Part shown: positions 1-64,000 of the stretch, piece by piece | How positions within the stretch are numbered: the stretch's first letter is position 1 | How the letters are laid out: each line of letters begins with the position of its first letter | NCBI GenBank assembly: GCA_937120475.1 | Contig: CAKZJV010000009.1 | Location: 248,001 to 312,000, forward strand | Length of the DNA stretch: 64,000 nucleotides | DNA from: an uncultured Cryomorphaceae bacterium | Lineage (GTDB): Bacteria; Bacteroidota; Bacteroidia; Flavobacteriales; Schleiferiaceae | Reading direction: 5' to 3' | Translations under genes and position numbers: made by a program | The notes under the pieces: generated by a model | The model's input: only the letters and a program-made list of their open reading frames with translations | What the model was told of the DNA's origin: nothing | Databases searched by the model: none

Positions 1-1373
1 TGCCAGGAGGAGCCTTCATAATCATCAATACGATCACCACTTACACTGGCTACAGCTAGCTTTGTAGGCTTGCCCCTGTAATTGGCCGGTGGTTTTATTT
101 TGATGTTGTAGTATTCATGGATGGGAATTTCACGGGCTCCCAACTGATAAACCGCGCCCACCGAGCCTTTACAGGGGGCTTTTTCGCGGTACTCAAAAAA
201 CACATCACGGTATAACGCTCCTTCCGGCAGTACTATCTGTACGTTATCATTTTTAAAATAATTGGTTTGTTTATAACTAAAAACAGGTAATGCGTCTTCA
301 TCGGTAGCGGCATCTTCAAAATTCCCCATGCCTTTAATATTAAACACCAGTTGGGCCTTATTACCGGCTACATCGCTAACTTCTACTCGTACCTGGTAGG
401 TGCTGTCTTTAACCAATCCCGGCAAATTCATTTTTTGTTTTATGCCATATACACTCAGGCGATTGTTAGGCTCCAGGTAGAGGCGGTTGAAGGTTCTTCG
501 GCAACATGCTTTTTGGCCGTAGTCGATATGGCTGTTGATATAACGGGTTTCGTCAAAAGCAAAGGTTTCCATGGCAAAATCATAGTAGGGCTCCCCGGCT
601 ATCCACATTTTTATGCTGTACACCCCATTTTTGTTGGGAGCACCGTTCAACCGGTCGAAGGTTTGAATAGCGAAGGCCGGGCTGCCCGTAACATCTATTA
701 CATCGTTGCCGGCCACACGGTACTCACCGTCACTCACTTCAATAAGCCTGAAATTTTCTGATGCCATCAAGTCGTCATCCCTGAACTGATAAACAATGAG
801 GTCATATAAATCGGGGTGGCGGGTATCTTCAACCTCAAAACCAAAAAATAAGGGATTAATGATTTTTTCGGTCCGGGTATCGCGTATCTCAAAATGCAGA
901 TGGGGGCCCCCACTTCCCCCGGAATTTCCGGAAAGAGCGATAACATCTCCCTGTTTTACCGGAAACAGGTCGGAGGGAGGGTACAACTCCACCCCAAAAG
1001 ACTTTTGACGGTATTGCTCCTTTTTCACGTATTCGCTAATCTCATCATTAAAACGCTGCAAATGAGCATAAACGGTGGAGTAGCCATTCGGGTGCCTCAC
1101 ATAAAGAGCATTGCCAAAACCGTAGGGTGACACCTTAATGCGATATACCACACCATCCGCCACCGCTTTTACAGGCTGCCCTTCACGTCCGTTGGTTTTA
1201 ATATCTATCCCGGAATGAAAGTGATTGGTACGTAATTCTCCAAAAGTACCGGAAAGGTATAAGGGGATATCCATCGGGGCGATGAAGTAATCCTTAGGGT
1301 ACGGGCTAGTCTGTGCCTGTGCCCTAAAGCAAGAAAATAAGGTAATAAGGACGAGGATAAAAGCTCGGTGCAT
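1..1373 (-). CDS. M23 family metallopeptidase, 3' end beyond window
   Basis: The gene begins at the ATG read from 1373 and runs leftwards off the window, so about 457 codons of the N-terminal part are visible and the C-terminus is missing. Residues 1-20 form a signal peptide ending in a typical ...RAQAQ cleavage region. The LytM/M23 zinc endopeptidase domain follows directly: FHSGIDI carries the first zinc His and Asp, and GPHLHFEIR carries the HxH pair. Proteins of this family cut peptide cross-links in peptidoglycan, so a periplasmic cell-wall hydrolase or its regulator is expected. After the peptidase domain comes a long beta-rich region seen in Bacteroidetes homologues, with no motif I recognise. 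It is divergent from the coiled-coil/zapA operon, which fits a cell-envelope role. Family call is firm; substrate is inferred. Confidence 0.9.
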   Translation of the reverse strand, partial: MHRAFILVLITLFSCFRAQAQTSPYPKDYFIAPMDIPLYLSGTFGELRTNHFHSGIDIKTNGREGQPVKAVADGVVYRIKVSPYGFGNALYVRHPNGYSTVYAHLQRFNDEISEYVKKEQYRQKSFGVELYPPSDLFPVKQGDVIALSGNSGGSGGPHLHFEIRDTRTEKIINPLFFGFEVEDTRHPDLYDLIVYQFRDDDLMASENFRLIEVSDGEYRVAGNDVIDVTGSPAFAIQTFDRLNGAPNKNGVYSIKMWIAGEPYYDFAMETFAFDETRYINSHIDYGQKACCRRTFNRLYLEPNNRLSVYGIKQKMNLPGLVKDSTYQVRVEVSDVAGNKAQLVFNIKGMGNFEDAATDEDALPVFSYKQTNYFKNDNVQIVLPEGALYRDVFFEYREKAPCKGSVGAVYQLGAREIPIHEYYNIKIKPPANYRGKPTKLAVASVSGDRIDDYEGSSW

Positions 1374-1456
1374 TCAGTTCGGTTTTCTGGTAAAAAGATG
1401 AAATATGGTGAATTTTAATATAATCAATCGCAAAAGAGCTGAATTTGTTTTAGCAG

Positions 1457-1487
1457 TTTGTTTTGAAGCTGCACCTTCATACTTTTG
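1457..1487 (+). promoter_or_regulatory. Bacteroidetes-type promoter for the coiled-coil/zapA operon
   Basis: TTTG at 1457-1460 is followed after 19 nt by TACTTTTG at 1480-1487, matching the Bacteroidetes -33 TTTG and -7 TAnnTTTG consensus. Transcription would begin near 1492-1495, which supports the downstream start at 1513 for the first gene and excludes longer upstream starts in the same frame. Confidence 0.6.
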
Positions 1488-1512
1488 CTTACGAAGTTTC
1501 AGAGTTTTTAAC

Positions 1513-1803
1513 ATGTCTGACCTCTTGCAGCGTATTACAAGGATTGAACTGCTTTCTCAGAATTTATTGAAAGCCCACCTTGAATTGCAGGAACAAAATA
1601 AAACCTTGAACCAGAAGATACGGGGGATGGAGTCAGAACTGTACCAAAAAAATTCGGAACTTGCACAACTGGAAAGGGAGCTCAAAACCGCTCGTATTGC
1701 CCAGGGTATCAGCAAGAATAGTGAAGGTGCTGACCTGGCCAAAGCGCAAATAAGTTCCCTAGTGCGGGAAATTGACCGCTGTATTGCGTTATTGAATGAG
1801 TAA
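1513..1803 (+). CDS. small coiled-coil protein preceding zapA
   Basis: A 96-residue protein beginning MSDLLQRITRIELL. Nearly the whole length is heptad-like and charged (runs such as LELQEQNKTLNQKIR and ELYQKNSELAQLEREL), so a long coiled coil is predicted; there is no signal peptide. The frame is open further upstream to 1405, but a good promoter at 1457-1487 lies inside that extension, so the start at 1513 is preferred. It lies 11 nt before zapA, an arrangement common in Bacteroidetes. By position and architecture it may be a partner of ZapA in Z-ring organisation, resembling ZapB in general design, but there is no direct sequence evidence for that and I assign no function. Confidence 0.75.
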   Translation: MSDLLQRITRIELLSQNLLKAHLELQEQNKTLNQKIRGMESELYQKNSELAQLERELKTARIAQGISKNSEGADLAKAQISSLVREIDRCIALLNE

Positions 1804-1814
1804 TCCTAATTTGA

Positions 1815-2105
1815 TTGTCGGATTATCTTAAAATAAAGGTTTCAATTGCTGACCGGGTTTATCCTCTTACCATCCGTAGGGATGAAGAAGAACAAATCCG
1901 GGCTGCAGCAAAGACCATTGACGGCATCCTGAAGAAATATGAGGAAGGATATGCCGTTAGAGATAAACAGGATCTTTTGGCCATGTGTGCTTTGCAGTTG
2001 GCTTCCAGGATCGAAAAAAACAAGGACAAGGAACTTGTGGACACCCGTGAGCTGGATCAACGCCTGAACCTGGTGGAGGAGTTACTTGCCAACGCAGCGA
2101 AATAA
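1815..2105 (+). CDS. zapA: cell division protein ZapA
   Basis: A 96-residue protein with the ZapA pattern: N-terminal beta hairpin (LKIKVSIADRVYPLTI), a following helix (EEQIRAAAKTIDGILKKY) and a long C-terminal coiled coil ending in LVEELLANAAK. ZapA binds FtsZ and promotes bundling of the Z-ring at mid-cell. The start is TTG at 1815; it gives MSDYLKIKV, the expected N-terminus, and there is no in-frame ATG before the conserved hairpin. The gene follows the coiled-coil gene by 11 nt and is followed by the 6S-like RNA and rny. Confidence 0.9.
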   Translation: MSDYLKIKVSIADRVYPLTIRRDEEEQIRAAAKTIDGILKKYEEGYAVRDKQDLLAMCALQLASRIEKNKDKELVDTRELDQRLNLVEELLANAAK

Positions 2106-2152
2106 ATTAGTTCTTTACATAAAAACATTTTTTCCCGCATCGATTCAACGAA

Positions 2153-2180
2153 TTTTGCTAAACTCAACGCTAACTATAAT
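2153..2180 (+). promoter_or_regulatory. probable promoter of the 6S-like RNA
   Basis: TTTTG at 2153-2157 is separated by 17 nt from TATAAT at 2175-2180, immediately before the structured region that begins near 2182. The -7 element is closer to TATAAT than to TAnnTTTG. Position relative to the RNA is the main support. Confidence 0.4.
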
Positions 2181-2181
2181 A

Positions 2182-2304
2182 GGAGTTTAGCTCGGTTTTT
2201 CTAGGTCAGGCCGTCCATGAACGGAAGACCGAAATCAGCCGGTAAGCTCCGATCCTGTCTAAACGGAGTTTAGACAAAGTTTGAATAGGTGCGGGTTTTT
2301 TTTT
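2182..2304 (+). ncRNA. ssrS: 6S-like RNA (6S-Flavo type) between zapA and rny
   Basis: The zapA-rny gap folds into a long rod. The closing helix is 2182-2189 with 2243-2250 (GGAGUUUA/UAAGCUCC, one G-U pair), extended by CGG 2193-2195 with CCG 2239-2241. Next is a roughly symmetrical 8x8 bubble (2196-2203 and 2231-2238), then an apical arm of GGUC/GACC (2204-2207, 2227-2230) and CCGU/ACGG (2211-2214, 2221-2224). A bubble inside a rod is the hallmark of 6S RNA, which holds RNA polymerase holoenzyme by mimicking an open promoter. A perfect 8-bp hairpin follows at 2257-2275 and a nine-T run at 2296-2304. Identification rests on fold and gene context; no covariance search was possible. The 3' end is uncertain. 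Confidence 0.65.
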
Positions 2305-2324
2305 ATTGACAACTAAAAAGAAAG

Positions 2325-3857
2325 ATGGAAACAATTTTTATAAGCATAATCACCTTTATTGTTGGAGCAGGAGCAACTTTTGCGCTGTTGAAATCCATGG
2401 AGCGAAAAAAGGCCTCAACCCTTTTAAAGGAAGCCGAGAAGGAGGCCGAAACCATTAAAAAAGATAAAATACTTCAGGCCAAGGAAAAATTCCTGGAGCT
2501 GAAAACCGAACATGAAAAAGTGATCAACAAGCGCGAGCAGAAGCTCAACGAGCGCTTCAACCAACTGAAGGAAAAAGAAGCCCGCGCTAAAAAAGAGTTT
2601 CAGGAAAACAGCCGTAAATCCAAGGAACTGGAAAAACAAGGTGAAGAGCTGAAGCTTCAAATAGACATAAACGAGCGGAAAAACGAGGAGATACAAAAAA
2701 TGCACCGCAAGCAGGTGGAGCAGCTGGAAGTGATCTCCGGCCTGAGTCCCGAGGAAGCCAAGGAGCAGCTTTTGGTGGCCCTTAAAGATGAGGCCAAAAC
2801 CGAGGCAGCCGCCTACATACAGGCCACTATGGAAGAGGCCAAGCTCACCGCCAGTACCGAAGCTAAAAAAGTGGTAATCCAAAGCATACAAAGAGTAGCT
2901 ACCGAGCAAGCCGTTGAAAACAGCGTATCGGTCTTTAACATTGAAAATGATGATGTTAAAGGTCGGATTATTGGTCGCGAGGGACGAAACATACGCGCTC
3001 TCGAATCGGCTACGGGTGTGGAAATTATAGTGGATGATACCCCGGAAGCTATTATACTTTCCTGCTTTGATCCGGTTAGAAGGGAAATTGCCCGCCTCGC
3101 CCTGCACCGCCTGGTAACGGATGGCCGCATTCACCCGGCCCGCGTTGAGGAAGTAGTGGCCAAAACCCGTAAGCAAATTGAAGAGGAAATTTTTGATGTT
3201 GGCAAACGAACCACCATTGACCTTGGTATTCACGGATTGCACCCGGAACTGGTAAAAACGGTGGGGCGCATGAAATACCGTTCCTCCTACGGGCAAAACC
3301 TGCTACAACACTCCCGAGAAGTGGCTAACCTGTGTGGTATTATGGCCGCTGAGTTAGGGTTGAACGCCAAATTAGCTAAACGGGCAGGATTACTGCATGA
3401 CATTGGTAAGGTGCCCAGTGAAGAAAGTGAATTACCGCATGCCATACTGGGTATGCAGTGGGCCGAGAAATACGGTGAAAAACCGGAAGTATGCAATGCC
3501 ATCGGGGCGCACCACGATGAAATTGAAATGACCAACCTCATTTCTCCTATCGTACAGGTGTGTGACGGTATTTCCGGAGCGCGGCCCGGAGCCAGAAGGC
3601 AGATCACTGAATCCTACATTCAACGTTTGAAAGACCTGGAAAACCTGGCCATGAGCCAAAGTGGGGTTATCACGGCTTACGCCATACAGGCGGGTCGCGA
3701 ATTGAGGGTTATGGTAGATTGTGAAAAGGTAAATGATGCGGATGCTGCCAAAATATCTTTCGACATCAGCCAGAAAATCCAGAATGAGATGACCTATCCC
3801 GGCCAGGTTAAAATCACAGTAATACGCGAAACAAGGGCGGTTAACGTAGCGCGATAA
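2325..3857 (+). CDS. rny: ribonuclease Y
   Basis: A 510-residue endoribonuclease of the expected family length. Residues 1-22 form one transmembrane helix anchoring it to the inner membrane; about 30-160 are a highly charged coiled coil; the KH RNA-binding motif follows ([16 protein letters not shown], about residues 207-222); the HD phosphohydrolase domain holds the HSREV His and GLLHDIGK His-Asp pair. RNase Y initiates mRNA decay in many bacteria. The gene follows the 6S-like RNA. Its last 17 nt overlap the 3' end of the convergent nucleoside phosphorylase gene, and no terminator is visible between them. Confidence 0.97.
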
Positions 3858-4713
3858 GCTTTTCAAGAGAGGTTTCTACCAGCTTTTCCACCGTAGCCGA
3901 AGCTGTAGTGGAAAATTCACCGCTAATACGGTTCGCCAGTATGGCTGAAAGTGAAAGAGCCCGGTGACCTAATAAGTGGGCCAAACCGTATATACCGGCC
4001 GTTTCCATTTCAATATTGGTAAGAGGATTACCATCCACTTCCGATTCGCTGAGCAAGCCAATAAAGTTGATGAGCTTTGGCGGCAGGTTTACCTGCCGCC
4101 CCTGGGGAGCGTAAAAGCCGGGAGCGGTTACCGTTATTCCCTTTTCCTGGTAGCAATGGCTAAAGTGACGCAACATTGTATCATCCCCCTCCGCCCAATA
4201 TGGTGTGGGGAGATCCTTAAGGGCGGGTTTACTTTCTAGCAGGGCTTTTACCTTTTCGTGGCCAAAATCATACAAATAAAAATTGAGCAGACCGTCAAAA
4301 CCCAAAGCTGCCCCGGAGGCCAAAATGGTATTGACGGGAATGTTTTCACGGATGGTGCCGCTGGTTCCCAAACGCAAAAAAGTAAGCCGGGTAAAGTCTT
4401 TTTTCGGCTCAAGTGTGGCTAGGTTCACGTTAAAAAGGCTGTGCAGCTCATTGAGCACAATATCTACATTATCGGTACCAATACCGGTGGAAATAACCGT
4501 AAGCCGCTCATTGCCAATGTAACCAGTGCAGCTTACAAACTCGCGTCTTTTCCGCTCTAACTCTACCCGGTCAAAATGTTTACTTACCGCTTCTACCCTA
4601 TCGGGATCGCCTACGGTAATAATTTTCGGAGCTACTTCACCTACTTGTAAACCAAGGTGATAAAGACTCCCGTCTTCATTAAGTATTAGTTCTGAACTTT
4701 TTGCGTTTGCCAA
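3841..4713 (-). CDS. nucleoside phosphorylase (uridine phosphorylase-like)
   Basis: A 290-residue member of the PNP/UDP family. It contains the phosphate-binding segment [28 protein letters not shown] and LRLGTSGTI, and the late motif [17 protein letters not shown] that contacts the ribose. Such enzymes cleave a nucleoside with phosphate to base plus ribose-1-phosphate; the uridine-type enzyme is favoured but purine use cannot be excluded by eye. The reading starts at TTG (4711-4713), since no in-frame ATG precedes the conserved core. The 3' end overlaps rny by 17 nt. The gene is divergent from the universal stress protein, with which it shares a 45-bp promoter region. Confidence 0.85.
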
Positions 4714-4740
4714 CTTTAATAACGTATTGTATTACATTTG
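4707..4740 (+). promoter_or_regulatory. promoter of the universal stress protein gene
   Basis: TTG at 4707-4709 and TACATTTG at 4733-4740 are 23 nt apart, at the upper end of the usual Bacteroidetes spacing. The -7 match is perfect. The start codon used is 4759. Confidence 0.5.
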
Positions 4741-4758
4741 CGCAAAATAAGTAAAAAC

Positions 4759-5640
4759 ATGTCTGAAGATTCTCCTATCATTCTTGTTCCTGCCGGTTTT
4801 TCAGAGCAATCCATACTCGCTTTAGATCAAGCACTGGTTTTTGCCAAGGCTATGAAGGCGAAGATTACTTTGCTCACTGTGGTGGAAGACAATAAGCAAT
4901 TTCGTAAGCTTTTAAACACAGAAAGCCGCGGTGATGCCCTAAAAAGTGAAGTGAATGCCAAGCTCAAAGAACTGGCTTCAGAGTACTCTAACCGGTCGGG
5001 TGTTGAAATTTCCACAATGGTGGCTAAAGGTGTGGTTTACGAAGAGGTTGCCCGCGTTTGCGAATTAATTGATGCCGAAATGGTAATTATGGGTACCAAT
5101 GGTAAGCCACAAAACTTCAGAAAACGCTTTATAGGCAGTAACGCCTACCGCGTTGCCACCCTGGTAAAGCCTCCGGTAATAACTATCAAGGGTGTTCGCA
5201 ATATTCAGAAGATAGAAACCATCATCTTCCCGCTGGTGCTGGATCGTAGATCCAAAGAAAAAGTGGGACCGGCCCTCAAATATGCCCGCTTGTTCAAATC
5301 GGCCATTAAGATCGTTTCTGTATTGGGTGAAGGGCAGGATGAAAAAATATTAAGGGCACACCTCAACCAGGTAAAAACCTTTATCTCAGACCATGGTGTG
5401 GATTGTACCGCTGAAATGATAAAGCCTACCGAGCAAAAAGGCGTGGTGCGCAATACCTTGTATTATGCCTACGAAAATGACGGAGACCTGATTATTATTA
5501 CGGAAGACGATAAAGATCGGGACCTCTCCGATTACTTTTTGGGTACCGATGTGCAGGCTATGGTATATCACTCTGAAATACCGGTAATGTGCATTACTCC
5601 TTCCGAAGTAAAATGGGAGTCCATGTGGGAGAGCTTCTAA
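4759..5640 (+). CDS. universal stress protein with two UspA domains
   Basis: A 293-residue protein made of two tandem UspA-type domains. The first begins IILVPAGFSEQSILALDQAL and reaches the nucleotide-binding type motif MVIMGTNGKPQNFRKRFIGSNAYRV; the second begins at about residue 152 (KIETIIFPLVL) and is more diverged, ending at DLIIITEDD...FLGTDVQAMVYHSEIPVMCI. Usp proteins accumulate under stress; some bind ATP through a G-2x-G-9x-G loop, which is recognisable in the first domain. The start at 4759 is preferred over the upstream TTG at 4738 because that TTG is part of the -7 element. A terminator follows. Confidence 0.85.
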   Translation: MSEDSPIILVPAGFSEQSILALDQALVFAKAMKAKITLLTVVEDNKQFRKLLNTESRGDALKSEVNAKLKELASEYSNRSGVEISTMVAKGVVYEEVARVCELIDAEMVIMGTNGKPQNFRKRFIGSNAYRVATLVKPPVITIKGVRNIQKIETIIFPLVLDRRSKEKVGPALKYARLFKSAIKIVSVLGEGQDEKILRAHLNQVKTFISDHGVDCTAEMIKPTEQKGVVRNTLYYAYENDGDLIIITEDDKDRDLSDYFLGTDVQAMVYHSEIPVMCITPSEVKWESMWESF

Positions 5641-5679
5641 ACAGAGAGCTACTCTTTTATCCTTAGTAATTTTACAAAG

Positions 5680-5706
5680 CCCTGGTTTTACCGGGGTTTT
5701 TTATTT
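5680..5706. terminator. intrinsic terminator after the universal stress gene
   Basis: CCCTGGT (5680-5686), loop TTT, ACCGGGG (5690-5696), then a T-rich run to 5706. One pair is G-U on the plus-strand RNA. It abuts the 3' end of the convergent M14 gene. Confidence 0.75.
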
Positions 5707-7419
5707 GGAGAAACGCGCTACCGGGTAACGCAGGTGCTCCTTTTCGTAATACGGTGAGTTTTGATAAATAAAGTGGAGCTGCGCCTCGGGGCTTTTGGCT
5801 AATTCAGGGTTTGCCATTCGCCACTCCTCAAAACGCTTTTTAAGGTCCTCGTTCTGAAGGAGCAGTTCTTCAGCGGTATCTTCAAATACGTAAGCTGAAA
5901 AATATTCTTTCTGCTGAAAGATTTCATCGTAAAAATTCCAGCGCAGATAACTATCCACCGCTTCGGGTTCCAGCACCGAAACAATAAACCGCTTTGCCTT
6001 TTGCTGCGTAGGCACCAGGTAATCACCCTTCAGGAATTGCCGTTGCTGAATTCTTGATTCCGTTTTTACCTTGGTTAAAAAGAAATGGCCTTCGTAGGGA
6101 GTATTCTTGAACTCAAAATCAGTAACGTAAGAAGTTTCTACCGTGAGGGTTGTATCCTTTTCCAAAGGCAACATTTCAACTCCATTATACTGTAACAGTT
6201 GTGGCACACGGTGCCAGGCGGCCGGTACCACATAGTATTCGGGAATATTCACCGTTTGAGTTGGAATGTACGTGTCGTAATAGTCGATTTCGGCCTGGTA
6301 GGGAACGGAGCGGTCGTAATGTAAACGTTTGCCTGAGGTTACCTTACTGTCCAGGTACTCCGCCTGGTAGCCTTTAAAATCCATCTTTCGGCTTTGGGTT
6401 TCGTCAAGTTTCCATGCTATATCCAAAGTCTTGGTTTTCAGGTCGGCTTCATCCGCCTCTCTTTGAGCAACCAGGAGTTCCTCACTTCTTTTTGCAGCCT
6501 GTTCGATGATTACCTCCAAAAAACTGAGGGTAGCCTCCACCCGGTCCTTATAGGGCTTTAGCATATGGGCTTCGGTTATAAAACCTATGGTATTAAAAAG
6601 GGTGGTATAACCACTGGCATAACGCGGTGTTTCCAAAAAGGCGGCATATCCCTGGTCAGGCGTATTGCCAAAAACGTTTACATAGGGTATCATTGGCCAG
6701 CCTCTGCCCTCCATTTCGGTGTATAATTCTGGCTCCAGCTTTTGGGTAAGGAATTCGGCCAGCACCGGGTTTAGCTTATCCTTTTGGGTACTTATAAGCG
6801 TCATCGTGTATTGGTAATCAGCCCCGTTGGAGGTATGGGTATCCACAAAAATGTGAGGATTCAGCAAATGGAAAATGGCATAAAAGCTCAATGTATTCAA
6901 GGCATCGGCTTTTATAAAGTCGCGGTTGAGGTCGAGGTTGCGGGCATTGCCCCTGAAACCATGTTCTTCGGGGCCTTGCTGGTTGGCCCGGCTGTAAGCA
7001 CCTCTGTTCAGTGCTCCCCCGATATTGTACACTGGTATTATGGCGACCAGTACCTTCTCAGGTATGCCTTTTTGCAGGCACTTTCGGGCGTAAGCGATGG
7101 AAGCATCAATTCCACAGGATTCCCCGGGATGAATACCGTTATTAATCAGAATTACAGCCTTGTCCTTTTTCCAGCTCTCTATATTGTCATTTTCCGTCAA
7201 TTCATCGGCCGAAAGGAATAGAACGTGCAGTGGGTGGCCACTGTCGGTAGGCCCGAATTGCCGCAACACAGCATGAGGTGAACTATTGTCCAGTTGTTGA
7301 TAGGCCTCTATAACCTCCTCGTAGGTAAGGGTTTGATTATTTTCATAGCGCAAATCCTGCGCATAAAAGGTGTTGCTAAAGGCAAAAACTATACACCACG
7401 TAAAGTGCCATACGTTCAT
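5701..7419 (-). CDS. secreted M14-family zinc carboxypeptidase-like protein
   Basis: A 572-residue protein with an N-terminal signal peptide (cleavage near FYAQ). The M14 carboxypeptidase zinc ligands are present: the HxxE pair in NNGIHPGESCGID and the distal His in FVDTHTSNGADY, with RNLDLNRDF providing substrate-binding Asn-Arg residues. Members remove C-terminal residues from peptides in the periplasm or outside the cell. The domain covers about residues 40-330; the C-terminal 240 residues have no recognised domain and are rich in aromatic and charged residues. No T9SS sorting domain is visible. The catalytic Glu of classical carboxypeptidases is not obvious by eye. Confidence 0.82.
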   Translation of the reverse strand: MNVWHFTWCIVFAFSNTFYAQDLRYENNQTLTYEEVIEAYQQLDNSSPHAVLRQFGPTDSGHPLHVLFLSADELTENDNIESWKKDKAVILINNGIHPGESCGIDASIAYARKCLQKGIPEKVLVAIIPVYNIGGALNRGAYSRANQQGPEEHGFRGNARNLDLNRDFIKADALNTLSFYAIFHLLNPHIFVDTHTSNGADYQYTMTLISTQKDKLNPVLAEFLTQKLEPELYTEMEGRGWPMIPYVNVFGNTPDQGYAAFLETPRYASGYTTLFNTIGFITEAHMLKPYKDRVEATLSFLEVIIEQAAKRSEELLVAQREADEADLKTKTLDIAWKLDETQSRKMDFKGYQAEYLDSKVTSGKRLHYDRSVPYQAEIDYYDTYIPTQTVNIPEYYVVPAAWHRVPQLLQYNGVEMLPLEKDTTLTVETSYVTDFEFKNTPYEGHFFLTKVKTESRIQQRQFLKGDYLVPTQQKAKRFIVSVLEPEAVDSYLRWNFYDEIFQQKEYFSAYVFEDTAEELLLQNEDLKKRFEEWRMANPELAKSPEAQLHFIYQNSPYYEKEHLRYPVARFSK

Positions 7420-7522
7420 GGAATCTGTTTTTTGGGTTTACAAATTTGGACTATTTCCCTAAAGTGTGTGAACCTTTCAATGGTTGAGGCCTTATAAAAA
7501 CGTCTTCTGAAGACCTTATCCA

Positions 7523-7978
7523 ATGTACGTATTCGAACAACGTCAAATTATACCGGTATCCATTAACGAGGCCTGGGATTTCTTTTCGGATCCCCGCAAC
7601 CTGGCTCGTTTAACTCCGGATAGCATGAACTTCAGGATATTGGGAGACCTGCCCCAGCAGGTACATGAGGAGTTGATTGTTCGCTTTAGGGTGGCTGCCC
7701 TGGCCGGCATTGATGTAAACTGGACCTCCCTTATCAGTAAAGTGGTGCCACATCAATATTTTGCGGACGTTCAGGTAGAAGGCCCCTTCAGTTACTGGCA
7801 TCACCAGCATTGGTTTACTGAGCGTGATCAAGGTGTGGAAATAAGGGATATTTTACATTATTTACCACCTTTTGGTCTTATCGGCAAACTTTTCCACCCC
7901 TTATTTGTAAAGAACAAAATAGCCGAAACTTTCCGGTACCGTTATAACAAAGTTGATGAACTGTTCGGAAAAAATTAA
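7523..7978 (+). CDS. SRPBCC family protein
   Basis: A 151-residue soluble protein with the START/SRPBCC pattern: an N-terminal strand (YVFEQRQIIPVSINEAWDFFSDPRNLARLTP), a beta core, and a long C-terminal helix (FVKNKIAETFRYRYNKVDELF). This fold makes a hydrophobic cavity for lipids or other small ligands; the ligand here is unknown. It is first of a three-gene operon with the RNase H-like and DUF2452 genes. A short perfect inverted repeat, GTCTTC-T-GAAGAC (7502-7514), sits 8 nt before the start codon and could be a regulatory site. Confidence 0.78.
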   Translation: MYVFEQRQIIPVSINEAWDFFSDPRNLARLTPDSMNFRILGDLPQQVHEELIVRFRVAALAGIDVNWTSLISKVVPHQYFADVQVEGPFSYWHHQHWFTERDQGVEIRDILHYLPPFGLIGKLFHPLFVKNKIAETFRYRYNKVDELFGKN

Positions 7979-7993
7979 AAGCACTGGCTAAGA

Positions 7994-8590
7994 ATGAGTA
8001 AAAGCGTTTTTGGTATAGATTACGGTAGCAAGTTAACCGGTAATACGGTTGTGGCCATCTTCACCGAAAGCCAGATCCTTTTTCTGGATGTGGACAAGGG
8101 TGTGGATGCCGATCATTTTATTATCAATGCTGCCGATCATTTTAAACCCTCTCATATTTTTATAGATGCTCCCCTATCACTTCCGGGAGTGTATCGGTAT
8201 AGTGACCGGTTCAACAATTATCATTTCCGGCAGGCTGACCTTGAGCTGAAAGCCATGTCACCTATGTTTTTAGGCGGACTGGCCGCCCGTGCCATGGAAT
8301 TGAAGTCACAACTACAGGATAGGGATATCGAAGTAATGGAAACCTACCCCAGGGTGCTGGCTACCCGTTTTAAATTAAAAGCCCGTGGATACAAGGGTAG
8401 TAAGGTAAGTTTGAGACCTTGTGCTCAAAGTGTTTTAAAACGCTTTAGTACGAATATTGAGGTGGATGTGGAGGATATTACTTCCTGGCATCATCTCGAT
8501 GCCTTGCTGGCCCTTATTTCAGCCATGAATCATATACAGGGGCGTACCGAGGTGTACGGAGACCAAAAAGAAGGACTGATTTACATTTAA
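7994..8590 (+). CDS. DUF429-like predicted RNase H-fold nuclease
   Basis: A 198-residue protein. The start FGIDYGSKLTGNTVVAIF is the first strand of an RNase H-like fold with its Asp; IFIDAPLSLPGVY supplies a second Asp at the end of a strand; METYPRVLATRFKL and DITSWHHLDALLALISA match later motifs of DUF429-type predicted nucleases. The Asp residues are consistent with a two-metal active site, but no activity is established for this group. It sits 15 nt after the SRPBCC gene and 22 nt before DUF2452, so it is probably co-transcribed with at least the former. Confidence 0.72.
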   Translation: MSKSVFGIDYGSKLTGNTVVAIFTESQILFLDVDKGVDADHFIINAADHFKPSHIFIDAPLSLPGVYRYSDRFNNYHFRQADLELKAMSPMFLGGLAARAMELKSQLQDRDIEVMETYPRVLATRFKLKARGYKGSKVSLRPCAQSVLKRFSTNIEVDVEDITSWHHLDALLALISAMNHIQGRTEVYGDQKEGLIYI

Positions 8591-8600
8591 GCACACAACC

Positions 8601-8608
8601 TATTTTTG
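8601..8608 (+). promoter_or_regulatory. -7 element directly before the DUF2452 gene
   Basis: TATTTTTG fits TAnnTTTG and lies exactly 4 nt before the ATG at 8613, predicting an internal operon promoter with a leaderless transcript. No -33 TTG is seen at the usual spacing. Confidence 0.35.
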
Positions 8609-8612
8609 GCGT

Positions 8613-9074
8613 ATGAGTGAGGAAAAGAAAGAGCAGCAAGATTCATCTGAATTTGTAAACCCCATTGATAAGGACAAGGTTACCGACAAACCCGGTACCC
8701 TGCCTTATGCGCATACCGTTGGCGGGGCTGTGGTTAAACCTACGCAGCAAGGTGTAATACGCAGTAAATCGCTCAATGCCATGGAGCAGCAAACGGATAT
8801 GCAACTCCGGCAAATCAAGGAGCAAATAGAGCTTTTAGCACAGCAAGCCCGCGAAATACAGGAACGAAAGGAAGTATCCGCCCAGATATACGAAGCACAA
8901 ATCCACTTTAAGCCAGAAGTAAACCACGTTTACCACCTTTATGAAAATGAGGAGGGCGAAGCTGTTTTATCTATGATTGGTCCGGATGAATGGGGGCGTA
9001 AACCCAAATACTCGCGTTTTATCCGCAGTGTTCGCCTGCTGGCTGACCACACCTGGGGGGTGGAAAAATCCTGA
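8613..9074 (+). CDS. DUF2452 domain-containing protein
   Basis: A 153-residue hydrophilic protein. It has the DUF2452 layout: a Pro/Gly/Thr-rich start with LPYAHTVGG, a central coiled-coil stretch (QLRQIKEQIELLAQQAREIQE), and the conserved end FKPEVNHVYHLYENEEGEAVLSMIGPDEWG in pieces. The function is unknown; the family is found mainly in Bacteroidetes. Its stop codon directly abuts the stop of the convergent response regulator gene (9075), leaving no intergenic base. Confidence 0.8.
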   Translation: MSEEKKEQQDSSEFVNPIDKDKVTDKPGTLPYAHTVGGAVVKPTQQGVIRSKSLNAMEQQTDMQLRQIKEQIELLAQQAREIQERKEVSAQIYEAQIHFKPEVNHVYHLYENEEGEAVLSMIGPDEWGRKPKYSRFIRSVRLLADHTWGVEKS

Positions 9075-9773
9075 TTAAAGGTTATCGACCAGGCGAAAGC
9101 CTTCACTGTGTACATTTACGATGGCCACATTTTCATCATCTTTAAGGTATTTCCTCAGCTTGGCCACGTAAACATCCATGCTTCTCCCGGTAAAATAATT
9201 ATCGTCCTTCCATATTTTTTTCAGAGCCTCAGAGCGGCCGAGCAACTGGTTTTTATTTTGCGCCATAAGCTTGAGTAAAGCCCCTTCCTTAGGGCTCAGG
9301 CGATTTTCCTTTCCGGCCAGGGTCAGGGTGCGCATTTCGGCATCATACTCATAGGCACCAATTCGAAAAACCTTGCCTTCACCACCCGTATCCTGCTGCA
9401 GCCTGCGGTTTAAAATAGCCTTGATTTTATAGAGCAACACCTCCGAATCAAAGGGCTTGGTCAGGTAATCATCAGCTCCCACCTGGTAGCCTTTCAATAC
9501 GTCTTCCTTCAGGGATTTGGCCGTTAAAAAGATAATGGGCATTTCCGAATCCAGATCGCGTATTTCACCGGCCAGGGTAAAACCATCCTTGTGAGGCATC
9601 ATCACGTCTAGAATGCAAATTTCAGGATCGTGGTTTTTGTAGGCGCGTAAGCCCTCCACCCCGTCTTTCGCCAGTATCACTTTGAAGTCGTGCAGTTCCA
9701 GATAGTCGCGCAATACGGCTCCGAAATTCGGGTCGTCTTCCACTAAAAGTATTTCTTTATTCTCCTGATCCAT
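9075..9773 (-). CDS. OmpR-family response regulator
   Basis: A 232-residue two-domain regulator. The receiver domain has the acidic pair in LLVEDDPNF, the phosphoacceptor Asp56 in CILDVMMPHKDGF, the Thr/Ser in FLTAKS and Lys106 in YLTKPFD. The C-terminal winged helix ends GRSMDVYVAKLRKYL...NVHSEGFRLV, the OmpR/PhoB DNA-binding recognition segment. It is translated 5 nt after the histidine kinase stop, so the pair form one operon with kinase first. Target genes are not evident; the divergent small T9SS gene at 11469 is a possible one. Confidence 0.95.
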   Translation of the reverse strand: MDQENKEILLVEDDPNFGAVLRDYLELHDFKVILAKDGVEGLRAYKNHDPEICILDVMMPHKDGFTLAGEIRDLDSEMPIIFLTAKSLKEDVLKGYQVGADDYLTKPFDSEVLLYKIKAILNRRLQQDTGGEGKVFRIGAYEYDAEMRTLTLAGKENRLSPKEGALLKLMAQNKNQLLGRSEALKKIWKDDNYFTGRSMDVYVAKLRKYLKDDENVAIVNVHSEGFRLVDNL

Positions 9774-9778
9774 TTTGT

Positions 9779-11338
9779 TTAGTCGGATGTAGTTACGGGC
9801 AGATAGATGTAAAATTTACTGCCCTTGCCTTTTTCACTTTCCACTTCAATGCGGCCGCCATGAGCCTGCACTATTCCCTGGGCATAGCTCAGGCCCAGGC
9901 CATGGCCTTTAATGTTATGGATATCACCTGAGGAAACCCTGAAAAAGCGGTCGAAAATACGTTTCTGCTCTTCTTTGGTCATTCCCATTCCCTTATCACT
10001 TATAACAATAATAAAGTCCGTTTTGGTGGCCTCGGTTACCATGGTAATTTCCGGGGTACCCTGGGAATACTTCATGGCATTGTCCAAAATATTTATAACC
10101 GCATTCCCAATATGATTACGATCAATTTCGAGCTGAAGGGCCGGAGCATTGAAAAATTTCTGCAACTTTCCGCCCCTGGCCTCCATTTGCAGGCGTATGT
10201 GCTCGGCACATTCTTCCAGCAAATCATTAATCGCCACGTCTTCATAATGCAGTTCCAGCTCCTTCTTATCCATAAGGGCAAGCCGCAAAACGCTCTCCAC
10301 CTGCATATTCATACGATGATTCTCCTGCTTGATAACCTGGCTATAGTGCCTTACCTTATCCGGATTATTGATCATTTTAGCATTACTCAAAGCATCAATG
10401 GCCAGGTTTATTGTAGCTATGGGCGTTTTGAATTCATGCGTCATGTTGTTGATGAAGTCGGTTTTGATTTCACTAATCCTCTTCTGGCGAATGGAATACG
10501 ACAGGGTTTTGGAAAAAGTGACAATCATGGCCAGGGTAAATACCATACTAATCAACAGCATGGCCCACATAGAGCTTAAAAGGTAGTTGGCCTTACCGGG
10601 GAAACTGACCATTAGAAGACGTTTACCAAAGAAGTCGTTAGGGAAAAGTACTGCCTTGTATTGTTCCTGCTCAGGCTCCCATTTTTCACTTTTCATCGCC
10701 AGCCGGTTGTTTTCCACTACCGAAAACTGGTAAGGCATTTCAATACCCCGTGTTTGCAATTCAAAGCTCAGAATGGAGTCCAGCACATCGCGGGTAAGCC
10801 GGGTTTCCAGGCGGTTTCCTTTGCGCACCTCGTGCAATATCATTTTCTCGAACATTACATCCAGGTTCCGGGCTTTTTCCTGTATTTGCGTAGGAAACCT
10901 CCTCACCAGCAATTTTGGATTGGTATCCACCCCCAAAGCCGAAAAAAAATGCATCCGGCTGGAATCAGATTCAAGGCTCAACACCGTATCACCATTGATG
11001 CGCATGGAAACCCGGAAGCGACTTTCGCGGTTGCGCTTTCGGGTGGTACTATCTACATTATTATAAAAGCTGATACCCGATCGTAAACCGGAACTGAAAA
11101 AGGGTTCCAAACGGAAACTATCGTTCAGGAAATTGATGTTTTCCAGTGCTTCCAATCGCCTGGAAGTACCAAAGAGCGCTTCACTTACCTGCTGATCAAA
11201 CTTCTCCTCCTTAATGGTATAAGCATTGGATATCCAATACGCCTGTATTCCGGTAATCCCGATCAGGGATACCGTCATAAGAGCGATCAACCAACGTACG
11301 CCTCTCCTGCTTTTGATAGTTTTCATTCGCATATGCAA
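9779..11338 (-). CDS. membrane sensor histidine kinase
   Basis: A 519-residue kinase. Two transmembrane helices (about 15-37 and 252-275) bracket a 215-residue periplasmic sensor with no recognised domain. The H-box is NMTHEFKTPIATIN with phosphoacceptor His301; the N-box is IGNAVINILDNAMKYS; DKGMGMT and GHGLGLSYAQGIVQAHGG are the G-boxes. It phosphorylates the response regulator encoded 5 nt downstream. Three nearby ATG codons (MHMRMKT) could serve as start; the first is given. The divergent 130-bp region up to 11468 holds TAGATTTG (11435-11442) for the neighbouring gene. Confidence 0.95.
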   Translation of the reverse strand: MHMRMKTIKSRRGVRWLIALMTVSLIGITGIQAYWISNAYTIKEEKFDQQVSEALFGTSRRLEALENINFLNDSFRLEPFFSSGLRSGISFYNNVDSTTRKRNRESRFRVSMRINGDTVLSLESDSSRMHFFSALGVDTNPKLLVRRFPTQIQEKARNLDVMFEKMILHEVRKGNRLETRLTRDVLDSILSFELQTRGIEMPYQFSVVENNRLAMKSEKWEPEQEQYKAVLFPNDFFGKRLLMVSFPGKANYLLSSMWAMLLISMVFTLAMIVTFSKTLSYSIRQKRISEIKTDFINNMTHEFKTPIATINLAIDALSNAKMINNPDKVRHYSQVIKQENHRMNMQVESVLRLALMDKKELELHYEDVAINDLLEECAEHIRLQMEARGGKLQKFFNAPALQLEIDRNHIGNAVINILDNAMKYSQGTPEITMVTEATKTDFIIVISDKGMGMTKEEQKRIFDRFFRVSSGDIHNIKGHGLGLSYAQGIVQAHGGRIEVESEKGKGSKFYIYLPVTTSD

Positions 11339-11434
11339 CGCAAATTTAACCGAGTACGCTTGCTATGGCTAAACTTTAACTGGATTTTAACAATGCTTAG
11401 GCAACCCTTAACAGAAGTAGGAGTGTAATATATA

Positions 11435-11442
11435 TAGATTTG
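11435..11442 (+). promoter_or_regulatory. -7 element upstream of the small T9SS gene
   Basis: TAGATTTG matches TAnnTTTG and lies 26 nt before the ATG at 11469. No convincing -33 TTG at the expected spacing. Confidence 0.35.
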
Positions 11443-11468
11443 AGTAACGAAAACAAAAACATCCCATT

Positions 11469-11894
11469 ATGAAAAAGCAATCTCCATTTAAAAAAGCCTT
11501 TCTGGCAGCCGTCCTTTCGGGCGGAGTGGCTCTGTCAGCAGTGGCCCAGCAAAGTTTAACCGGCCCCGAACTGGATCAAACCGCTACCGAGGAAGTTAGT
11601 ATAGCCCCGGTTCCTGATAAACCCCTGCCCCCACCCCCGGTTATGAGCCTGGACCAACATGAAAAATCTGATCTGTTAAAACTATACCCCAACCCCAACC
11701 AAGGTTTATTTACCGTTGAAATGGAGAGCCTGGGTGGACAAAAAATTACTGTGTTTGACCTGGTAGGGCGTTTGGTTTTTGAGAAGAACGTATCCCGCTT
11801 CGATAAGCGTATAGAAGTGGATATTCAAGAACTCAACCCCGGACTTTATTTTTTAAAGGTGGACCGGAAGGTGGTGCGTTTCAAGAAATTGTAA
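11469..11894 (+). CDS. very small secreted protein with T9SS type A sorting domain
   Basis: A 141-residue protein with an N-terminal signal peptide (residues 1-26, ending SAVAQ) and a complete type A Por secretion/T9SS C-terminal domain ([17 protein letters not shown] through [20 protein letters not shown]). Between the two lie only about 40 residues, containing a proline block ([13 protein letters not shown]). There is thus almost no passenger domain. T9SS cargo is exported across the outer membrane and often anchored to the surface via A-LPS. The gene is divergent from the histidine kinase operon and may be its target. Function unknown. Confidence 0.85.
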
Positions 11895-11911
11895 GTCTCG
11901 ATTTCCCATTC

Positions 11912-11940
11912 AAAGTCCTGCTAAAGCGGGGCTTTTTTTT
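11912..11940 (+). terminator. intrinsic terminator after the small T9SS gene
   Basis: AAAGTCCTGCT (11912-11922) pairs with AGCGGGGCTTT (11925-11935) including two G-U pairs; eight T residues run 11933-11940. Confidence 0.8.
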
Positions 11941-11967
11941 GACCCCTGCCAAAAGCAAACTGCTTAT

Positions 11968-11975
11968 TATCTTTG
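11968..11975 (+). promoter_or_regulatory. -7 element of the glycosyltransferase gene
   Basis: TATCTTTG matches TAnnTTTG, 19 nt before the ATG at 11995. No clear -33 element. Confidence 0.35.
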
Positions 11976-11994
11976 CAGGCTTTGGCATATCGGT

Positions 11995-12714
11995 ATGAAA
12001 ATTAAAACACTTTCCATTATTATTCCCGCCTATAACGAAGGGAAAACCATTCATCGCATTCTGAACAAGGTTCGCGATGTTCAGCTGATGGAGGGCATTC
12101 AAAAGGAAGTGATCATAGTAAACGATTGTTCTACGGATAATACGGAAGATGCCATCTTAAAATACCGCTCGGAGAACCCGGAAATGAACCTTCAGTACTA
12201 CAAACATGAGGTAAATAAGGGCAAAGGAGCAGCACTGCACACCGGTATCGGTGAGGCCAAAGGCGAGTACCTGATTATTCAGGATGCAGATCTGGAGTAC
12301 AATCCGCAGGAGTTCAATATTCTCCTAAAGCCGGTTATTGATGGTTTTGCTGATGTGGTGTACGGTTCCCGTTTTATGGGAGGTAATGCCCATCGTATAT
12401 TGTTCTTCTGGCACTCCATCGGTAACAAATTCCTAACCTTCCTCTCCAATATGTTCACTAACCTGAACTTAACGGATATGGAAACCTGCTATAAACTTTT
12501 CCGTACTGACATTATACAGTCCATTAAACTCAAGGAAAAACGTTTCGGTTTTGAGCCCGAGGTTACTGCAAAAATTGCACGGGTAAATAAAATACGTATT
12601 TACGAGGTAGGTATCAGCTACTACGGGCGTACGTTTGCCGAGGGTAAAAAAATCAATTGGAAAGACGGATTCAGGGCTATTTACTGCATCCTCCGTTACA
12701 ACCTCTTCCGGTAG
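11995..12714 (+). CDS. family 2 glycosyltransferase (DPM1-like)
   Basis: A 239-residue cytoplasmic GT-A enzyme. The nucleotide-sugar binding start is [27 protein letters not shown] and the DxD-like [11 protein letters not shown] hold the metal and donor; [14 protein letters not shown] and [12 protein letters not shown] match dolichol-phosphate-mannose-synthase-like enzymes, which charge polyprenyl phosphate with a sugar for later transfer outside the membrane. There is no transmembrane segment. The 3' end lies 2 nt from that of the convergent TonB-dependent receptor gene. Confidence 0.9.
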
Positions 12715-12716
12715 TT

Positions 12717-15053
12717 TTAGAAGGAGTAGCTCAGGTTAAGACTGGGCATAATAGGTAATTGATCTACCCGTTCCGCATCTACCCGGTCGTAATAAAAAAT
12801 GTTTTGATAGTTCAGTATGTTGGTAGCTCCCAGGGTAACTTCCAGCATTTGTTTTTCAGTAAACGTAATGGTCTTCTTCAAGCTTACATCTACCCGGTGG
12901 TAATTGGGTAGCCGATTGGAGTTTAAGTCTCCGTAAAGCGTTCCTTGTTGACCGTTTTCTCGCGTGTAATCATAGGCAATATTTACATCACCATCATTGC
13001 TAACAAAGGGCTTTTCGCTGTAGTAAAGTTGTGTGGGAGTAAAGGGAAAACCAGTACCGAAGTTGTAGCGCAAACTGGCTTCCCAGCTTTTTTCCTTTCC
13101 AAAGAAGTAGGTGCTCAAAAAGTTCAGGTTGTGCCTGCGGTCAAAATTGGGGAAATATTCCATAACACCATCATCACGGGTTACCTTACTGATGGAATAA
13201 GCCAACCATACGTAAGTTTTTTCACCCCGGTATTTCACCAGGAAGTCCAAACCCTGGGCGAAACCCTTTTCCACGATAAAATTGCTCCGTAAAATTTCGG
13301 GCTGATCTTCATTAGCCGTAACGTCCGCATAAATCTGGTTCCGGTTAACGTTGGTCAATTGATTGAAATCCTTAATATACCCTTCCACATTCAGGGTAAG
13401 CTCTTTGGTAAAATCATACTCCACGCCTACCACTGCATGTCGGGCACGTTGCAGGGAACCGGTAATATCCTCGCCCCTGAATTTATCCGGTAGTTGGGTG
13501 CGGGTAGGTCCACTCAGGAAACCGTAAAACAGGTTTACCACATCACGATCGCTATTGGCGGCAATCAGGTTTTGGGAGTAGTAGCCACCGGCTCCTTTAA
13601 TCCTGAGATCATCGGTAAGGTTGTATTTAACCCCTAAGCGTGGCTCCAGGCTCAGCTCTCCGATAGAACCATAGTAATGCAAACGGAAACCGGGCTGCAC
13701 AATAAGGCGATTGGTTTTTATCTTATACTGGATGTACGCACCTAACTCGGTGGTGTTTTCGGTTTGGGTAACAGGTATAGCCGTTTCATTGTACAAAACC
13801 AACTCCGTGCGGTAGCCGATAGCTTCTAAACCATATTTCAGCTCGTCATTTTCACGCAGGAAATAGGTAAAATCCAAGCCTCCGTTAAAACCACTAATCC
13901 CACTTTCGCTGGGCAGGCCTCCACCTTCAACCGAGGAGATGACATAATTAGAATAGGAAAAATCACCCGATAATAGTACCGATGAGGCCGGTGGCACTAC
14001 GGTAAAATCACCGCCTAAACCTATGGTGGACCAATTGATGCTGTTGTCTCCTCCAAAACGAACGGCATCATCAAAGGAGAAGCCAAAGAAATTCACTTTG
14101 GAGCCGTTCTCGGATTGGGTGGTTATTTTACCGTAAATATCGGTGAAGGAAAAAGGAAGGTCACCGTATTCCGTCTCTACATATGGGTAAAATATAGAAC
14201 TGGTTTGATCGAGGTAAGAAGTCTTGGCCGAAACCAAAAAAGAGGTGGCTGCAAGGCCATTTTCATTTTTGCTACCGAGAGGAGTTTCCAGCAAAAGCTT
14301 GGAGGTATAGGTACTGGCCGAAACCTTACCCGCAAAACGCCTGCGATTGGGATCACGGGTTTGTATATCTACCACCGCACTGTTACGGCTACCATACTCA
14401 GCATTAAAGCCTCCGGAATATACATCTGCGCTTTGTACAATATCCACATCAAAAACCGAGAAAAATCCAATGGAGTGAAAAGGATTGTAAACTATCATTC
14501 CATCCAGCAATATGAGGTTCTGTATCGGTGCTCCCCCCCGAATATAAATTTGCCCCCCTTGGTCACCGGTGGTTACCACACCGGGCAATACCTGTATAGC
14601 TTTAATAACATCCGCATCACCACCTACCGAAAATTGTTTGATGTCCTTGGGATCAAGGGTTACCACACTGGTTAAAACCTTGGTTTGCCGCTCCTGCCTT
14701 TCGGCACTTACTTCAACATCCTGCAGAAGCTCTGAAGCCTGCTTCATGTAAATTTTGGCATCGGTAATCCGCTCATTTTTAACCACTACGGCTTGGGTGT
14801 AAGTCTCATATCCCACAAAAGAGGCCTGCAAGGTGTATTCACCCGCAGGTATATTGGAAATTACAAAATACCCGTCCTCATTCGCTACCGCACCATAGGA
14901 GGTGCCCTCTAAAACCAGGTTGGCAAAAGGTATGGGTTGATCGTTTTCGCTATCGTAAATAAAACCCCTGACCTTACCCGTTTGAGCTACGGCCGCGAAG
15001 CCACTTATAAAGATAAACGCCAGGCAAAAAACTGTTTTAAAATTTTCTCTCAT
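12717..15053 (-). CDS. TonB-dependent receptor with carboxypeptidase-like N-domain
   Basis: A 778-residue outer-membrane receptor. A signal peptide (to about residue 25, AAVAQ) is followed by a CarboxypepD_reg-like domain (GKVRGFIYDSENDQPIPFANL ... IPAGEYTLQASFVGYETY in pieces), a plug domain (IQVLPGVVTTGDQGGQIYIRGG) and a C-terminal 22-strand barrel ending in the aromatic MPSLNLSYSF. The ATG at 15053 (MRENFK) is preferred over the in-frame one at 15077 because it puts the signal peptide at the N-terminus. No SusD-like partner is adjacent, so this is not a polysaccharide utilisation locus; the substrate is unknown. Confidence 0.93.
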   Translation of the reverse strand: MRENFKTVFCLAFIFISGFAAVAQTGKVRGFIYDSENDQPIPFANLVLEGTSYGAVANEDGYFVISNIPAGEYTLQASFVGYETYTQAVVVKNERITDAKIYMKQASELLQDVEVSAERQERQTKVLTSVVTLDPKDIKQFSVGGDADVIKAIQVLPGVVTTGDQGGQIYIRGGAPIQNLILLDGMIVYNPFHSIGFFSVFDVDIVQSADVYSGGFNAEYGSRNSAVVDIQTRDPNRRRFAGKVSASTYTSKLLLETPLGSKNENGLAATSFLVSAKTSYLDQTSSIFYPYVETEYGDLPFSFTDIYGKITTQSENGSKVNFFGFSFDDAVRFGGDNSINWSTIGLGGDFTVVPPASSVLLSGDFSYSNYVISSVEGGGLPSESGISGFNGGLDFTYFLRENDELKYGLEAIGYRTELVLYNETAIPVTQTENTTELGAYIQYKIKTNRLIVQPGFRLHYYGSIGELSLEPRLGVKYNLTDDLRIKGAGGYYSQNLIAANSDRDVVNLFYGFLSGPTRTQLPDKFRGEDITGSLQRARHAVVGVEYDFTKELTLNVEGYIKDFNQLTNVNRNQIYADVTANEDQPEILRSNFIVEKGFAQGLDFLVKYRGEKTYVWLAYSISKVTRDDGVMEYFPNFDRRHNLNFLSTYFFGKEKSWEASLRYNFGTGFPFTPTQLYYSEKPFVSNDGDVNIAYDYTRENGQQGTLYGDLNSNRLPNYHRVDVSLKKTITFTEKQMLEVTLGATNILNYQNIFYYDRVDAERVDQLPIMPSLNLSYSF

Positions 15054-15108
15054 GATCGGTTTCTTGTGTGCTGCCAAAGGCGGCCAAATATCTGACTTAA
15101 AAGCTAAG

Positions 15109-16110
15109 TCAGGAATAAATTATTTTAAAAATCAATTCGCGCAGGAGCTCCGGATCGCTGGTGGATACATTTCCTACCCCCTTGGAACGCATATCACATT
15201 CCCGTAAATACCCCATTATTCTCGCCAGCTTTTTAAGGTCATAATTTCCAGCTCCTGCCTGGTAATCCTTTATAAAGTAAGGGTTTACCTTTAGCAACGA
15301 TGCCAGACCTCGTGGCGATTTGTCTTTCGCCTGATGCACCAACATCAGCTTGCTGAAGTAGCTAAAAAATAAGCTTAAGGTTACCACCAGTGGGTTATCC
15401 TTAGGGTTAGCTGCAAAATAGTGCTGAATGCGCATGGCTTTTCCGAAATTTTTATCACGTAGCGCATTGATCAACTCAAAATTGTTGTAATCCTTGCTGA
15501 TTCCGATATTCTGCTCCACCACCTCATCATCGATGGTATCACCTTCACTAACCACCAGTTCCAGCTTTTGCAACTCGTTTTCAATACGTCCAAGATCACT
15601 GCCCAGGCTTTCCGTTAACAGTTGAATGGCTTTGGGTGTAGCCTGGTAGCCTTTACTGCTGAGGTTTTGCGAGATCCAATCCGGCACCTGGTTATCATAA
15701 AGCTTTTTAGACTCTAAAAGAACGTGACCGTTGCTCAGCGTCTTGTATAGTTTTTTACGCTTGTCAATGCTTTTGTACTTATAGGCAATAACCAAAACGG
15801 TTGAAGGCTGCGGCTGATTGGCGTAAGATTCCAATTCTTCCAGCTTGCGAAGGTGCTGTGCCTCCTTCACTATTACCACCACCCTGTCCGCCATCATAGG
15901 ATAACGCTTAGCCTCTGCTATTACGGTTTGAATATCGGTATCGCGGCCATATAGTACAGACTGGTTAAAGCTTTGCTGATCTTCCGGCAAAGCATGGTTT
16001 TCAATATACCTTACAATCTGATCGATAAAATAAGGTTCCTCACCCATCAAGAAATAAATGGGCCGGTATGTACCCGCTTTAAGCTCCCGTAAAATTTCCT
16101 GGTACTTCAT
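15109..16110 (-). CDS. holA: DNA polymerase III subunit delta
   Basis: A 333-residue clamp-loader subunit. It starts MKYQEILRELKAGTYRPIYFLMGEEPYFID, the typical HolA opening, and continues with a degenerate AAA+ module (VVVIVKEAQHL, LVIAYKYKSIDKRKKLYK), the LGSDLGRIENELQKL segment and a C-terminal collar domain. HolA binds and opens the sliding clamp in the gamma complex. The frame continues 33 codons upstream, but the conserved start is at 16110 and the extension overlaps the divergent gene. The 3' end is 55 nt from the start of the TonB receptor gene. Confidence 0.93.
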   Translation of the reverse strand: MKYQEILRELKAGTYRPIYFLMGEEPYFIDQIVRYIENHALPEDQQSFNQSVLYGRDTDIQTVIAEAKRYPMMADRVVVIVKEAQHLRKLEELESYANQPQPSTVLVIAYKYKSIDKRKKLYKTLSNGHVLLESKKLYDNQVPDWISQNLSSKGYQATPKAIQLLTESLGSDLGRIENELQKLELVVSEGDTIDDEVVEQNIGISKDYNNFELINALRDKNFGKAMRIQHYFAANPKDNPLVVTLSLFFSYFSKLMLVHQAKDKSPRGLASLLKVNPYFIKDYQAGAGNYDLKKLARIMGYLRECDMRSKGVGNVSTSDPELLRELIFKIIYS

Positions 16111-16163
16111 GGATAAAATCAGCCTTGCAAAACAACAAAAAAAGCAGGGCTCTGTAAAGCAAT

Positions 16164-16171
16164 TATATTTG
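16164..16171 (+). promoter_or_regulatory. -7 element directly before the HsdR-N-like gene
   Basis: TATATTTG lies exactly 4 nt before the ATG at 16176, predicting a leaderless transcript. No -33 TTG at normal spacing. Confidence 0.4.
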
Positions 16172-16175
16172 CAGG

Positions 16176-16625
16176 ATGAATGAGCGGCTTGTTCCCCTGA
16201 ACCTTCCACAGCCCGATTTGAAGATGGCCCGCAAAGGAAACCAGCCCATGGTGTGGGACTTTATCCGCAAAAAATACCTTAAACTAACCCCTGAAGAATG
16301 GGTTCGCCAGCACCTGGTGCACTACCTCATTTCTTTAGCTTATCCACAAACGGCCATCGCACTAGAAGGTGGTTTTAAGCTACTGAAACAATCCAGGCGC
16401 ACCGATATATTGGTGTACAAAAATGGACAGGCACGAATGATAGTAGAATGTAAATCTCCCCAAGTGCGAATAAGCCAGGCCACTTTTGATCAGGCTATGC
16501 AGTATAATCTGCATTACCAGGTGCCTTTTATATTAATCTCCAACGGCCTGAAACACTATACCGCTAAAGTTGAAAAGGAAAGTCTTCAGTTTCTCGAATC
16601 CATACCTACCTACCATGAAATTTGA
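16176..16625 (+). CDS. type I restriction enzyme R N-terminal-like protein, stand-alone
   Basis: A 149-residue protein corresponding only to the HsdR N-terminal nuclease-like region: LTPEEWVRQHLVHYLI, the strand with RRTDILVYKNGQARMIVECKSP that matches a PD-(D/E)xK core (Asp, then Glu-x-Lys), and QAMQYNLHYQVPFILISNG. There is no helicase/translocase part and no HsdM or HsdS nearby. Such free-standing proteins are conserved beside holA in Flavobacteria, so a housekeeping role in DNA processing is more likely than restriction; none is proven. It overlaps the start of the methyltransferase gene by 11 nt, implying translational coupling. Confidence 0.85.
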   Translation: MNERLVPLNLPQPDLKMARKGNQPMVWDFIRKKYLKLTPEEWVRQHLVHYLISLAYPQTAIALEGGFKLLKQSRRTDILVYKNGQARMIVECKSPQVRISQATFDQAMQYNLHYQVPFILISNGLKHYTAKVEKESLQFLESIPTYHEI

Positions 16626-17769
16626 AACGCTGCGTTTAAAACCGGGTAAGGAAAAAGCTTTGGGCCGCAGGCATCCCTGGATTTTTTCGGGAGCACTGAC
16701 CCGAATTCCTGACCACTTAAAAGATGGTCAACTGGTGCAGGTATTGGACAATCAGGGGCAATTTCAGGCTAGCGGTTTTTTCAGGCCGGGGAGTATTGCC
16801 GTGTTGGTTGTTTCATTCCTGGACACTCCTGATTTCGGTAAGTATATCGAAGAGCAACTGACAAAGGCCATTGCCTACCGTGAAAAACTAGGCTTACTGA
16901 CCTCTGCACATACCAACTGCTATCGCCTGGTGTATGGTGAAGGCGATCAATTGCCGGGCCTAATCATTGACCGGTACGCTGAAACCGCTGTTATTCAAAC
17001 CCACCACCCGGGGTGGCTACCTTTTTTAGAGGTGATCAGCAATCACTTATTAAAGCAAGTAAAATATGTGTTCCACCGCCCGGCCGATAAGGTAAGTGGT
17101 GTTGAAAGCTCGTGGTTAACCGCCCGCCCGGAGTTATACGAAGTACTGGAAAATGGTCACCGTTTCAAGATAGATTTAGAAGAGGGTCAAAAAACCGGCT
17201 TTTTCCTGGACCAGCGTGAAAACCGCAAAAAGCTGGCAGAATACGCTTCCGGGAAAACGGTGCTCAATACCTTCTCCTACTCCGGGGGGTTCTCGGTTTA
17301 TGCTTTGGCGGCCGGTGCCCGAAAGGTGGTTTCAGTAGATATATCTGAATCGGCCATTGAGCTGGCCAGGGTGAATGTTCAACTGAATGGCTTTGACGAA
17401 CGGCATGAGGCAGTTAGCTCGGATGTGCTTCAGTTTTTAAAAACTGAAGGGGGTAGTTTTGATATTATTATCCTGGACCCGCCAGCCTTTTCCAAAAGCC
17501 GAAGAACCATTCACAAAGCGGTGCAGGCCTATAAACGATTAAATGCCAAGGCCATTTCGGAAATCAAAACCGGGGGATTGCTTTTTTCCTTTTCCTGTTC
17601 TCAACACATGAGCCCTCAACTTTTTGAAGATACCCTACGGGCTGCGGCTATTGAAACCGGAAGGCCGGTGCGTATTGTAGAGAGGCTTGGGCAACCGGCT
17701 GATCACCCTACAAATATCTATCACCCGGAAGGCACCTACCTCAAAGGTCTTATCCTGGAGGTTACCTAA
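16615..17769 (+). CDS. class I rRNA methyltransferase, RlmI-like
   Basis: A 384-residue protein with an N-terminal PUA domain (KALGRRHPWIFSGAL ... ASGFFRPGS) and a C-terminal Rossmann methyltransferase domain. SAM-binding motif I is NTFSYSGGFSVYALAAGA, the acidic residue follows in VVSVDISESAIELA, and IIILDPPAFSKSR is the catalytic DPP motif. The Cys-containing FSFSCSQHMS matches RlmI, which makes m5C1962 in 23S rRNA. The start at 16615 is favoured over upstream in-frame starts because it yields MKFETLRLKPGKEKALG, the usual N-terminus. Target nucleotide is by analogy. Confidence 0.88.
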   Translation: MKFETLRLKPGKEKALGRRHPWIFSGALTRIPDHLKDGQLVQVLDNQGQFQASGFFRPGSIAVLVVSFLDTPDFGKYIEEQLTKAIAYREKLGLLTSAHTNCYRLVYGEGDQLPGLIIDRYAETAVIQTHHPGWLPFLEVISNHLLKQVKYVFHRPADKVSGVESSWLTARPELYEVLENGHRFKIDLEEGQKTGFFLDQRENRKKLAEYASGKTVLNTFSYSGGFSVYALAAGARKVVSVDISESAIELARVNVQLNGFDERHEAVSSDVLQFLKTEGGSFDIIILDPPAFSKSRRTIHKAVQAYKRLNAKAISEIKTGGLLFSFSCSQHMSPQLFEDTLRAAAIETGRPVRIVERLGQPADHPTNIYHPEGTYLKGLILEVT

Positions 17770-17774
17770 AAAAA

Positions 17775-17805
17775 GGGCGGGTGAAAGTTCACCCGCCCTT
17801 TTTTT
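17775..17805. terminator. bidirectional terminator
   Basis: GGGCGGGTGAA (17775-17785), loop AG, TTCACCCGCCC (17788-17798), seven T residues after and four A residues before. It lies between the methyltransferase gene and the convergent lipoprotein gene. Confidence 0.9.
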
Positions 17806-17824
17806 AAAGAATTTTTCTAAAGCC

Positions 17825-18793
17825 TCACAGGCTCTGTATAAAATTGACCAATTGAGCCTGGTTAAAGGTAAACTGGTAATTCAGATTCTCTACATGCCCC
17901 TGAGTGATGGTATTGTTTTGATAGGATACAAAGTAATTGCCGGCAATATCCGCATGTATGGACACAAAATTAACCACCATTCCCACCGGTAAGCGGTAAC
18001 CATTGGTTATGGCAAACACACCGTTGCTGTAATTGGTAACTTTAATTAACGAGTTAGTGGATGGTATGTGTACAAAAACCAGGGTATTGGTATTGTCAAA
18101 TCCGCCCGGCACATCAATAACCACATCGGTTAATGGCCTTGGGTCGTTCATAAAGTAATCGCAATTAATCCAGTTGAATAAGGTGTCCAAACCAAAGCAG
18201 TAACTGGGATCGGGGCTGGTGGAATCACCACCACATTGCTGCATCAGTATATTGGGTGCGGGTACCCAGGTAAAATTACCATCGCTGGACACTCCGGTAA
18301 AAACCCCCATTTCCAGATCGAAATTATCGGTAGGCACCCTTACCTCTACGCTCTTGCCATCGGCCAGCCTGAGTTCGTTACCTCCCTGGGTAATCCTCAA
18401 ATAAAGTTCACCACCACTAACCAATATTCTGCCATTGGACTCGGTCGGTTTATCTTCCAGTATCATGGCCCCGGGCGTTAGCACCTCTTTAAGGCTTACC
18501 GTTAATAAACCGGTTACCGGATTGCCGTTTTTATCTACAAAGGCGTTGGCGGGAATATTTATAACCACCCCTTCTGCACCGATAAAGGCGGCCGATGCCT
18601 CACCCTTCATGGAGAACTTTTGCACTTTTGGAGCGGCCGATTTCATTATATCTTTCATCTGATCCACTGCGGATGGCGGGGCAAACCCCTGGCCGTTCAC
18701 ATCCACCTCTTCATCTTTCTGACAGGCCAGAATGAGTATAAAAGCCAGCAGGGTTAAGATTTTCAGGTTTAGTTTGGAGGTAATTGATTTCAT
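17825..18793 (-). CDS. hypothetical lipoprotein
   Basis: A 322-residue protein with a type II signal peptide; the lipobox is LILAC with the lipidated Cys at about residue 24. The rest is beta-rich, with the segment GVVINIPANAFVDKNGNPVTG and LTVSLKEVLTPGAMIL resembling the start of ZU5/carboxypeptidase-like domains in Bacteroidetes lipoproteins. Two Cys residues (QQCGGDSTS and SYCFGLD) could form a disulphide. The partner and role are unknown. It is isolated: a strong terminator separates it from the methyltransferase, and a 209-bp gap with no evident signals separates it from DUF3667. Confidence 0.8.
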   Translation of the reverse strand: MKSITSKLNLKILTLLAFILILACQKDEEVDVNGQGFAPPSAVDQMKDIMKSAAPKVQKFSMKGEASAAFIGAEGVVINIPANAFVDKNGNPVTGLLTVSLKEVLTPGAMILEDKPTESNGRILVSGGELYLRITQGGNELRLADGKSVEVRVPTDNFDLEMGVFTGVSSDGNFTWVPAPNILMQQCGGDSTSPDPSYCFGLDTLFNWINCDYFMNDPRPLTDVVIDVPGGFDNTNTLVFVHIPSTNSLIKVTNYSNGVFAITNGYRLPVGMVVNFVSIHADIAGNYFVSYQNNTITQGHVENLNYQFTFNQAQLVNFIQSL

Positions 18794-19002
18794 AAATTAG
18801 GTTTTTAAATTGTTTACTGTAGCTTTAATACGTCCAAGCTTCTAAATACAAGCCAATAGTTAACCTTTAACTATTTAAACGCGGATGTGGGCGCGTAAAC
18901 GGAAAGGTTTAGTGATGGCTACTCCCCAAAGGTAAAAGATAATATGAACTTTATTTTCCGGGAATGGTGCCTCAAGCCATGGTGTCACCAAGCTTTAAAA
19001 TT

Positions 19003-19872
19003 TCACAATAACGTGGTGGTTATTACAAAAAGAAATAGCCTGTAAACAAGGGTGGTAATAATAAAGGCCAATACCAGGAGGCTGGCCTTTAGCACATGAA
19101 TGATACTGCCTTCCGCGTACAACCTTCTCTGCATGCCAAAGGCATAAATCCATAGTAATATCAGGGCCGGTAAAGTCATATACCACGCATTGTAATTAAA
19201 TGACAAAGTAGAGCCCTCCACCATAAACAGGTACAGTTTCCGGATTCCTAAAACCACGTTGGGCAATAAGATGAAAAAGGTAAGAATGCTAAAGCTTACA
19301 AAGTGAGTAGTGGCTACCAGGTGAAAGAAAAACAGACCCTGCCGGTTGAGGTTAATCAACGCAGTACCCAAAGCCATGATGAAGATAAAGACAATCAGAA
19401 ACAGTTTGCTCACCTGCTCCGTCATTTTATTATAACGTGATTCGAACTGGGCTTTGGAGAGGTTGAGCTCTTCCATACTCAACTGTACCCTATCGGAGGC
19501 CCATTCACTATAAAACTGCCCGGTAACCTGTGAGCCGTAAGTACTGCTTAAAGCATCCACCGGTTGATACAGGAAATAAACGAGGTTAATAAAAAAGAAC
19601 AAGGCCAGAGGCCGGGTATATAATTTTCTTCGTCCTCTAAAGTATTCCAGAGTCAGGAAACCAGGTTTGAACAAAAGGGCCAGGAAGGAACGAATAAATT
19701 TGATATCCGTGAAGGTAAGAGCATTCCAAACCGAGCCAAAAAAATAACTCAGGGTCATTTCCTCACGGCACAACTTCTTTTCCCCACACTCCGGGCAATA
19801 ATGCCCGCTATACTCAGCTTTACAACTGGGGCAGATTTCCTGGTCTAGAAGATTATCGGTCAAAAGTGTCAA
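19003..19872 (-). CDS. DUF3667 membrane protein with N-terminal zinc ribbon
   Basis: A 289-residue protein. Near the N-terminus a four-Cys zinc ribbon (CPSCKAEYSGHYCPECGEKK) is followed by the conserved FGSVWNALTFTDIKFIRSF and then four or five transmembrane helices (about 90-110, 155-175, 185-215, 230-250, 265-285). This is the DUF3667 architecture, of unknown function. No in-frame ATG precedes the ribbon; reading from the TTG at 19872 is the most upstream choice and the TTG three codons later is equally possible. It is divergent from purB. Confidence 0.85.
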   Translation of the reverse strand: MTLLTDNLLDQEICPSCKAEYSGHYCPECGEKKLCREEMTLSYFFGSVWNALTFTDIKFIRSFLALLFKPGFLTLEYFRGRRKLYTRPLALFFFINLVYFLYQPVDALSSTYGSQVTGQFYSEWASDRVQLSMEELNLSKAQFESRYNKMTEQVSKLFLIVFIFIMALGTALINLNRQGLFFFHLVATTHFVSFSILTFFILLPNVVLGIRKLYLFMVEGSTLSFNYNAWYMTLPALILLWIYAFGMQRRLYAEGSIIHVLKASLLVLAFIITTLVYRLFLFVITTTLL

Positions 19873-19954
19873 CTAACAAGTTTTAGGCATTCAATATTAC
19901 TAAATTTCAAAAGAGACATCTTTTTACAACGTGGCTGACCGGAGCAGAAATAAC

Positions 19955-19962
19955 TACTTTTG
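19955..19962 (+). promoter_or_regulatory. -7 element of purB
   Basis: TACTTTTG matches TAnnTTTG, 18 nt before the purB ATG. No -33 TTG at usual spacing. Confidence 0.4.
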
Positions 19963-19980
19963 CACGTCTAAATAGCAATA

Positions 19981-21321
19981 ATGGAAAATCAGCTTTTAGC
20001 CATATCCCCGATTGACGGAAGATACCGGAAGGTAACCGAATCCCTTCAGAATTATTTTTCAGAATTCGCTCTCATTCAATACCGTGTGCGGGTTGAGGTG
20101 GAATATTACATCGCTCTTTGTGAGCTTCCCCTGCCGCAGCTAAAAGGTTTTGACCGGGCCAAGTACATCGAGTTACGTGACCTGTACCTGGATTTTTCGG
20201 TAGCCGATGCCAAACGCATAAAAGAAATTGAAAAGACTACCAATCACGATGTTAAAGCGGTTGAATACTTTATAAAAGAACACCTGGATGATTTAGGGCT
20301 GGAAAAATTCAGGGAATTTGTCCATTTCGGCCTTACCTCTCAAGATATAAATAATACCGCGGTACCACTGGCATTGAAGGAGTTCATTGAGAATGAATAC
20401 ATCCCTCTGCTGGGAGAACTTATCGTGACCCTTACCGATATGACCGAAAAATGGGAGGATGTTCCCATGCTGGCCCGAACTCATGGCCAACCTGCGTCTC
20501 CTACCCGTTTAGGAAAGGAAATCATGGTATTTACCGAGCGTATCGATCAGCAATTGAGACAATTGCGACATATTCCTTTTTCCGCCAAATTCGGGGGAGC
20601 CACTGGTAATTTCAATGCGCACAAGGTAGCTTACGGGGAGGTGGACTGGAAGGCTTTCTCTGAAGATTTTGTGAATGGCAACCTGGGTTTACAACAATCA
20701 TGGCCCACCACACAAATTGAGCATTACGATAATATGGCCGCCTTGTTTGATTGCCTTAAAAGAATCAATACAATAGTGTTGGACCTGGATCGTGATTTCT
20801 GGACCTACATTTCGATGGATTACTTCAAACAAAAGATCAAAGACGGAGAGATCGGTTCATCGGCTATGCCGCATAAGGTAAACCCCATTGACTTTGAAAA
20901 TTCGGAGGGTAACCTGGGTATTGCCAATGCCATTTACGAGCACCTGGCCGCCAAGCTTCCCATATCCCGTTTACAGCGCGACCTTACCGATAGTACGGTG
21001 CTCCGCAACATCGGTGTACCGCTCGGGCACTCGGTAGTGGCTTTAAACTCCACTTTAAAAGGTTTGGACAAACTCCTGATCAATAACGAAAAGATCAACC
21101 ATGACCTGGAAGAAAACTGGGCCGTGGTGGCGGAAGGAATTCAGAATGTTTTAAGGCGCGAGGGGTATCCCAACCCTTATGAAGCCCTGAAAGGACTTAC
21201 CCGAACCCATGAAAAGATCAACCAGGCCAGCATTAGTGCTTTTATAAAAGACCTGGCGGTAAGTGATTCAGTAAAAGAAGAACTGAAAAATATTACCCCT
21301 CAAAACTATACCGGCATTTAG
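19981..21321 (+). CDS. purB: adenylosuccinate lyase
   Basis: A 446-residue enzyme of the fumarase/aspartase superfamily. The signature GSSAMPHKVNPIDFEN carries the catalytic Ser loop; TSQDINNTA and ARTHGQPASPT hold the other active-site residues. PurB acts twice in purine synthesis: SAICAR to AICAR, and adenylosuccinate to AMP, releasing fumarate. It is followed after 1 nt by an aspartoacylase-like gene, so they share a transcript. The window also holds purL, but the two are 6 kb apart and separately transcribed. The long form (QxxWPTTQIEHYDN region) resembles E. coli PurB rather than B. subtilis PurB. Confidence 0.97.
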   Translation: MENQLLAISPIDGRYRKVTESLQNYFSEFALIQYRVRVEVEYYIALCELPLPQLKGFDRAKYIELRDLYLDFSVADAKRIKEIEKTTNHDVKAVEYFIKEHLDDLGLEKFREFVHFGLTSQDINNTAVPLALKEFIENEYIPLLGELIVTLTDMTEKWEDVPMLARTHGQPASPTRLGKEIMVFTERIDQQLRQLRHIPFSAKFGGATGNFNAHKVAYGEVDWKAFSEDFVNGNLGLQQSWPTTQIEHYDNMAALFDCLKRINTIVLDLDRDFWTYISMDYFKQKIKDGEIGSSAMPHKVNPIDFENSEGNLGIANAIYEHLAAKLPISRLQRDLTDSTVLRNIGVPLGHSVVALNSTLKGLDKLLINNEKINHDLEENWAVVAEGIQNVLRREGYPNPYEALKGLTRTHEKINQASISAFIKDLAVSDSVKEELKNITPQNYTGI

Positions 21322-21322
21322 A

Positions 21323-22273
21323 ATGGATAACCTCGTAATCGCAGAACAGGTTATCAAGCCTGGAGAGAGTCGCTACATAGAACTTAACGTGGCCCGTTTA
21401 CCTTCGGGTACGCAAATTACCATGCCTGTACACGTACACCGAAGCAAACAACCGGGTCCGGTAGTATTACTGAGCGGTGGTTTGCACGGTGACGAGGTTA
21501 ATGGTATTGAAATAGTACGGAGGTTTCTCCAAAAAGGGATTCACGATGAACTGCTTAAAGGCAGCATTGTAGCTATGCCCATTATCAATGTATATGGCTT
21601 TATCAACTTTTCCAGGGACGTACCGGACGGAAAAGACGTAAACCGCAGCTTTCCGGGAAACGAAGATGGTTCCCTGGCCAGCATAGTAGCACATACCCTT
21701 ACCTCGCAAATACTTCCACAAATCGATTTCGGTATCGACTTTCATACCGGAGGGGCCAGCCGCACTAACTTTCCGCAGATACGCTACGAGGAAGGTGATG
21801 ACCTGGCCCATGAAATTGCCACGGCTTTTCATGCTCCCTTCACTCTCAATTCAGCGGTTATCCGTAACTCTTTCCGTGAAACAGCCAAGAATATGAGCAA
21901 AACGGTGATTGTTTTTGAAGGAGGGGAAACTCTGCGTATTGACCCGAAAACCGTAGTGGAAGGAATAAAAGGGATTAAAAGGGTTTTGCATCACTTCAAA
22001 ATGCTGGACAATTCACCCAAACAACAGCATAAAACCCATTACTTTAAAGAATCACATTGGGTTCGTGCCGAGGTTTCCGGTTTGTTCCGCCACAAAAAGG
22101 AATCAGGCAAAAAAGTTAAGGAAGGGCAAACCATCGGTTACATCAGCAGCCCTACCAACGACTACTCCATTAAAGTGAAAAGCCCCTACAATGGTTACAT
22201 TATAGGACATAATAACTTTCCACTTATCCATAAAGGCGATGCCTTGTTCCACATTGGTTTGCATGACCGGTAA
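21323..22273 (+). CDS. succinylglutamate desuccinylase/aspartoacylase family protein
   Basis: A 316-residue M14-like zinc hydrolase. The zinc ligands are the His and Glu in SGGLHGDEVNGIE and the His in IDFHTGGASRTNFPQIR; FEGGET contains the catalytic Glu. The C-terminal part (about 225-316, with VKEGQTIGYISSP and SPYNGYIIGHNN) is the lipoyl-like beta barrel usual in this family. Members deacylate amino acids, but this subgroup has no fixed substrate. It starts 1 nt after the purB stop and is probably translationally coupled. Confidence 0.87.
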   Translation: MDNLVIAEQVIKPGESRYIELNVARLPSGTQITMPVHVHRSKQPGPVVLLSGGLHGDEVNGIEIVRRFLQKGIHDELLKGSIVAMPIINVYGFINFSRDVPDGKDVNRSFPGNEDGSLASIVAHTLTSQILPQIDFGIDFHTGGASRTNFPQIRYEEGDDLAHEIATAFHAPFTLNSAVIRNSFRETAKNMSKTVIVFEGGETLRIDPKTVVEGIKGIKRVLHHFKMLDNSPKQQHKTHYFKESHWVRAEVSGLFRHKKESGKKVKEGQTIGYISSPTNDYSIKVKSPYNGYIIGHNNFPLIHKGDALFHIGLHDR

Positions 22274-22409
22274 ACCCTTGTTGCTAACTATTTAAAACGT
22301 TTCTCAATTGAACAACCTTGCCTATTAAACCTTTTAAAATGAAGGCACTTTTTATAATTTCGCGATTCTTCGCAATGAACATTATACGTTCTTACAAAAC
22401 CATACATCT

Positions 22410-24674
22410 ATGATTTTCGATTTAGAAATGATCAAAGAGGTTTACGCCCGTTTTCCTGAGCGGGTAGAAGCAGCCCGGAAAGTTACCGGCAAACCTCTTA
22501 CCCTGTCAGAAAAAATACTTTACGCCCACCTTTGGGACGGTAAAACCGATAAAGAATTTGAAAGAGGCAAATCCTACGTGGACTTTGCTCCCGACCGCGT
22601 AGCCATGCAGGATGCCACCGCACAAATGGCCCTTTTGCAGTTTATGCAATCCGGTCGTAAAAAAGTGGCGGTTCCCTCCACTACGCACTGCGACCACCTT
22701 ATTCAAGCTGAGGTAGGTGCGGAAAAAGACCTGGCCAACGCCAAGAGTAAAAGTTCCGAGGTTTTTGATTTCCTGCAGTCTGTTTCCAATAAATACGGCA
22801 TTGGTTTTTGGGAACCCGGTGCCGGTATCATTCACCAGGTAGTACTTGAAAATTATGCTTTCCCGGGTGGAATGATGATTGGAACCGACTCGCATACCGT
22901 AAATGCCGGTGGACTCGGAATGGTAGCCATTGGAGTAGGTGGTGCCGATGCGGTGGACGTTATGGCCGGAATGCCCTGGGAACTGAAATTCCCGAAGCTT
23001 ATCGGTGTAAAACTAACGGGTAAGCTCAATGGCTGGACAGCCTCGAAAGACGTTATTCTCAAAGTAGCGGGCATACTCACCGTTAAAGGAGGTACCGGAG
23101 CCATTGTGGAATACTTCGGACCGGGAGCCGAATCACTGAGCTGTACCGGCAAGGGAACCATTTGTAATATGGGAGCCGAAATTGGCGCTACCACCTCTAC
23201 CTTTGGTTATGACCCTAAAATGGCAGAATACCTGAGGGGTACCGGCCGGGCTAAAGTGGCGGATATGGCTGATGGTATTGCGGAGCACCTCACGGGTGAT
23301 GCCGAGGTTTATGAAAACCCTGAAAAATATTTCGATCAGGTTATTGAAATTGACTTAAGCACCTTGGAGCCTCATGTAAACGGACCTTTTACCCCGGATC
23401 GTGCCACTCCGATTTCCCAATTTGCCGAAGAGGTGAAAGCCAACGGATGGCCCGCCAAACTGGAGGTAGGATTGATCGGTTCCTGTACCAACTCTTCTTA
23501 TGAAGACTTGACGCGTGCCGGCTCCATCGCCCAACAGGCCATTGATAAAAACCTAAAGGTAAAATCAGAATTTACCATAACCCCCGGTTCGGAGCAAGTA
23601 CGTTATACCGCAGAGCGCGATGGACTACTCGATAAGTTCACGGCCATGGGTGGTGTGGTATTGGCCAATGCCTGCGGCCCTTGTATAGGGCAATGGGCGC
23701 GGCATACCGATGATCCTAACCGCAAAAACTCCATCATCACTTCCTTTAACCGGAACTTCGCCAAGCGTAACGATGGTAACCCCAATACCCACTCTTTTGT
23801 GGCCAGCCCCGAGCTGGTAACCGCCATGGCTATTTCCGGTGATATGACTTTTAACCCGCTTACCGACAAACTGGTAAATGAGAGTGGTGAGGAAGTGATG
23901 CTGGACGAACCAATGGGAATTGAAATGCCACCTAAAGGTTATGCGGTTGAAAACAACGGCTATCACGAGCCTGCTGAAGACGGCAGCAACGTGGAAGTAC
24001 GGGTAGCTGAAGGCTCCGAGCGTTTACAGTTGCTTACTCCTTTTAAACCTTGGGATGGTAAGAACTTTGAAGGAATGAAGCTCATCATCAAAGCCAAGGG
24101 AAAATGTACTACCGACCATATTTCAATGGCCGGTCCATGGTTGCGCTTTCGTGGGCACCTGGACAACATTTCCGACAATACCCTTACCGGTGCGGTTAAT
24201 GCCTTTAACGATAAAACGGATAGCGTTAAAAATCAACTTACCGGTGAATATGGAGCGGTGCCTAAGGTTCAGCGCGAGTACAAAGCCAAGGGTATCAAAA
24301 CCATAGTGGTGGGTGACCATAACTATGGTGAAGGCTCCAGTCGTGAGCACGCAGCCATGCAGCCCCGCCACCTGGGTATGGCCGTGGTGTTGGTAAAATC
24401 ATTTGCCCGTATCCACGAAACTAACCTTAAAAAGCAGGGAATGCTGGCCCTTACCTTCGCCAATGAGCAGGATTACGATCTCATCCAGGAAGATGACGTG
24501 ATAGATACCCTGGATCTGGATCAGTTTGCGGAAGATAAGCCGGTTCACCTTAAACTGACCCATGCCGATGGTAGCACGGATACCATTAAGTGTAACCATA
24601 CCTATAATAAAGGGCAGATTGCCTGGTTCCGTGCTGGTAGTGCGTTGAATAAAATTAAGGAGGAAAATAAATAA
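22410..24674 (+). CDS. aconitate hydratase, mitochondrial-type
   Basis: A 754-residue aconitase. The [4Fe-4S] ligands are Cys359 ([10 protein letters not shown]), Cys422 and Cys425 ([10 protein letters not shown]). The swivel domain has [18 protein letters not shown] with the catalytic Ser-Arg. It interconverts citrate and isocitrate in the TCA cycle. Length and motifs match the mitochondrial-type group common in Bacteroidetes rather than AcnB. It is monocistronic: a 136-bp upstream region with no clear promoter match, and a strong terminator after it. Confidence 0.96.
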
Positions 24675-24702
24675 TCCTCATTTCTACTTTTTAGTAATAA
24701 GA

Positions 24703-24726
24703 CCCCGCCATGGCGGGGTTTTTTAT
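24703..24726 (+). terminator. intrinsic terminator after aconitase
   Basis: The palindrome CCCCGCCATGGCGGGG (24703-24718) is followed directly by six T residues. Confidence 0.85.
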
Positions 24727-24758
24727 TTGGGTACGGTGGTTTAATTTCAGAACTTGAA

Positions 24759-25337
24759 ATGATGAAAGCTCTTTTGAAAGAAATCAGCAGTTGCCAGGTT
24801 TGCGCACCTTTTTTAGAGCATGAGCCCCGGCCGGTTATGAACGCCAGTAAAAACAGTCGTATCCTGGTCATTGGCCAGGCACCGGGGTCAAGGGTTCACC
24901 AAACCGGAATTCCGTGGAATGACCCCAGCGGGAAGCGGCTGCGGCAATGGATGAATATTTCGGACGAACGTTTTTACGATCCAGAATGGATAGGGATCGT
25001 TCCCATGGGTTTTTGCTATCCCGGCAAGGGAAAATCCGGTGACCTTCCACCCCGACCTGAATGTGCCCCGCTTTGGCATTCCAGATTATTGGAGCAAATG
25101 CCGGAGGTTGAACTTACCCTGCTCATCGGCCAATATGCTCAGGCCTATTACCTGGGCGAAAATGCCAAAAGAACCCTCACCGATACGGTGAAAGCTTACG
25201 AAGAATATCTGCCCGCTTTTTTACCGCTTCCCCACCCTTCACCGCGAAATGGTATTTGGCTGCGTAAGAATGATTGGTTTGAAGCCGAGGTATTGCCTGA
25301 ACTTAAGAAAAGAGTCGCTCGTATTTTAAAAAACTGA
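24759..25337 (+). CDS. uracil-DNA glycosylase family protein, Fe-S type
   Basis: A 192-residue protein. VIGQAPGSRVHQTGIPWNDPSGKRL is the family motif A region and LPHPSPRN is motif B. Four cysteines are spaced as in family 4 enzymes: Cys12-x2-Cys15 near the start and Cys86-x15-Cys102, so a [4Fe-4S] cluster is likely. These enzymes excise uracil from DNA in base excision repair. The Gln in GQAPG replaces the Glu or Asp often found there, so exact activity is uncertain. It is followed after 4 nt by the next gene in the same direction. Two adjacent ATG codons could start it. Confidence 0.85.
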   Translation: MMKALLKEISSCQVCAPFLEHEPRPVMNASKNSRILVIGQAPGSRVHQTGIPWNDPSGKRLRQWMNISDERFYDPEWIGIVPMGFCYPGKGKSGDLPPRPECAPLWHSRLLEQMPEVELTLLIGQYAQAYYLGENAKRTLTDTVKAYEEYLPAFLPLPHPSPRNGIWLRKNDWFEAEVLPELKKRVARILKN

Positions 25338-25341
25338 AACT

Positions 25342-25713
25342 ATGGAATCGGAAATTTCCGCCATCCGCACCACCCTTACTGACCTCTTGAAAGAGCAGGT
25401 GCCTCCCCTGAAAATCCGTAAAGAAGCAGAAAACGTTTTTGAAGTGGCCGGAACCAAGGAAGTGATGCAGGGCAAACAAAAAGTGGATGGCCACTACTTT
25501 GCCAGTGTAGTTCCTAAACCTCAGGATGTACGTCTCTATTTCTTTCCCATATATACGCATGCTGATCAGTTTAATCTGTCCGATGAGCTTAAAAAGTTCC
25601 TAAAGGGCAAAAGCTGTTTTCACGTTAAAAACCTAAGTCCGGAATTAGAAGCCGAATTAAAGCAGCATATTGAAAAAGGAGTTGAGCTTTACCAGAAAGA
25701 TGATCTGATCTAA
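25342..25713 (+). CDS. hypothetical protein, possibly DUF1801-like
   Basis: A 123-residue soluble protein starting 4 nt after the uracil-DNA glycosylase gene, so likely co-transcribed. The pattern of two short strands (HYFASVVPKPQDVRLYFFPI) followed by LKKFLKGKSCFHVKNLSPE and a terminal helix recalls the DUF1801/YdhG fold, but similarity is only general. No catalytic motif, signal peptide or membrane segment is seen. Function unknown. Confidence 0.65.
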   Translation: MESEISAIRTTLTDLLKEQVPPLKIRKEAENVFEVAGTKEVMQGKQKVDGHYFASVVPKPQDVRLYFFPIYTHADQFNLSDELKKFLKGKSCFHVKNLSPELEAELKQHIEKGVELYQKDDLI

Positions 25714-25714
25714 T

Positions 25715-25738
25715 AAAAAAGGGCGCCTAAGCGCCCTT
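25715..25738 (-). terminator. terminator for the first S74/T9SS gene
   Basis: AAGGGCGC (25719-25726), loop CTAA, GCGCCCTT (25731-25738). The adjacent A-run 25715-25720 is the U-tract on the minus strand; there is no T-run on the plus side. Confidence 0.75.
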
Positions 25739-25757
25739 CATCAAAGCTTAATTATTA

Positions 25758-27236
25758 CTAATCAATAATGAATTTAATCGTCTTCAGTACTTTTCCATCC
25801 TGTACAACCTCCGCTATGTATAAGCCGGAAGCCTGGTTAGACATATTTACATCCATCTTACCCTCGGTTTGATAAAACTGAGTAGCCGACACTTCTTCTC
25901 CTGAAGAATTGATTACTACCAAACGGGTATCCATAGTCAGATCCATTAACTGATAGCTGAAGGTAAACTGGCCATCATTAGGATTAGGATAAATATTAAA
26001 AGTTCCTGCGGCTACACTCTTATTTTCTTCGGAAACACCTAGTTTACTTTCTATTGCAGCAAGACGATCTTCCAGGTTATTTATGATAGCCTTTTGTTCT
26101 TCTATTAAGTTCTGCTGCTCTTTTACACCCTCAATAAGAACGGGGACAAGGCCATTATAATTTACGGCTTTATAACCTTGGTCGGAAGTGATTACCAACT
26201 CAGGGAATATTTCTTCTACCTCTTGTGCAATAAGGCCAAGATTCATCCCTTTATCAAAATTCATCTCAGGATATTCCTCCGCTTTGAAGCTGTAGTGCAC
26301 GCCCCTGAGTTTTTGGATATCGTTTAATGTTCCTGACAATTCCGTAATATCTTTTTTGTAATTACGATCAGAAGTAACGTACCAATTACCGGTACACTGC
26401 CCATTACCATTTACGTACAACACAAGTGGATTACTCATATAAGTATTACTGATACCATTGATCCCTACCGTAGATCCGTCATCAAGAATTTGAGAACAAC
26501 CCAACTGATCCGTTCCGGTTACTTTTGGAATGAAGTTTTCGTCCACACAATTCAACGTAACATTTGGCGGAAAGCTGGTCTTTGTTACGTCTCCATCATT
26601 ATCTATAACCAACATTGATGTACCACTTCCGGATGGTAAATTCTGAAAACGTACCGATCCATTAACATGAAATCTGGCGGCCGGAGTAGAAGTATTAAGT
26701 CCAAGATTTCCATTCACATCCATAAGCATAAGTTCTGTGGTATAGTTTCTCCAAAGAAACAAATCCTGATTCTGCACTTGTGTCCGTCCCGAACTGTTAT
26801 ACATACCTCCTCCTGCGCTTCTTCGCACATCAAAAATCATCATGGCGTTCAAAAGCTTATCTGAATCTAACTCAGGTTCTATGGTTCCCATGAGTGATAG
26901 AGCTGAACCCCCTGTTTCCACTGATGAGGCCCGATGTCCAAGAAGAATAGGAACGAACATATCATCATATGAAGTTCCGTTATCCACAGCCATATAGTCC
27001 TCAGAATCCGTGATATTTATTTGTAGGGCTCGCTCAAAATCGGTTTGGTTACCACCAGCATCTACACTGGTAACATCTATATCAACAAAACCGGACAATG
27101 TTGATGTACTGGGCAATACAATTTGGGTATTGTTTCCCGAGTCTTCCCAACGATCTTGGGTGGGGTCATTCTGCGCATAAGTAAAAGTACATGCGAAGCT
27201 AACTGCCACACAGGCCGCAAAATTTAACTTTTTCAT
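25758..27236 (-). CDS. secreted tail-fibre-like protein: S74 chaperone domain plus T9SS domain
   Basis: A 492-residue protein. The signal peptide is MKKLNFAACVAVSFACTFTYAQ in two parts (start set at 27236; the frame runs 40 codons further upstream but without the signal peptide at the end). Then come about 270 beta-rich residues, and an intramolecular chaperone (Peptidase S74) domain: TSDRNYKKDI with the conserved Ser and Lys, GLIAQEVEEIFPELV and VNYNGLVPVLIEGVKEQ leading into a trimeric coiled coil. The C-terminus is a type A T9SS sorting domain (NIYPNPNDGQFTF to KTIKFIID). S74 domains trimerise fibres and often self-cleave. Here the sorting domain lies after the S74 domain. A paralogue sits beyond purL at 29709. 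Confidence 0.87.
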   Translation of the reverse strand: MKKLNFAACVAVSFACTFTYAQNDPTQDRWEDSGNNTQIVLPSTSTLSGFVDIDVTSVDAGGNQTDFERALQINITDSEDYMAVDNGTSYDDMFVPILLGHRASSVETGGSALSLMGTIEPELDSDKLLNAMMIFDVRRSAGGGMYNSSGRTQVQNQDLFLWRNYTTELMLMDVNGNLGLNTSTPAARFHVNGSVRFQNLPSGSGTSMLVIDNDGDVTKTSFPPNVTLNCVDENFIPKVTGTDQLGCSQILDDGSTVGINGISNTYMSNPLVLYVNGNGQCTGNWYVTSDRNYKKDITELSGTLNDIQKLRGVHYSFKAEEYPEMNFDKGMNLGLIAQEVEEIFPELVITSDQGYKAVNYNGLVPVLIEGVKEQQNLIEEQKAIINNLEDRLAAIESKLGVSEENKSVAAGTFNIYPNPNDGQFTFSYQLMDLTMDTRLVVINSSGEEVSATQFYQTEGKMDVNMSNQASGLYIAEVVQDGKVLKTIKFIID

Positions 27237-27379
27237 AAGTAGAGTTTTTAATTGTTCATTTTTAATATAAGAATTTTTCTGATGCGTAAGAAATAATTTA
27301 CACGTCAAACCTTGTAGTTTGAGAATACTTTTACCTTTTATCATTCTCCATATCATCGTATTTACCCGCTAATCCTTAT

Positions 27380-27387
27380 TATCTTTG
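27380..27387 (+). promoter_or_regulatory. -7 element of purL
   Basis: TATCTTTG matches TAnnTTTG, 22 nt before the purL ATG. -33 element unclear. Confidence 0.4.
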
Positions 27388-27409
27388 CCCTTTCAGAAAA
27401 AGACCACTT

Positions 27410-29647
27410 ATGAGCGAATCCACTCTGGCACCAGTAGGTGTTGAAACAGCTAAGGAACTGGGCCTTTTACCCGAAGAGTACGATAAGATCAAGCAAATAC
27501 TGGGTAGAGAGCCCAATTTCAATGAGTTGAGTATTTACTCCGTAATGTGGAGTGAGCACTGCTCCTACAAAAACTCCATTGTCTGGCTTAAAACCCTGCC
27601 TAAGGATGGGCCCCATATGCTGGTGAAGGCCGGTGAGGAAAATGCCGGTTTAGTGGATATAGGAGATGGTATTGCCTGCGCTTTCAAGATTGAGTCGCAC
27701 AACCATCCATCCGCTTTGGAACCTTACCAGGGGGCCGCAACCGGTGTTGGTGGTATTAATCGCGACATCTTTACCATGGGCGCACGCCCGATAGCACAAT
27801 TGAACTCCTTGCGTTTTGGTGAATTGCATAGTGAACGCACCAAATGGCTGTTGAAAGGCGTGGTAAAAGGCATTGGTGACTATGGTAACTCCTTTGGTGT
27901 ACCGATAGTGGGGGGCGAAGTTTATTTTGATAAATGCTACGAGCAAAACCCCTTGGTAAACGCCTTTTCAGCCGGTATTCTCAATACCAAAACCGATAAA
28001 ATGATCAGTGCTAAAGCCAAAGGCCCCGGCAACCCGGTTTTCATTATTGGTTCTTATACCGGTAAGGATGGTATTGCCGGAGCTGCTTTTGCATCTAAAG
28101 ATCTTACCGAAGCCTCCTCCGATGATATTCCATCGGTTCAGGTGGGAGACCCCTTCCAGGAAAAACTCTTGTTGGAAGCTACCATGGAACTGGCAAAAAC
28201 CGGTGCTATTGTGGGTATGCAGGATATGGGTGCGGCCGGTATCACCTGTTCCACCTCCGAAATGAGTGCGGCTGGTGGCGTAGGTATGCGAATCGATCTC
28301 GATAAAGTACCTCAACGCCAGGACGATATGCAGCCCTGGGAGATACTGCTCTCCGAAAGCCAGGAACGCATGCTGGCCGTTATTGAAAAGGGCCGTGAGG
28401 ATGAAGTGAAAGCTATTTTTGATAAGTGGGACCTGCCCTGTGAGCAGATCGGGGAGGTAACCGGTGAAGACAAACTTCAGTATTATTGGCACGGAGAGTT
28501 GGTGGCCGAAACCCCGGCCTCACCCCTGGTATTGGGTGGTGGCGCACCGGTTTATTACCGTGAGCATCGTGAACCGGCCTATTTTAAAGAGTACAAACAG
28601 TTTGATATTAATAGCATCACCGTTCCGGATGATTTACAGGCGGTGGCTAAAAAACTGATCAGCCACCCCAATATTGCTTCCAAACGCTTTGTTTACAATC
28701 AATACGATAGTATGGTGGGAACGGTGAATATGAGCACCAACGGGCCCACTGATGCAGCCATTGTAAATCTGAAGGATACCAACCGCGCCATTGCCATGAC
28801 GGTGGATTGCAACTCCCGTTATATTCATGCTGATCCGGAAACAGGAACTATGATTGCCGTGGCCGAAGCGGCCCGGAATATTGTTGTATCAGGAGGGGTG
28901 CCCAGCGCAGTTACTAATTGCCTGAACTTCGGAAACCCTTACAACCCTGAGGTTTACTGGCAATTTGTACACGCCATAAAAGGGATGGGTAAGGCCTGTG
29001 AAAAATTCCAGACTCCGGTAACCGGTGGTAACGTTAGCTTTTACAACCAAACCGTTCTTAAAGACAGAACTGAGCCGGTATTCCCTACCCCAACTATCGG
29101 TATGATCGGTATTGTGGAAGATAAAAAGCACATTACCACTATTCCATATAAGGTTAAAGGTGACCTTATTTACATGTTGGGCGAAAACCGCAACGATATT
29201 TCTTCTTCGCAGTACCTGGTGCATATTCACGGTGAAGAAAAATCACCGGCTCCCTTCTTTAGCCTGGAGGAAGAATACTCTCTCCAGGAGCAAATGAAAA
29301 TGATCATCCGCAAAGGTTTGATCTCTTCTGCGCACGATGTTTCCGAAGGCGGAATATTTGTAGCCTTAATGGAAAAGGCTATGGCCAGTGGCCTCGGTTT
29401 TGATATTACCAGCGATTCGGCCATCCGCAGGGACGCCTATCTTTTTGGTGAATCGCAAAGCCGGATTATCGTTTCCGTGAGCCAGGAGAATGAAGATGAC
29501 TTTATTGACCTGATGATGCTCAACGGTGTAGAATTCGATTTGTTAGGCCATGTGACCAAAGGCTCCATACGCATTGATGACGTGGACTGGGGGCATGTAA
29601 GTGAATACAAAGAGCTATACGATACGGCTATTGAAAACAGACTTTAG
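27410..29647 (+). CDS. purL: phosphoribosylformylglycinamidine synthase subunit PurL
   Basis: A 745-residue enzyme, the size of the Bacillus-type small PurL, which needs separate PurQ and PurS subunits (not in this window). Family motifs include [36 protein letters not shown] and [19 protein letters not shown], with two tandem AIRS-like halves and the C-terminal [10 protein letters not shown]. It converts FGAR and glutamine-derived ammonia to FGAM with ATP in purine synthesis. The gene is monocistronic with its own promoter and terminator and lies between two S74/T9SS paralogues on the other strand. Confidence 0.97.
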
Positions 29648-29651
29648 AAAG

Positions 29652-29681
29652 AAAAAGGAGGGTTAAAACCCTCCTTTTTTT
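29652..29681. terminator. bidirectional terminator after purL
   Basis: AAGGAGGGTT (29655-29664), loop AA, AACCCTCCTT (29667-29676), with T residues to 29681 and A residues from 29652. Confidence 0.88.
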
Positions 29682-29708
29682 ATGTGGATTTAAGTTATCG
29701 GATGATTT

Positions 29709-30965
29709 CTATTTGGTTAATACCATCTTCTTGGTATCTAAGAGAATATCATCTACCAGTAGCGTGTAATTATATATACCTGAGCTAAGTTCATAAGCTG
29801 AAATTTCCAACTGTAAATTTCCTCTTTCACTAATCAAAATTTCCTTAACCATTTGTCCATTTAAATTGGTAATTAATAGTTTAGCGTGGGTGATATTTTC
29901 ACCTATTTCTATATCAATAATGGTTTTTTCAGAAAATGGGTTAGGTCGGTTTTGATGTAAGGCATTAACCTCTTTTACATTGGAACCAACATTATGCACC
30001 TGACCGGAACGTTGGCCGCTGGAAGAAGCCAATTGACGTTTAAGGCTCTCAATTTCCTCACTTTGTTCTTTTATAGCTTCAATCAATACGGGTATTAACA
30101 TATCATAGTTAACCGCGTAATAGCCATCGTCCATCTTTTCCACTGCTTCCGGGAATACTTGTCTTACATTTTGAGCGATTAGCCCTGCTACCTTATTTTC
30201 CGGAAAATGGTAGGAGCCGAATTCCTCGGTCCTGAAATCATAGCGCACTCCCTCCAGGTTACCAATAATATCCATAGCATTCTCAATAGTTTGAATGTTG
30301 CGTTTAAAACAGGCATCCGAACCTACAAAAGACCCTCCGGAGGTATAAGTATTACCGCTAACGGATAGCGTAATATTATTGGTGCCTCCAAAAGAGGTGA
30401 TAGGGTCCATCCCAATTCCAACCAAACCGTTGGTACGTATATCATCGCTTAGGCTTGCGGGAGCCGTTGAGGTTCCTACTTTATGCCAGTCTGTATCATT
30501 TGACCCGGAGCCGGAGTAAGCCCGCTTATATACATATCCGTTGTTATCCACCACCAGTACCGAATCATGGGAACCGAAAGGAATATCGCGTATTCTCAAA
30601 TCACCGTTTATATCAAGTACGGCAGTAGCAGCATTCGTATTTATAGCCAGGCCATCATTTAAGGCGTCCAGCACCAGTTTCGTATCAAATGAGGTCCCGG
30701 AATTGTCAGATACGCTAAGATCCAAACCTCTGCCTCCGCTAATACCGATTTTCGCCCTGGTACCCGCGTAGTAGGCATTACCACTGCGTTGTAGATAAAG
30801 GTTGGTGACATTGTTTGAATTTATACTTAAGGCAGCGGAACCTGCGGAGCCTCCCATATTAGCGATTTGACCAAAGGGTAGAGTCGGGTTTGAAGACGTT
30901 GACCATTGCGCGAGCGCCAACTGGCTAGTCGCTAAAACTGTAAATAATAGTAAAATTCGTTTCAT
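29709..30965 (-). CDS. second secreted S74 plus T9SS tail-fibre-like protein
   Basis: A 418-residue paralogue of the protein at 25758. Signal peptide MKRILLLFTVLATSQLALAQ; about 200 residues of beta-rich stalk (NGLVGIGMDP, LSVSGNTYTSGG); S74 domain with GSDACFKRNIQTIEN (Ser and Lys conserved), GLIAQNVRQVFPEAVEK and VNYDMLIPVLIEAIKEQ; then a Ser/Gly linker and a T9SS sorting domain (HQNRPNPFSEKTIIDIEIG to LLDTKKMVLTK). It is presumably exported and displayed on the surface as a trimer. It is divergent from a small HTH regulator, with inverted repeats in the shared region (30987-31012). Confidence 0.87.
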   Translation of the reverse strand: MKRILLLFTVLATSQLALAQWSTSSNPTLPFGQIANMGGSAGSAALSINSNNVTNLYLQRSGNAYYAGTRAKIGISGGRGLDLSVSDNSGTSFDTKLVLDALNDGLAINTNAATAVLDINGDLRIRDIPFGSHDSVLVVDNNGYVYKRAYSGSGSNDTDWHKVGTSTAPASLSDDIRTNGLVGIGMDPITSFGGTNNITLSVSGNTYTSGGSFVGSDACFKRNIQTIENAMDIIGNLEGVRYDFRTEEFGSYHFPENKVAGLIAQNVRQVFPEAVEKMDDGYYAVNYDMLIPVLIEAIKEQSEEIESLKRQLASSSGQRSGQVHNVGSNVKEVNALHQNRPNPFSEKTIIDIEIGENITHAKLLITNLNGQMVKEILISERGNLQLEISAYELSSGIYNYTLLVDDILLDTKKMVLTK

Positions 30966-30986
30966 GATAAATAATTTGTAGAGTTA

Positions 30987-31012
30987 AGTATTCAATACTG
31001 ATTTTCAGTATT
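30987..31012. promoter_or_regulatory. candidate operator between the S74 gene and the HTH gene
   Basis: Two overlapping perfect inverted repeats: AGTATT-C-AATACT (30987-30999) and AATACTGA-TTT-TCAGTATT (30994-31012). Together they give three AGTATT-type half-sites in 26 bp, placed 22 bp upstream of the S74 start. This is the form of an operator for a small dimeric HTH protein such as the neighbour. Inferred, not demonstrated. Confidence 0.4.
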
Positions 31013-31108
31013 TAGCCACTAAATTGTCACATAATTTTAATATTTAAAATACAGGATATCTCTATTTTAAAATTTGACTATTTAGGAATACTTCTTTATT
31101 TTTAGTAA

Positions 31109-31294
31109 ATGATCATTCTGGAAAACCTCAGAATACGAAGATTGCAACTAGGATACAGTCAAGAATATGTGGCTTTTAGATTAGGAATTAGCCAAAATTC
31201 TTTTAGCAAAATTGAACGAGGCATATCAAACTTAAGTTTGAAAGATTCTTTCATTTATGTGAAATTCTTAAGATTGAACTTATTAAAACAATGA
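31109..31294 (+). CDS. small XRE-family HTH regulator
   Basis: A 61-residue protein that is almost entirely one helix-turn-helix domain: LRIRRLQLGYSQEYVAFRLGIS then QNSFSKIERGISNLSL, the XRE pattern with recognition helix QNSFSKIERG. The C-terminus (YVKFLRLNLLKQ) is short and contains no extra domain. It likely binds DNA as a dimer. The flanking DNA is more AT-rich than neighbouring genes. It may regulate the divergent S74 gene through the inverted repeats at 30987-31012. Confidence 0.72.
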   Translation: MIILENLRIRRLQLGYSQEYVAFRLGISQNSFSKIERGISNLSLKDSFIYVKFLRLNLLKQ

Positions 31295-31454
31295 ACTTTC
31301 CGCTTGCCTGAAAGGAAAACTGTATGGGTGCCTTCGTACAAATACGCTACAGATTAATGACTAATACAATGAAAGCCCTTAAAGCAGGTGGAGTACTTCC
31401 AAATGCTTAATTTGCAACAGGAAAGGAATCCTGGTACTTAATACCTATGTATCC

Positions 31455-31481
31455 GGTCGGTTTGGCCGACCCGTATTTTTT
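31455..31481 (+). terminator. terminator downstream of the HTH gene
   Basis: GGTCGG (31455-31460), loop TTTGG, CCGACC (31466-31471), then CGTA and a run of six T residues (31476-31481). It lies 18 nt before the PQQ-like lipoprotein start and insulates it from the HTH gene. Confidence 0.65.
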
Positions 31482-31499
31482 AACCCAACCGCCTTAACC

Positions 31500-32717
31500 A
31501 TGAATGATTTCAAGCTTAAAAATTACTTTAACCGTTCACTGCAAGTATTCGGTTTTTTGTTGCTTCTCACACTGTATTCATCCTGTAAAAAGGAGCGTCA
31601 ACAAACAGCAACTCCTGCCCCTGCCCCTCCCTGTCCTGACGAGGTGGATTTTAAAGTCCTGTGGCGTCAGCCCAGGGATTCATTCTCATTGCATGACTCC
31701 CCCGTTTTCCTTAAAGATCAATCTTTGGTGTACCGCACCTGGTGGGGCTTTGCAGATAGGTTTATAGTTAGAGACTTAGTAGATGGGCAACTGATCAGCC
31801 AGGAATATATAAGTACCCCCGGGCTAAGCACCAGCACCAACTATGCGGTGGAAGGAAAGGTTCACTTCAATAGTTATGTTAGTTATGGTATTTACGATCC
31901 ACTCTTCAAGAGCGTTGACTATATCCCCCACCCCTTTCCTATACGGGAAGGACTTCTTTATATGGATGGATATGCCTATATGCTGGCTGCCGATACCTCT
32001 TTTCATGAATATCTCATCCGGCTGGATATAAGCACCCGTACTCATGACACGGTGAAGGTGTTTGATCATTTTAAGCCCCGGTCTTTTCCCGAAGTGCTAC
32101 TCCACCTGATTTACGTGTACGCAGAAGAAAACGGTGACCATGTTATTGTTCTGAAGCAAGACAGTGAAGCGGGATACTCCAACTTTGCCCGCTTTGTAGC
32201 TATTAACAGTAAAAGTAAGGCTATCCAATTTCAGGTACACACTGGAGAAATAAAGCCCAGTTGGACCATCCACTCCAACGCATTTTTTTGCTACTATGAG
32301 TGGGCCGGATCTTTTTATGCATTTAACATAAGCAAAAAGTCCCCTATATGGACTTATAAGCCCCCAGTTCCTTACGATTGGTCAGGCTTTAAAGGCATTT
32401 CAGGGGAGCACCTGATCATTGATCGTTACCCTGGAATTGCCGCCCTGGATAAGGAAAACGGGACTTTGCAGTGGACCTACACGCAAAATGAGGAGCCCTT
32501 GGGGCCAGTAATTGGCTTCAGCTCCCGTAGCCTGGTAAGCTTTACTGAAAATCAGCTTATTGAACTAGACCAGGGCAACGGATGCTTGATCGAAAAACTG
32601 AGTATTACCCCTGAAAATCTGCCGGTAACTCCCATTGAGAAGGTGGTTTATTTTGAAGAGCCCGATATCCTTATTGTCTTTACGAAAATGGAGGTATTAG
32701 CCTTACAGAAGGGCTAA
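31500..32717 (+). CDS. lipoprotein with PQQ-like beta-propeller repeats
   Basis: A 405-residue lipoprotein; the signal peptide ends in the lipobox LYSSC (Cys about residue 29). The mature part shows repeated blades of the PQQ-enzyme/quinoprotein type, such as SPIWTYKPPVPYDW and LDKENGTLQWTYTQNEEP, in the manner of BamB-like propellers. No catalytic PQQ ligands are seen, so a binding or scaffolding role at the envelope is more likely than enzymatic activity. No close operon partner; plsY follows after 69 nt with its own -7 element. Confidence 0.78.
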   Translation: MNDFKLKNYFNRSLQVFGFLLLLTLYSSCKKERQQTATPAPAPPCPDEVDFKVLWRQPRDSFSLHDSPVFLKDQSLVYRTWWGFADRFIVRDLVDGQLISQEYISTPGLSTSTNYAVEGKVHFNSYVSYGIYDPLFKSVDYIPHPFPIREGLLYMDGYAYMLAADTSFHEYLIRLDISTRTHDTVKVFDHFKPRSFPEVLLHLIYVYAEENGDHVIVLKQDSEAGYSNFARFVAINSKSKAIQFQVHTGEIKPSWTIHSNAFFCYYEWAGSFYAFNISKKSPIWTYKPPVPYDWSGFKGISGEHLIIDRYPGIAALDKENGTLQWTYTQNEEPLGPVIGFSSRSLVSFTENQLIELDQGNGCLIEKLSITPENLPVTPIEKVVYFEEPDILIVFTKMEVLALQKG

Positions 32718-32774
32718 AACACCGTCAACTTCAGTAGCCTCCAAAACCGGATATCGCGAGTATTGCCAAATTGT

Positions 32775-32782
32775 TAATTTTG
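32775..32782 (+). promoter_or_regulatory. -7 element directly before plsY
   Basis: TAATTTTG lies exactly 4 nt before the plsY ATG (32787), predicting a leaderless transcript. No -33 element at usual spacing. Confidence 0.4.
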
Positions 32783-32786
32783 CCGC

Positions 32787-33398
32787 ATGAAATTAATCCT
32801 GGTACTTACTGCCTATTTATTGGGCTCCATGCCATGGTCGGTTTGGTTAGGCCGTATCTTTTACCGTGTGGATATACGGGATTACGGTAGCGGTAATGCC
32901 GGTGCTACCAATACCATGCGTGTTTTAGGCACCACTCCCGGGCTGGTCGTTTTAACTTTGGATGCCCTGAAAGGTTTTGCTGCCGTTAAGCTGGCCAACC
33001 TTTTCCCTGCTTATGCCGGAGACATTGAATTAATGGTGGTTTTGGGAGTATGTTCAGTTATTGGTCACATCTTCCCGGTTTTTGCCGGTTTTAAAGGCGG
33101 TAAGGGAATCGCAACCTTACTGGGCATGATCATCGCTATCCATAGCGGAGCCGCCCTGATGGCGATTGCTACGTTTATGGTTTTCTTTATTTCTTTCCGA
33201 ATTGTTTCCCTTAGTTCTATAATTGCAGCCTTGTCTTTCCCGGTGTGGCTGATCTTCCGTTATCATGAACACTCAAGGGTTCTTGTTATCTTTGGTTTTG
33301 CAATGGTGTTTTTGGTGATGATTACCCACCAAAAGAACATTGAACGATTGTTGAATGGAGAAGAACGTAAAATACGTTTACGAAAAAATGAAGATTAG
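32787..33398 (+). CDS. plsY: acyl-phosphate glycerol-3-phosphate acyltransferase
   Basis: A 203-residue inner-membrane enzyme with five predicted membrane helices. The three cytoplasmic motifs are present: GSGNAGATNTMRVLG (motif 1), GFKGGKGIATLLG (motif 2) and the later QKNIERLLNGEERKI (motif 3). It uses acyl-phosphate to acylate glycerol-3-phosphate, the first step of phospholipid synthesis. It overlaps clpS by 11 nt. Confidence 0.96.
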   Translation: MKLILVLTAYLLGSMPWSVWLGRIFYRVDIRDYGSGNAGATNTMRVLGTTPGLVVLTLDALKGFAAVKLANLFPAYAGDIELMVVLGVCSVIGHIFPVFAGFKGGKGIATLLGMIIAIHSGAALMAIATFMVFFISFRIVSLSSIIAALSFPVWLIFRYHEHSRVLVIFGFAMVFLVMITHQKNIERLLNGEERKIRLRKNED

Positions 33399-33672
33399 GA
33401 ATACAGATACCGAGACACTGGAAGCTACGGATGTCAGGTTGCAAACCACCCGCTTGCATGAGATCGTTTTATTTAATGATGACGTAAACACCTTTGACTG
33501 GGTAATTACCAGCCTTATGGAAGTTTGCGACCATACGCTGGAACAAGCCGAGCAATGCAGCATTCTGGTACACTATAAAGGTAAGTGCACTGTAAAGTCA
33601 GGAGAATACAATAAACTTAAACCCCAATGTTCAGAATTATTGAACCGTGGATTAAGTGCTGAAATTTGTTGA
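33388..33672 (+). CDS. clpS: ATP-dependent Clp protease adaptor ClpS
   Basis: A 94-residue adaptor. The core LHEIVLFNDDVNTFDWVITSLMEVC holds the NDDVNTF loop that contacts the N-degron, and EQAEQCSILVHYKGKCTVKSG completes the fold. ClpS delivers N-end-rule substrates to ClpAP/ClpCP. The ATG at 33388 is chosen because it gives the usual short extended N-terminus; the frame is open to 33355. It overlaps the end of plsY by 11 nt and ends 41 nt before the tRNA-Arg gene. Confidence 0.94.
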   Translation: MKIRNTDTETLEATDVRLQTTRLHEIVLFNDDVNTFDWVITSLMEVCDHTLEQAEQCSILVHYKGKCTVKSGEYNKLKPQCSELLNRGLSAEIC

Positions 33673-33698
33673 CCTTACCGCAAATAGTTTTATATTTG
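33669..33698 (+). promoter_or_regulatory. promoter of tRNA-Arg
   Basis: TTG at 33669-33671, 19-nt spacer, TATATTTG at 33691-33698. Both elements match the Bacteroidetes consensus. The -33 element overlaps the end of clpS. Confidence 0.6.
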
Positions 33699-33713
33699 CA
33701 CCCCTCAAACAAT

Positions 33714-33787
33714 GGCCTTGTAGCTTAACTGGATAGAGCACCTGACTACGGATCAGGAGGTTCGGGGTTCGACTCCCTGCAAGGTCA
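33714..33787 (+). tRNA. tRNA-Arg (ACG)
   Basis: A 74-nt cloverleaf. Acceptor GGCCTTG/CAAGGTC has one G-U pair; the anticodon loop is CTACGGA with anticodon ACG, read as ICG for CGN arginine codons; the T-loop is TTCGACT. CCA is not encoded. A terminator-like hairpin follows. Confidence 0.97.
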
Positions 33788-33791
33788 CTTC

Positions 33792-33826
33792 AAAAAAGTC
33801 CAGACATTACGTTTGGACTTTTTATT
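33792..33826. terminator. bidirectional terminator after tRNA-Arg
   Basis: AAAAAAGTCCAGAC (33792-33805), loop ATTAC, GTTTGGACTTTTT (33811-33823), then further T residues. It separates tRNA-Arg from the convergent lytic transglycosylase gene. Confidence 0.85.
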
Positions 33827-33840
33827 TTCTACCCTGCCCT

Positions 33841-35307
33841 TTATTCAGAGCTGTTTTTGGGTATGAACTTGCGGTAATGCTCAAAGCGCAGGAATATTTC
33901 CTTTACATATAAATAAGGCTCCCGGCCACGCACAAAACCATATCTCACTTCTGGCATGGTAAAGTACTCGCGACTGGAAAGCTTAAGTATGTAATCTTCT
34001 ACATTATCATCCCACAGCAATGGGTCTTCCTCAAAGGATTTCGCCAGGCGCTGTGCATCCTTAACATGGCCATACCCACAATTGTAAGAGGCCATGGTAA
34101 ACTTGATTCGCTGCGTAGTATCTTCAATTTCCTTCCATTTATCCCATAATTCACCAAGATAGGTAGTACCCGCCTTTATATTGGCGTTTGGATCTTCCGG
34201 ATTTTGTAAGCCTAAGTCCTCCGCAGTACCCGGCATCAACTGCATTAAACCACCGGCTCCTGCCCAGGAGGTAGATTGCGGATCAAATCGTGATTCCTGG
34301 TAAACCAGGGAGCTTACCAAACGCCAATCCCACTCTAGTGATTTGGAGTACTTGCGGATAACATCATCATAACGACTGATTTTACCGCCATTCTTGCTAA
34401 AAAAGTCACTTTTGATTCTGCGCTTGTAGGACTTCTTGTTTTTGAAGTACTTATTGTAAATCACATAATAGTAATCCTGTTTTCGGGCATCGGTGATCCA
34501 CTGATTAACCGCTACCAGTAGCCGCGGAGAATTTTTTCGTACGGCCCAGGCTATGCGTTGCGAAAAGCTGATTTGCGTTTCAATATCCAGTATGGGGTAG
34601 TAGGTTTGATTGATGGCGGCTATATTATAATCCGCAATGGTATAATCAATCTCCTCCTCTACCACCATTTTTATAATCTCCTCGGTGGTAACATCACCGG
34701 GAACGGTATCCACATAAATAGTTCCGCCTATCTCTTTGGAGAGATTCTGCAAACGCTCGTAATAAGAAGAGTTCCACCGGATATGTACGGTATCACCGAT
34801 CAGGTCCAAAGGGTCACTGATCAATTGTTTTTCAATTTTATAGCCCGGTAATTTCCGCCAGTTTTTTGGTTTACGCTGTACCAGGGCCTGGTGTGTAACA
34901 TAGTGATAATCGGTAAAATTCACTATTTGCTTGCGAGCCTTGGTTATAGTAAGACCATGGGCAATGATATCACCTTCACCACGATTGAGCATATCGAAGA
35001 GGGCATCGCTATCTTCGGCAATAACCATTTCCAGTTCCAGGCCAAGATCTTTAGCCAAGCGGGTGAGCAGTTCATATTCAAAGCCCATTGGCTCACCACG
35101 GTATAGGAAGTAACTGGTGGAATTGTAAATGGTAATAGCGGTAAGTTTACCATCCGTTTTGATTTCAGCCAGGTCTTTTTCCACCAGGGGTTCCCTTACC
35201 GTTCCAATGGTATCGGGACTTTTTTCAGGTGTTTCATCAGATGAGGAAGTACAGGCCAGCAGCGGTAACAGCAAGCCGAAAACGAGATTGCGGGTTGACA
35301 TACCCAC
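33841..35307 (-). CDS. MltF-like lytic transglycosylase lipoprotein with solute-binding domain
   Basis: A 488-residue lipoprotein (lipobox LLPLLAC, Cys19). Residues about 45-285 are a family 3 periplasmic solute-binding domain (YRGEPMGFEYELLTRLA ... IADYNIAAINQ); about 320-480 are an SLT lytic transglycosylase domain with catalytic Glu338 in YQESRFDPQS, followed by GAGGLMQLMPGTA and ASYNCGYGHVKDA. This is MltF architecture: the sensing domain controls cleavage of peptidoglycan. It is last in a five-gene envelope operon (surE, membrane protein, lpxB, SpoIID, this gene), 36 nt after SpoIID. Confidence 0.92.
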   Translation of the reverse strand: MGMSTRNLVFGLLLPLLACTSSSDETPEKSPDTIGTVREPLVEKDLAEIKTDGKLTAITIYNSTSYFLYRGEPMGFEYELLTRLAKDLGLELEMVIAEDSDALFDMLNRGEGDIIAHGLTITKARKQIVNFTDYHYVTHQALVQRKPKNWRKLPGYKIEKQLISDPLDLIGDTVHIRWNSSYYERLQNLSKEIGGTIYVDTVPGDVTTEEIIKMVVEEEIDYTIADYNIAAINQTYYPILDIETQISFSQRIAWAVRKNSPRLLVAVNQWITDARKQDYYYVIYNKYFKNKKSYKRRIKSDFFSKNGGKISRYDDVIRKYSKSLEWDWRLVSSLVYQESRFDPQSTSWAGAGGLMQLMPGTAEDLGLQNPEDPNANIKAGTTYLGELWDKWKEIEDTTQRIKFTMASYNCGYGHVKDAQRLAKSFEEDPLLWDDNVEDYILKLSSREYFTMPEVRYGFVRGREPYLYVKEIFLRFEHYRKFIPKNSSE

Positions 35308-35343
35308 AATATAAGCATTGAAAAATAAATAAGTACCGGATTA

Positions 35344-36540
35344 TCAGTCCAGAACAATATCGGACTCGGGTGCAGCCCCCAAAACATACCGGGCCGCTTC
35401 CAATTGAACGCCTTCAAAATAAAACTGAAGTATCTCGCGATAGCTGTAACCGCGTTTGGACATTTCTATGGCACCATCCTGCGAAAGTCCTACACCGTGG
35501 CCATAACCTCGCCCCTGCAGGATAACATGGTCGCCATTTTCGCGAACAGAAAAGAAGGTTGATCTTAAGTTATAATTTCTGCGGACCCGGGTGAGCTTCA
35601 GGCGTTTCCCCTTATACTCAAAGTAAGCTTTACGGTTGGATTGCTCAAAATTGAGAATGGCCTTTCGCAAGTTGGCATCATTGGCCACGCCCAACGAACG
35701 GGCGTAAAACGAGTAGAAACTGTTCTTACTGATTTGCCGTTCCCAGCTATAGCTACCCACACCTACACTAAAACTGTCTTGCTGCGGTTGCAAATAATCC
35801 AGCGAAGTAAGCCATGCGTGATCGGAACCTACCGTTTGTCCTCCGCTGTTGGCGTGAAAAACGCCCAGTATAGGGTTACAGTCTTCGGTAACCAGCACGG
35901 TATCGGCCGTAGCGCTTACAGCGGCTTGGATAAGATCGCTATGCTTGTAATGGCATTTGGAGAAATAAACCTGGGAAGTAACATCATCCTTAAGGTTGTA
36001 GCCCTGGCTGATGTGTTTATTCAGATTTTTAAGGGCAAAGGTGCGGGCCAATACGGCCTGCGCCTTAAAATATTCCGGTTGGTCAACGTGCCCCCCTTCA
36101 CTTTCTACCACCCCGGCCACGTATTTTTCCATATCGATGAGGTTCACCACCTGCAGGTGGCCATCGTGTACCCGAATTTGTAAATCGTCCTGGTAAATGC
36201 GGCCGCGACCATTGGCTTCTATTCTGAACTCTTTACAAGGGTCCGTACTTATCAATCTGAGGCCCGAAAACCGGCCCATGCGTTGAGTAGATCGATTAAC
36301 GATTACCTGTTCACCGTCACGGGTAAAATAAAGAGTGCGAATACTATCCAAATGAAAAATGTCGTAAACCGTATCGATCTCTTCCAGATCATCATCCAGG
36401 GCCACCAGGTAATAGAGCCCGGTGTCCGGAGTTACGATTACTTTATCCACATTCATATCTGAATACAAGCGCACCTTGAGATCAAAAGCCGAAGAATAAA
36501 AGCTAAATGCAGCTAATAGTATGGTGGTTATCCATTTCAT
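35344..36540 (-). CDS. SpoIID/LytB domain protein
   Basis: A 398-residue secreted or membrane-anchored protein (signal segment WITTILLAAFSFYSSAF). The SpoIID/LytB domain is marked by VAGVVESEGGHVDQPEYFKAQAVLARTFAL in pieces, with the conserved Glu of VESEGG, and by the C-terminal GRGYGHGVGLSQDGA. SpoIID is a lytic transglycosylase acting on denuded glycan strands; in non-sporulating bacteria the family is linked to cell-wall turnover. The start codon at 36540 overlaps the lpxB stop as ATGA, so translation is coupled; a longer in-frame extension inside lpxB is rejected. Confidence 0.88.
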   Translation of the reverse strand: MKWITTILLAAFSFYSSAFDLKVRLYSDMNVDKVIVTPDTGLYYLVALDDDLEEIDTVYDIFHLDSIRTLYFTRDGEQVIVNRSTQRMGRFSGLRLISTDPCKEFRIEANGRGRIYQDDLQIRVHDGHLQVVNLIDMEKYVAGVVESEGGHVDQPEYFKAQAVLARTFALKNLNKHISQGYNLKDDVTSQVYFSKCHYKHSDLIQAAVSATADTVLVTEDCNPILGVFHANSGGQTVGSDHAWLTSLDYLQPQQDSFSVGVGSYSWERQISKNSFYSFYARSLGVANDANLRKAILNFEQSNRKAYFEYKGKRLKLTRVRRNYNLRSTFFSVRENGDHVILQGRGYGHGVGLSQDGAIEMSKRGYSYREILQFYFEGVQLEAARYVLGAAPESDIVLD

Positions 36541-37649
36541 ATACCCACCTCCTCCGCAATAATTTCCGCAGCATTGGCCGAGGCTCCGGTGCCGCCCAGT
36601 TTTTGGATTAATTGATCGTAGTCCGTATTCAACCGGTCGCGATAGTCTTTTTGCAGGCATTTCTCCAATTCGCTTTGTAAGCGCCTGGTATTCATTTCTC
36701 CCTGTATCAATTCCGTGACCACTTCACGGTCCATAATCAGGTTAACCAGGGAAATGTATTTGACCTTTACCAGCTGCCGCGCGATCCAATAAGACATCCA
36801 ACTGCCTTTGTAACAAACCACCTCCGGCACTTTGAACAAGGCCGTTTCAAGGGTGGCCGTTCCCGAAGTTACCAGGGCGGCTTTAGTTACTTCCAGCAAG
36901 TCGTAGGTGCGCCCTTCCACAACAGATACCGGCTGTTCCCCGATAATATCCTGGTAAAATGAGCGGTTTTGAGAAGGAGCCGCTGCAACCACAACCTGGT
37001 AACCCGTGTAATTGCGAACTGCTTTTAACATTAAGGGCAACATCGTTTGAATTTCCTGTTGCCGACTACCCGGTAGCAATGCAATGACGGGCTTTTCATC
37101 AAGACCCAGTTCCTTTTTGCGGGTTTCCGGGTCAAAATCCTTACGCCCTTCTATTGCATCGATCAAAGGGTGCCCTACAAAATCAACCTGGTAGTCAAAA
37201 CGGCTGTAAAATTCCTGTTCAAAAGGCAGTATGCAAAGCATACGATCCACCGTGCGTTTGATCTTGTGTACCCGGTTTTGTTTCCAGGCCCATATTTGTG
37301 GTGAAATATAGTAGATGACCTTATAACCCTTTAAGTGAGCGTATTCAGCTATTCTCAGGTTAAAGCCCGGGTAATCGATAAGTACTACCACATCTGGCTT
37401 ATAACGCTCAAGATCTTCTTTGCAGAACTTGAGGTTCCCTAAAATGGTACGCAGGTTCATCACTACTTCTACAAAACCCATAAAAGCGAGATCCTTGAAG
37501 TGCTTTACCAGCTCCCCTCCCTCAGCTTTCATCTTATCTCCGCCCCATACCCTGAAATGGGCATTGGAATCCTTCCTGCCAAGGGCTTTCATAAGGTTAC
37601 TCCCGTGCAAATCACCGCTGGCCTCACCGGCTATGATGTAATACTTCAC
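36537..37649 (-). CDS. lpxB: lipid-A-disaccharide synthase
   Basis: A 370-residue GT19 enzyme. Motifs: GEASGDLHGSNLM at the N-terminus, YISPQIWAWKQNRVHKIKR, LLPGSRQQEIQTMLPLML and SGTATLETALF. It joins UDP-diacylglucosamine to lipid X to form the lipid A disaccharide at the inner membrane. The start is GTG (37647-37649), giving MKYYIIAGEASGD, the usual N-terminus. It confirms an LPS-producing organism. It lies between the small membrane protein (68-nt gap) and SpoIID (4-nt overlap). Confidence 0.96.
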   Translation of the reverse strand: MKYYIIAGEASGDLHGSNLMKALGRKDSNAHFRVWGGDKMKAEGGELVKHFKDLAFMGFVEVVMNLRTILGNLKFCKEDLERYKPDVVVLIDYPGFNLRIAEYAHLKGYKVIYYISPQIWAWKQNRVHKIKRTVDRMLCILPFEQEFYSRFDYQVDFVGHPLIDAIEGRKDFDPETRKKELGLDEKPVIALLPGSRQQEIQTMLPLMLKAVRNYTGYQVVVAAAPSQNRSFYQDIIGEQPVSVVEGRTYDLLEVTKAALVTSGTATLETALFKVPEVVCYKGSWMSYWIARQLVKVKYISLVNLIMDREVVTELIQGEMNTRRLQSELEKCLQKDYRDRLNTDYDQLIQKLGGTGASANAAEIIAEEVGI

Positions 37650-37717
37650 CTGCTTGGTTTAAACAAGAGTTAAATTTAACAAAGTCGTAATCCACCTAAA
37701 GTGGCGTTTTGGAAAGT

Positions 37718-38011
37718 TTATAACAGGAACCTGTAAACAAATATCATTACCAGGTAAACTACGCTGGCAAACAAAATTCCGCGGCAACCTTCCTCCTTAT
37801 CGAGGCGAAGGCCTATGAAAAACAGTGCGGCATTAATTATAATTCCCAGGGTGATTATTTGCGTATTAACGTGTTTTACAATATCTCCTTCAAACCGTTG
37901 TAAGCCCACAAGTTCGGGCCGGGCCTCCAGTATGAGCAGTATGCCCATTAAAGGCATAACAAAACCTATGAGGAGTCCTATGATCCACTGCGGGGAAATT
38001 TTTGCTTTCAT
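37718..38011 (-). CDS. small membrane protein between surE and lpxB
   Basis: A 97-residue protein with three predicted membrane helices (about 9-28, 50-68, 77-96) separated by short charged loops (ARPELVGLQRFEG, RLDKEEGCRG). No motif suggests an activity. Similar small membrane proteins occupy this place in related Flavobacteria. It lies 51 nt after surE and 68 nt before lpxB on the same strand, which suggests an envelope function. Confidence 0.72.
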   Translation of the reverse strand: MKAKISPQWIIGLLIGFVMPLMGILLILEARPELVGLQRFEGDIVKHVNTQIITLGIIINAALFFIGLRLDKEEGCRGILFASVVYLVMIFVYRFLL

Positions 38012-38062
38012 AAATAAACTTGGAGTGAAATCTTTAACGAAGCTTTCGCGGGGTTTATTGAG

Positions 38063-38836
38063 TTAAAGGTGCCATTCGTTGAGATTGGGAATAGAAGAGT
38101 GAGCGGTAACATCGCTATTCACCGGCACCACTGAAATGTAATAATTGGCAAGAGCCCATTCATCGGTATCCTCTCCGCCATCATAATTCACAAACTTACC
38201 GGTGAGCCAGTAATAGTTGCGGTCACGGGGGTCTCTGCGGCTGTCAAACTCTTCCTCCCAGTTAGCCCTTGCCTGGCGGCACACTTTAATGCCCTTATAG
38301 GGCTTTCCGGCATATTTGGGAATATTCACATTGAGGCAAACGCCTTTGGGTAAACCTTCTTTCAATACTTTTTTACAGATATTTTCGATAGCGGTGTGGG
38401 CTTTTTCAAAATCAGCTTCCCAACTGAAATCACAAAGGGAGAATCCGATAGAGGGTATTCCTTCCAGGGATCCTTCTACCGCAGCCGACATAGTACCGGA
38501 ATAGATCACGTTAATGGATGAGTTACTGCCATGATTAATACCTGACACCACCAGGTCGGGCTTACGATCCAGCACTACGTTTACTGCCAGCTTGACACAA
38601 TCTACAGGGGTGCCACTGCAGCTGTATTCGGTTTGCGGCCCCTTGTCAATGGTAATTTCATCACAACGCAAAATACCATCAATGGTTATGGCGTGTCCTT
38701 TGCCACTTTGCGGGCCATCCGGTGCAACCACCACTACCTCACCCAGTTGATTGGCTACCTTGATCAGGTTGCGTAATCCGGGGGCGGTAATTCCATCGTC
38801 ATTGGAAACCAGGATCAATGGTTTTTTTGTGGGCAT
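38063..38836 (-). CDS. surE: 5'/3'-nucleotidase SurE
   Basis: A 257-residue metal-dependent phosphatase. The metal-binding start is ILVSNDDGITAPGL (Asp13, Asp14); SGINHGSNSSINVIYSGTMSAAVEG supplies the Ser and Asn ligands and the catalytic loop. SurE dephosphorylates nucleoside monophosphates and is linked to stationary-phase survival. It is first of the five-gene envelope operon. The 91-bp gap to the divergent YugP gene holds that gene's -7 element. Confidence 0.96.
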   Translation of the reverse strand: MPTKKPLILVSNDDGITAPGLRNLIKVANQLGEVVVVAPDGPQSGKGHAITIDGILRCDEITIDKGPQTEYSCSGTPVDCVKLAVNVVLDRKPDLVVSGINHGSNSSINVIYSGTMSAAVEGSLEGIPSIGFSLCDFSWEADFEKAHTAIENICKKVLKEGLPKGVCLNVNIPKYAGKPYKGIKVCRQARANWEEEFDSRRDPRDRNYYWLTGKFVNYDGGEDTDEWALANYYISVVPVNSDVTAHSSIPNLNEWHL

Positions 38837-38895
38837 CGCTAAAAAATTTAGGTAAAACTAACCACTATTACTTAATCGGCAGGCATGCAATTTGC

Positions 38896-38903
38896 TATTT
38901 TTG
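38896..38903 (+). promoter_or_regulatory. -7 element of the YugP-type protease gene
   Basis: TATTTTTG matches TAnnTTTG, 24 nt before the ATG at 38928. No -33 TTG at the usual spacing. Confidence 0.35.
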
Positions 38904-38927
38904 GAACGGACTAATACGTAAACTAAA

Positions 38928-39614
38928 ATGATGTTTGTAATCCTTATTGCTTTCATGGTGGTCGGCTTTATTGTACAGGCGCGGCTCAAAAGCAAATTCA
39001 ATAAATACAGTAAAATAATGATCAGCAATGGTTTAAGCGGTAAGGAAATCGCTGAAAAGATGTTGCGCGACCACGATATTCACGATGTAAAGGTGATTTC
39101 CACACCGGGTCGCCTTACCGATCATTACAACCCGGCCGATAAAACGGTAAACCTGAGTGAGGGAGTGTACAATAGTAATAGTGTAGCTGCAGCAGCGGTA
39201 GCGGCTCACGAATGCGGTCACGCAGTACAACATGCCCGGGCCTACAGTTGGTTGCAATTCCGTTCGGCCATGGTACCCGTGGTTAGCTTCAGCTCCAAGG
39301 CTATCAACATTATTTTTATAGCTATGCTTTTTGGAGCCTTTGCTGTAAATCTCTTTCCTTTTACTACCGTAATCTGGATTATGATTCTATTGCAAGGAGC
39401 TATTACCGTATTTACCCTGGTTACCCTTCCGGTGGAGTATGATGCTTCTAACCGGGCCCTGGTTTGGCTGGAAAACACCAATACTACCAGCCGTGCCGAA
39501 CACGATAAGGCTAAGGATGCCCTGAATGCCGCAGCAAACACCTACCTGGTGGCTGCCCTGGCTTCTCTTACCCAACTGGCTTACTACGTTATGTTGCTGT
39601 TAGGCCGGGAATAA
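38928..39614 (+). CDS. YugP-type membrane zinc metallopeptidase
   Basis: A 228-residue protein. An N-terminal membrane helix (residues 1-17) is followed by a cytoplasmic/periplasmic segment with the zinc motif HECGH (94-98) in VAAHECGHAVQHAR, and then by two or three further membrane helices (about 125-170 and 205-225). This matches the YugP/DUF2324 family. Its substrates are unknown; the architecture resembles HtpX-type quality-control proteases. Monocistronic, with its own terminator. Confidence 0.9.
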   Translation: MMFVILIAFMVVGFIVQARLKSKFNKYSKIMISNGLSGKEIAEKMLRDHDIHDVKVISTPGRLTDHYNPADKTVNLSEGVYNSNSVAAAAVAAHECGHAVQHARAYSWLQFRSAMVPVVSFSSKAINIIFIAMLFGAFAVNLFPFTTVIWIMILLQGAITVFTLVTLPVEYDASNRALVWLENTNTTSRAEHDKAKDALNAAANTYLVAALASLTQLAYYVMLLLGRE

Positions 39615-39637
39615 GTTTTCAAAATATTATGCTGGTG

Positions 39638-39663
39638 AGCCCCCTCGTTGAGGGGGCTTTTTT
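39638..39663 (+). terminator. intrinsic terminator after the YugP-type gene
   Basis: AGCCCCCTC (39638-39646), loop GTT, GAGGGGGCT (39650-39658), followed by TTTTT. Confidence 0.9.
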
Positions 39664-39678
39664 ATGGATCAATGATTT

Positions 39679-39723
39679 TTCAACTAAAAATTTAGTTGAA
39701 CTAATTTTTTAGTTGTACATTTG
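39679..39723 (+). promoter_or_regulatory. promoter with two overlapping BlaI-type operators
   Basis: A perfect inverted repeat with 10-bp arms and a 2-bp centre occupies 39679-39700 (half-site CAACTAAA). A second, AACTAA-TTTT-TTAGTT, occupies 39699-39714. They cover TTG at 39696-39698 and abut TACATTTG at 39716-39723, which together form a standard promoter with 17-nt spacing. Placement over the -33 and spacer fits repression by the BlaI-family protein encoded next. Confidence 0.7.
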
Positions 39724-39742
39724 AACCATTATTCTGAAAACC

Positions 39743-40108
39743 ATGAAAGAACTTACCCGGGCGGAAGAAGAAATTATGCAGATACTCTGGAAACTGCAAA
39801 AGGCTTTTGTAAAAGACATTATTGCCAGTATGCCTGAACCCAAACCGGCTTACAATACTGTAAGTACCATAGTTCGTATCCTTCAGCAAAAGGAAATGGT
39901 AGGCCACAATGCGGTTGGTAAATCTCATCAGTACTTTCCCCTCATCACCAAAGAGGCCTACAGCCGTTTTCGTATGGATGGGCTTATGAAATCCTATTTC
40001 AGTGGTTCACTGAGTAAAATGGTTTCCTTCTTTGTAGAAAAGAATAAGGTGAATACCCGGGAGCTGGATGAGATACTGAAGTTAATCGAAAAAGAAAAAG
40101 AGCAATGA
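39743..40108 (+). CDS. BlaI/MecI/CopY-family repressor
   Basis: A 121-residue regulator with an N-terminal winged helix (LTRAEEEIMQILWKLQKAFVKDI ... YNTVSTIVRILQQKEMVGHNAVGKSHQYFPL in pieces) and a C-terminal helical dimerisation part. BlaI-type repressors are inactivated by cleavage driven by a membrane M56 protease. Exactly such a protease follows with a 4-nt ATGA overlap, so this is a repressor/antirepressor pair. Likely autoregulated through the operators at 39679-39714. Confidence 0.95.
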   Translation: MKELTRAEEEIMQILWKLQKAFVKDIIASMPEPKPAYNTVSTIVRILQQKEMVGHNAVGKSHQYFPLITKEAYSRFRMDGLMKSYFSGSLSKMVSFFVEKNKVNTRELDEILKLIEKEKEQ

Positions 40109-41409
40109 AAGTATTCCTCATCAATATGCTACTGTTCAGTGGTATATACTATACCCTTTACCTTTTATTATTCCGCAGGAGTAACTTTTTTAAACTGAAT
40201 CGTTTTGTACTGCTGCTGATACCCTTACTAAGCATTGCAATCCCGGCCATAGCTCCATTTTTCAATGACCCTATTTTAGAAAGTACCGGTTTTGCCACTA
40301 CCCTGCTTCCGCTTACTATTAATGCGGATTTAGAAATGACGTCCCAGAATTCCAGCACCCTTCCGTTTGGCGTATGGACTATAGTTTACGGATTTGGTGC
40401 AGTTGTAAGCCTGAGTCTCTTCTTATTTGGCCTATTCAAGGCTCATAAAATTTGGAGTCATGGTAAATCCGCCACCTGGGAAAATATACAATTCCGGTTT
40501 TCGAGAAACACCCCGGCCTCTTTTGCTTTCTTCAACCGTATTGTAGTACCTGAATCACTGGAACATCACCCTAATCTTTATACCATTTTAAGACATGAAC
40601 AGGTGCATTGCCGCCAAGCTCATAGTGCGGATGTGGTCTATTATAACTTACTCACCGTAATATTTTGGTTTAACCCGTTTTTTCATCTGCTTATGAAAGA
40701 GCTGCGGCAAACCCATGAATGCCTGGCCGATGAAAAAACCATAGAAAAAACTTCACGTGAAGTATATGCGCGCATGCTGCTCAGCAGCACTTTTGGACAG
40801 GATAGTCCCTTTCCGGTGACGACCGGATCGGTACATCCGTTTTTTAATTCATCACTCTTAAAAACCCGAATTACCATGTTGTACAAAAAACAATCTCCAA
40901 GGTGGTTGAAGACTGCTTATTGGATTATGTTACCCCTGGCGCTGCTTATGACTTTACATGCCTGTAATAAGGCTTCAGAAGGCAAGGACGAGTCCACCGA
41001 AATGCCGGTGGAAGCTGTGAGCTTTGCTGAAGTAGAGCAACCTCCGCTTTTTGAAGACTGCGATGTAAGCGCTGGTATGGACGAACAAAAAGTATGTTTT
41101 CAGCGAGGCTTGATAAAACATCTTCAGGAGCATATGAAATACCCGGATAAGGCTAAAGAGCTCGGGCTGGAAGGAACGGTGTACGTGCAGTTTGTTATCG
41201 ATCAAAATGGTAAAATACAGAATGCAGAAGTGATGCGTGGTATTGTACCTGACGACTCAGCTAGTGCTGAAATGCAGGAAGCCCGCAAGGAATTGGATGA
41301 TCGTGCGATAATGATTATTTCAAAGCTTCCGCAGATGAGCCCAGCCAAAATGAAAGGGAAGAATACAGCTATAAAATTCACTTTACCAATCTCCTTTAGG
41401 TTGCAATAA
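40105..41409 (+). CDS. BlaR1-like M56 metallopeptidase with C-terminal TonB domain
   Basis: A 434-residue membrane protein. Helices at about 1-22, 34-52, 90-112 and 269-286 enclose the M56 peptidase, whose zinc motif is HEQVH (164-168) with the downstream Glu205 in QTHECLADE. After the last helix come an acidic linker and a TonB-C-like domain (about 330-432: YPDKAKELGLEGTVYVQFVIDQNG ... IKFTLPISF). In BlaR1 this position holds a beta-lactam sensor; here a TonB-C domain replaces it, so the signal is different. Coupled to the BlaI gene by a 4-nt overlap. Confidence 0.9.
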   Translation: MKVFLINMLLFSGIYYTLYLLLFRRSNFFKLNRFVLLLIPLLSIAIPAIAPFFNDPILESTGFATTLLPLTINADLEMTSQNSSTLPFGVWTIVYGFGAVVSLSLFLFGLFKAHKIWSHGKSATWENIQFRFSRNTPASFAFFNRIVVPESLEHHPNLYTILRHEQVHCRQAHSADVVYYNLLTVIFWFNPFFHLLMKELRQTHECLADEKTIEKTSREVYARMLLSSTFGQDSPFPVTTGSVHPFFNSSLLKTRITMLYKKQSPRWLKTAYWIMLPLALLMTLHACNKASEGKDESTEMPVEAVSFAEVEQPPLFEDCDVSAGMDEQKVCFQRGLIKHLQEHMKYPDKAKELGLEGTVYVQFVIDQNGKIQNAEVMRGIVPDDSASAEMQEARKELDDRAIMIISKLPQMSPAKMKGKNTAIKFTLPISFRLQ

Positions 41410-41528
41410 ACCTCACATCAAGTTAAGTTTCCAAAACAAGCCGGAGCCTGCGGGGTTTCGGCTTGTTTGTTTATACCCCTGGAGAACCACCGAGCCGTTT
41501 AGCGGTTTATAACCTTAAACTCCTTATC

Positions 41529-41990
41529 ATGAAAAAAATCATCTTCGCCTGCTCTTTATTTTTTTGGATACTGGGTTTAACTGCCCAAAACGAAGAAATT
41601 ATCTATGTCCGTGTAGAAACTTTCCCCACACACCAGGGCTGTGAAGACAAGGAAGTTACTGACCTAGAAAGCTGCTTTGATCAACAAATCCAAAGATTGG
41701 TAGCGGAAAATTTTGAATTCCCTCAGTCCGCTTTGGAAGAGGGTGTAGAAGGTACCATACGACTAAGTATGATTATTGAAAAGGATGGTACTATCAGTGA
41801 GGCCAGGATTTCCCAGGGAATACAGGAAGACTACCAGGATGACCCCGCCCGGCAGGCGGCAGCGCGTGAACTGGAACTAAATGCTCTAAAAGTATTGGAA
41901 AAAGTAGAGGTGCTTAAACCGGCCATGATGAAGGGCAAAGCAGTGCGCATGAAATACTCCTTTCCGCTTCATGCAAGCCTCAAAAAATAA
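41529..41990 (+). CDS. secreted TonB-C-domain protein
   Basis: A 153-residue protein with a signal peptide (MKKIIFACSLFFWILGLTAQ) and a single TonB-C-like domain (FPQSALEEGVEGTIRLSMIIEKDG ... VRMKYSFPL in pieces). It is a clear paralogue of the C-terminal domain of the preceding M56 protein, sharing the C-x(n)-CFQ/CFDQ opening, the EGT(V/I) strand and the MKGK-x4-(K/M) end. It has no transmembrane anchor of TonB type and no Pro-rich linker, so it cannot be a standard energy transducer; a periplasmic ligand or competitor for the sensor domain is possible. It lies 119 nt after the M56 gene. Confidence 0.8.
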   Translation: MKKIIFACSLFFWILGLTAQNEEIIYVRVETFPTHQGCEDKEVTDLESCFDQQIQRLVAENFEFPQSALEEGVEGTIRLSMIIEKDGTISEARISQGIQEDYQDDPARQAAARELELNALKVLEKVEVLKPAMMKGKAVRMKYSFPLHASLKK

Positions 41991-42019
41991 ACAAAGGCCT
42001 GTCCCTAAAGACAGGCCTT
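41983..42019 (-). terminator. terminator between convergent genes
   Basis: AAGGCCTGTC (41994-42003), loop CCTAAA, GACAGGCCTT (42010-42019). The A-rich flank on the left gives a U-rich tail only for minus-strand RNA. Confidence 0.65.
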
Positions 42020-42046
42020 CGCCTCATTGATCGAGATAGTGAACTT

Positions 42047-42940
42047 TTATTGGGTTAATATTTTCTGACTACTAATCAAGGGTTGTTGATCCACATTAAG
42101 CGGTATGGTTGTGTTTGGATTTAGAGTAGCCTGTAGCGCAGGAATAACCGAAATATTATACTTAATCTTATTGGCCTGTTCAGGACTAATACGATCCATG
42201 CACTCCGTCCAGGAGTTGGACATAACGTTATGAATATCCGGTGATCCTATTTCACCGTTGTAACGACAATTTCTCTTTTTCACATCGTTGCGTAAACCGA
42301 GATAGTCAGCGGGTGTATCACAAACAAAATCACCGGCATTTCCACAGTTATTTTTATCTTCCAGGTAAACACCATGCGATGAACTTTCAAAATAGGTCGG
42401 TAACAAACCTAACATGTGTCCGATATTCTTGGCCACAAAAGCCTTGAACTCTCCTTCTTCCTGAAAGGGTACCAAGCTTCTCCGGGCAACAATACTGTTG
42501 GTAGTATAAATATCCCTTCGCTGCAGTTCACTACCTTCAAAGGGTAGTATATATATGGTGAGCTCTTCCTTAACAATCGGGAGTATTTTGCTCCAGCTAC
42601 TTACAGCACTTCTGTCCAATAGATCGGGACGGGATTGTTCAGATTGAAAATTGAGGTAAATGCCGTGCGGCTGATACACCTCTGCCAAATACTTTTTGGT
42701 TTCCTCCAGAACGTGGGTATTAATATTTCGCCCTAACCATACGAAGCGAACGTTAAGATGTGCTTCACCAGTCATTTCAGGCAAAGGCCAGCGAAAAACC
42801 GGATTGGGTTGTTCCCAGGTATTTTTAGATACATCGTAACTTATAAAGGCTGGGTCTTCTTCCGGCAAGCTGTTCTCAGGACCGGAAGCCCATGCACCTA
42901 TTGCGGCCAAGCAAAAAGTAAGTGTAACTAATGTCTTCAT
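42047..42940 (-). CDS. secreted pappalysin-like (M43) protein with ruined zinc site
   Basis: A 297-residue protein with signal peptide (to about residue 19, AWAS). The C-terminal half follows the M43 pappalysin pattern: NIGHMLGLLPTYFE, then NCGNAGDFVCDTPADY and NVMSNSWTECMDRISPEQ, which matches the cysteine, CDTPAD and Met-turn signatures. However the HExxHxxGxxH motif reads K171-N172-I-G-H175-M-L-G178-L-L-P181, so the catalytic Glu and two zinc His are replaced. The frame is intact and the rest well preserved, so it is best seen as a pseudoprotease with a retained binding role. It has no T9SS domain. Confidence 0.8.
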   Translation of the reverse strand: MKTLVTLTFCLAAIGAWASGPENSLPEEDPAFISYDVSKNTWEQPNPVFRWPLPEMTGEAHLNVRFVWLGRNINTHVLEETKKYLAEVYQPHGIYLNFQSEQSRPDLLDRSAVSSWSKILPIVKEELTIYILPFEGSELQRRDIYTTNSIVARRSLVPFQEEGEFKAFVAKNIGHMLGLLPTYFESSSHGVYLEDKNNCGNAGDFVCDTPADYLGLRNDVKKRNCRYNGEIGSPDIHNVMSNSWTECMDRISPEQANKIKYNISVIPALQATLNPNTTIPLNVDQQPLISSQKILTQ

Positions 42941-43094
42941 ATCTATCTCATTTAATTAACAAGACAAATATAGTAAATACCCTACAGATTATCCTTACAT
43001 TTTATAAAAATATGTAAAGCTATGATTTTTAATTACTGTAAAGCACTGACATTTAGCAATTTAAAATTGTAATTTAATTCCTACTTTTTTAACT

Positions 43095-43544
43095 TCACTC
43101 CCGAACGGTTGAAAAACTCACCACCGGGGCCTTTTCCGGAATATCAACCAGCACCCATCCCTCATCGTAAGCAGACAGGGCACAGTCACCACATTCTTTT
43201 ACGGTTTTCCGGTAGAGGTAGCTTCCCCTTTCCTTGGTGGTAACCTCCCTGATCACCATTACATTGCAGGTTCCGGTGGAGGGGTAACGCAGCAAGGCCT
43301 GTTCACTGAGGTCAACACCTAAATCACAATTGATACTTTCAGGAAAGTAAAACGCAAAGGCACTGTCATTGGTGATAACCAGCTCATCGGGAAGCTTATG
43401 TCCCCTGCTAACGCAATCAGGAAGGGAGAAGGAGCGAACAATGAGTCCCCTGTTTTCAAAGAGTTCCTCATTATTCATGCAATTACTGCAGGCTTGCAAA
43501 AATGCAATGGAAAGTAAGATAGCGAGTTGCTTTAAGCTTCTCAT
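43095..43544 (-). CDS. hypothetical cysteine-rich lipoprotein
   Basis: A 149-residue protein. The start at 43544 places a lipoprotein signal peptide at the N-terminus with lipobox FLQAC (Cys19). The mature part has eight further Cys residues or so (NCMNNEEL, LPDCVSRG, INCDLG, TGTCNVM, KECGDCALS), suggesting a disulphide-bonded small periplasmic protein. No family is recognised. The upstream extension of the frame overlaps the rpoC-operon terminator and is rejected. Confidence 0.68.
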   Translation of the reverse strand: MRSLKQLAILLSIAFLQACSNCMNNEELFENRGLIVRSFSLPDCVSRGHKLPDELVITNDSAFAFYFPESINCDLGVDLSEQALLRYPSTGTCNVMVIREVTTKERGSYLYRKTVKECGDCALSAYDEGWVLVDIPEKAPVVSFSTVRE

Positions 43545-43613
43545 TAATATCGTCAGTTTTCGTTTGTAATTAATTTCCGGCTTTAGCTTATAACAAAAAC
43601 TAAGCCTGTAATC

Positions 43614-43646
43614 AAAAGACCCGTACCTGGTCGGGTACGGGTCTTT
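43614..43646 (-). terminator. terminator of the rpoBC-DUF3467 operon
   Basis: AAAGACCCGTACC (43615-43627), loop TGGTCG, GGTACGGGTCTTT (43634-43646): a perfect 13-bp stem 26 nt downstream of the DUF3467 stop. On the minus strand the stem ends in TTTTGAT. Confidence 0.8.
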
Positions 43647-43671
43647 ACTTTTTAAGTATCCAGTTAAATAG

Positions 43672-44001
43672 CTAGGCCTGTCCGGTAGGTCCACCAAAAT
43701 TCAAGGGCATTTGCGGTTGCTCGGTATCCTGGATTTCCCCGTGTTGATTTTCAAAACGGGCCACGTTATCCTGCATAGCTCTCAGGAACCGTTTGGCATG
43801 CTGAGGTGTCAATACTATACGCGATTTAACCTTGGCCTTGGGAACACCGGGCATGATCTTAATAAAGTCCAGCACAAATTCACTGGCTGAGTGGTTGATT
43901 ATAGCCAGGTTGGAATAAATTCCTTCCGCCACATCTTCACTTAGCTCCACATTCATTTGCGACTCCCGGGCCGCATTTTGCGCCTTCTTTTCGTCAGACA
44001 T
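43672..44001 (-). CDS. DUF3467 domain-containing protein
   Basis: A 109-residue protein of the DUF3467 family: MNVELSEDVAEGIYSNLAIINHS and FVLDFIKIMPGVPKAKVKSRIVLTP are the conserved strands, followed by the helix QHAKRFLRAMQDNVARFE. It is found next to rpoC throughout Bacteroidetes and begins 11 nt after the rpoC stop, so it is the last gene of the rpo operon. Function unknown; the context suggests a role linked to transcription. Confidence 0.9.
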   Translation of the reverse strand: MSDEKKAQNAARESQMNVELSEDVAEGIYSNLAIINHSASEFVLDFIKIMPGVPKAKVKSRIVLTPQHAKRFLRAMQDNVARFENQHGEIQDTEQPQMPLNFGGPTGQA

Positions 44002-44012
44002 ACTTTTAGTTT

Positions 44013-47000
44013 CTAGCTTTTAACTTCCTGTTCTTCAATTTCAACTACTTCTTTGCCTTTCAGCTTTTCGTAATCTTCTTTTGAACCTACAATAATATTC
44101 TCGTACTCCTTGAGTCCTGTACCGGCCGGTATTTTATGCCCTACCAATACATTTTCCTTCAGTCCTTCCAGGTAATCGCGCTTACCGTTTACAGCCGCCT
44201 CATTCAGTACTTTGGTAGTTTCCTGGAATGATGCTGCGGAAAGGAACGACTTGGTTTGCAAGGATGCACGGGTAATTCCCTGCAGCACGGGCTTGGCCGT
44301 TGCGGGCTGTGCATCACGGGCTTCCACCAGGGCTTTATCAGCCCTGCGCAACAAGGAGTTTTCGTCTCTCAACCTGCGGGCGGTTACAATTTGCCCTGCT
44401 TTAAGGGTTTCCGAATCACCGGCATCCACCACAACCTTCTTATCGAAGATCCAATCGTTTTGCTCGATGAAATCGTTCTTATGAACGAGATTACCTTCCA
44501 GGAAGGTAGTATCACCCGGATCCTGAATATCCACCTTACGCATCATCTGACGAACGATTACCTCAAAGTGCTTATCGTTAATCTTCACACCCTGCAAACG
44601 GTACACTTCCTGAACCTCATTCACCAGGTACTCCTGTACGCGGTTAGGTCCTTGAATATTCAGGATATCGGTAGGTGTGGTAGCCCCATCGGAAAGTGGC
44701 ATACCTGCTCTTACGTAGTCGTTCTCCTGAACCAGTATTTGCTTGCTGAGGTTGATCAGGTATTTCTTTATTTCACCGGTACGGCTTTCTACGATGATCT
44801 CGCGGTTACCACGCTTGATCTTTCCGTAGGAAACTACACCGTCAATTTCAGATACCACGGCAGGGTTAGATGGGTTACGTGCTTCAAAAAGCTCGGTTAC
44901 CCTTGGTAAACCACCGGTAATATCACCAGCCTTAGCCGATTTACGTGGAATTTTAACCAGGGTTTTACCCGCTTTGATCTTATCACCTTCTTCCACAATA
45001 ATGTGGGCACCCACCGGTAAAGTGTAATGTTTAAGCTCTTTTCCTTTACTATCCACAATGGATATAGTAGGGATCAGTTTACGGTTACGCGTTTCACTGA
45101 TTACCTTCTCCATAAAGCCGGTTTGCTCGTCAATCTCAACCCGGTAGGTAATACCTTGCTCGATATCAGCAAACTTGATGGTTCCAGCGATCTCCGAAAT
45201 AATAACCGCGTTATACGGATCCCATTCGCAAATCACATCGCCTTTTTCAACCACGGCACCATCATCAACCCGCAGGAACGAACCGTAAGGAATGTTGTTG
45301 GTAGCCAGTACGATGTCATTTTTAGGATCGAGCAGTTTCATTTCAGCCGTACGGCCGATTACTACTTCAACCTGGTTGCCGTCATTGTCTTCACCTTTTA
45401 CAGTACGCAGTTCTTCAAAGTCAACCTTACCCTTGAACTTGGCGGTAATGGATGATTCCTCCGATACGTTACCGGCCGTACCACCTACGTGGAAGGTACG
45501 CAGCGTAAGCTGTGTTCCGGGCTCACCGATGGACTGTGCAGCAATTACTCCTACGGATTCACCGGTTTGTACCATTTTACCGGTACTCAGGTTCCGTCCA
45601 TAACATTTGGCGCAAATTCCCTTGTTAGACTCACAGGTCAGTGCCGAGCGCACTTCCACCATTTGGATGGGTGACTCTTCAATACGGGTAGCAGCAATTT
45701 CGGTGATCTGCTCGCCAGACTTGGTGTAAACCTCCTCTGTTACCGGATCAATAATGTCATGTAAACTTACACGACCTAATATTCTATCGAATAACGGTTC
45801 CACCGTTTCTTCGTTTTTCTTCAGTGCCGTTACTTCCAGTCCGCGTAGCGTTCCACAATCATCTTCGTTGATGATCACATCCTGGGCTACATCCACCAAC
45901 CTACGGGTCAGGTAACCGGCATCAGCCGTTTTAAGAGCCGTATCGGCCAAACCTTTACGGGCACCGTGGGTAGAGATAAAGTATTCCAGAATGGAAAGAC
46001 CTTCTTTAAAGTTAGAGATAATCGGGTTTTCGATAATCTCACCACCGCTTGAACCGGATTTCTGAGGCTTGGCCATCAGTCCACGCATTCCGGAGAGCTG
46101 ACGAATCTGCTCCTTAGAACCCCGTGCACCGGAATCAAGCATCATAAATATCGGGTTGAAACCCTGGCGGTCACTACTCAGGTGGTGCATGGCACGCTCG
46201 GTCAAACGGGCGTTGGTATTGGTCCACACATCAATCACCTGGTTGTAACGTTCATTGTTGGTAATCAAACCCATGTTGTAACTGGCCAGGATGTTTTCAA
46301 TCTGCTCTTCAGCATCTTTAATGAGGGTTTCCTTTTCTGCCGGGATAATGATATCCCCTAGCGAGAAGGAAAGTCCACCGCGGAAAGCATTGCTGTAACC
46401 GAGGTCCTTGATATCATCCAGGAATTTGGCGGTAGTAGGAATGTCGGTTTGCTTCAGGATATCGGCAATAATTCCACGCAGGGCCTTCTTGGTCAAAACT
46501 TCATTGATGAAAGCTACGTTTTCAGGAACTACGGTATTGAATAAGATCCTACCAATGGTGGTTTCGATCAACTTCATTTCCAACTCACCGTCTTTACCTT
46601 CCACCTTAGCACGGATCTTGGCAAAAGCATTCAGGTTAACCTTGCCTTCATTGTAGGCAATAATCACCTCTTCAGGAGAGTAAAAGGTTAAGCCCTCACC
46701 CTTCACCTCATGCTCGGGGGTACTCTTACGACCCTTGGTCATGTAATACAAGCCCAGTACCATGTCCTGAGAAGGAACGGTAATGGGTGAACCATTGGCC
46801 GGGTTCAAAATGTTGTGAGAAGCCAACATCAACAATTGCGCTTCCAGTATGGCAGCGGAACCTAAAGGCAGGTGAACCGCCATTTGGTCACCGTCAAAGT
46901 CAGCGTTAAAAGCAGTACACACCAACGGGTGCAACTGAATAGCCTTACCTTCGATCAGTTTGGGCTGGAATGCCTGGATACCCAAACGGTGCAGGGTCGG

Positions 47001-48335
47001 GGCACGGTTCAACAGTACCGGATGACCTTTCATCACGTTTTCAAGGATATCCCAAACTACCGGTTCCCTCTTGTCAATAATCTTTTTGGCCGATTTTACC
47101 GTTTTTACAATACCCCTTTCAATGAGCTTGCGCACGATAAAGGGTTTGTAAAGCTCAGCGGCCATATCTTTAGGAAGACCACATTCGTGGAGCTTCATAT
47201 CCGGGCCTACCACAATTACCGAACGAGCGGAGTAATCCACCCTTTTACCCAACAGGTTTTGACGGAAACGACCTTGCTTACCTTTCAATGAATCAGAGAG
47301 GGATTTCAAGGCACGGTTGCTATCGGTTTTTACCGCACTGGATTTACGGGTGTTGTCGAACAGGGAGTCCACGGACTCCTGCAACATCCTCTTCTCATTA
47401 CGGAGAATTACCTCGGGAGCCTTGATTTCCATCAAACGCTTCAAGCGGTTGTTACGGATAATCACCCTGCGGTAAAGGTCGTTCAGATCGGATGTAGCGA
47501 AACGTCCACCATCCAATGGAACCAACGGACGCAGTTCCGGTGGAATAACCGGTACTACCTTCACAATCATCCACTCCGGACGGTTTTCAATACGGGTATT
47601 GGCATCGCGGAAAGCTTCTACCACCTGCAGACGCTTTAAAGCCTCCTGCTTACGTTGTTGTGAAGTTTCGGTGTTGGCCTTGTGACGTAAGTCGTAGGAC
47701 AACTGATCCAAATCTAAACGGGACAAGAGCTCGATTAAAGCCTCGGCACCCATTTTCGCGATGAACTTATTGGGATCGCTATCGTCCAGGTAGTTATTCT
47801 CACTGGGCAAACGATCCAGGATTTCCAGGTATTCCTCTTCCGTAAGATACTCCATGTAGTTTAACGGAGTGCCATCCGGTTGAGTAGCATTACCAGCCTG
47901 GATTACCACATAACGCTCGTAATAGATAATCATATCGAGCTTTTTGGTGGGTAACCCTAACAGGTAACCAATTTTATTAGGCAACGACTTAAAGTACCAG
48001 ATATGCGCTACGGGCACCACCAGGTTGATGTGTCCTACGCGCTCCCTGCGTACTTTTTTCTCAGTAACCTCAACCCCGCACCGGTCACAAACAATACCCT
48101 TGTAACGGATACGCTTGTACTTACCGCAGGCACATTCAAAATCCTTTACCGGACCGAAAATGCGCTCACAGAATAAACCATCTCTTTCCGGCTTGTGCGT
48201 ACGGTAATTAATGGTTTCGGGCTTCAGAACTTCTCCGTAAGATTTCTCCAGGATTTGCTCCGGTGAAGACAAGCTTATGGTGATGCTCTTAAAGTTACTG
48301 TTGTAGTTATTTCTATCGTTTTTCCTTAAAGCCAT
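44013..48335 (-). CDS. rpoC: RNA polymerase subunit beta'
   Basis: A 1440-residue subunit. The N-terminal zinc finger is [23 protein letters not shown] in pieces; the active-site Mg2+ loop is [15 protein letters not shown]; the bridge helix and trigger loop regions ([20 protein letters not shown]) and the second zinc site ([16 protein letters not shown]) are intact. Together with RpoB it forms the catalytic centre. It follows rpoB by 31 nt. The length is usual for Bacteroidetes. Confidence 0.99.
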
Positions 48336-48366
48336 GTATATAGGAAATTAAATTCTGTTCTAAATA

Positions 48367-51300
48367 TTAATCCAAAGTAATCTTAAGTCCCAATCCGTTC
48401 AATTCGTGTAGTAATACGTTGAAGGATTCCGGAATACCCGGTTCAGGCATAGGATCACCTTTTACAATAGTTTCGTAGGTTTTAGCCCTACCTACTACAT
48501 CATCCGACTTAACGGTAAGGATTTCTCTAAGGATGTTGGATGCTCCGAAAGCTTCCAAAGCCCAAACTTCCATCTCTCCAAAACGCTGACCTCCAAACTG
48601 GGCTTTACCACCAAGCGGCTGCTGGGTAATAAGCGAGTATGGTCCAATAGAACGGGCGTGCATTTTGTCATCTACCATGTGGCCGAGTTTCAGCATATAG
48701 ATCACCCCTACAGAAGCGGCCTGGTGGAAACGCTCACCGGTACCACCATCGTAAAGATAAGTGTGACCGAAGCGTGGTACACCGGCTTCATCGGTAAGTT
48801 TGTTGATATCCTCAATAGAGGCACCGTCAAAGATCGGAGTACCGAATTTGCGGCCCAGCTTTTTACCAGCCCAGCCTAATACGGTTTCATAAATCTGACC
48901 GATGTTCATCCGTGAAGGTACACCCAATGGGTTCAATACGATATCCACTGGTGTTCCGTCTTCCAGGAAAGGCATATCTTCCTGGCGCACGATACGGGCT
49001 ACAATACCTTTGTTACCGTGACGACCCGCCATTTTATCACCTACCTTAAGCTTACGCTTTTTGGCGATGTAAACCTTAGCGAGTTTAACAATACCAGAAG
49101 GCAATTCGTCACCCACCGAAATGGTGAACTTCTCACGCTTATATACACCCACCTGGTCGGTAACCTTGATCTTGTAATTGTGGATCAGGGAGGTAATCAT
49201 TTCATTGCGATCATCATCGGTAGTCCAGGTGCCCCCGGTAATACGGGAGTAATCCTCGATGCTGTTCAGGATCTTCTGGGTAAACTTGGTTCCTTTGGGG
49301 ATCACATCTTCATTCAGGTCGTTCCGTACACCCTGGCTGGTTTTACCCGCTACCAGGATATTCAGTTTTTCGAGGAACTTCTGGCGCAGAACTTCCAACT
49401 TCATGTTGTGTTCTTCATCCAGTTTTTCCAGGATCTCCTTGTCTTTGATTCTTGTTTTCTTATCCTTAACCGAACGTGAAAACAGTTTCTTGCTGATCAC
49501 CACCCCATTCAATGATGGAGAAGCTTTCAGTGATGCATCTTTCACATCACCGGCTTTGTCACCAAAAATGGCGCGAAGCAGTTTTTCTTCCGGGGTAGGA
49601 TCGGACTCTCCTTTTGGAGTAATCTTACCAATCAGGATGTCACCGGGCTTCACTTCAGCACCGATGCGGATAATACCGTTCTCATCCAGCTCACGGGTAG
49701 CTTCCTCACTTACGTTGGGGATGTCAGCGGTTAATTCTTCAGCACCCAACTTGGTATCACGAACTTCCAGTGAATATTCATCGATATGTATGGAGGTGAA
49801 GATATCTTCACGTACCACTTTTTCCGATATTACGATCGCATCCTCAAAGTTGTAACCTTTCCAGGGCATAAACGCCACCTGCATGTTACGGCCTAAGGCC
49901 AGCTCACCACCTTCGGTTGCATAACCTTCACAAAGTACCTGTCCTTTAGATACTTTCTGACCTTTAACCACAATCGGCTTAATATTGATACAGGTTCCCT
50001 GGTTGGTTTTACGGAACTTCACCAGGTTATATGTTTTCATATCATCGTCAAAGCTGATCAGGCGATCATCATCGGTACGCTCATAGCGGATAACGATCTT
50101 CTCGGAATCTACATATTCCACTTCACCTTCACCTTCAGCATTGATCAACACCCGGGAGTCAGAGGCCACACGGCCTTCCAAACCAGTACCTACAATAGGA
50201 GCTTCAGGACGCAACAATGGTACGGCCTGGCGCATCATGTTCGATCCCATCAGGGCACGGTTCGCATCATCGTGCTCCAGGAAAGGAATCAAGGATGCGG
50301 AAATCGATGCAATCTGGTTGGGAGAAACGTCCATGTAATCCACCTCGGAAGGCTCAATCAATGGATAGTCGGCTTCGTCACGGGCCTTAACGCGGTCGTT
50401 TTCAAAATTTCCATCGTCTTTTACCGGGGCATTGGCCTGGGCAATTACTTTCTCTTCTTCCTCCTCAGCACTCAGGTAAATCGGATCAATACTAAAATCA
50501 ACCTTTCCACCTTCTACCTTACGGTAAGGGGTTTCCAGGAATCCCATGCGGTTCACCTTAGCGTAAACACACATGGAAGAAATCAAACCGATGTTAGGCC
50601 CTTCCGGAGTTTCAATAGGACAAAGACGTCCGTAGTGCGTATAGTGTACGTCACGTACCTCGAAACCGGCACGCTCACGGGAAAGACCACCCGGCCCTAG
50701 AGCGGAAAGCCTACGCTTATGCGTAATCTCTGCCAGCGGGTTGGTTTGATCCATAAACTGTGAAAGCTGGTTGGTACCGAAGAATGAATTGATCACCGAA
50801 GAAAGGGTCTTCGCATTGATCAGGTCAATCGGGGTAAATACCTCATTATCACGAACGTTCATACGCTCACGAATGGTACGCGCCATACGGGCCAGACCTA
50901 CACCAAACTGGTTGGCCATTTGCTCACCTACGGTACGTACCCTCCGGTTACTTAAGTGGTCAATATCATCCACCTCAGCTTTGGAGTTGATCAGCTCAAT
51001 CAGGTACTTTACAATGCTGAGAATATCATCTTTGGTCAATACCTGGGTATCGGCTTCAATATCCAACCCAAGCTTTTTGTTCAGTCGGTAACGACCTACT
51101 TCACCCAGGTTATAACGTTGCTCTGAGAAAAAGAGCTTGTCAATAATACCACGAGCTGTTTCCTCATCCGGTGGCTCAGCGTTTCTTAATTGACGGTAAA
51201 TATGTTCCACCGCTTCTTTTTCAGAGTTGGTGGGGTCTTTCTGCAATGTATTGTGAATAATGGCAAATTCAGATGACTCGATATCCTCCTTGTGAAGAAG

Positions 51301-52191
51301 GATGGTTTGAACATCTGCGTCCAGTATTTCTTCAATATGATCTTTTTCGAGCACGGTGTCACGGTCTAACACCACCTCGTTACGTTCGATGGATACCACC
51401 TCACCGGTATCTTCATCCACAAAGTCTTCAACCCAGGTTTTGAGCACACGAGCGGCCAACTTACGGCCCATAACCTTTTTCAAACCGGTTTTGGACACCT
51501 TTATCTCCTCCGCCAGGTCAAATATTTCCAGGATATCCTTATCCCTTTCATAACCGATGGAACGGAGCAGCGTGGTTAGGGGTAATTTCTTTTTACGGTC
51601 GATGTACGCATACATCACGTTGTTGATGTCGGTAGCAAATTCAATCCAGCTTCCTTTAAAAGGAATAATACGGGCTGAATAGAGTTTGGTACCGTTGGCA
51701 TGGTAGCTTTGACCGAAAAACACACCGGGCGAGCGGTGCAACTGTGACACGATCACACGCTCGGCACCGTTCACAATGAAGGTACCGCGTGGTGTCATAT
51801 AAGGTATTGTACCAAGGTAAACATCCTGAACGATGGTTTCAAAATCCTCGTGCTCGGGATCGGTACAATATAATTTCAATCTTGCTTTAAGGGGCACGCT
51901 GAAGGTGAGTCCTCTTTCGATACACTCTTCCTCGCTGTAGCGTGGTGGATCTACAAAGTAGTCCAAAAATTCCAGTACAAACTGGTTTCTTGAATCGGTG
52001 ATAGGAAAGTTCTCACTAAACGTTTTGTACAATCCTTCGTCATGCCTATCACCAGGTTTAGTGTCTAATTGGAAAAAGTCCTGAAATGACTGTAATTGAA
52101 TATCCAAAAAGTCAGGATATTCAAAGCGCTTGATAGAAGCAAAGTCAATTCTTTTTTCCGAGGTATTATTCGCAACCGTGTTGTTGGCCAT
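48367..52191 (-). CDS. rpoB: RNA polymerase subunit beta
   Basis: A 1274-residue subunit. The rifampicin region ([33 protein letters not shown] in pieces) has the sensitive wild-type residues Q, D, H, R, S and L at the usual places. The C-terminal part carries [14 protein letters not shown] and [19 protein letters not shown] strong hairpin lies in the 103-nt gap between rplL and rpoB (52228-52265) and may tune the ratio of L12 to RpoB. Confidence 0.99.
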
Positions 52192-52227
52192 TACAGAAAT
52201 GAAATAAAGTTAAACTAAACACAAAAG

Positions 52228-52265
52228 GGTTTAGGTCAACCATGCTGTGCATGGTGACCTAAACC
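52228..52265 (-). terminator. long hairpin between rplL and rpoB (attenuator or processing site)
   Basis: Outer stem GGTTTAGGTCA (52228-52238) with TGACCTAAACC (52255-52265), a single bulged A at 52239, and inner stem CCATGC/GCATGG with loop TGT. Seventeen pairs in all. On the minus-strand RNA it is followed by CTTTTGTG, only weakly U-rich, so partial termination or RNase cleavage is more likely than full termination. Confidence 0.6.
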
Positions 52266-52294
52266 AAGCTTATAAAAGCAGTAAGGAGTTGAGA

Positions 52295-52672
52295 TTAGTT
52301 TATCTCAACCTCAGCTCCTGCCTCTTCCAATTGAGACTTCAGAGCTTCTGCCTCATCTTTGGCAACTCCTTCTTTAAGAGGCTTAGGAGCTTCATCTACA
52401 AGCGCCTTAGCTTCTTTCAAGCCTAATCCGGTCAATTCTTTTACCAGCTTCACAACCGCTAGTTTAGAACCTCCGGCAGACTTAAGGATTACGTCAAATT
52501 CTGATTTTTCTTCAGCACCGCCAGCATCTCCGCCAGCAGCCGGTCCGGCAACAGCTACCGCTGCAGCGGCAGGCTCAATACCGTATTCTTCTTTCAGGTA
52601 ATCTGCCAATTCGCTAACCTCCTTTACGGTAAGGTTTACCAACTGATCACCTAATTCTTTGATATCTGCCAT
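52295..52672 (-). CDS. rplL: 50S ribosomal protein L7/L12
   Basis: A 125-residue protein: N-terminal dimerisation helix region ([20 protein letters not shown]), flexible Ala/Gly hinge and globular C-terminal domain ([34 protein letters not shown] in pieces). L7/L12 forms the ribosomal stalk that recruits elongation factors. It sits between rplJ (70-nt gap) and rpoB. Confidence 0.98.
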
Positions 52673-52742
52673 TTTTGGTCTTCTTTTTAAGTTTTAAAAA
52701 ATAATAATTAATCTATGGAAGCTTTAAGTGCGTACACTGTTG

Positions 52743-53264
52743 TTAGGCTGCACGCTCCTCGAGGGCCTTCATGAGGCCAGCCAATGTATTCTTTCCGCTT
52801 TGCAGGGCAGAAACAACGTTCTTGGCAGGAGATTGCAACAGCATGATAACGTCTCCGATAAGCTCTTCTTTCGATTTCAATGAAGAAAGAGCTTCTACCT
52901 TGTCGTCACCAATGTAAACGGATTCCCCAACGTAAGCCCCTTTTAAAATGGGCTTGTCCGCCTTTTTCCTAAACTCTTTAATGAGTTTAGCGGGAGCATT
53001 ACCGGTATCGGAAATCATGATACTGGTATTACCTTTCAGGGTAGGGAACAATTCGTCAAAACTTTTTTCCGAACGCTCCATCGCCTTCTTAAGGAGAGTA
53101 TTCTTAACCACATTCAGTGTAATACCGTTTTTGTGGCACAGCCTGCGTAAGTTGCTGGTTTGCTCGGCATCCAGGCCGGCAATGTCAGCAATGTAAATGA
53201 TGTCGGTACCTTTCAGTACTTCAGTCAGGCTTTCTATTTGTTGATTTTTTTCTTCTCTGGTCAT
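52743..53264 (-). CDS. rplJ: 50S ribosomal protein L10
   Basis: A 173-residue protein: TREEKNQQIESLTEVLKGTDIIYIADIAGL at the N-terminus, LRRLCHKNGITLNVVKNTLL binding 23S rRNA, and the C-terminal helix (LQSGKNTLAGLMKALEE) that binds L7/L12 dimers. It follows rplA by 24 nt; in many bacteria L10-L12 represses translation of its own mRNA, but I cannot pick out the leader structure. Confidence 0.97.
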   Translation of the reverse strand: MTREEKNQQIESLTEVLKGTDIIYIADIAGLDAEQTSNLRRLCHKNGITLNVVKNTLLKKAMERSEKSFDELFPTLKGNTSIMISDTGNAPAKLIKEFRKKADKPILKGAYVGESVYIGDDKVEALSSLKSKEELIGDVIMLLQSPAKNVVSALQSGKNTLAGLMKALEERAA

Positions 53265-53288
53265 CTTTCCAAGATTTTCTTCAGGTTA

Positions 53289-53978
53289 TCAGACAGACTT
53301 TGCATCAATGCTAACACCAGGACTCATAGTAGAGCTCATGCTGATACTTTTGATGTAAGTACCTTTAGCAGCGGAAGGCTTCATACGGATCAGAGTTTTG
53401 ATCAGCTCTTCTGCATTTTCGCGGATTTTATCCTTGTCAAAAGATACTTTACCTACGGTAGCATGTACAATTCCGTAACGATCTACTTTAAAGTCGATCT
53501 TACCGGCTTTTACATCGGACACTGCTTTACCTACATCCATAGTAACGGTACCGGTTTTAGGGTTAGGCATCAGGCCACGAGGACCCAGGATACGACCCAA
53601 AGGACCGATCTTTCCCATTACGCTGGGCATGGTAACGATCACGTCCACATCCGTCCAGCCACCTTTGATCTTTTCGATGTATTCTTCCAGTCCTACAAAA
53701 TCAGCACCGGCATCTTTAGCTTCCTGCTCCTTGTCGGCCGAAACCAGGGCCAGAACTTTTACGTCCTTACCGGTTCCGTGGGGAAGGGTTACCACACCGC
53801 GAACCATTTGGTTGGCTTTACGTGGATCTACACCCAAACGAACGGCCAGGTCAACTGATGCATCGAATTTAGTAGTAGTGGTTTCCTTTACCAGTGCACT
53901 GGCCTCATCTAAAGAATATGCTTTATTCTTTTCGATTTTGCCTAATGCTTCTTTTCTTTTTTTACCTATAGTCGCCAT
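53289..53978 (-). CDS. rplA: 50S ribosomal protein L1
   Basis: A 229-residue protein of usual length, with [29 protein letters not shown] in pieces and the signature [20 protein letters not shown]. It binds 23S rRNA at the L1 stalk. It lies 13 nt after rplK. Confidence 0.98.
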
Positions 53979-53991
53979 TTCCTTCTAAATT

Positions 53992-54435
53992 TTAAGATTC
54001 AAATGGTTTAGTACCTGTTACTGTCAATCCCATACTTCTTGCGGTACCAGCCACCATTTTCATAGCTGATTCTATGGTAAAGGCATTGAGGTCTTGCATT
54101 TTGTCTTCTGCAATGGCTTTAACCTGATCCCAGGATACCTTACCCACCTTTTGAAGGTTAGATTGGGGTGATCCTTTTTTGACCTTGGCTGCTTCCATCA
54201 ACTGAACGGCAGCAGGAGGAGTTTTGATTACAAACTCGAAGGACTTGTCCATATAAACCGTAATAATAACGGGAAGGACTTTACCTTGCTTATCCTGCGT
54301 ACGAGCGTTAAATTGCTTGCAGAATTCCATAATATTCACCCCTTTGGCACCTAATGCAGGGCCTACGGGAGGCGATGGATTGGCCGCGCCACCTCTAACC
54401 TGAAGTTTTATAATTGCGCTTACTTCTTTAGCCAT
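53992..54435 (-). CDS. rplK: 50S ribosomal protein L11
   Basis: A 147-residue protein: [35 protein letters not shown] in pieces at the N-terminus and the C-terminal RNA-binding end with [13 protein letters not shown]. It forms the GTPase-associated centre with 23S rRNA. It begins 76 nt after the nusG stop; the gap shows no terminator. Confidence 0.98.
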
Positions 54436-54511
54436 TTGTTTTCTACTTTGTTTTTATATCTAAAACTCTTGCCAGGGTGGAAGCTTCCTGGACTTTTTGA
54501 GCTCACAATTC

Positions 54512-55057
54512 TTATTCTTTTTCTACTTGCATGTAAGAGAGTTCCAACGGTGTTTTTCTACCGAAAATTTTCACCATAACCTCCAACTTACGCTTTTCTT
54601 CATTGATCTTTTCAATGGTTCCATTAAAACCATTAAAAGGCCCATCAATTACCTTCACGGTTTCACCTACTATATAAGGTATGTTGATCTGCTCATCTTT
54701 TTCCGATAGTTCATCAACCTTACCTAACATCCGGTTTACTTCGGCATGCCGCAAGGGCACCGGGTCTCCTCCTTTTACTTCACCGAGAAAACCAATCACG
54801 CCCTGCACATTCTTAATGGTGTGAATCATCTCTCCAGCCAATTCCGCTTCTACCATTATGTATCCGGGAAAGTAGTTTCGCTCTTTGCTCACCTTTTTCC
54901 CATTGCGGATTTGATAAACCTTTTCAGTGGGTACCAAAACCTGTCCCAAAAATTTGCTTAGGCCAGCGTACTCCACTTCGCTTTCTATATAGCTTTTTAT
55001 TTTATTCTCCTGTCCGGAGATAGCTCTAACTGCGTACCACTTCATTCCAGCGCTCAT
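54512..55057 (-). CDS. nusG: transcription termination/antitermination protein NusG
   Basis: A 181-residue protein: NGN domain (KWYAVRAISGQENKIKSYIE ... RNYFPGYIMVEAEL in pieces) and C-terminal KOW domain (GETVKVIDGPFNGFNGTIEKIN). It couples RNA polymerase to Rho or to ribosomal protein S10. The start may be 55057 or the Met four codons later. Confidence 0.97.
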   Translation of the reverse strand: MSAGMKWYAVRAISGQENKIKSYIESEVEYAGLSKFLGQVLVPTEKVYQIRNGKKVSKERNYFPGYIMVEAELAGEMIHTIKNVQGVIGFLGEVKGGDPVPLRHAEVNRMLGKVDELSEKDEQINIPYIVGETVKVIDGPFNGFNGTIEKINEEKRKLEVMVKIFGRKTPLELSYMQVEKE

Positions 55058-55067
55058 TCTTCAATGG

Positions 55068-55259
55068 TTAAAATAATCCGTAAAAGGCTTCCAGTGCCTC
55101 ACTGATGATCTTGTCCATCGCGAAAATGATCAGGGCAATTACGATGGAGGCCACGGCTACCAATACAGCAGTACGTTGCAACTCCGGCCAGGTTGGCCAG
55201 GTTGTTTTATGAACCAACTCATCGTATGAATCTTTAAAATAAGCCTGTATCTTACTCAT
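55068..55259 (-). CDS. secE: preprotein translocase subunit SecE
   Basis: A 63-residue protein with an amphipathic helix (FKDSYDELVHKTTWPTWPEL, carrying the conserved W-P-T-W-P-E motif) and one transmembrane helix. It clamps SecY in the translocon. The start at 55259 is required, because the longer frame runs into the tRNA-Trp gene. It is 10 nt before nusG. Confidence 0.96.
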   Translation of the reverse strand: MSKIQAYFKDSYDELVHKTTWPTWPELQRTAVLVAVASIVIALIIFAMDKIISEALEAFYGLF

Positions 55260-55273
55260 TCTCTTTTCCTTTG

Positions 55274-55346
55274 CACGGGTGGTAAGAATCGAACTCACGA
55301 CCTTCGGTTTTGGAGACCGCTGCTCTACCAGCTGAGCTACACCCGT
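55274..55346 (-). tRNA. tRNA-Trp (CCA)
   Basis: A 73-nt cloverleaf on the minus strand. Acceptor ACGGGTG/CACCCGT, anticodon loop TCTCCAAAA with anticodon CCA, T-loop TTCGATT, discriminator G as usual for Trp. It is 14 nt upstream of secE and processed from the same transcript. Confidence 0.97.
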
Positions 55347-55351
55347 ATTTG

Positions 55352-55436
55352 GTTTAAAGGTTTTAATGTATAAAGTTTTAAAGCTTGACCGCAGAGGCCT
55401 TGAAACCTTAAATCTTTACAACTTTAAAACCGGTTT
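55352..55436. repeat. imperfect inverted repeat in the tuf to tRNA-Trp spacer
   Basis: The left half (GGTTTAAAGG..., 55352 on) and the right half (to ...CTTTAAAACC, 55432) are imperfect reverse complements over about 30 nt each, made of TTTAAA-rich words, around a GC-rich centre (GACCGCAGAGGCC). Ten T residues follow at 55434-55443. No function is known. Confidence 0.5.
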
Positions 55437-55450
55437 TTTTTTTATGGCAG

Positions 55451-55481
55451 AAAGGCGTCCCGAAAAATCGGGACACCTTTT
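55451..55481 (-). terminator. hairpin downstream of tuf
   Basis: AAAGG and GTCCCGA (55451-55463, mismatch at 55456), loop AAAA, TCGGGAC and CCTTT (55468-55480). The U-tract on the minus strand is poor, so termination is probably partial; the stem motif GTCCCGA/TCGGGAC also occurs in the tRNA-cluster insert at 56945. Confidence 0.55.
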
Positions 55482-55511
55482 CACCAAATTTTATCTAAAA
55501 AGACCTAAGTC

Positions 55512-56699
55512 TTATTCAGTAATTTCAGTTACCTGACCGGCACCTACAGTTCTACCACCTTCACGGATAGCGAAACGCAATCCTTTGTTGATAGCTACAG
55601 GAGCGATAAGTTCTACGGTAATAGAAACGTTATCACCAGGCATTACCATTTCAGTTCCTTCTGGTAAGTGAATTTCACCAGTAACGTCAGTAGTACGCAG
55701 GTAAAACTGAGGGCGGTATCTGTTATGGAATGGAGTGTGACGTCCACCTTCTTCTTTCTTAAGGATGTAAACCTCGGCTTTAAACTTCTTGTGAGGAGTG
55801 ATTGAACCGGGCTTACAGATTACCATACCTCTGCGGATATCGGTTTTTTCAATACCACGCAGAAGGATACCTACGTTATCACCGGCTTCACCGCGATCAA
55901 GGATCTTACGGAACATTTCCACACCGGTAATAGTAGAGGTAAGTTTTTCATCACCGAAACCGATAATCTCAACGGAATCACCTGTGTTGGCAACACCTGT
56001 TTCAATACGACCGGTAGCTACAGTACCACGACCAGTAATAGAGAATACGTCTTCGATAGGCATCAAGAATGGCTTCTCATTATCACGCTCTGGCTCTTCG
56101 ATCCAGGCATCAACAGCTTCCATCAATTCCATAACGGTGTTTACCCATTTTTCTTCACCGTTCAACGCACCCAGTGCAGAACCTTGAATTACAGGGGTAT
56201 TGTCACCATCATACTCGTAGAAAGAAAGCAACTCACGGATTTCCATTTCCACCAGCTCTAAAAGCTCTTCATCATCAACCATATCCACCTTGTTCATAAA
56301 AACAACGATACGTGGAATACCTACCTGACGACCTAAAAGGATGTGCTCGCGGGTTTGTGGCATAGGACCATCAGTAGAAGCTACTACCAGAATGGCTCCA
56401 TCCATCTGAGCGGCACCAGTTACCATGTTCTTTACGTAGTCAGCGTGACCAGGACAGTCAACGTGAGCGTAGTGACGGTTAGCTGTTTGATACTCTACGT
56501 GAGAAGTGTTAATGGTAATACCCCTTTCTTTTTCTTCAGGAGCATTATCAATAGAGTCGAAGGAACGAAGTTCGGAAAGACCTGCGTTAGCTAGTACGGT
56601 GGTAATAGCCGCAGTCAAGGTAGTCTTACCGTGGTCAACGTGTCCAATGGTACCGATGTTCAAGTGGGGCTTATCCCTTTTGAATGTTTCTTTTGCCAT
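55512..56699 (-). CDS. tuf: elongation factor Tu
   Basis: A 395-residue GTPase: G1 [10 protein letters not shown], the switch region [13 protein letters not shown]3 [13 protein letters not shown]4 NKVDM, and the C-terminal barrel domains ending [21 protein letters not shown]. It carries aminoacyl-tRNA to the ribosome. It is embedded in the tRNA cluster (Thr-Tyr-Gly-Thr-tuf-Trp), the same order as the E. coli tufB locus. Confidence 0.99.
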
Positions 56700-56764
56700 G
56701 GTTCTTAAAACTTAATTTTTATTTTAGTCAATATAAAGCGAGACCACCGTGGTCTTTCACTTAG

Positions 56765-56836
56765 AGCCAATGAGGGGATTTGAACCCCTGACCTCTTCCT
56801 TACCAAGGAAACGCTCTACCCCTGAGCTACATCGGC
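56765..56836 (-). tRNA. tRNA-Thr (GGT)
   Basis: A 72-nt cloverleaf on the minus strand. Acceptor GCCGATG/CATTGGC (one G-U pair), anticodon GGT in CCTTGGTAAGG, T-loop TTCAAAT, discriminator U. It lies 65 nt before tuf. Confidence 0.96.
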
Positions 56837-56848
56837 AGTCATTAGTCA

Positions 56849-56910
56849 ATTAGTTGATTAGTTAATTGGTGATTAGTTTATAACCAATCAACCTTTTACT
56901 AATCAACCAA
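56849..56910. repeat. imperfect inverted repeat between tRNA-Thr(GGT) and the insert
   Basis: Left words GTTGATTAGTTAATTGGT and right words ACCAATCAAC and ACTAATCAAC form an AT-rich imperfect inverted repeat. It is a different word family from the other two spacers but has the same design. Confidence 0.5.
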
Positions 56911-56917
56911 CTTCTAC

Positions 56918-57053
56918 CTTTGAGCGGGAAACGGGATTCGAACCTCCCGATTAAATCGGGACAGGCGCGACTGGTCGCTTCAAAAGAAGCTTTCAACCAA
57001 ATCGTACCGCGAAACCAATTTCGCCACTTTGAGCGGGAAACGGGATTCGAACC
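56918..57053. repeat. 27-bp direct repeat of the tRNA-Gly 3' end bracketing an 82-bp insert
   Basis: The same 27 bp occur at 56918-56944 and 57027-57053, 109 bp apart. They cover the T-loop, T-stem 3' strand and acceptor 3' strand of tRNA-Gly; the copy at 57027 belongs to the intact gene, the other is free. The 82 bp between (56945-57026) hold four perfect inverted repeats: TCCCGATT-A-AATCGGGA (56945-56961), GCGAC-TG-GTCGC (56967-56978), GCTTC-AAAA-GAAGC (56977-56990) and GCGAAA-CCAA-TTTCGC (57009-57024). The last also resembles a Leu-type D-arm. Not a functional tRNA: no 5' acceptor strand and no anticodon arm. See findings. Confidence 0.8.
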
Positions 57054-57105
57054 CGCGACCCTCAGCTTGGAAGGCTGATGCTCTAGCCAGCTGAGCTACT
57101 CCCGC
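57032..57105 (-). tRNA. tRNA-Gly (TCC)
   Basis: A 74-nt cloverleaf on the minus strand. Acceptor GCGGGAG/TTCCCGC (one G-U pair), anticodon TCC in GCCTTCCAAGC, T-arm GCGGG-TTCGAAT-CCCGT, discriminator U. It is intact although its 3' end is duplicated downstream. Confidence 0.97.
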
Positions 57106-57109
57106 ATTT

Positions 57110-57185
57110 CGGGTTCAAAGTTTGTTGTTTAAGGTTCAAAGTTGTATTGACAACCCTTCAACTTTAAACATTCAACTTTAAACCA
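57110..57185. repeat. imperfect inverted repeat between tRNA-Gly and tRNA-Tyr
   Basis: Left words GGTTCAAAGTTTGTTGTTTAAGG and right words CCTTCAACTTTAAACATTCAACTTTAAACC are imperfect reverse complements. A recurring spacer design in this cluster. Confidence 0.5.
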
Positions 57186-57196
57186 CCTGGCTTAAG

Positions 57197-57279
57197 TGGG
57201 GAGAGCAGGATTCGAACCTGCGAAGGTGAATACCAACAGATTTACAGTCTGTCCTCGTTGGCCGCTTGAGTATCTCCCC
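57197..57279 (-). tRNA. tRNA-Tyr (GTA)
   Basis: An 83-nt class II cloverleaf on the minus strand. Acceptor GGGGAGA/TCTCCCC, anticodon GTA in GACTGTAAATC, a long variable arm, T-loop TTCGAAT, discriminator A. Confidence 0.97.
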
Positions 57280-57325
57280 ATGAAAATCAACTTTTTACGA
57301 TTTTTTATCGCAAAAGTGACCTATG

Positions 57326-57399
57326 AGCCTGTGGAGGGATTCGAACCCCCGACCAGCTGATTACAAATCAGCTGCTCTGGCCAACTGAGCTACACAGGC
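57326..57399 (-). tRNA. tRNA-Thr (TGT)
   Basis: A 74-nt cloverleaf on the minus strand. Acceptor GCCTGTG/CACAGGC, anticodon TGT in GATTTGTAATC, T-loop TTCGAAT, discriminator U. It is first in the tRNA-tuf transcript. Confidence 0.97.
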
Positions 57400-57411
57400 T
57401 TATAACGTATT

Positions 57412-57446
57412 ATAAAAAAGAACAGCCCGTTTTGAAAAACGGACTG
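57412..57446 (-). terminator. terminator of the hpf gene
   Basis: On the minus strand CAGTCCGTTTT pairs with AAAACGGGCTG (57423-57446, one G-U pair that would be an A-C mismatch on the other strand), followed by TTCTTTTTT. The strand-specific pairing shows it acts on minus-strand RNA. A promoter-like element lies immediately before it (57447-57476). Confidence 0.75.
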
Positions 57447-57476
57447 CAAATGTAAAAAGAAAATGTGTTGCTACAA
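57447..57476 (-). promoter_or_regulatory. candidate promoter of the tRNA-Thr/tuf transcript
   Basis: Read on the minus strand: TTG (57476-57474), 19-nt spacer, TACATTTG (57454-57447). Both elements fit the consensus. The predicted start at about 57441 falls within the terminator hairpin. Confidence 0.5.
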
Positions 57477-57495
57477 ACAGAGCTAAAAATAAATT

Positions 57496-57801
57496 TTAGG
57501 AGGCCATCGCTCTTGATTTTTCCTTGTGTTTTCTGAGTTGTCTGCGCAATGCTTCGGCCGATAAATCGGTGGCCTCTTCAAAGGATTTGCATTGCTTTTT
57601 CACAATGAGGTCATGCCCTGGAATATTGAGTCGGATTTCGGTAATTTTATTCTGTTTGGTATGGTTGTTATCCACTTTCAAGTAAACTTCGCTATCCACG
57701 ATACGGTCATAGAACTGTTCCAACTTGCTAAGTCTCTTTTCAATGAAGGTCAGGAGTTTTTGATCTGCTGAGAAGTTGACAGACTGAATGCGTACTTTCA
57801 T
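57496..57801 (-). CDS. hpf: ribosome hibernation-promoting factor, HPF/YfiA family
   Basis: A 101-residue short-form protein: VRIQSVNFSADQKLLTFIEKRLSKLEQFYD at the start and LRLNIPGHDLIVKKQCKSFEEATDLSAEALRRQLRK in pieces, with a basic C-terminus. It binds the 30S A and P sites in resting cells. The perfect palindrome TAAAATCGCGATTTTA (57801-57816) spans its start codon and the stop region of the upstream recombinase gene, 12 nt away. Confidence 0.93.
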   Translation of the reverse strand: MKVRIQSVNFSADQKLLTFIEKRLSKLEQFYDRIVDSEVYLKVDNNHTKQNKITEIRLNIPGHDLIVKKQCKSFEEATDLSAEALRRQLRKHKEKSRAMAS

Positions 57802-57813
57802 AAAATCGCGATT

Positions 57814-58701
57814 TTAATTACCCCTCGGGTGGGCCTTGTTATACAATTGTTTCAATTGATCTACCGAGTTGTGCGTGTAGATCTGGGTGGCAGACAAATT
57901 GGAATGCCCGAGTAATTCCTTAATTGAATTTAAATCAGCCCCCCTGTTGAGCATATGTGTGGCAAAGGAGTGCCGAAGCATATGCGGACTTTTATTTTCT
58001 ATTCCAGAAACTAAACTAATGTACTTATTTACGAGCTTATAAACAAGTTTCGGATAGAGCTTTTTACCCTTTACAGTTACAAAAAAAGGAGAGCTGGCTT
58101 CCATCGGCCTTCTGGCCGATTCCTTGCGTATGAATTCCTCCAGTTCCGCTTCAAAATTTCCGGAAATAGGAATAAAGCGCTCCTTATTTCTTTTGCCCAA
58201 AACACGGATGTAGTGATTTTTCACCTGTACATCGGACACCTTGAGCCCGATAAGTTCACTTAACCGCATACCCGTATTGTAAAAAACAGAGAGTATCATC
58301 TTGTCCCGGTATCCCTTTTCATTATCGGGAAAACTTATCTCCTCGAAAAGATTGGATGCTTCCTCCTCGGTTACCACTCTAAGTAACTTCTTTCCGGTTT
58401 TAGGAGTTACCACCTTCAGCATTGGATTAATGCTTACTTCACCTTCTTTAATAAGGAAACGAAAAAAACTTTTAAGGGTAGATATCTTTCGGTTAATGCT
58501 GCGCGCAAGCAAACCTTGTTCTGATAATTGTACAATCCAGTACCGGATCATTTGATGATTGACCTCCGCCCATTCCTTTAAATCGTACTGTACTTGTAAA
58601 AAATCACGAAAAGAAACCAAGTCGGTGTAATAGGCCTTCAGCGTATGGTCGGAATAACGCTTTTGGTACTTCAGGTAATCAGTAAAGGAACTTATATCCA
58701 T
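57814..58701 (-). CDS. tyrosine recombinase XerC/XerD type
   Basis: A 295-residue recombinase with an N-terminal SAM-like DNA-binding domain (about 1-95) and a catalytic domain with all six active residues: Arg146 (TGMRLSEL), Lys170, His240 and Arg243 (HMLRHSF), His266 (LLGHSNL) and nucleophile Tyr275. The length and the ordinary neighbours (rpsU, hpf) point to a housekeeping Xer protein that resolves chromosome dimers rather than to a phage integrase. XerC versus XerD cannot be settled by eye. Followed 12 nt later by hpf. Confidence 0.9.
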   Translation of the reverse strand: MDISSFTDYLKYQKRYSDHTLKAYYTDLVSFRDFLQVQYDLKEWAEVNHQMIRYWIVQLSEQGLLARSINRKISTLKSFFRFLIKEGEVSINPMLKVVTPKTGKKLLRVVTEEEASNLFEEISFPDNEKGYRDKMILSVFYNTGMRLSELIGLKVSDVQVKNHYIRVLGKRNKERFIPISGNFEAELEEFIRKESARRPMEASSPFFVTVKGKKLYPKLVYKLVNKYISLVSGIENKSPHMLRHSFATHMLNRGADLNSIKELLGHSNLSATQIYTHNSVDQLKQLYNKAHPRGN

Positions 58702-58738
58702 AAAAAAAGCAAGGAATGTAAAGATACAAACCTTGCTT
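58702..58738 (-). terminator. terminator after rpsU
   Basis: On the minus strand AAGCAAGG (58738-58731) pairs with CCTTGCTT (58714-58707) around a 16-nt loop, followed by a seven-U run (58708-58702). It ends at the recombinase start codon, so the recombinase may be transcribed by read-through or from the loop region. Confidence 0.65.
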
Positions 58739-58766
58739 CAGTTCAAATATTGTGAAGGAAGAATTC

Positions 58767-58958
58767 CTATTCCTCCTCTTGTCGCTTGCCTTGAATGTAA
58801 GCAGCCTTGAGAATTTCTTTTCTGCGCTCAACCGAAGGCTTGGTGAACTGCTGACGTGAACGAACTTCACGCATAACACCAGTACGGTCGTACTTTCTCT
58901 TGTAACGTTTTAACGCGCGGTCTATCGATTCTCCTTCTTTTACAGAAATTACTAGCAT
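58767..58958 (-). CDS. rpsU: 30S ribosomal protein S21
   Basis: A 63-residue basic protein, MLVISVKEGESIDRALKRYKRK then GVMREVRSRQQFTKPSVERR, the usual S21 pattern. In Bacteroidetes S21 lies near the 3' end of 16S rRNA. TATATTTG on the minus strand (58991-58984) upstream may be its -7 element. Confidence 0.96.
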   Translation of the reverse strand: MLVISVKEGESIDRALKRYKRKYDRTGVMREVRSRQQFTKPSVERRKEILKAAYIQGKRQEEE

Positions 58959-58983
58959 TGCTTCATTTTAATTTTTGGGGCTG

Positions 58984-58991
58984 CAAATATA
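58984..58991 (-). promoter_or_regulatory. -7 element of rpsU
   Basis: TATATTTG on the minus strand, 25 nt before the ATG at 58958. The nearest TTG is only 14 nt upstream, so the -33 element is uncertain. Confidence 0.4.
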
Positions 58992-59039
58992 AGGAAATAA
59001 GAAAACAATATCCTTTGAAGCCGATTTTTTTCTTTATCT

Positions 59040-60218
59040 CTATTCTTCCCTCATCAGGTTTTTGGAAATTACCAGCTTCTGGATTTCGGATGTTCCCTCA
59101 CCTATAGTACAAAGCTTCACATCGCGATAAAACTTCTCCACCGGGAAGTCCTTTGTAAAACCGTAGCCACCAAAAATCTGAACCGCCTCATTGCAAACCT
59201 TCACGGCTACCTCAGAAGCGTACAGCTTAGCCATAGCACCTATATCGGTGACTCTTTCACCACGATTTTTCATGTCGGCCGCTTTGAAGGTCAATAATTC
59301 GGCTGCTTCCAGTTCGGTGGCCATATCGGCCAGCTTAAATCCAATAGCCTGGAATCTTGAAATCGGTTTTCCGAACTGCTCTCTTTCCTTAGAGTATTTA
59401 ATGGCTGCATCCAGAGCACCATGAGCAGTGCCCAATGACAGGGCAGCAATGGAAATACGCCCTCCATCCAACACCTTCATGGCCTGTATGAAACCATCGC
59501 CTTCATTACCCAGCATATTTTCGTGAGGTATCCGGCAATTTTCAAAGATCAGCTCGGTGGTTTCCGAAGCGCGCATACCCAACTTGTTTTCCTTTCGGCC
59601 CCCGCTAAAACCGGGAGTGCCTTTTTCCACTACAAAGGCTGACATACCATGCGAGTCGCCTTTTTCACCGGTGCGTGCAATTACTACCGCTACGTTCCCG
59701 GAAACCCCGTGGGTGATGAAATTTTTAGAGCCATTCAATATCCAATGATCGCCATCCCGTACTGCGGTGGTGGCCATCCCACCTGCATCGGAACCGGTGC
59801 CAACCTCGGTCAAACCCCAGGCTCCCAGCCATTCAGCGGTAGCCAGTTTGGGTAAGTATTTTTTCTTTTGTTCTTCGTTACCGAACGATAGTATGTGACC
59901 CGTACACAAAGAATTATGGGCCGCCATGGATAATCCAATAGATGGATCAACCCGGGAAAGCTCAGTTATGGCAGTTACATATTCAGAGTATCCAAAGCCG
60001 GAACCTCCGTATTCTTCGGGAACCAACACTCCCATTAAACCTAATTCACCCAGCTTTTTAAAAACCTCTATGGGAAAAGTTTGCGCTTCGTCCCATTCCA
60101 TTATGTAAGGTTTGATATGTTGTTCGCTGAAATCGCGCACCATATCCGCTACCATTTTTTGGGTTTCGCTCTTTTCGAAGCTCAATTCAACCTGGGGTGC
60201 TGTTGCAGTTACGTCCAT
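59040..60218 (-). CDS. acyl-CoA dehydrogenase
   Basis: A 392-residue flavoprotein. The family signatures are [17 protein letters not shown], the FAD-contact [11 protein letters not shown], and [22 protein letters not shown] with the C-terminal [14 protein letters not shown], where the Glu of GEGT is at the position of the catalytic base. It oxidises an acyl-CoA to the enoyl-CoA, passing electrons to ETF. The short-chain (butyryl-CoA) type is favoured by motifs and length. Monocistronic; the 113-bp gap to the HhH gene shows no signals. Confidence 0.93.
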
Positions 60219-60331
60219 ATATTAATTCTTTTGGGTCTGAGAAGTTAAAACGGGGCCTAGGCACGTCCGTTCAAGTTTTGCAAAAGTACTGAACGAGAGG
60301 TCAAACTTCAAATCCTGGCCTTTTTAAAAGC

Positions 60332-61417
60332 TCAAAGTCTTATATAAGGTAAAAGTTGCTCCACCCGCTCCGGGGTAAAACCTTCCAGTTGCATTACTTC
60401 AGAAGTCCTTTTAAAAGGTCGTGCCTTTTCTCTGAAATTAACCAGGGCTTTCACCATTTCATAGTCCAGGTAAGGGTTTTTCATCAATTCTCTAAAACTT
60501 GCTTCGTTAATGGAGACCTTTCGTATGAGCGCGGTATCCACCTGAATTTGATCTTTAATTTTCAGGAAACGCTCTTCGTCCATCCCGTACACTTCTAGTA
60601 ATTGCTTTTTATGGTAGTACCCTCCCAGCCTATCTCTGTACCTCAATATATTCTTGGCTGTATAGGGCCCCACTCCTTTTATTTTAATTAACTGAAGCGA
60701 GTCGGCCGCATTAATTTCCACCACCACCGGTTCTTCCTTTTCAGGCAAGGCAGGCAAAGCTGATGTATCAACCTTAACAAACGGCAACATTTTCAATACC
60801 AGGCCTGAGTCTAAACCATAAACTTCAAACAATTGGCTGGCCTCCCTAAAGGGTTTTACTTTTTCACGGTAAGTTTCAATTCTTGTGGCCTGCCAACTGT
60901 ACAAACCCATTTGCTCCAAATCAGTTTTAGCCACCGTATTGGGATCAAAAGGATGAAAGGTCCATCGGTCTTTCCTGGATGCGGGATAACGGGCTGGCGG
61001 TTGCGGGAAACGTGCATAGGGTTTCACTTTAGCCAGCCAGGTAGAATCCAAACCATACATACGCTCCAGATCGGCAAAACGAAAAAATTTACCACCCTTG
61101 CTTTTATAATTTTCCAGGGTGGCTGCATGCCTTTCGTCCAAACCCAGTGCCTTCCAAACCGAATCATTGGCGGTGTTGGGGTCAAAAACAAAAGGCTTAA
61201 TATCCCACCGTTTAAACCGGGCGATGCTATCCTCCTTCTTCCATTCAGCTACTTGCTTTTCAAACTCGGTGAAATCCGATTCGGGTATGGTATAGAGATA
61301 ATCATCCACCAGGATAAAGCCCCATAGCAGGAGTGCAAGCATAAGGAGCAGGTAAATCCCGTTCCTTTGGCTCCTGGTATAAGTAGAGAATTCTTTAAGG
61401 CCTTTCCACATGGACAT
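60332..61417 (-). CDS. membrane-anchored protein with four helix-hairpin-helix motifs
   Basis: A 361-residue protein with one N-terminal membrane helix (about 18-37, NGIYLLLMLALLLWGFILV). Four repeats of the ComEA-like HhH unit follow: DSVWKALGLDERHAATLENY, LEQMGLYSWQATRIETYR, INAADSLQLIKIKGVGPYTAKNIL and INEASFRELMKNPYLDYEMVKAL, each followed by a segment like FREASQLFEVYGL. HhH motifs bind DNA backbone; ComEA captures incoming DNA in transformation. Here the four-repeat arrangement with an anchor is typical of Bacteroidetes. A DNA-uptake role is inferred. Confidence 0.87.
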   Translation of the reverse strand: MSMWKGLKEFSTYTRSQRNGIYLLLMLALLLWGFILVDDYLYTIPESDFTEFEKQVAEWKKEDSIARFKRWDIKPFVFDPNTANDSVWKALGLDERHAATLENYKSKGGKFFRFADLERMYGLDSTWLAKVKPYARFPQPPARYPASRKDRWTFHPFDPNTVAKTDLEQMGLYSWQATRIETYREKVKPFREASQLFEVYGLDSGLVLKMLPFVKVDTSALPALPEKEEPVVVEINAADSLQLIKIKGVGPYTAKNILRYRDRLGGYYHKKQLLEVYGMDEERFLKIKDQIQVDTALIRKVSINEASFRELMKNPYLDYEMVKALVNFREKARPFKRTSEVMQLEGFTPERVEQLLPYIRL

Positions 61418-61604
61418 CTTCCAGTTTCATGACCTCCCTGAAAAATGTGTTACCAAGCAAAATAAGAAATAAATGCAAATTCAACTTTTTCGCTTAGTTT
61501 TAAATCCTTTGATCCTTAAAACTCATAAGTTTCTGCTTATCGCAAGCATTATTTGACGAGACCGTATATTTTTAAGATTATTGCACAAACCAAAAAACAA
61601 GCGT

Positions 61605-63398
61605 ATGAATAGGTTTACCCTATGCCTGGTGGGCTTACTGATCTCATTTTTTGCCCTGGCTCAAGACAATGGGCTGGAATTGAATGTAACGATCGAAAAT
61701 CCCACCCATAAAATCAATGATGCCAACGCTCAGGCCGTAGTGAAAGGAGGTACAGCCCCCTACCGCTATTACTGGAGCAGTAAATCAACCGATACCAACT
61801 CCACAAAGTCTTTCGGTTTGGTGGAAGGAGTTCACCACTCCGTTACTGTGGTTGATGCGCAGGGTAACCGAATTGAAAAAGAGTTTAAAATAAAAGCCAC
61901 CTCGGTAACCGAATCCATGAATGGTACGGTAAAACCTATAGTAGATGGATTTGCCACTTTTATTTTCTGGGACCCGTTTTACGCCATGGGCCTTTATGAT
62001 AACCGGGTTTACACGGAAGATGGGAAACTGTCTCGTCACCCCAATGGTTCTGTGCGCACTAATTCCATTCCTTTTATAGTGATTTGGTTAATATTTGGTG
62101 CGCTATTCTTCACCATCCGTATGGGCGGTGTTCAGTTTTGGGGATGGAGACATTCGATAAAATTAGTGCGCGGAAAATTTGATGAATCCGATGCCCCGGG
62201 AGAAGTAACCCACTTCCAGGCCCTGGCCACTGCCGTTAGTGCAACGGTTGGACTGGGTAACATAGCTGGCGTAGCCGTAGCTATTTCCATTGGTGGGCCG
62301 GGTGCCACATTTTGGTTGATTATTGCCGGACTGCTGGGTATGGCCTCTAAATTTACCGAATGTACCCTGGGGGTTAAGTATCGTGATATAGGCGAGGACG
62401 GTGTGGTTGAAGGCGGACCCATGCGCTACCTGCGCAAAGGACTGGCTAAACGAAACATGGGTGGTCTGGGTAAAGTACTAGCGGTAATCTTCGCCATTCT
62501 TACCATCGGAGCCAGCTTTGGTGGTGGAAATATGTTCCAGGCTAACCAGGCCTACCAACAAATGGCCAACCAGTTCACTTCTATTGCCGGTTATGGCCCG
62601 GTATTCGGCATCATACTGGCTATTTTGGTAGGAACGGTAATCATCGGTGGAATCAAGAGTATTGCCAAGGTTACGGAGAAGATTGTTCCCTTTATGGCCG
62701 GGGTTTACATATTGGCCGCGCTGGTAATCATATTCTACAACATTGGTAATATTGGTGAAGCCTTCTCTTTGATTATCGAGGGGGCTTTTGCTCCCAAAGC
62801 AGCATTAGGTGGTGTGATCGGGGTACTGATACAGGGCTTCCGCAGGGCCGCCTTCTCCAATGAAGCAGGGGTAGGCTCAGCCGCTATTGCGCACTCCGCA
62901 GCGAAAACCAAATACCCGGTAAGTGAGGGATTTGTTGCCTTACTGGAACCTTTTATTGATACCGTAGTAGTATGTACCCTTACCGCCTTGGTATTGATTT
63001 TCAGTGGATTTTACGATGACGCAGGTATGGGCGGAGCTACCCTCACCTCACAGGCCTTTGGTAGCGTAATTAGCTGGTTCCCCTACGTATTAGTGGTAGC
63101 CATCTTTCTGTTTGCATTTTCTACCATGATCAGTTGGTCTTACTACGGATTACGCGCCTGGACCTTCTTACTGGGCCGTAACAAATGGACCGAATTGAGT
63201 TACAAACTCATTTTCCTGCTTTTTATCATAGTGGGTTCCTCAGTAAGCCTGGGTGCAGTACTGGACTTTTCGGATATGATGATCCTAGCCATGGCCTTAC
63301 CGAACGTAATTGGTCTGTTACTCCTTAGCGGTGAGGTGCGGGCTGAACTCAAAAGCTACTGGAGCCGTTTCAAAAAGGGAAAGATTCTGGATGAATAG
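61605..63398 (+). CDS. sodium:alanine/glycine symporter with N-terminal SprB-like domain
   Basis: A 597-residue protein. The C-terminal 460 residues are an AGCS-family amino acid:cation symporter with about ten membrane helices and signatures such as TAVSATVGLGNIAGVAVAIS, GGGNMFQANQAYQQM and RRAAFSNEAGVGSAAIAHSA. In front lie a signal peptide (residues 1-20, ALAQ) and an about 80-residue extracytoplasmic beta domain with VVKGGTAPYRYYWSS and VEGVHHSVTVVDAQGN, the SprB/PKD-like repeat pattern of Bacteroidetes adhesins. The start at 61605 is an ATG; an earlier TTG in frame is rejected. The extra domain is unusual for a carrier. Confidence 0.9.
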   Translation: MNRFTLCLVGLLISFFALAQDNGLELNVTIENPTHKINDANAQAVVKGGTAPYRYYWSSKSTDTNSTKSFGLVEGVHHSVTVVDAQGNRIEKEFKIKATSVTESMNGTVKPIVDGFATFIFWDPFYAMGLYDNRVYTEDGKLSRHPNGSVRTNSIPFIVIWLIFGALFFTIRMGGVQFWGWRHSIKLVRGKFDESDAPGEVTHFQALATAVSATVGLGNIAGVAVAISIGGPGATFWLIIAGLLGMASKFTECTLGVKYRDIGEDGVVEGGPMRYLRKGLAKRNMGGLGKVLAVIFAILTIGASFGGGNMFQANQAYQQMANQFTSIAGYGPVFGIILAILVGTVIIGGIKSIAKVTEKIVPFMAGVYILAALVIIFYNIGNIGEAFSLIIEGAFAPKAALGGVIGVLIQGFRRAAFSNEAGVGSAAIAHSAAKTKYPVSEGFVALLEPFIDTVVVCTLTALVLIFSGFYDDAGMGGATLTSQAFGSVISWFPYVLVVAIFLFAFSTMISWSYYGLRAWTFLLGRNKWTELSYKLIFLLFIIVGSSVSLGAVLDFSDMMILAMALPNVIGLLLLSGEVRAELKSYWSRFKKGKILDE

Positions 63399-63451
63399 CC
63401 TTTAACAACATTTGTTCCGTACAGATAGAGGGCTGATTGCAAAAGCCTTGT

Positions 63452-63459
63452 TAATTTTG
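63452..63459 (+). promoter_or_regulatory. -7 element directly before the ABC transporter gene
   Basis: TAATTTTG lies exactly 4 nt before the ATG at 63464, predicting a leaderless transcript. No -33 element at the usual spacing. Confidence 0.4.
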
Positions 63460-63463
63460 CGTT

Positions 63464-64000
63464 ATGAAACAAAAAGCCTCGGAAGGTTCAGGCTCCAGGG
63501 AAAAAAAGCCGCGTCTTAACAAGGCGTCTCTTAAAAAGTCATTAAAGCTTTACCGGTATATTAAGCCTTACCGCGGGGAGTTTGCCGTAGGAATGATCTT
63601 CCTGCTCCTCTCCAGTGCCGCCAACCTCGCCTTTCCCAAATACCTGGGTGAGTTGGTGGATGCCACCAATTCAGAGGCTATTTTCGAGAACATTCGCGAG
63701 ATTAGTTTTATCCTGTTGGGAATCCTGACCGTTCAGGCCATTGTTTCCTTCTTTAGGGTGGTACTTTTTGTGAATGTTACCGAAAAAACACTGGCTTCCC
63801 TGCGCCAGGCCACGTATCAGCACCTGATTAAATTACCCATTAGCTTTTTCAACCAAAAAAGGGTAGGCGAACTCAATAGCCGGATTTCTTCAGATATTTC
63901 CCTGCTACAGGAAACCTTCACCACTACCCTGGCCGAGTTTATCCGGCAATTGGTGATCATATTCGGAGGTATTGCCATTTTGCTTTACACTTCACCGCGC
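63464..64000 (+). CDS. ABC transporter, permease part (gene runs past the window)
   Basis: The first 179 codons of an ABC exporter-type fused permease/ATPase. A basic cytoplasmic N-terminus (KKPRLNKASLKKSLKLYRYIKPYR) is followed by the start of a type I exporter transmembrane domain: helices at about 39-58, 82-104 and 157-175, with SLRQATYQHLIKLPISFFNQKRVGELNSRISSDI in pieces, the coupling-helix signature of MsbA/BmrA-like proteins. The nucleotide-binding domain is outside the window. Substrate unknown; lipid or drug export is possible. Confidence 0.88.
   Translation, partial: MKQKASEGSGSREKKPRLNKASLKKSLKLYRYIKPYRGEFAVGMIFLLLSSAANLAFPKYLGELVDATNSEAIFENIREISFILLGILTVQAIVSFFRVVLFVNVTEKTLASLRQATYQHLIKLPISFFNQKRVGELNSRISSDISLLQETFTTTLAEFIRQLVIIFGGIAILLYTSPR

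Follow-up and report, generated by a model that had tools for sequence, protein, structure and literature searches.

A palindrome-rich insert beside a tRNA-Gly gene in Bacteroidota, probably an ORF-less form of a tRNA-associated GIY-YIG cassette

The window analysed here, a stretch of 64,000 nucleotides from an uncultured Cryomorphaceae bacterium, carries on its minus strand the genes for tRNA-Thr(tgt), tRNA-Tyr, tRNA-Gly(tcc), tRNA-Thr(ggt) and tuf, in that order, and all features of the locus given below lie on that strand. The tRNA-Gly(tcc) gene (57031-57105), the host gene of the insert, is intact by ARAGORN and by the Rfam tRNA model (69 bits), and the downstream neighbour tRNA-Thr(ggt) (56764-56836, ARAGORN) anchors the comparison of the site with relatives. 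The original prediction had noticed a 27-bp direct repeat of the tRNA-Gly 3' end, and a repeat search confirmed it as exact: the copy within and just past the gene (57027-57053), comprising the T-arm, the 3' acceptor strand and 4 nt of flank, is 100% identical to 56918-56944, which begins at the T-arm with GGTTCGAATCC. Between the two lies a palindrome-rich insert of 82 nt (56945-57026) that contains no ORF in the window's ORF list, and insert and copy together make up an insertion of 109 bp. Among Rfam covariance models, only the flanking tRNAs match above gathering score and the insert matches none; ARAGORN and Rfam likewise give no tRNA model match and no recognisable cloverleaf on it. The spacers on either side (56841-56910 and 57112-57184) hold imperfect long inverted repeats, with arms of 29 and 28 nt at 79%, made of short AT-rich repeats.

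The 82 nt do contain four perfect inverted repeats, as had been described, which read on the tRNA strand GCGAAA/TTTCGC (57024-57009), GCTTC/GAAGC (56990-56977), GCGAC/GTCGC (56978-56967) and TCCCGAT/ATCGGGA (56961-56945). They are not strictly in series, the second and third sharing two bases, and the statement that almost no bases are left outside them was too strong: non-overlapping perfect repeats cover 47 of the 82 nt, and all four about 57. A coverage of 47 nt is above chance, being reached in 2 of 2000 dinucleotide shuffles and in 1 of 1559 tiles of the window. The RNA fold of insert and copy is very stable (z = -4.5, with none of 200 shuffles as stable), and the DNA fold has a z of -2.1. 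The predicted RNA form is three-way. Its outer stem would be formed by the first part of the insert, an "anti-tRNA" arm GTGGCGAAATTGGTTTCG (57010-57027) that overlaps the repeat GCGAAA/TTTCGC and whose predicted partner, here and in a second genus, is the copied tRNA 3' end. The fold has two hairpin branches besides, the inner one (56964-57008) with GCTTC/GAAGC and GCGAC/GTCGC, and the second being the palindrome TCCCGATTTAATCGGGA (56945-56961), which abuts the copied tRNA piece in the way that like palindromes abut pseudo-tRNA pieces elsewhere in the genome and the phylum.

Relatives with the same tRNA order show an empty site. In G003, of the same genus, and in G021 and G024, of two other genera, tRNA-Gly passes directly into the tRNA-Thr spacer; G003 reads ...CCCGCTCTAAGGTAG where the window reads ...CCCGCTCAAAG, the 82 nt and GGTTCGAATCCCGTTTCCCGCTCAAAGGTAG, and the 109 bp are thus a clean insertion. 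These empty sites contain no third tRNA from which the insert could have decayed gradually. The insert is present in G022, an Owenweeksia MAG of a second genus. There it lies at the same site, is 80% identical, likewise closes with a palindrome of this type and a copy of the tRNA end, and is predicted to take the same three-way topology (RNA z = -3.3).

The full-length insert was found only in the window genome (G000) and G022 among 88 genomes of the family and 396 of the order, and a pattern scan of the genome collection matched only the Owenweeksia MAG. The window genome has no second full-length copy, and only the palindromic end recurs, at tRNA-Arg, the segment GCCTGTCCCGAT..ATCGGGA being present at a second tRNA of this genome. 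Across the order, the pattern TGCCTGTCCCGA..TCGGGA is rare and is no general marker. The tuf gene is 90% identical to that of the window genome in G003 and 87% in G022; since the nearer relative lacks the insert and a different genus has it, either loss in G003 or lateral transfer must be assumed, and the 27-bp repeats flanking the insert would allow such a loss. A palindrome TCCCGATAAATCGGGA was also seen in an apparent 23S rRNA gene of the window genome, near tRNA-Ala and tRNA-Ile (L027, G000:C5:159706-159721).

Many short GIY-YIG genes of these bacteria stand beside tRNA genes. From a Pfam PF01541 search of the 88 family genomes, 45 short-ORF hits were followed, picked by ORF size and score and blind to tRNAs. 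For 24 of the 45, the nearest tRNA was no more than 350 bp away and without exception on the strand of the gene, where about 1% would be expected; the hits are related to one another, so that a binomial value overstates their independence. In a sample across the phylum, 17 of 59 were close to a tRNA, once more all on its strand. The cassette ORFs of the family have about 85-110 codons and lie on the strand of the tRNA. The usual layout is an intact tRNA, a terminator, the ORF and a pseudo-tRNA with a palindrome; the mirror layout is a 5' pseudo-tRNA with a palindrome and then an ORF running into the intact tRNA. The anticodon arm of the pseudo-tRNA is often swapped for a palindrome, as with CCCCGAAAGCTTTCGGGG at Ala, CCCCAAAGCCTTGGGG at Asp and CCCCGATAGCTATCGGGG at Asn; the other common case is that the palindrome stands in for the whole tRNA as far as the T-arm. 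Units also occur in tandem, with two copies at Met, two at Val, and an array in G123 (L236, G123:C34:6000-11000) of eight GIY-YIG ORFs about 364 bp apart, between which lie partial tRNA-Met pieces and GC palindromes; ARAGORN finds no intact tRNA in these 5 kb.

The window genome itself has a cassette at tRNA-Asp (L020 with L077, G000:C7:1293568-1293780). Here a 5' partial copy of tRNA-Asp and a CCCCGAGTGCTCGGGG hairpin are combined with a GIY-YIG ORF that has its ATG within the anticodon arm of the copy and stops inside the intact tRNA-Asp. A truncated, decaying GIY-YIG ORF was also observed between its tRNA-Val(tac) and tRNA-Val(gac) genes (L025/L078, G000:C7:2982725-2982844). In a protein tree, the Asp, Val, Ala, Leu(taa), Arg(tct) and Met proteins of different genera mostly cluster by tRNA isoacceptor, and a separate clade comprises GIY-YIG proteins encoded without a nearby tRNA (L021, L022 and their relatives L110-L113, L115, L116, L140 and L148). 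Four tRNA-linked proteins that were tested have 84-89 aa and match essentially just the GIY-YIG domain; T5orf172 and homing endonuclease families are matched more weakly.

In another class of the phylum, cassettes occupy the gap in which the insert lies. There, G433 has an 84-codon GIY-YIG ORF between tRNA-Gly(tcc) and tRNA-Thr(ggt), and beyond the ORF comes a pseudo-tRNA-Gly in which TCCCGACTTGTCGGGA takes the place of the anticodon arm. When relatives of this protein were sought in the order of G433, the top six loci fell between tRNA-Gly(tcc) and tRNA-Thr(ggt), as did one more in G568, the genomes concerned being G433, G535, G507, G538, G570, G461 and G568. A pseudo-tRNA-Gly with TCCCG..CGGGA is present in G433, G507, G538 and G461, with the palindromes TCCCGTACAACGGGA (G507), TCCCGCCGTGCGGGA (G538) and TCCCGCAATTCAGCGGGA (G461). 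Loci L257 and L260 of this site have no complete tRNA-Gly copy, and at L258 (G507) the tRNA-Gly is partly N-masked, so that its intactness is not readable there. The remaining relatives of the G433 protein lie at Asn, Ser, Arg, Ala and Val tRNAs, and a same-strand tRNA accompanies 23 of 24 loci. A pattern joining the palindrome to the Gly 3' end, run over 247 genomes of the phylum, matched in the window genome, G433, G474 and G701. The G474 match reads as an ORF end, a pseudo-tRNA-Gly, a restarted ORF fragment and tRNA-Thr, and that in G701 (L283) consists of ORF-less tandem copies beside tRNA-Gly(ccc). The window insert has the site and the end structure of these Gly-Thr cassettes, minus the ORF.

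In our view the 109 bp are probably a GIY-YIG homing-type cassette of the tRNA-associated kind, in a miniature or relict form that lacks the ORF. In this, the originally predicted miniature or relict tRNA-targeting element is supported by the empty sites, by the insert in a second genus and by the ORF-bearing elements at the site elsewhere. Three of four cassette features are present: the insert stands beside an intact tRNA and a partial copy of that tRNA, its GC palindrome TCCCGATTTAATCGGGA directly abuts the copied piece starting GGTTCGAATCC, and its chromosomal site, the Gly(tcc)-Thr(ggt) gap, is common to ORF-bearing members. The fourth, a GIY-YIG ORF, is absent, and we therefore file the insert as an ORF-less relative, which would function like such a cassette or would once have been part of one, and not as a full member. 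A tblastn comparison of the insert with 44 GIY-YIG proteins of the family gave no similarity (best E 0.049), after which the idea that it is the remnant of a GIY-YIG C-terminus was dropped. With no recognisable GIY-YIG remnant, its presumed descent from an ORF-bearing cassette is argued from site and architecture. About 65 nt of the insert, the anti-tRNA arm and the inner hairpin, are without counterpart in the Gly-site cassettes, and it is the tRNA-Arg and tRNA-Pro elements lacking an ORF that offer the nearest parallel. The short GIY-YIG genes inspected in the window's family include no ORF-bearing cassette at tRNA-Gly(tcc).

The tRNA loci of the window genome and of G022 were searched for partial copies of their own tRNA. 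The window genome has such copies at Arg(tct), Arg(ccg), Asp, Leu(taa), Leu(tag) and Ala(ggc), and G022 has them at Arg, Met, Asn, Val, Pro, Leu, Ser and Gln; they frequently adjoin GC palindromes, and tRNA-Arg(tct) of the window genome has two 5' fragments bearing palindromes. Upstream of tRNA-Arg(tct), the genomes G000, G022, G003 and G014 have small elements without an ORF, and G022 has one upstream of tRNA-Pro as well. The pattern GGCGANGNTGCCNGNCCCG, run across the family, recovered the tRNA-Arg elements of all four genomes, its other matches being chance-like or away from any tRNA. These four share a three-way structure of a tRNA 5' piece, a palindrome, a GGC hairpin and the complement of the tRNA piece, in which 5 pairs are changed on both sides (reached in 0 of 500 shuffles), a covariation that is indicative, coming from four sequences only. 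ORF-less fragments also lie at Arg, Ala, Met, Leu, Asn and Val tRNAs, which carry ORFs in relatives, and at Arg in G003 and Pro in G022 the ORF-less element is found just outside an ORF-bearing cassette of the same tRNA. A motif close to GCGAGAAGTNNATCCCGA..GAGGGGA was observed directly before 3' tRNA copies at Met, Asn and Leu tRNAs (L102, L103, L096, L168), and in L102 and L096 it encodes an in-frame EKFIPxAxEG running into the tRNA copy.

Elements of this build could in principle be scars of repair or template switching, left by a break in the tRNA T-arm, fold-back synthesis and local duplication without any mobile element. Each ORF-less element does resemble a piece of tRNA together with a hairpin and the piece's own degenerate inverse, and ORF-less tandem repeats occur at tRNA-Ala (L091) and tRNA-Gly(ccc) (L283). 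We think this origin unlikely, however, as it leaves unexplained both the GIY-YIG ORFs at the same tRNA sites with the same junction types and the recurrence of the palindromic segment at the second tRNA of the window genome. Repair or template switching could instead be a molecular step through which a nuclease leaves such scars.

Another reading takes the insert for a functional structured RNA, freed by tRNA processing between tRNA-Gly and tRNA-Thr and perhaps acting as a decoy that mimics a tRNA or regulating tuf, which lies downstream. The stable fold in both genera, the comparable folds with covariation at tRNA-Arg and the position within a one-strand run of tRNA genes and tuf would all suit it. 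Against it stand the lack of an Rfam match, the presence of the full length in just 2 of the 88 family genomes and its absence from G003 of the same genus. The parts at tRNA-Arg and tRNA-Pro (tRNA piece, palindrome, hairpin, anti-arm) are moreover the same as those of the Gly element but mirrored relative to the tRNA and to transcription, as would be expected if the element exists at the level of DNA and takes its orientation from the tRNA copy; one conserved RNA fits this order less well. We accordingly give a functional RNA a low probability.

Transfer RNA genes are classical landing sites for integrases, and the original prediction implied a mechanism of that type. An intact tRNA whose 3' end recurs as a direct copy beyond an insert is indeed the classical geometry, so that the 109 bp might be read as a minimal attL/attR remnant of a genomic island at the tRNA-Gly 3' end. 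This is very improbable, for the locus has neither integrase nor island but 82 bp between the repeats, without an ORF; relatives at the Gly-Thr site bear GIY-YIG ORFs and no integrases; and the 5' partial copies at many other tRNAs are not left by 3'-end integration. Hardly credible at all is a decayed chimeric tRNA with a Leu D-arm and a Gly T-arm, formerly the main alternative, since TGGCGAAATTGG, which resembles a Leu D-arm and is followed by a T-arm and an acceptor 3' strand, is in both genera predicted to be the arm that pairs with the copied tRNA-Gly 3' end, while no tRNA model matches the insert and no third tRNA stands at the empty sites.

For the cassette reading, the nearest described system is SegB of phages. 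In T4 and T6, SegB is a free-standing GIY-YIG homing endonuclease of the phage tRNA region (PMC2988022, PMC13096335). It is encoded beside tRNAs, breaks within tRNA genes with the preferred motif RAWTSGAAC, and drives tandem tRNA-segB amplification by means of a short homology that the 5' end of the tRNA shares with the 3' end of segB (PMC13096335). The complement of this motif, GTTCSAWTY, is the conserved T-loop, where the tRNA copies described here begin. In a breakpoint survey, 28 distinct 3'-copy junctions, the window's included, began within 11 nt of the T-loop TTCRA, a clustering partly set by detection limits, as 3' copies shorter than about 11 nt escape detection. With the SegB motif in the T-loop and the junctions near it, we propose that the tRNA-linked nucleases may cut in or near the conserved T-arm of the target tRNA gene. 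Repair would then import the cassette plus a tRNA end, so that the tRNA is left whole with a palindrome-marked fragment on the far side, and recombination between tRNA and fragment could yield tandem copies, deletion of the ORF and miniature forms such as that of the window.

The cassettes share with SegB a GIY-YIG nuclease gene adjoining tRNA genes, and their tandem arrays of tRNA fragment and GIY-YIG gene recall the tandem tRNA-segB units. Unlike SegB, they lie on Bacteroidota chromosomes, the tested proteins being essentially the catalytic domain alone; their clades are tied to single isoacceptors, their ends are palindrome-bearing pseudo-tRNAs, and the form in the window carries no ORF. 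A search of the open-access literature gave no report of chromosomal tRNA-linked GIY-YIG cassettes or palindromes in Bacteroidota, and only the SegB papers were relevant. The family is apparently widespread in Bacteroidota and, as far as that literature shows, undescribed outside the phage SegB case.

It is possible, and we offer it tentatively, that the tRNA genes of Bacteroidota chromosomes are parasitised by a large family of selfish elements. Their single-domain GIY-YIG nucleases, each specific for an isoacceptor, would enter the cognate tRNA gene by homing, with the gene being restored and a pseudo-tRNA left behind that is marked by a palindrome and immune to the nuclease; ORF-less miniatures such as the insert described here, mobilised in trans, would form a tRNA-fragment-based, three-way hairpin element. 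The cassette family would explain why fragments of tRNAs and GC palindromes are so numerous next to the tRNA genes of these genomes, and its nucleases offer a panel of enzymes for asking how a selfish nuclease can target an essential gene family without killing the host.

The insert also invites comparison with other short elements. Like MITEs and other non-autonomous elements, it is short, ORF-less and palindromic, and its mobilisation by a related autonomous element is presumed. Unlike MITEs, which occur in many near-identical copies, it is single copy in the genome, is without transposase-type terminal repeats, and its "target duplication" is a tRNA end. With REP/RAYT systems it shares short GC palindromes, and some GIY-YIG genes of the window genome stand beside other palindromic repeats, but the palindrome here is joined to a tRNA fragment. 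The genes in question, L021 and L022 of the tRNA-free clade, adjoin repeats of the TCTGAG..TCGAAG type.
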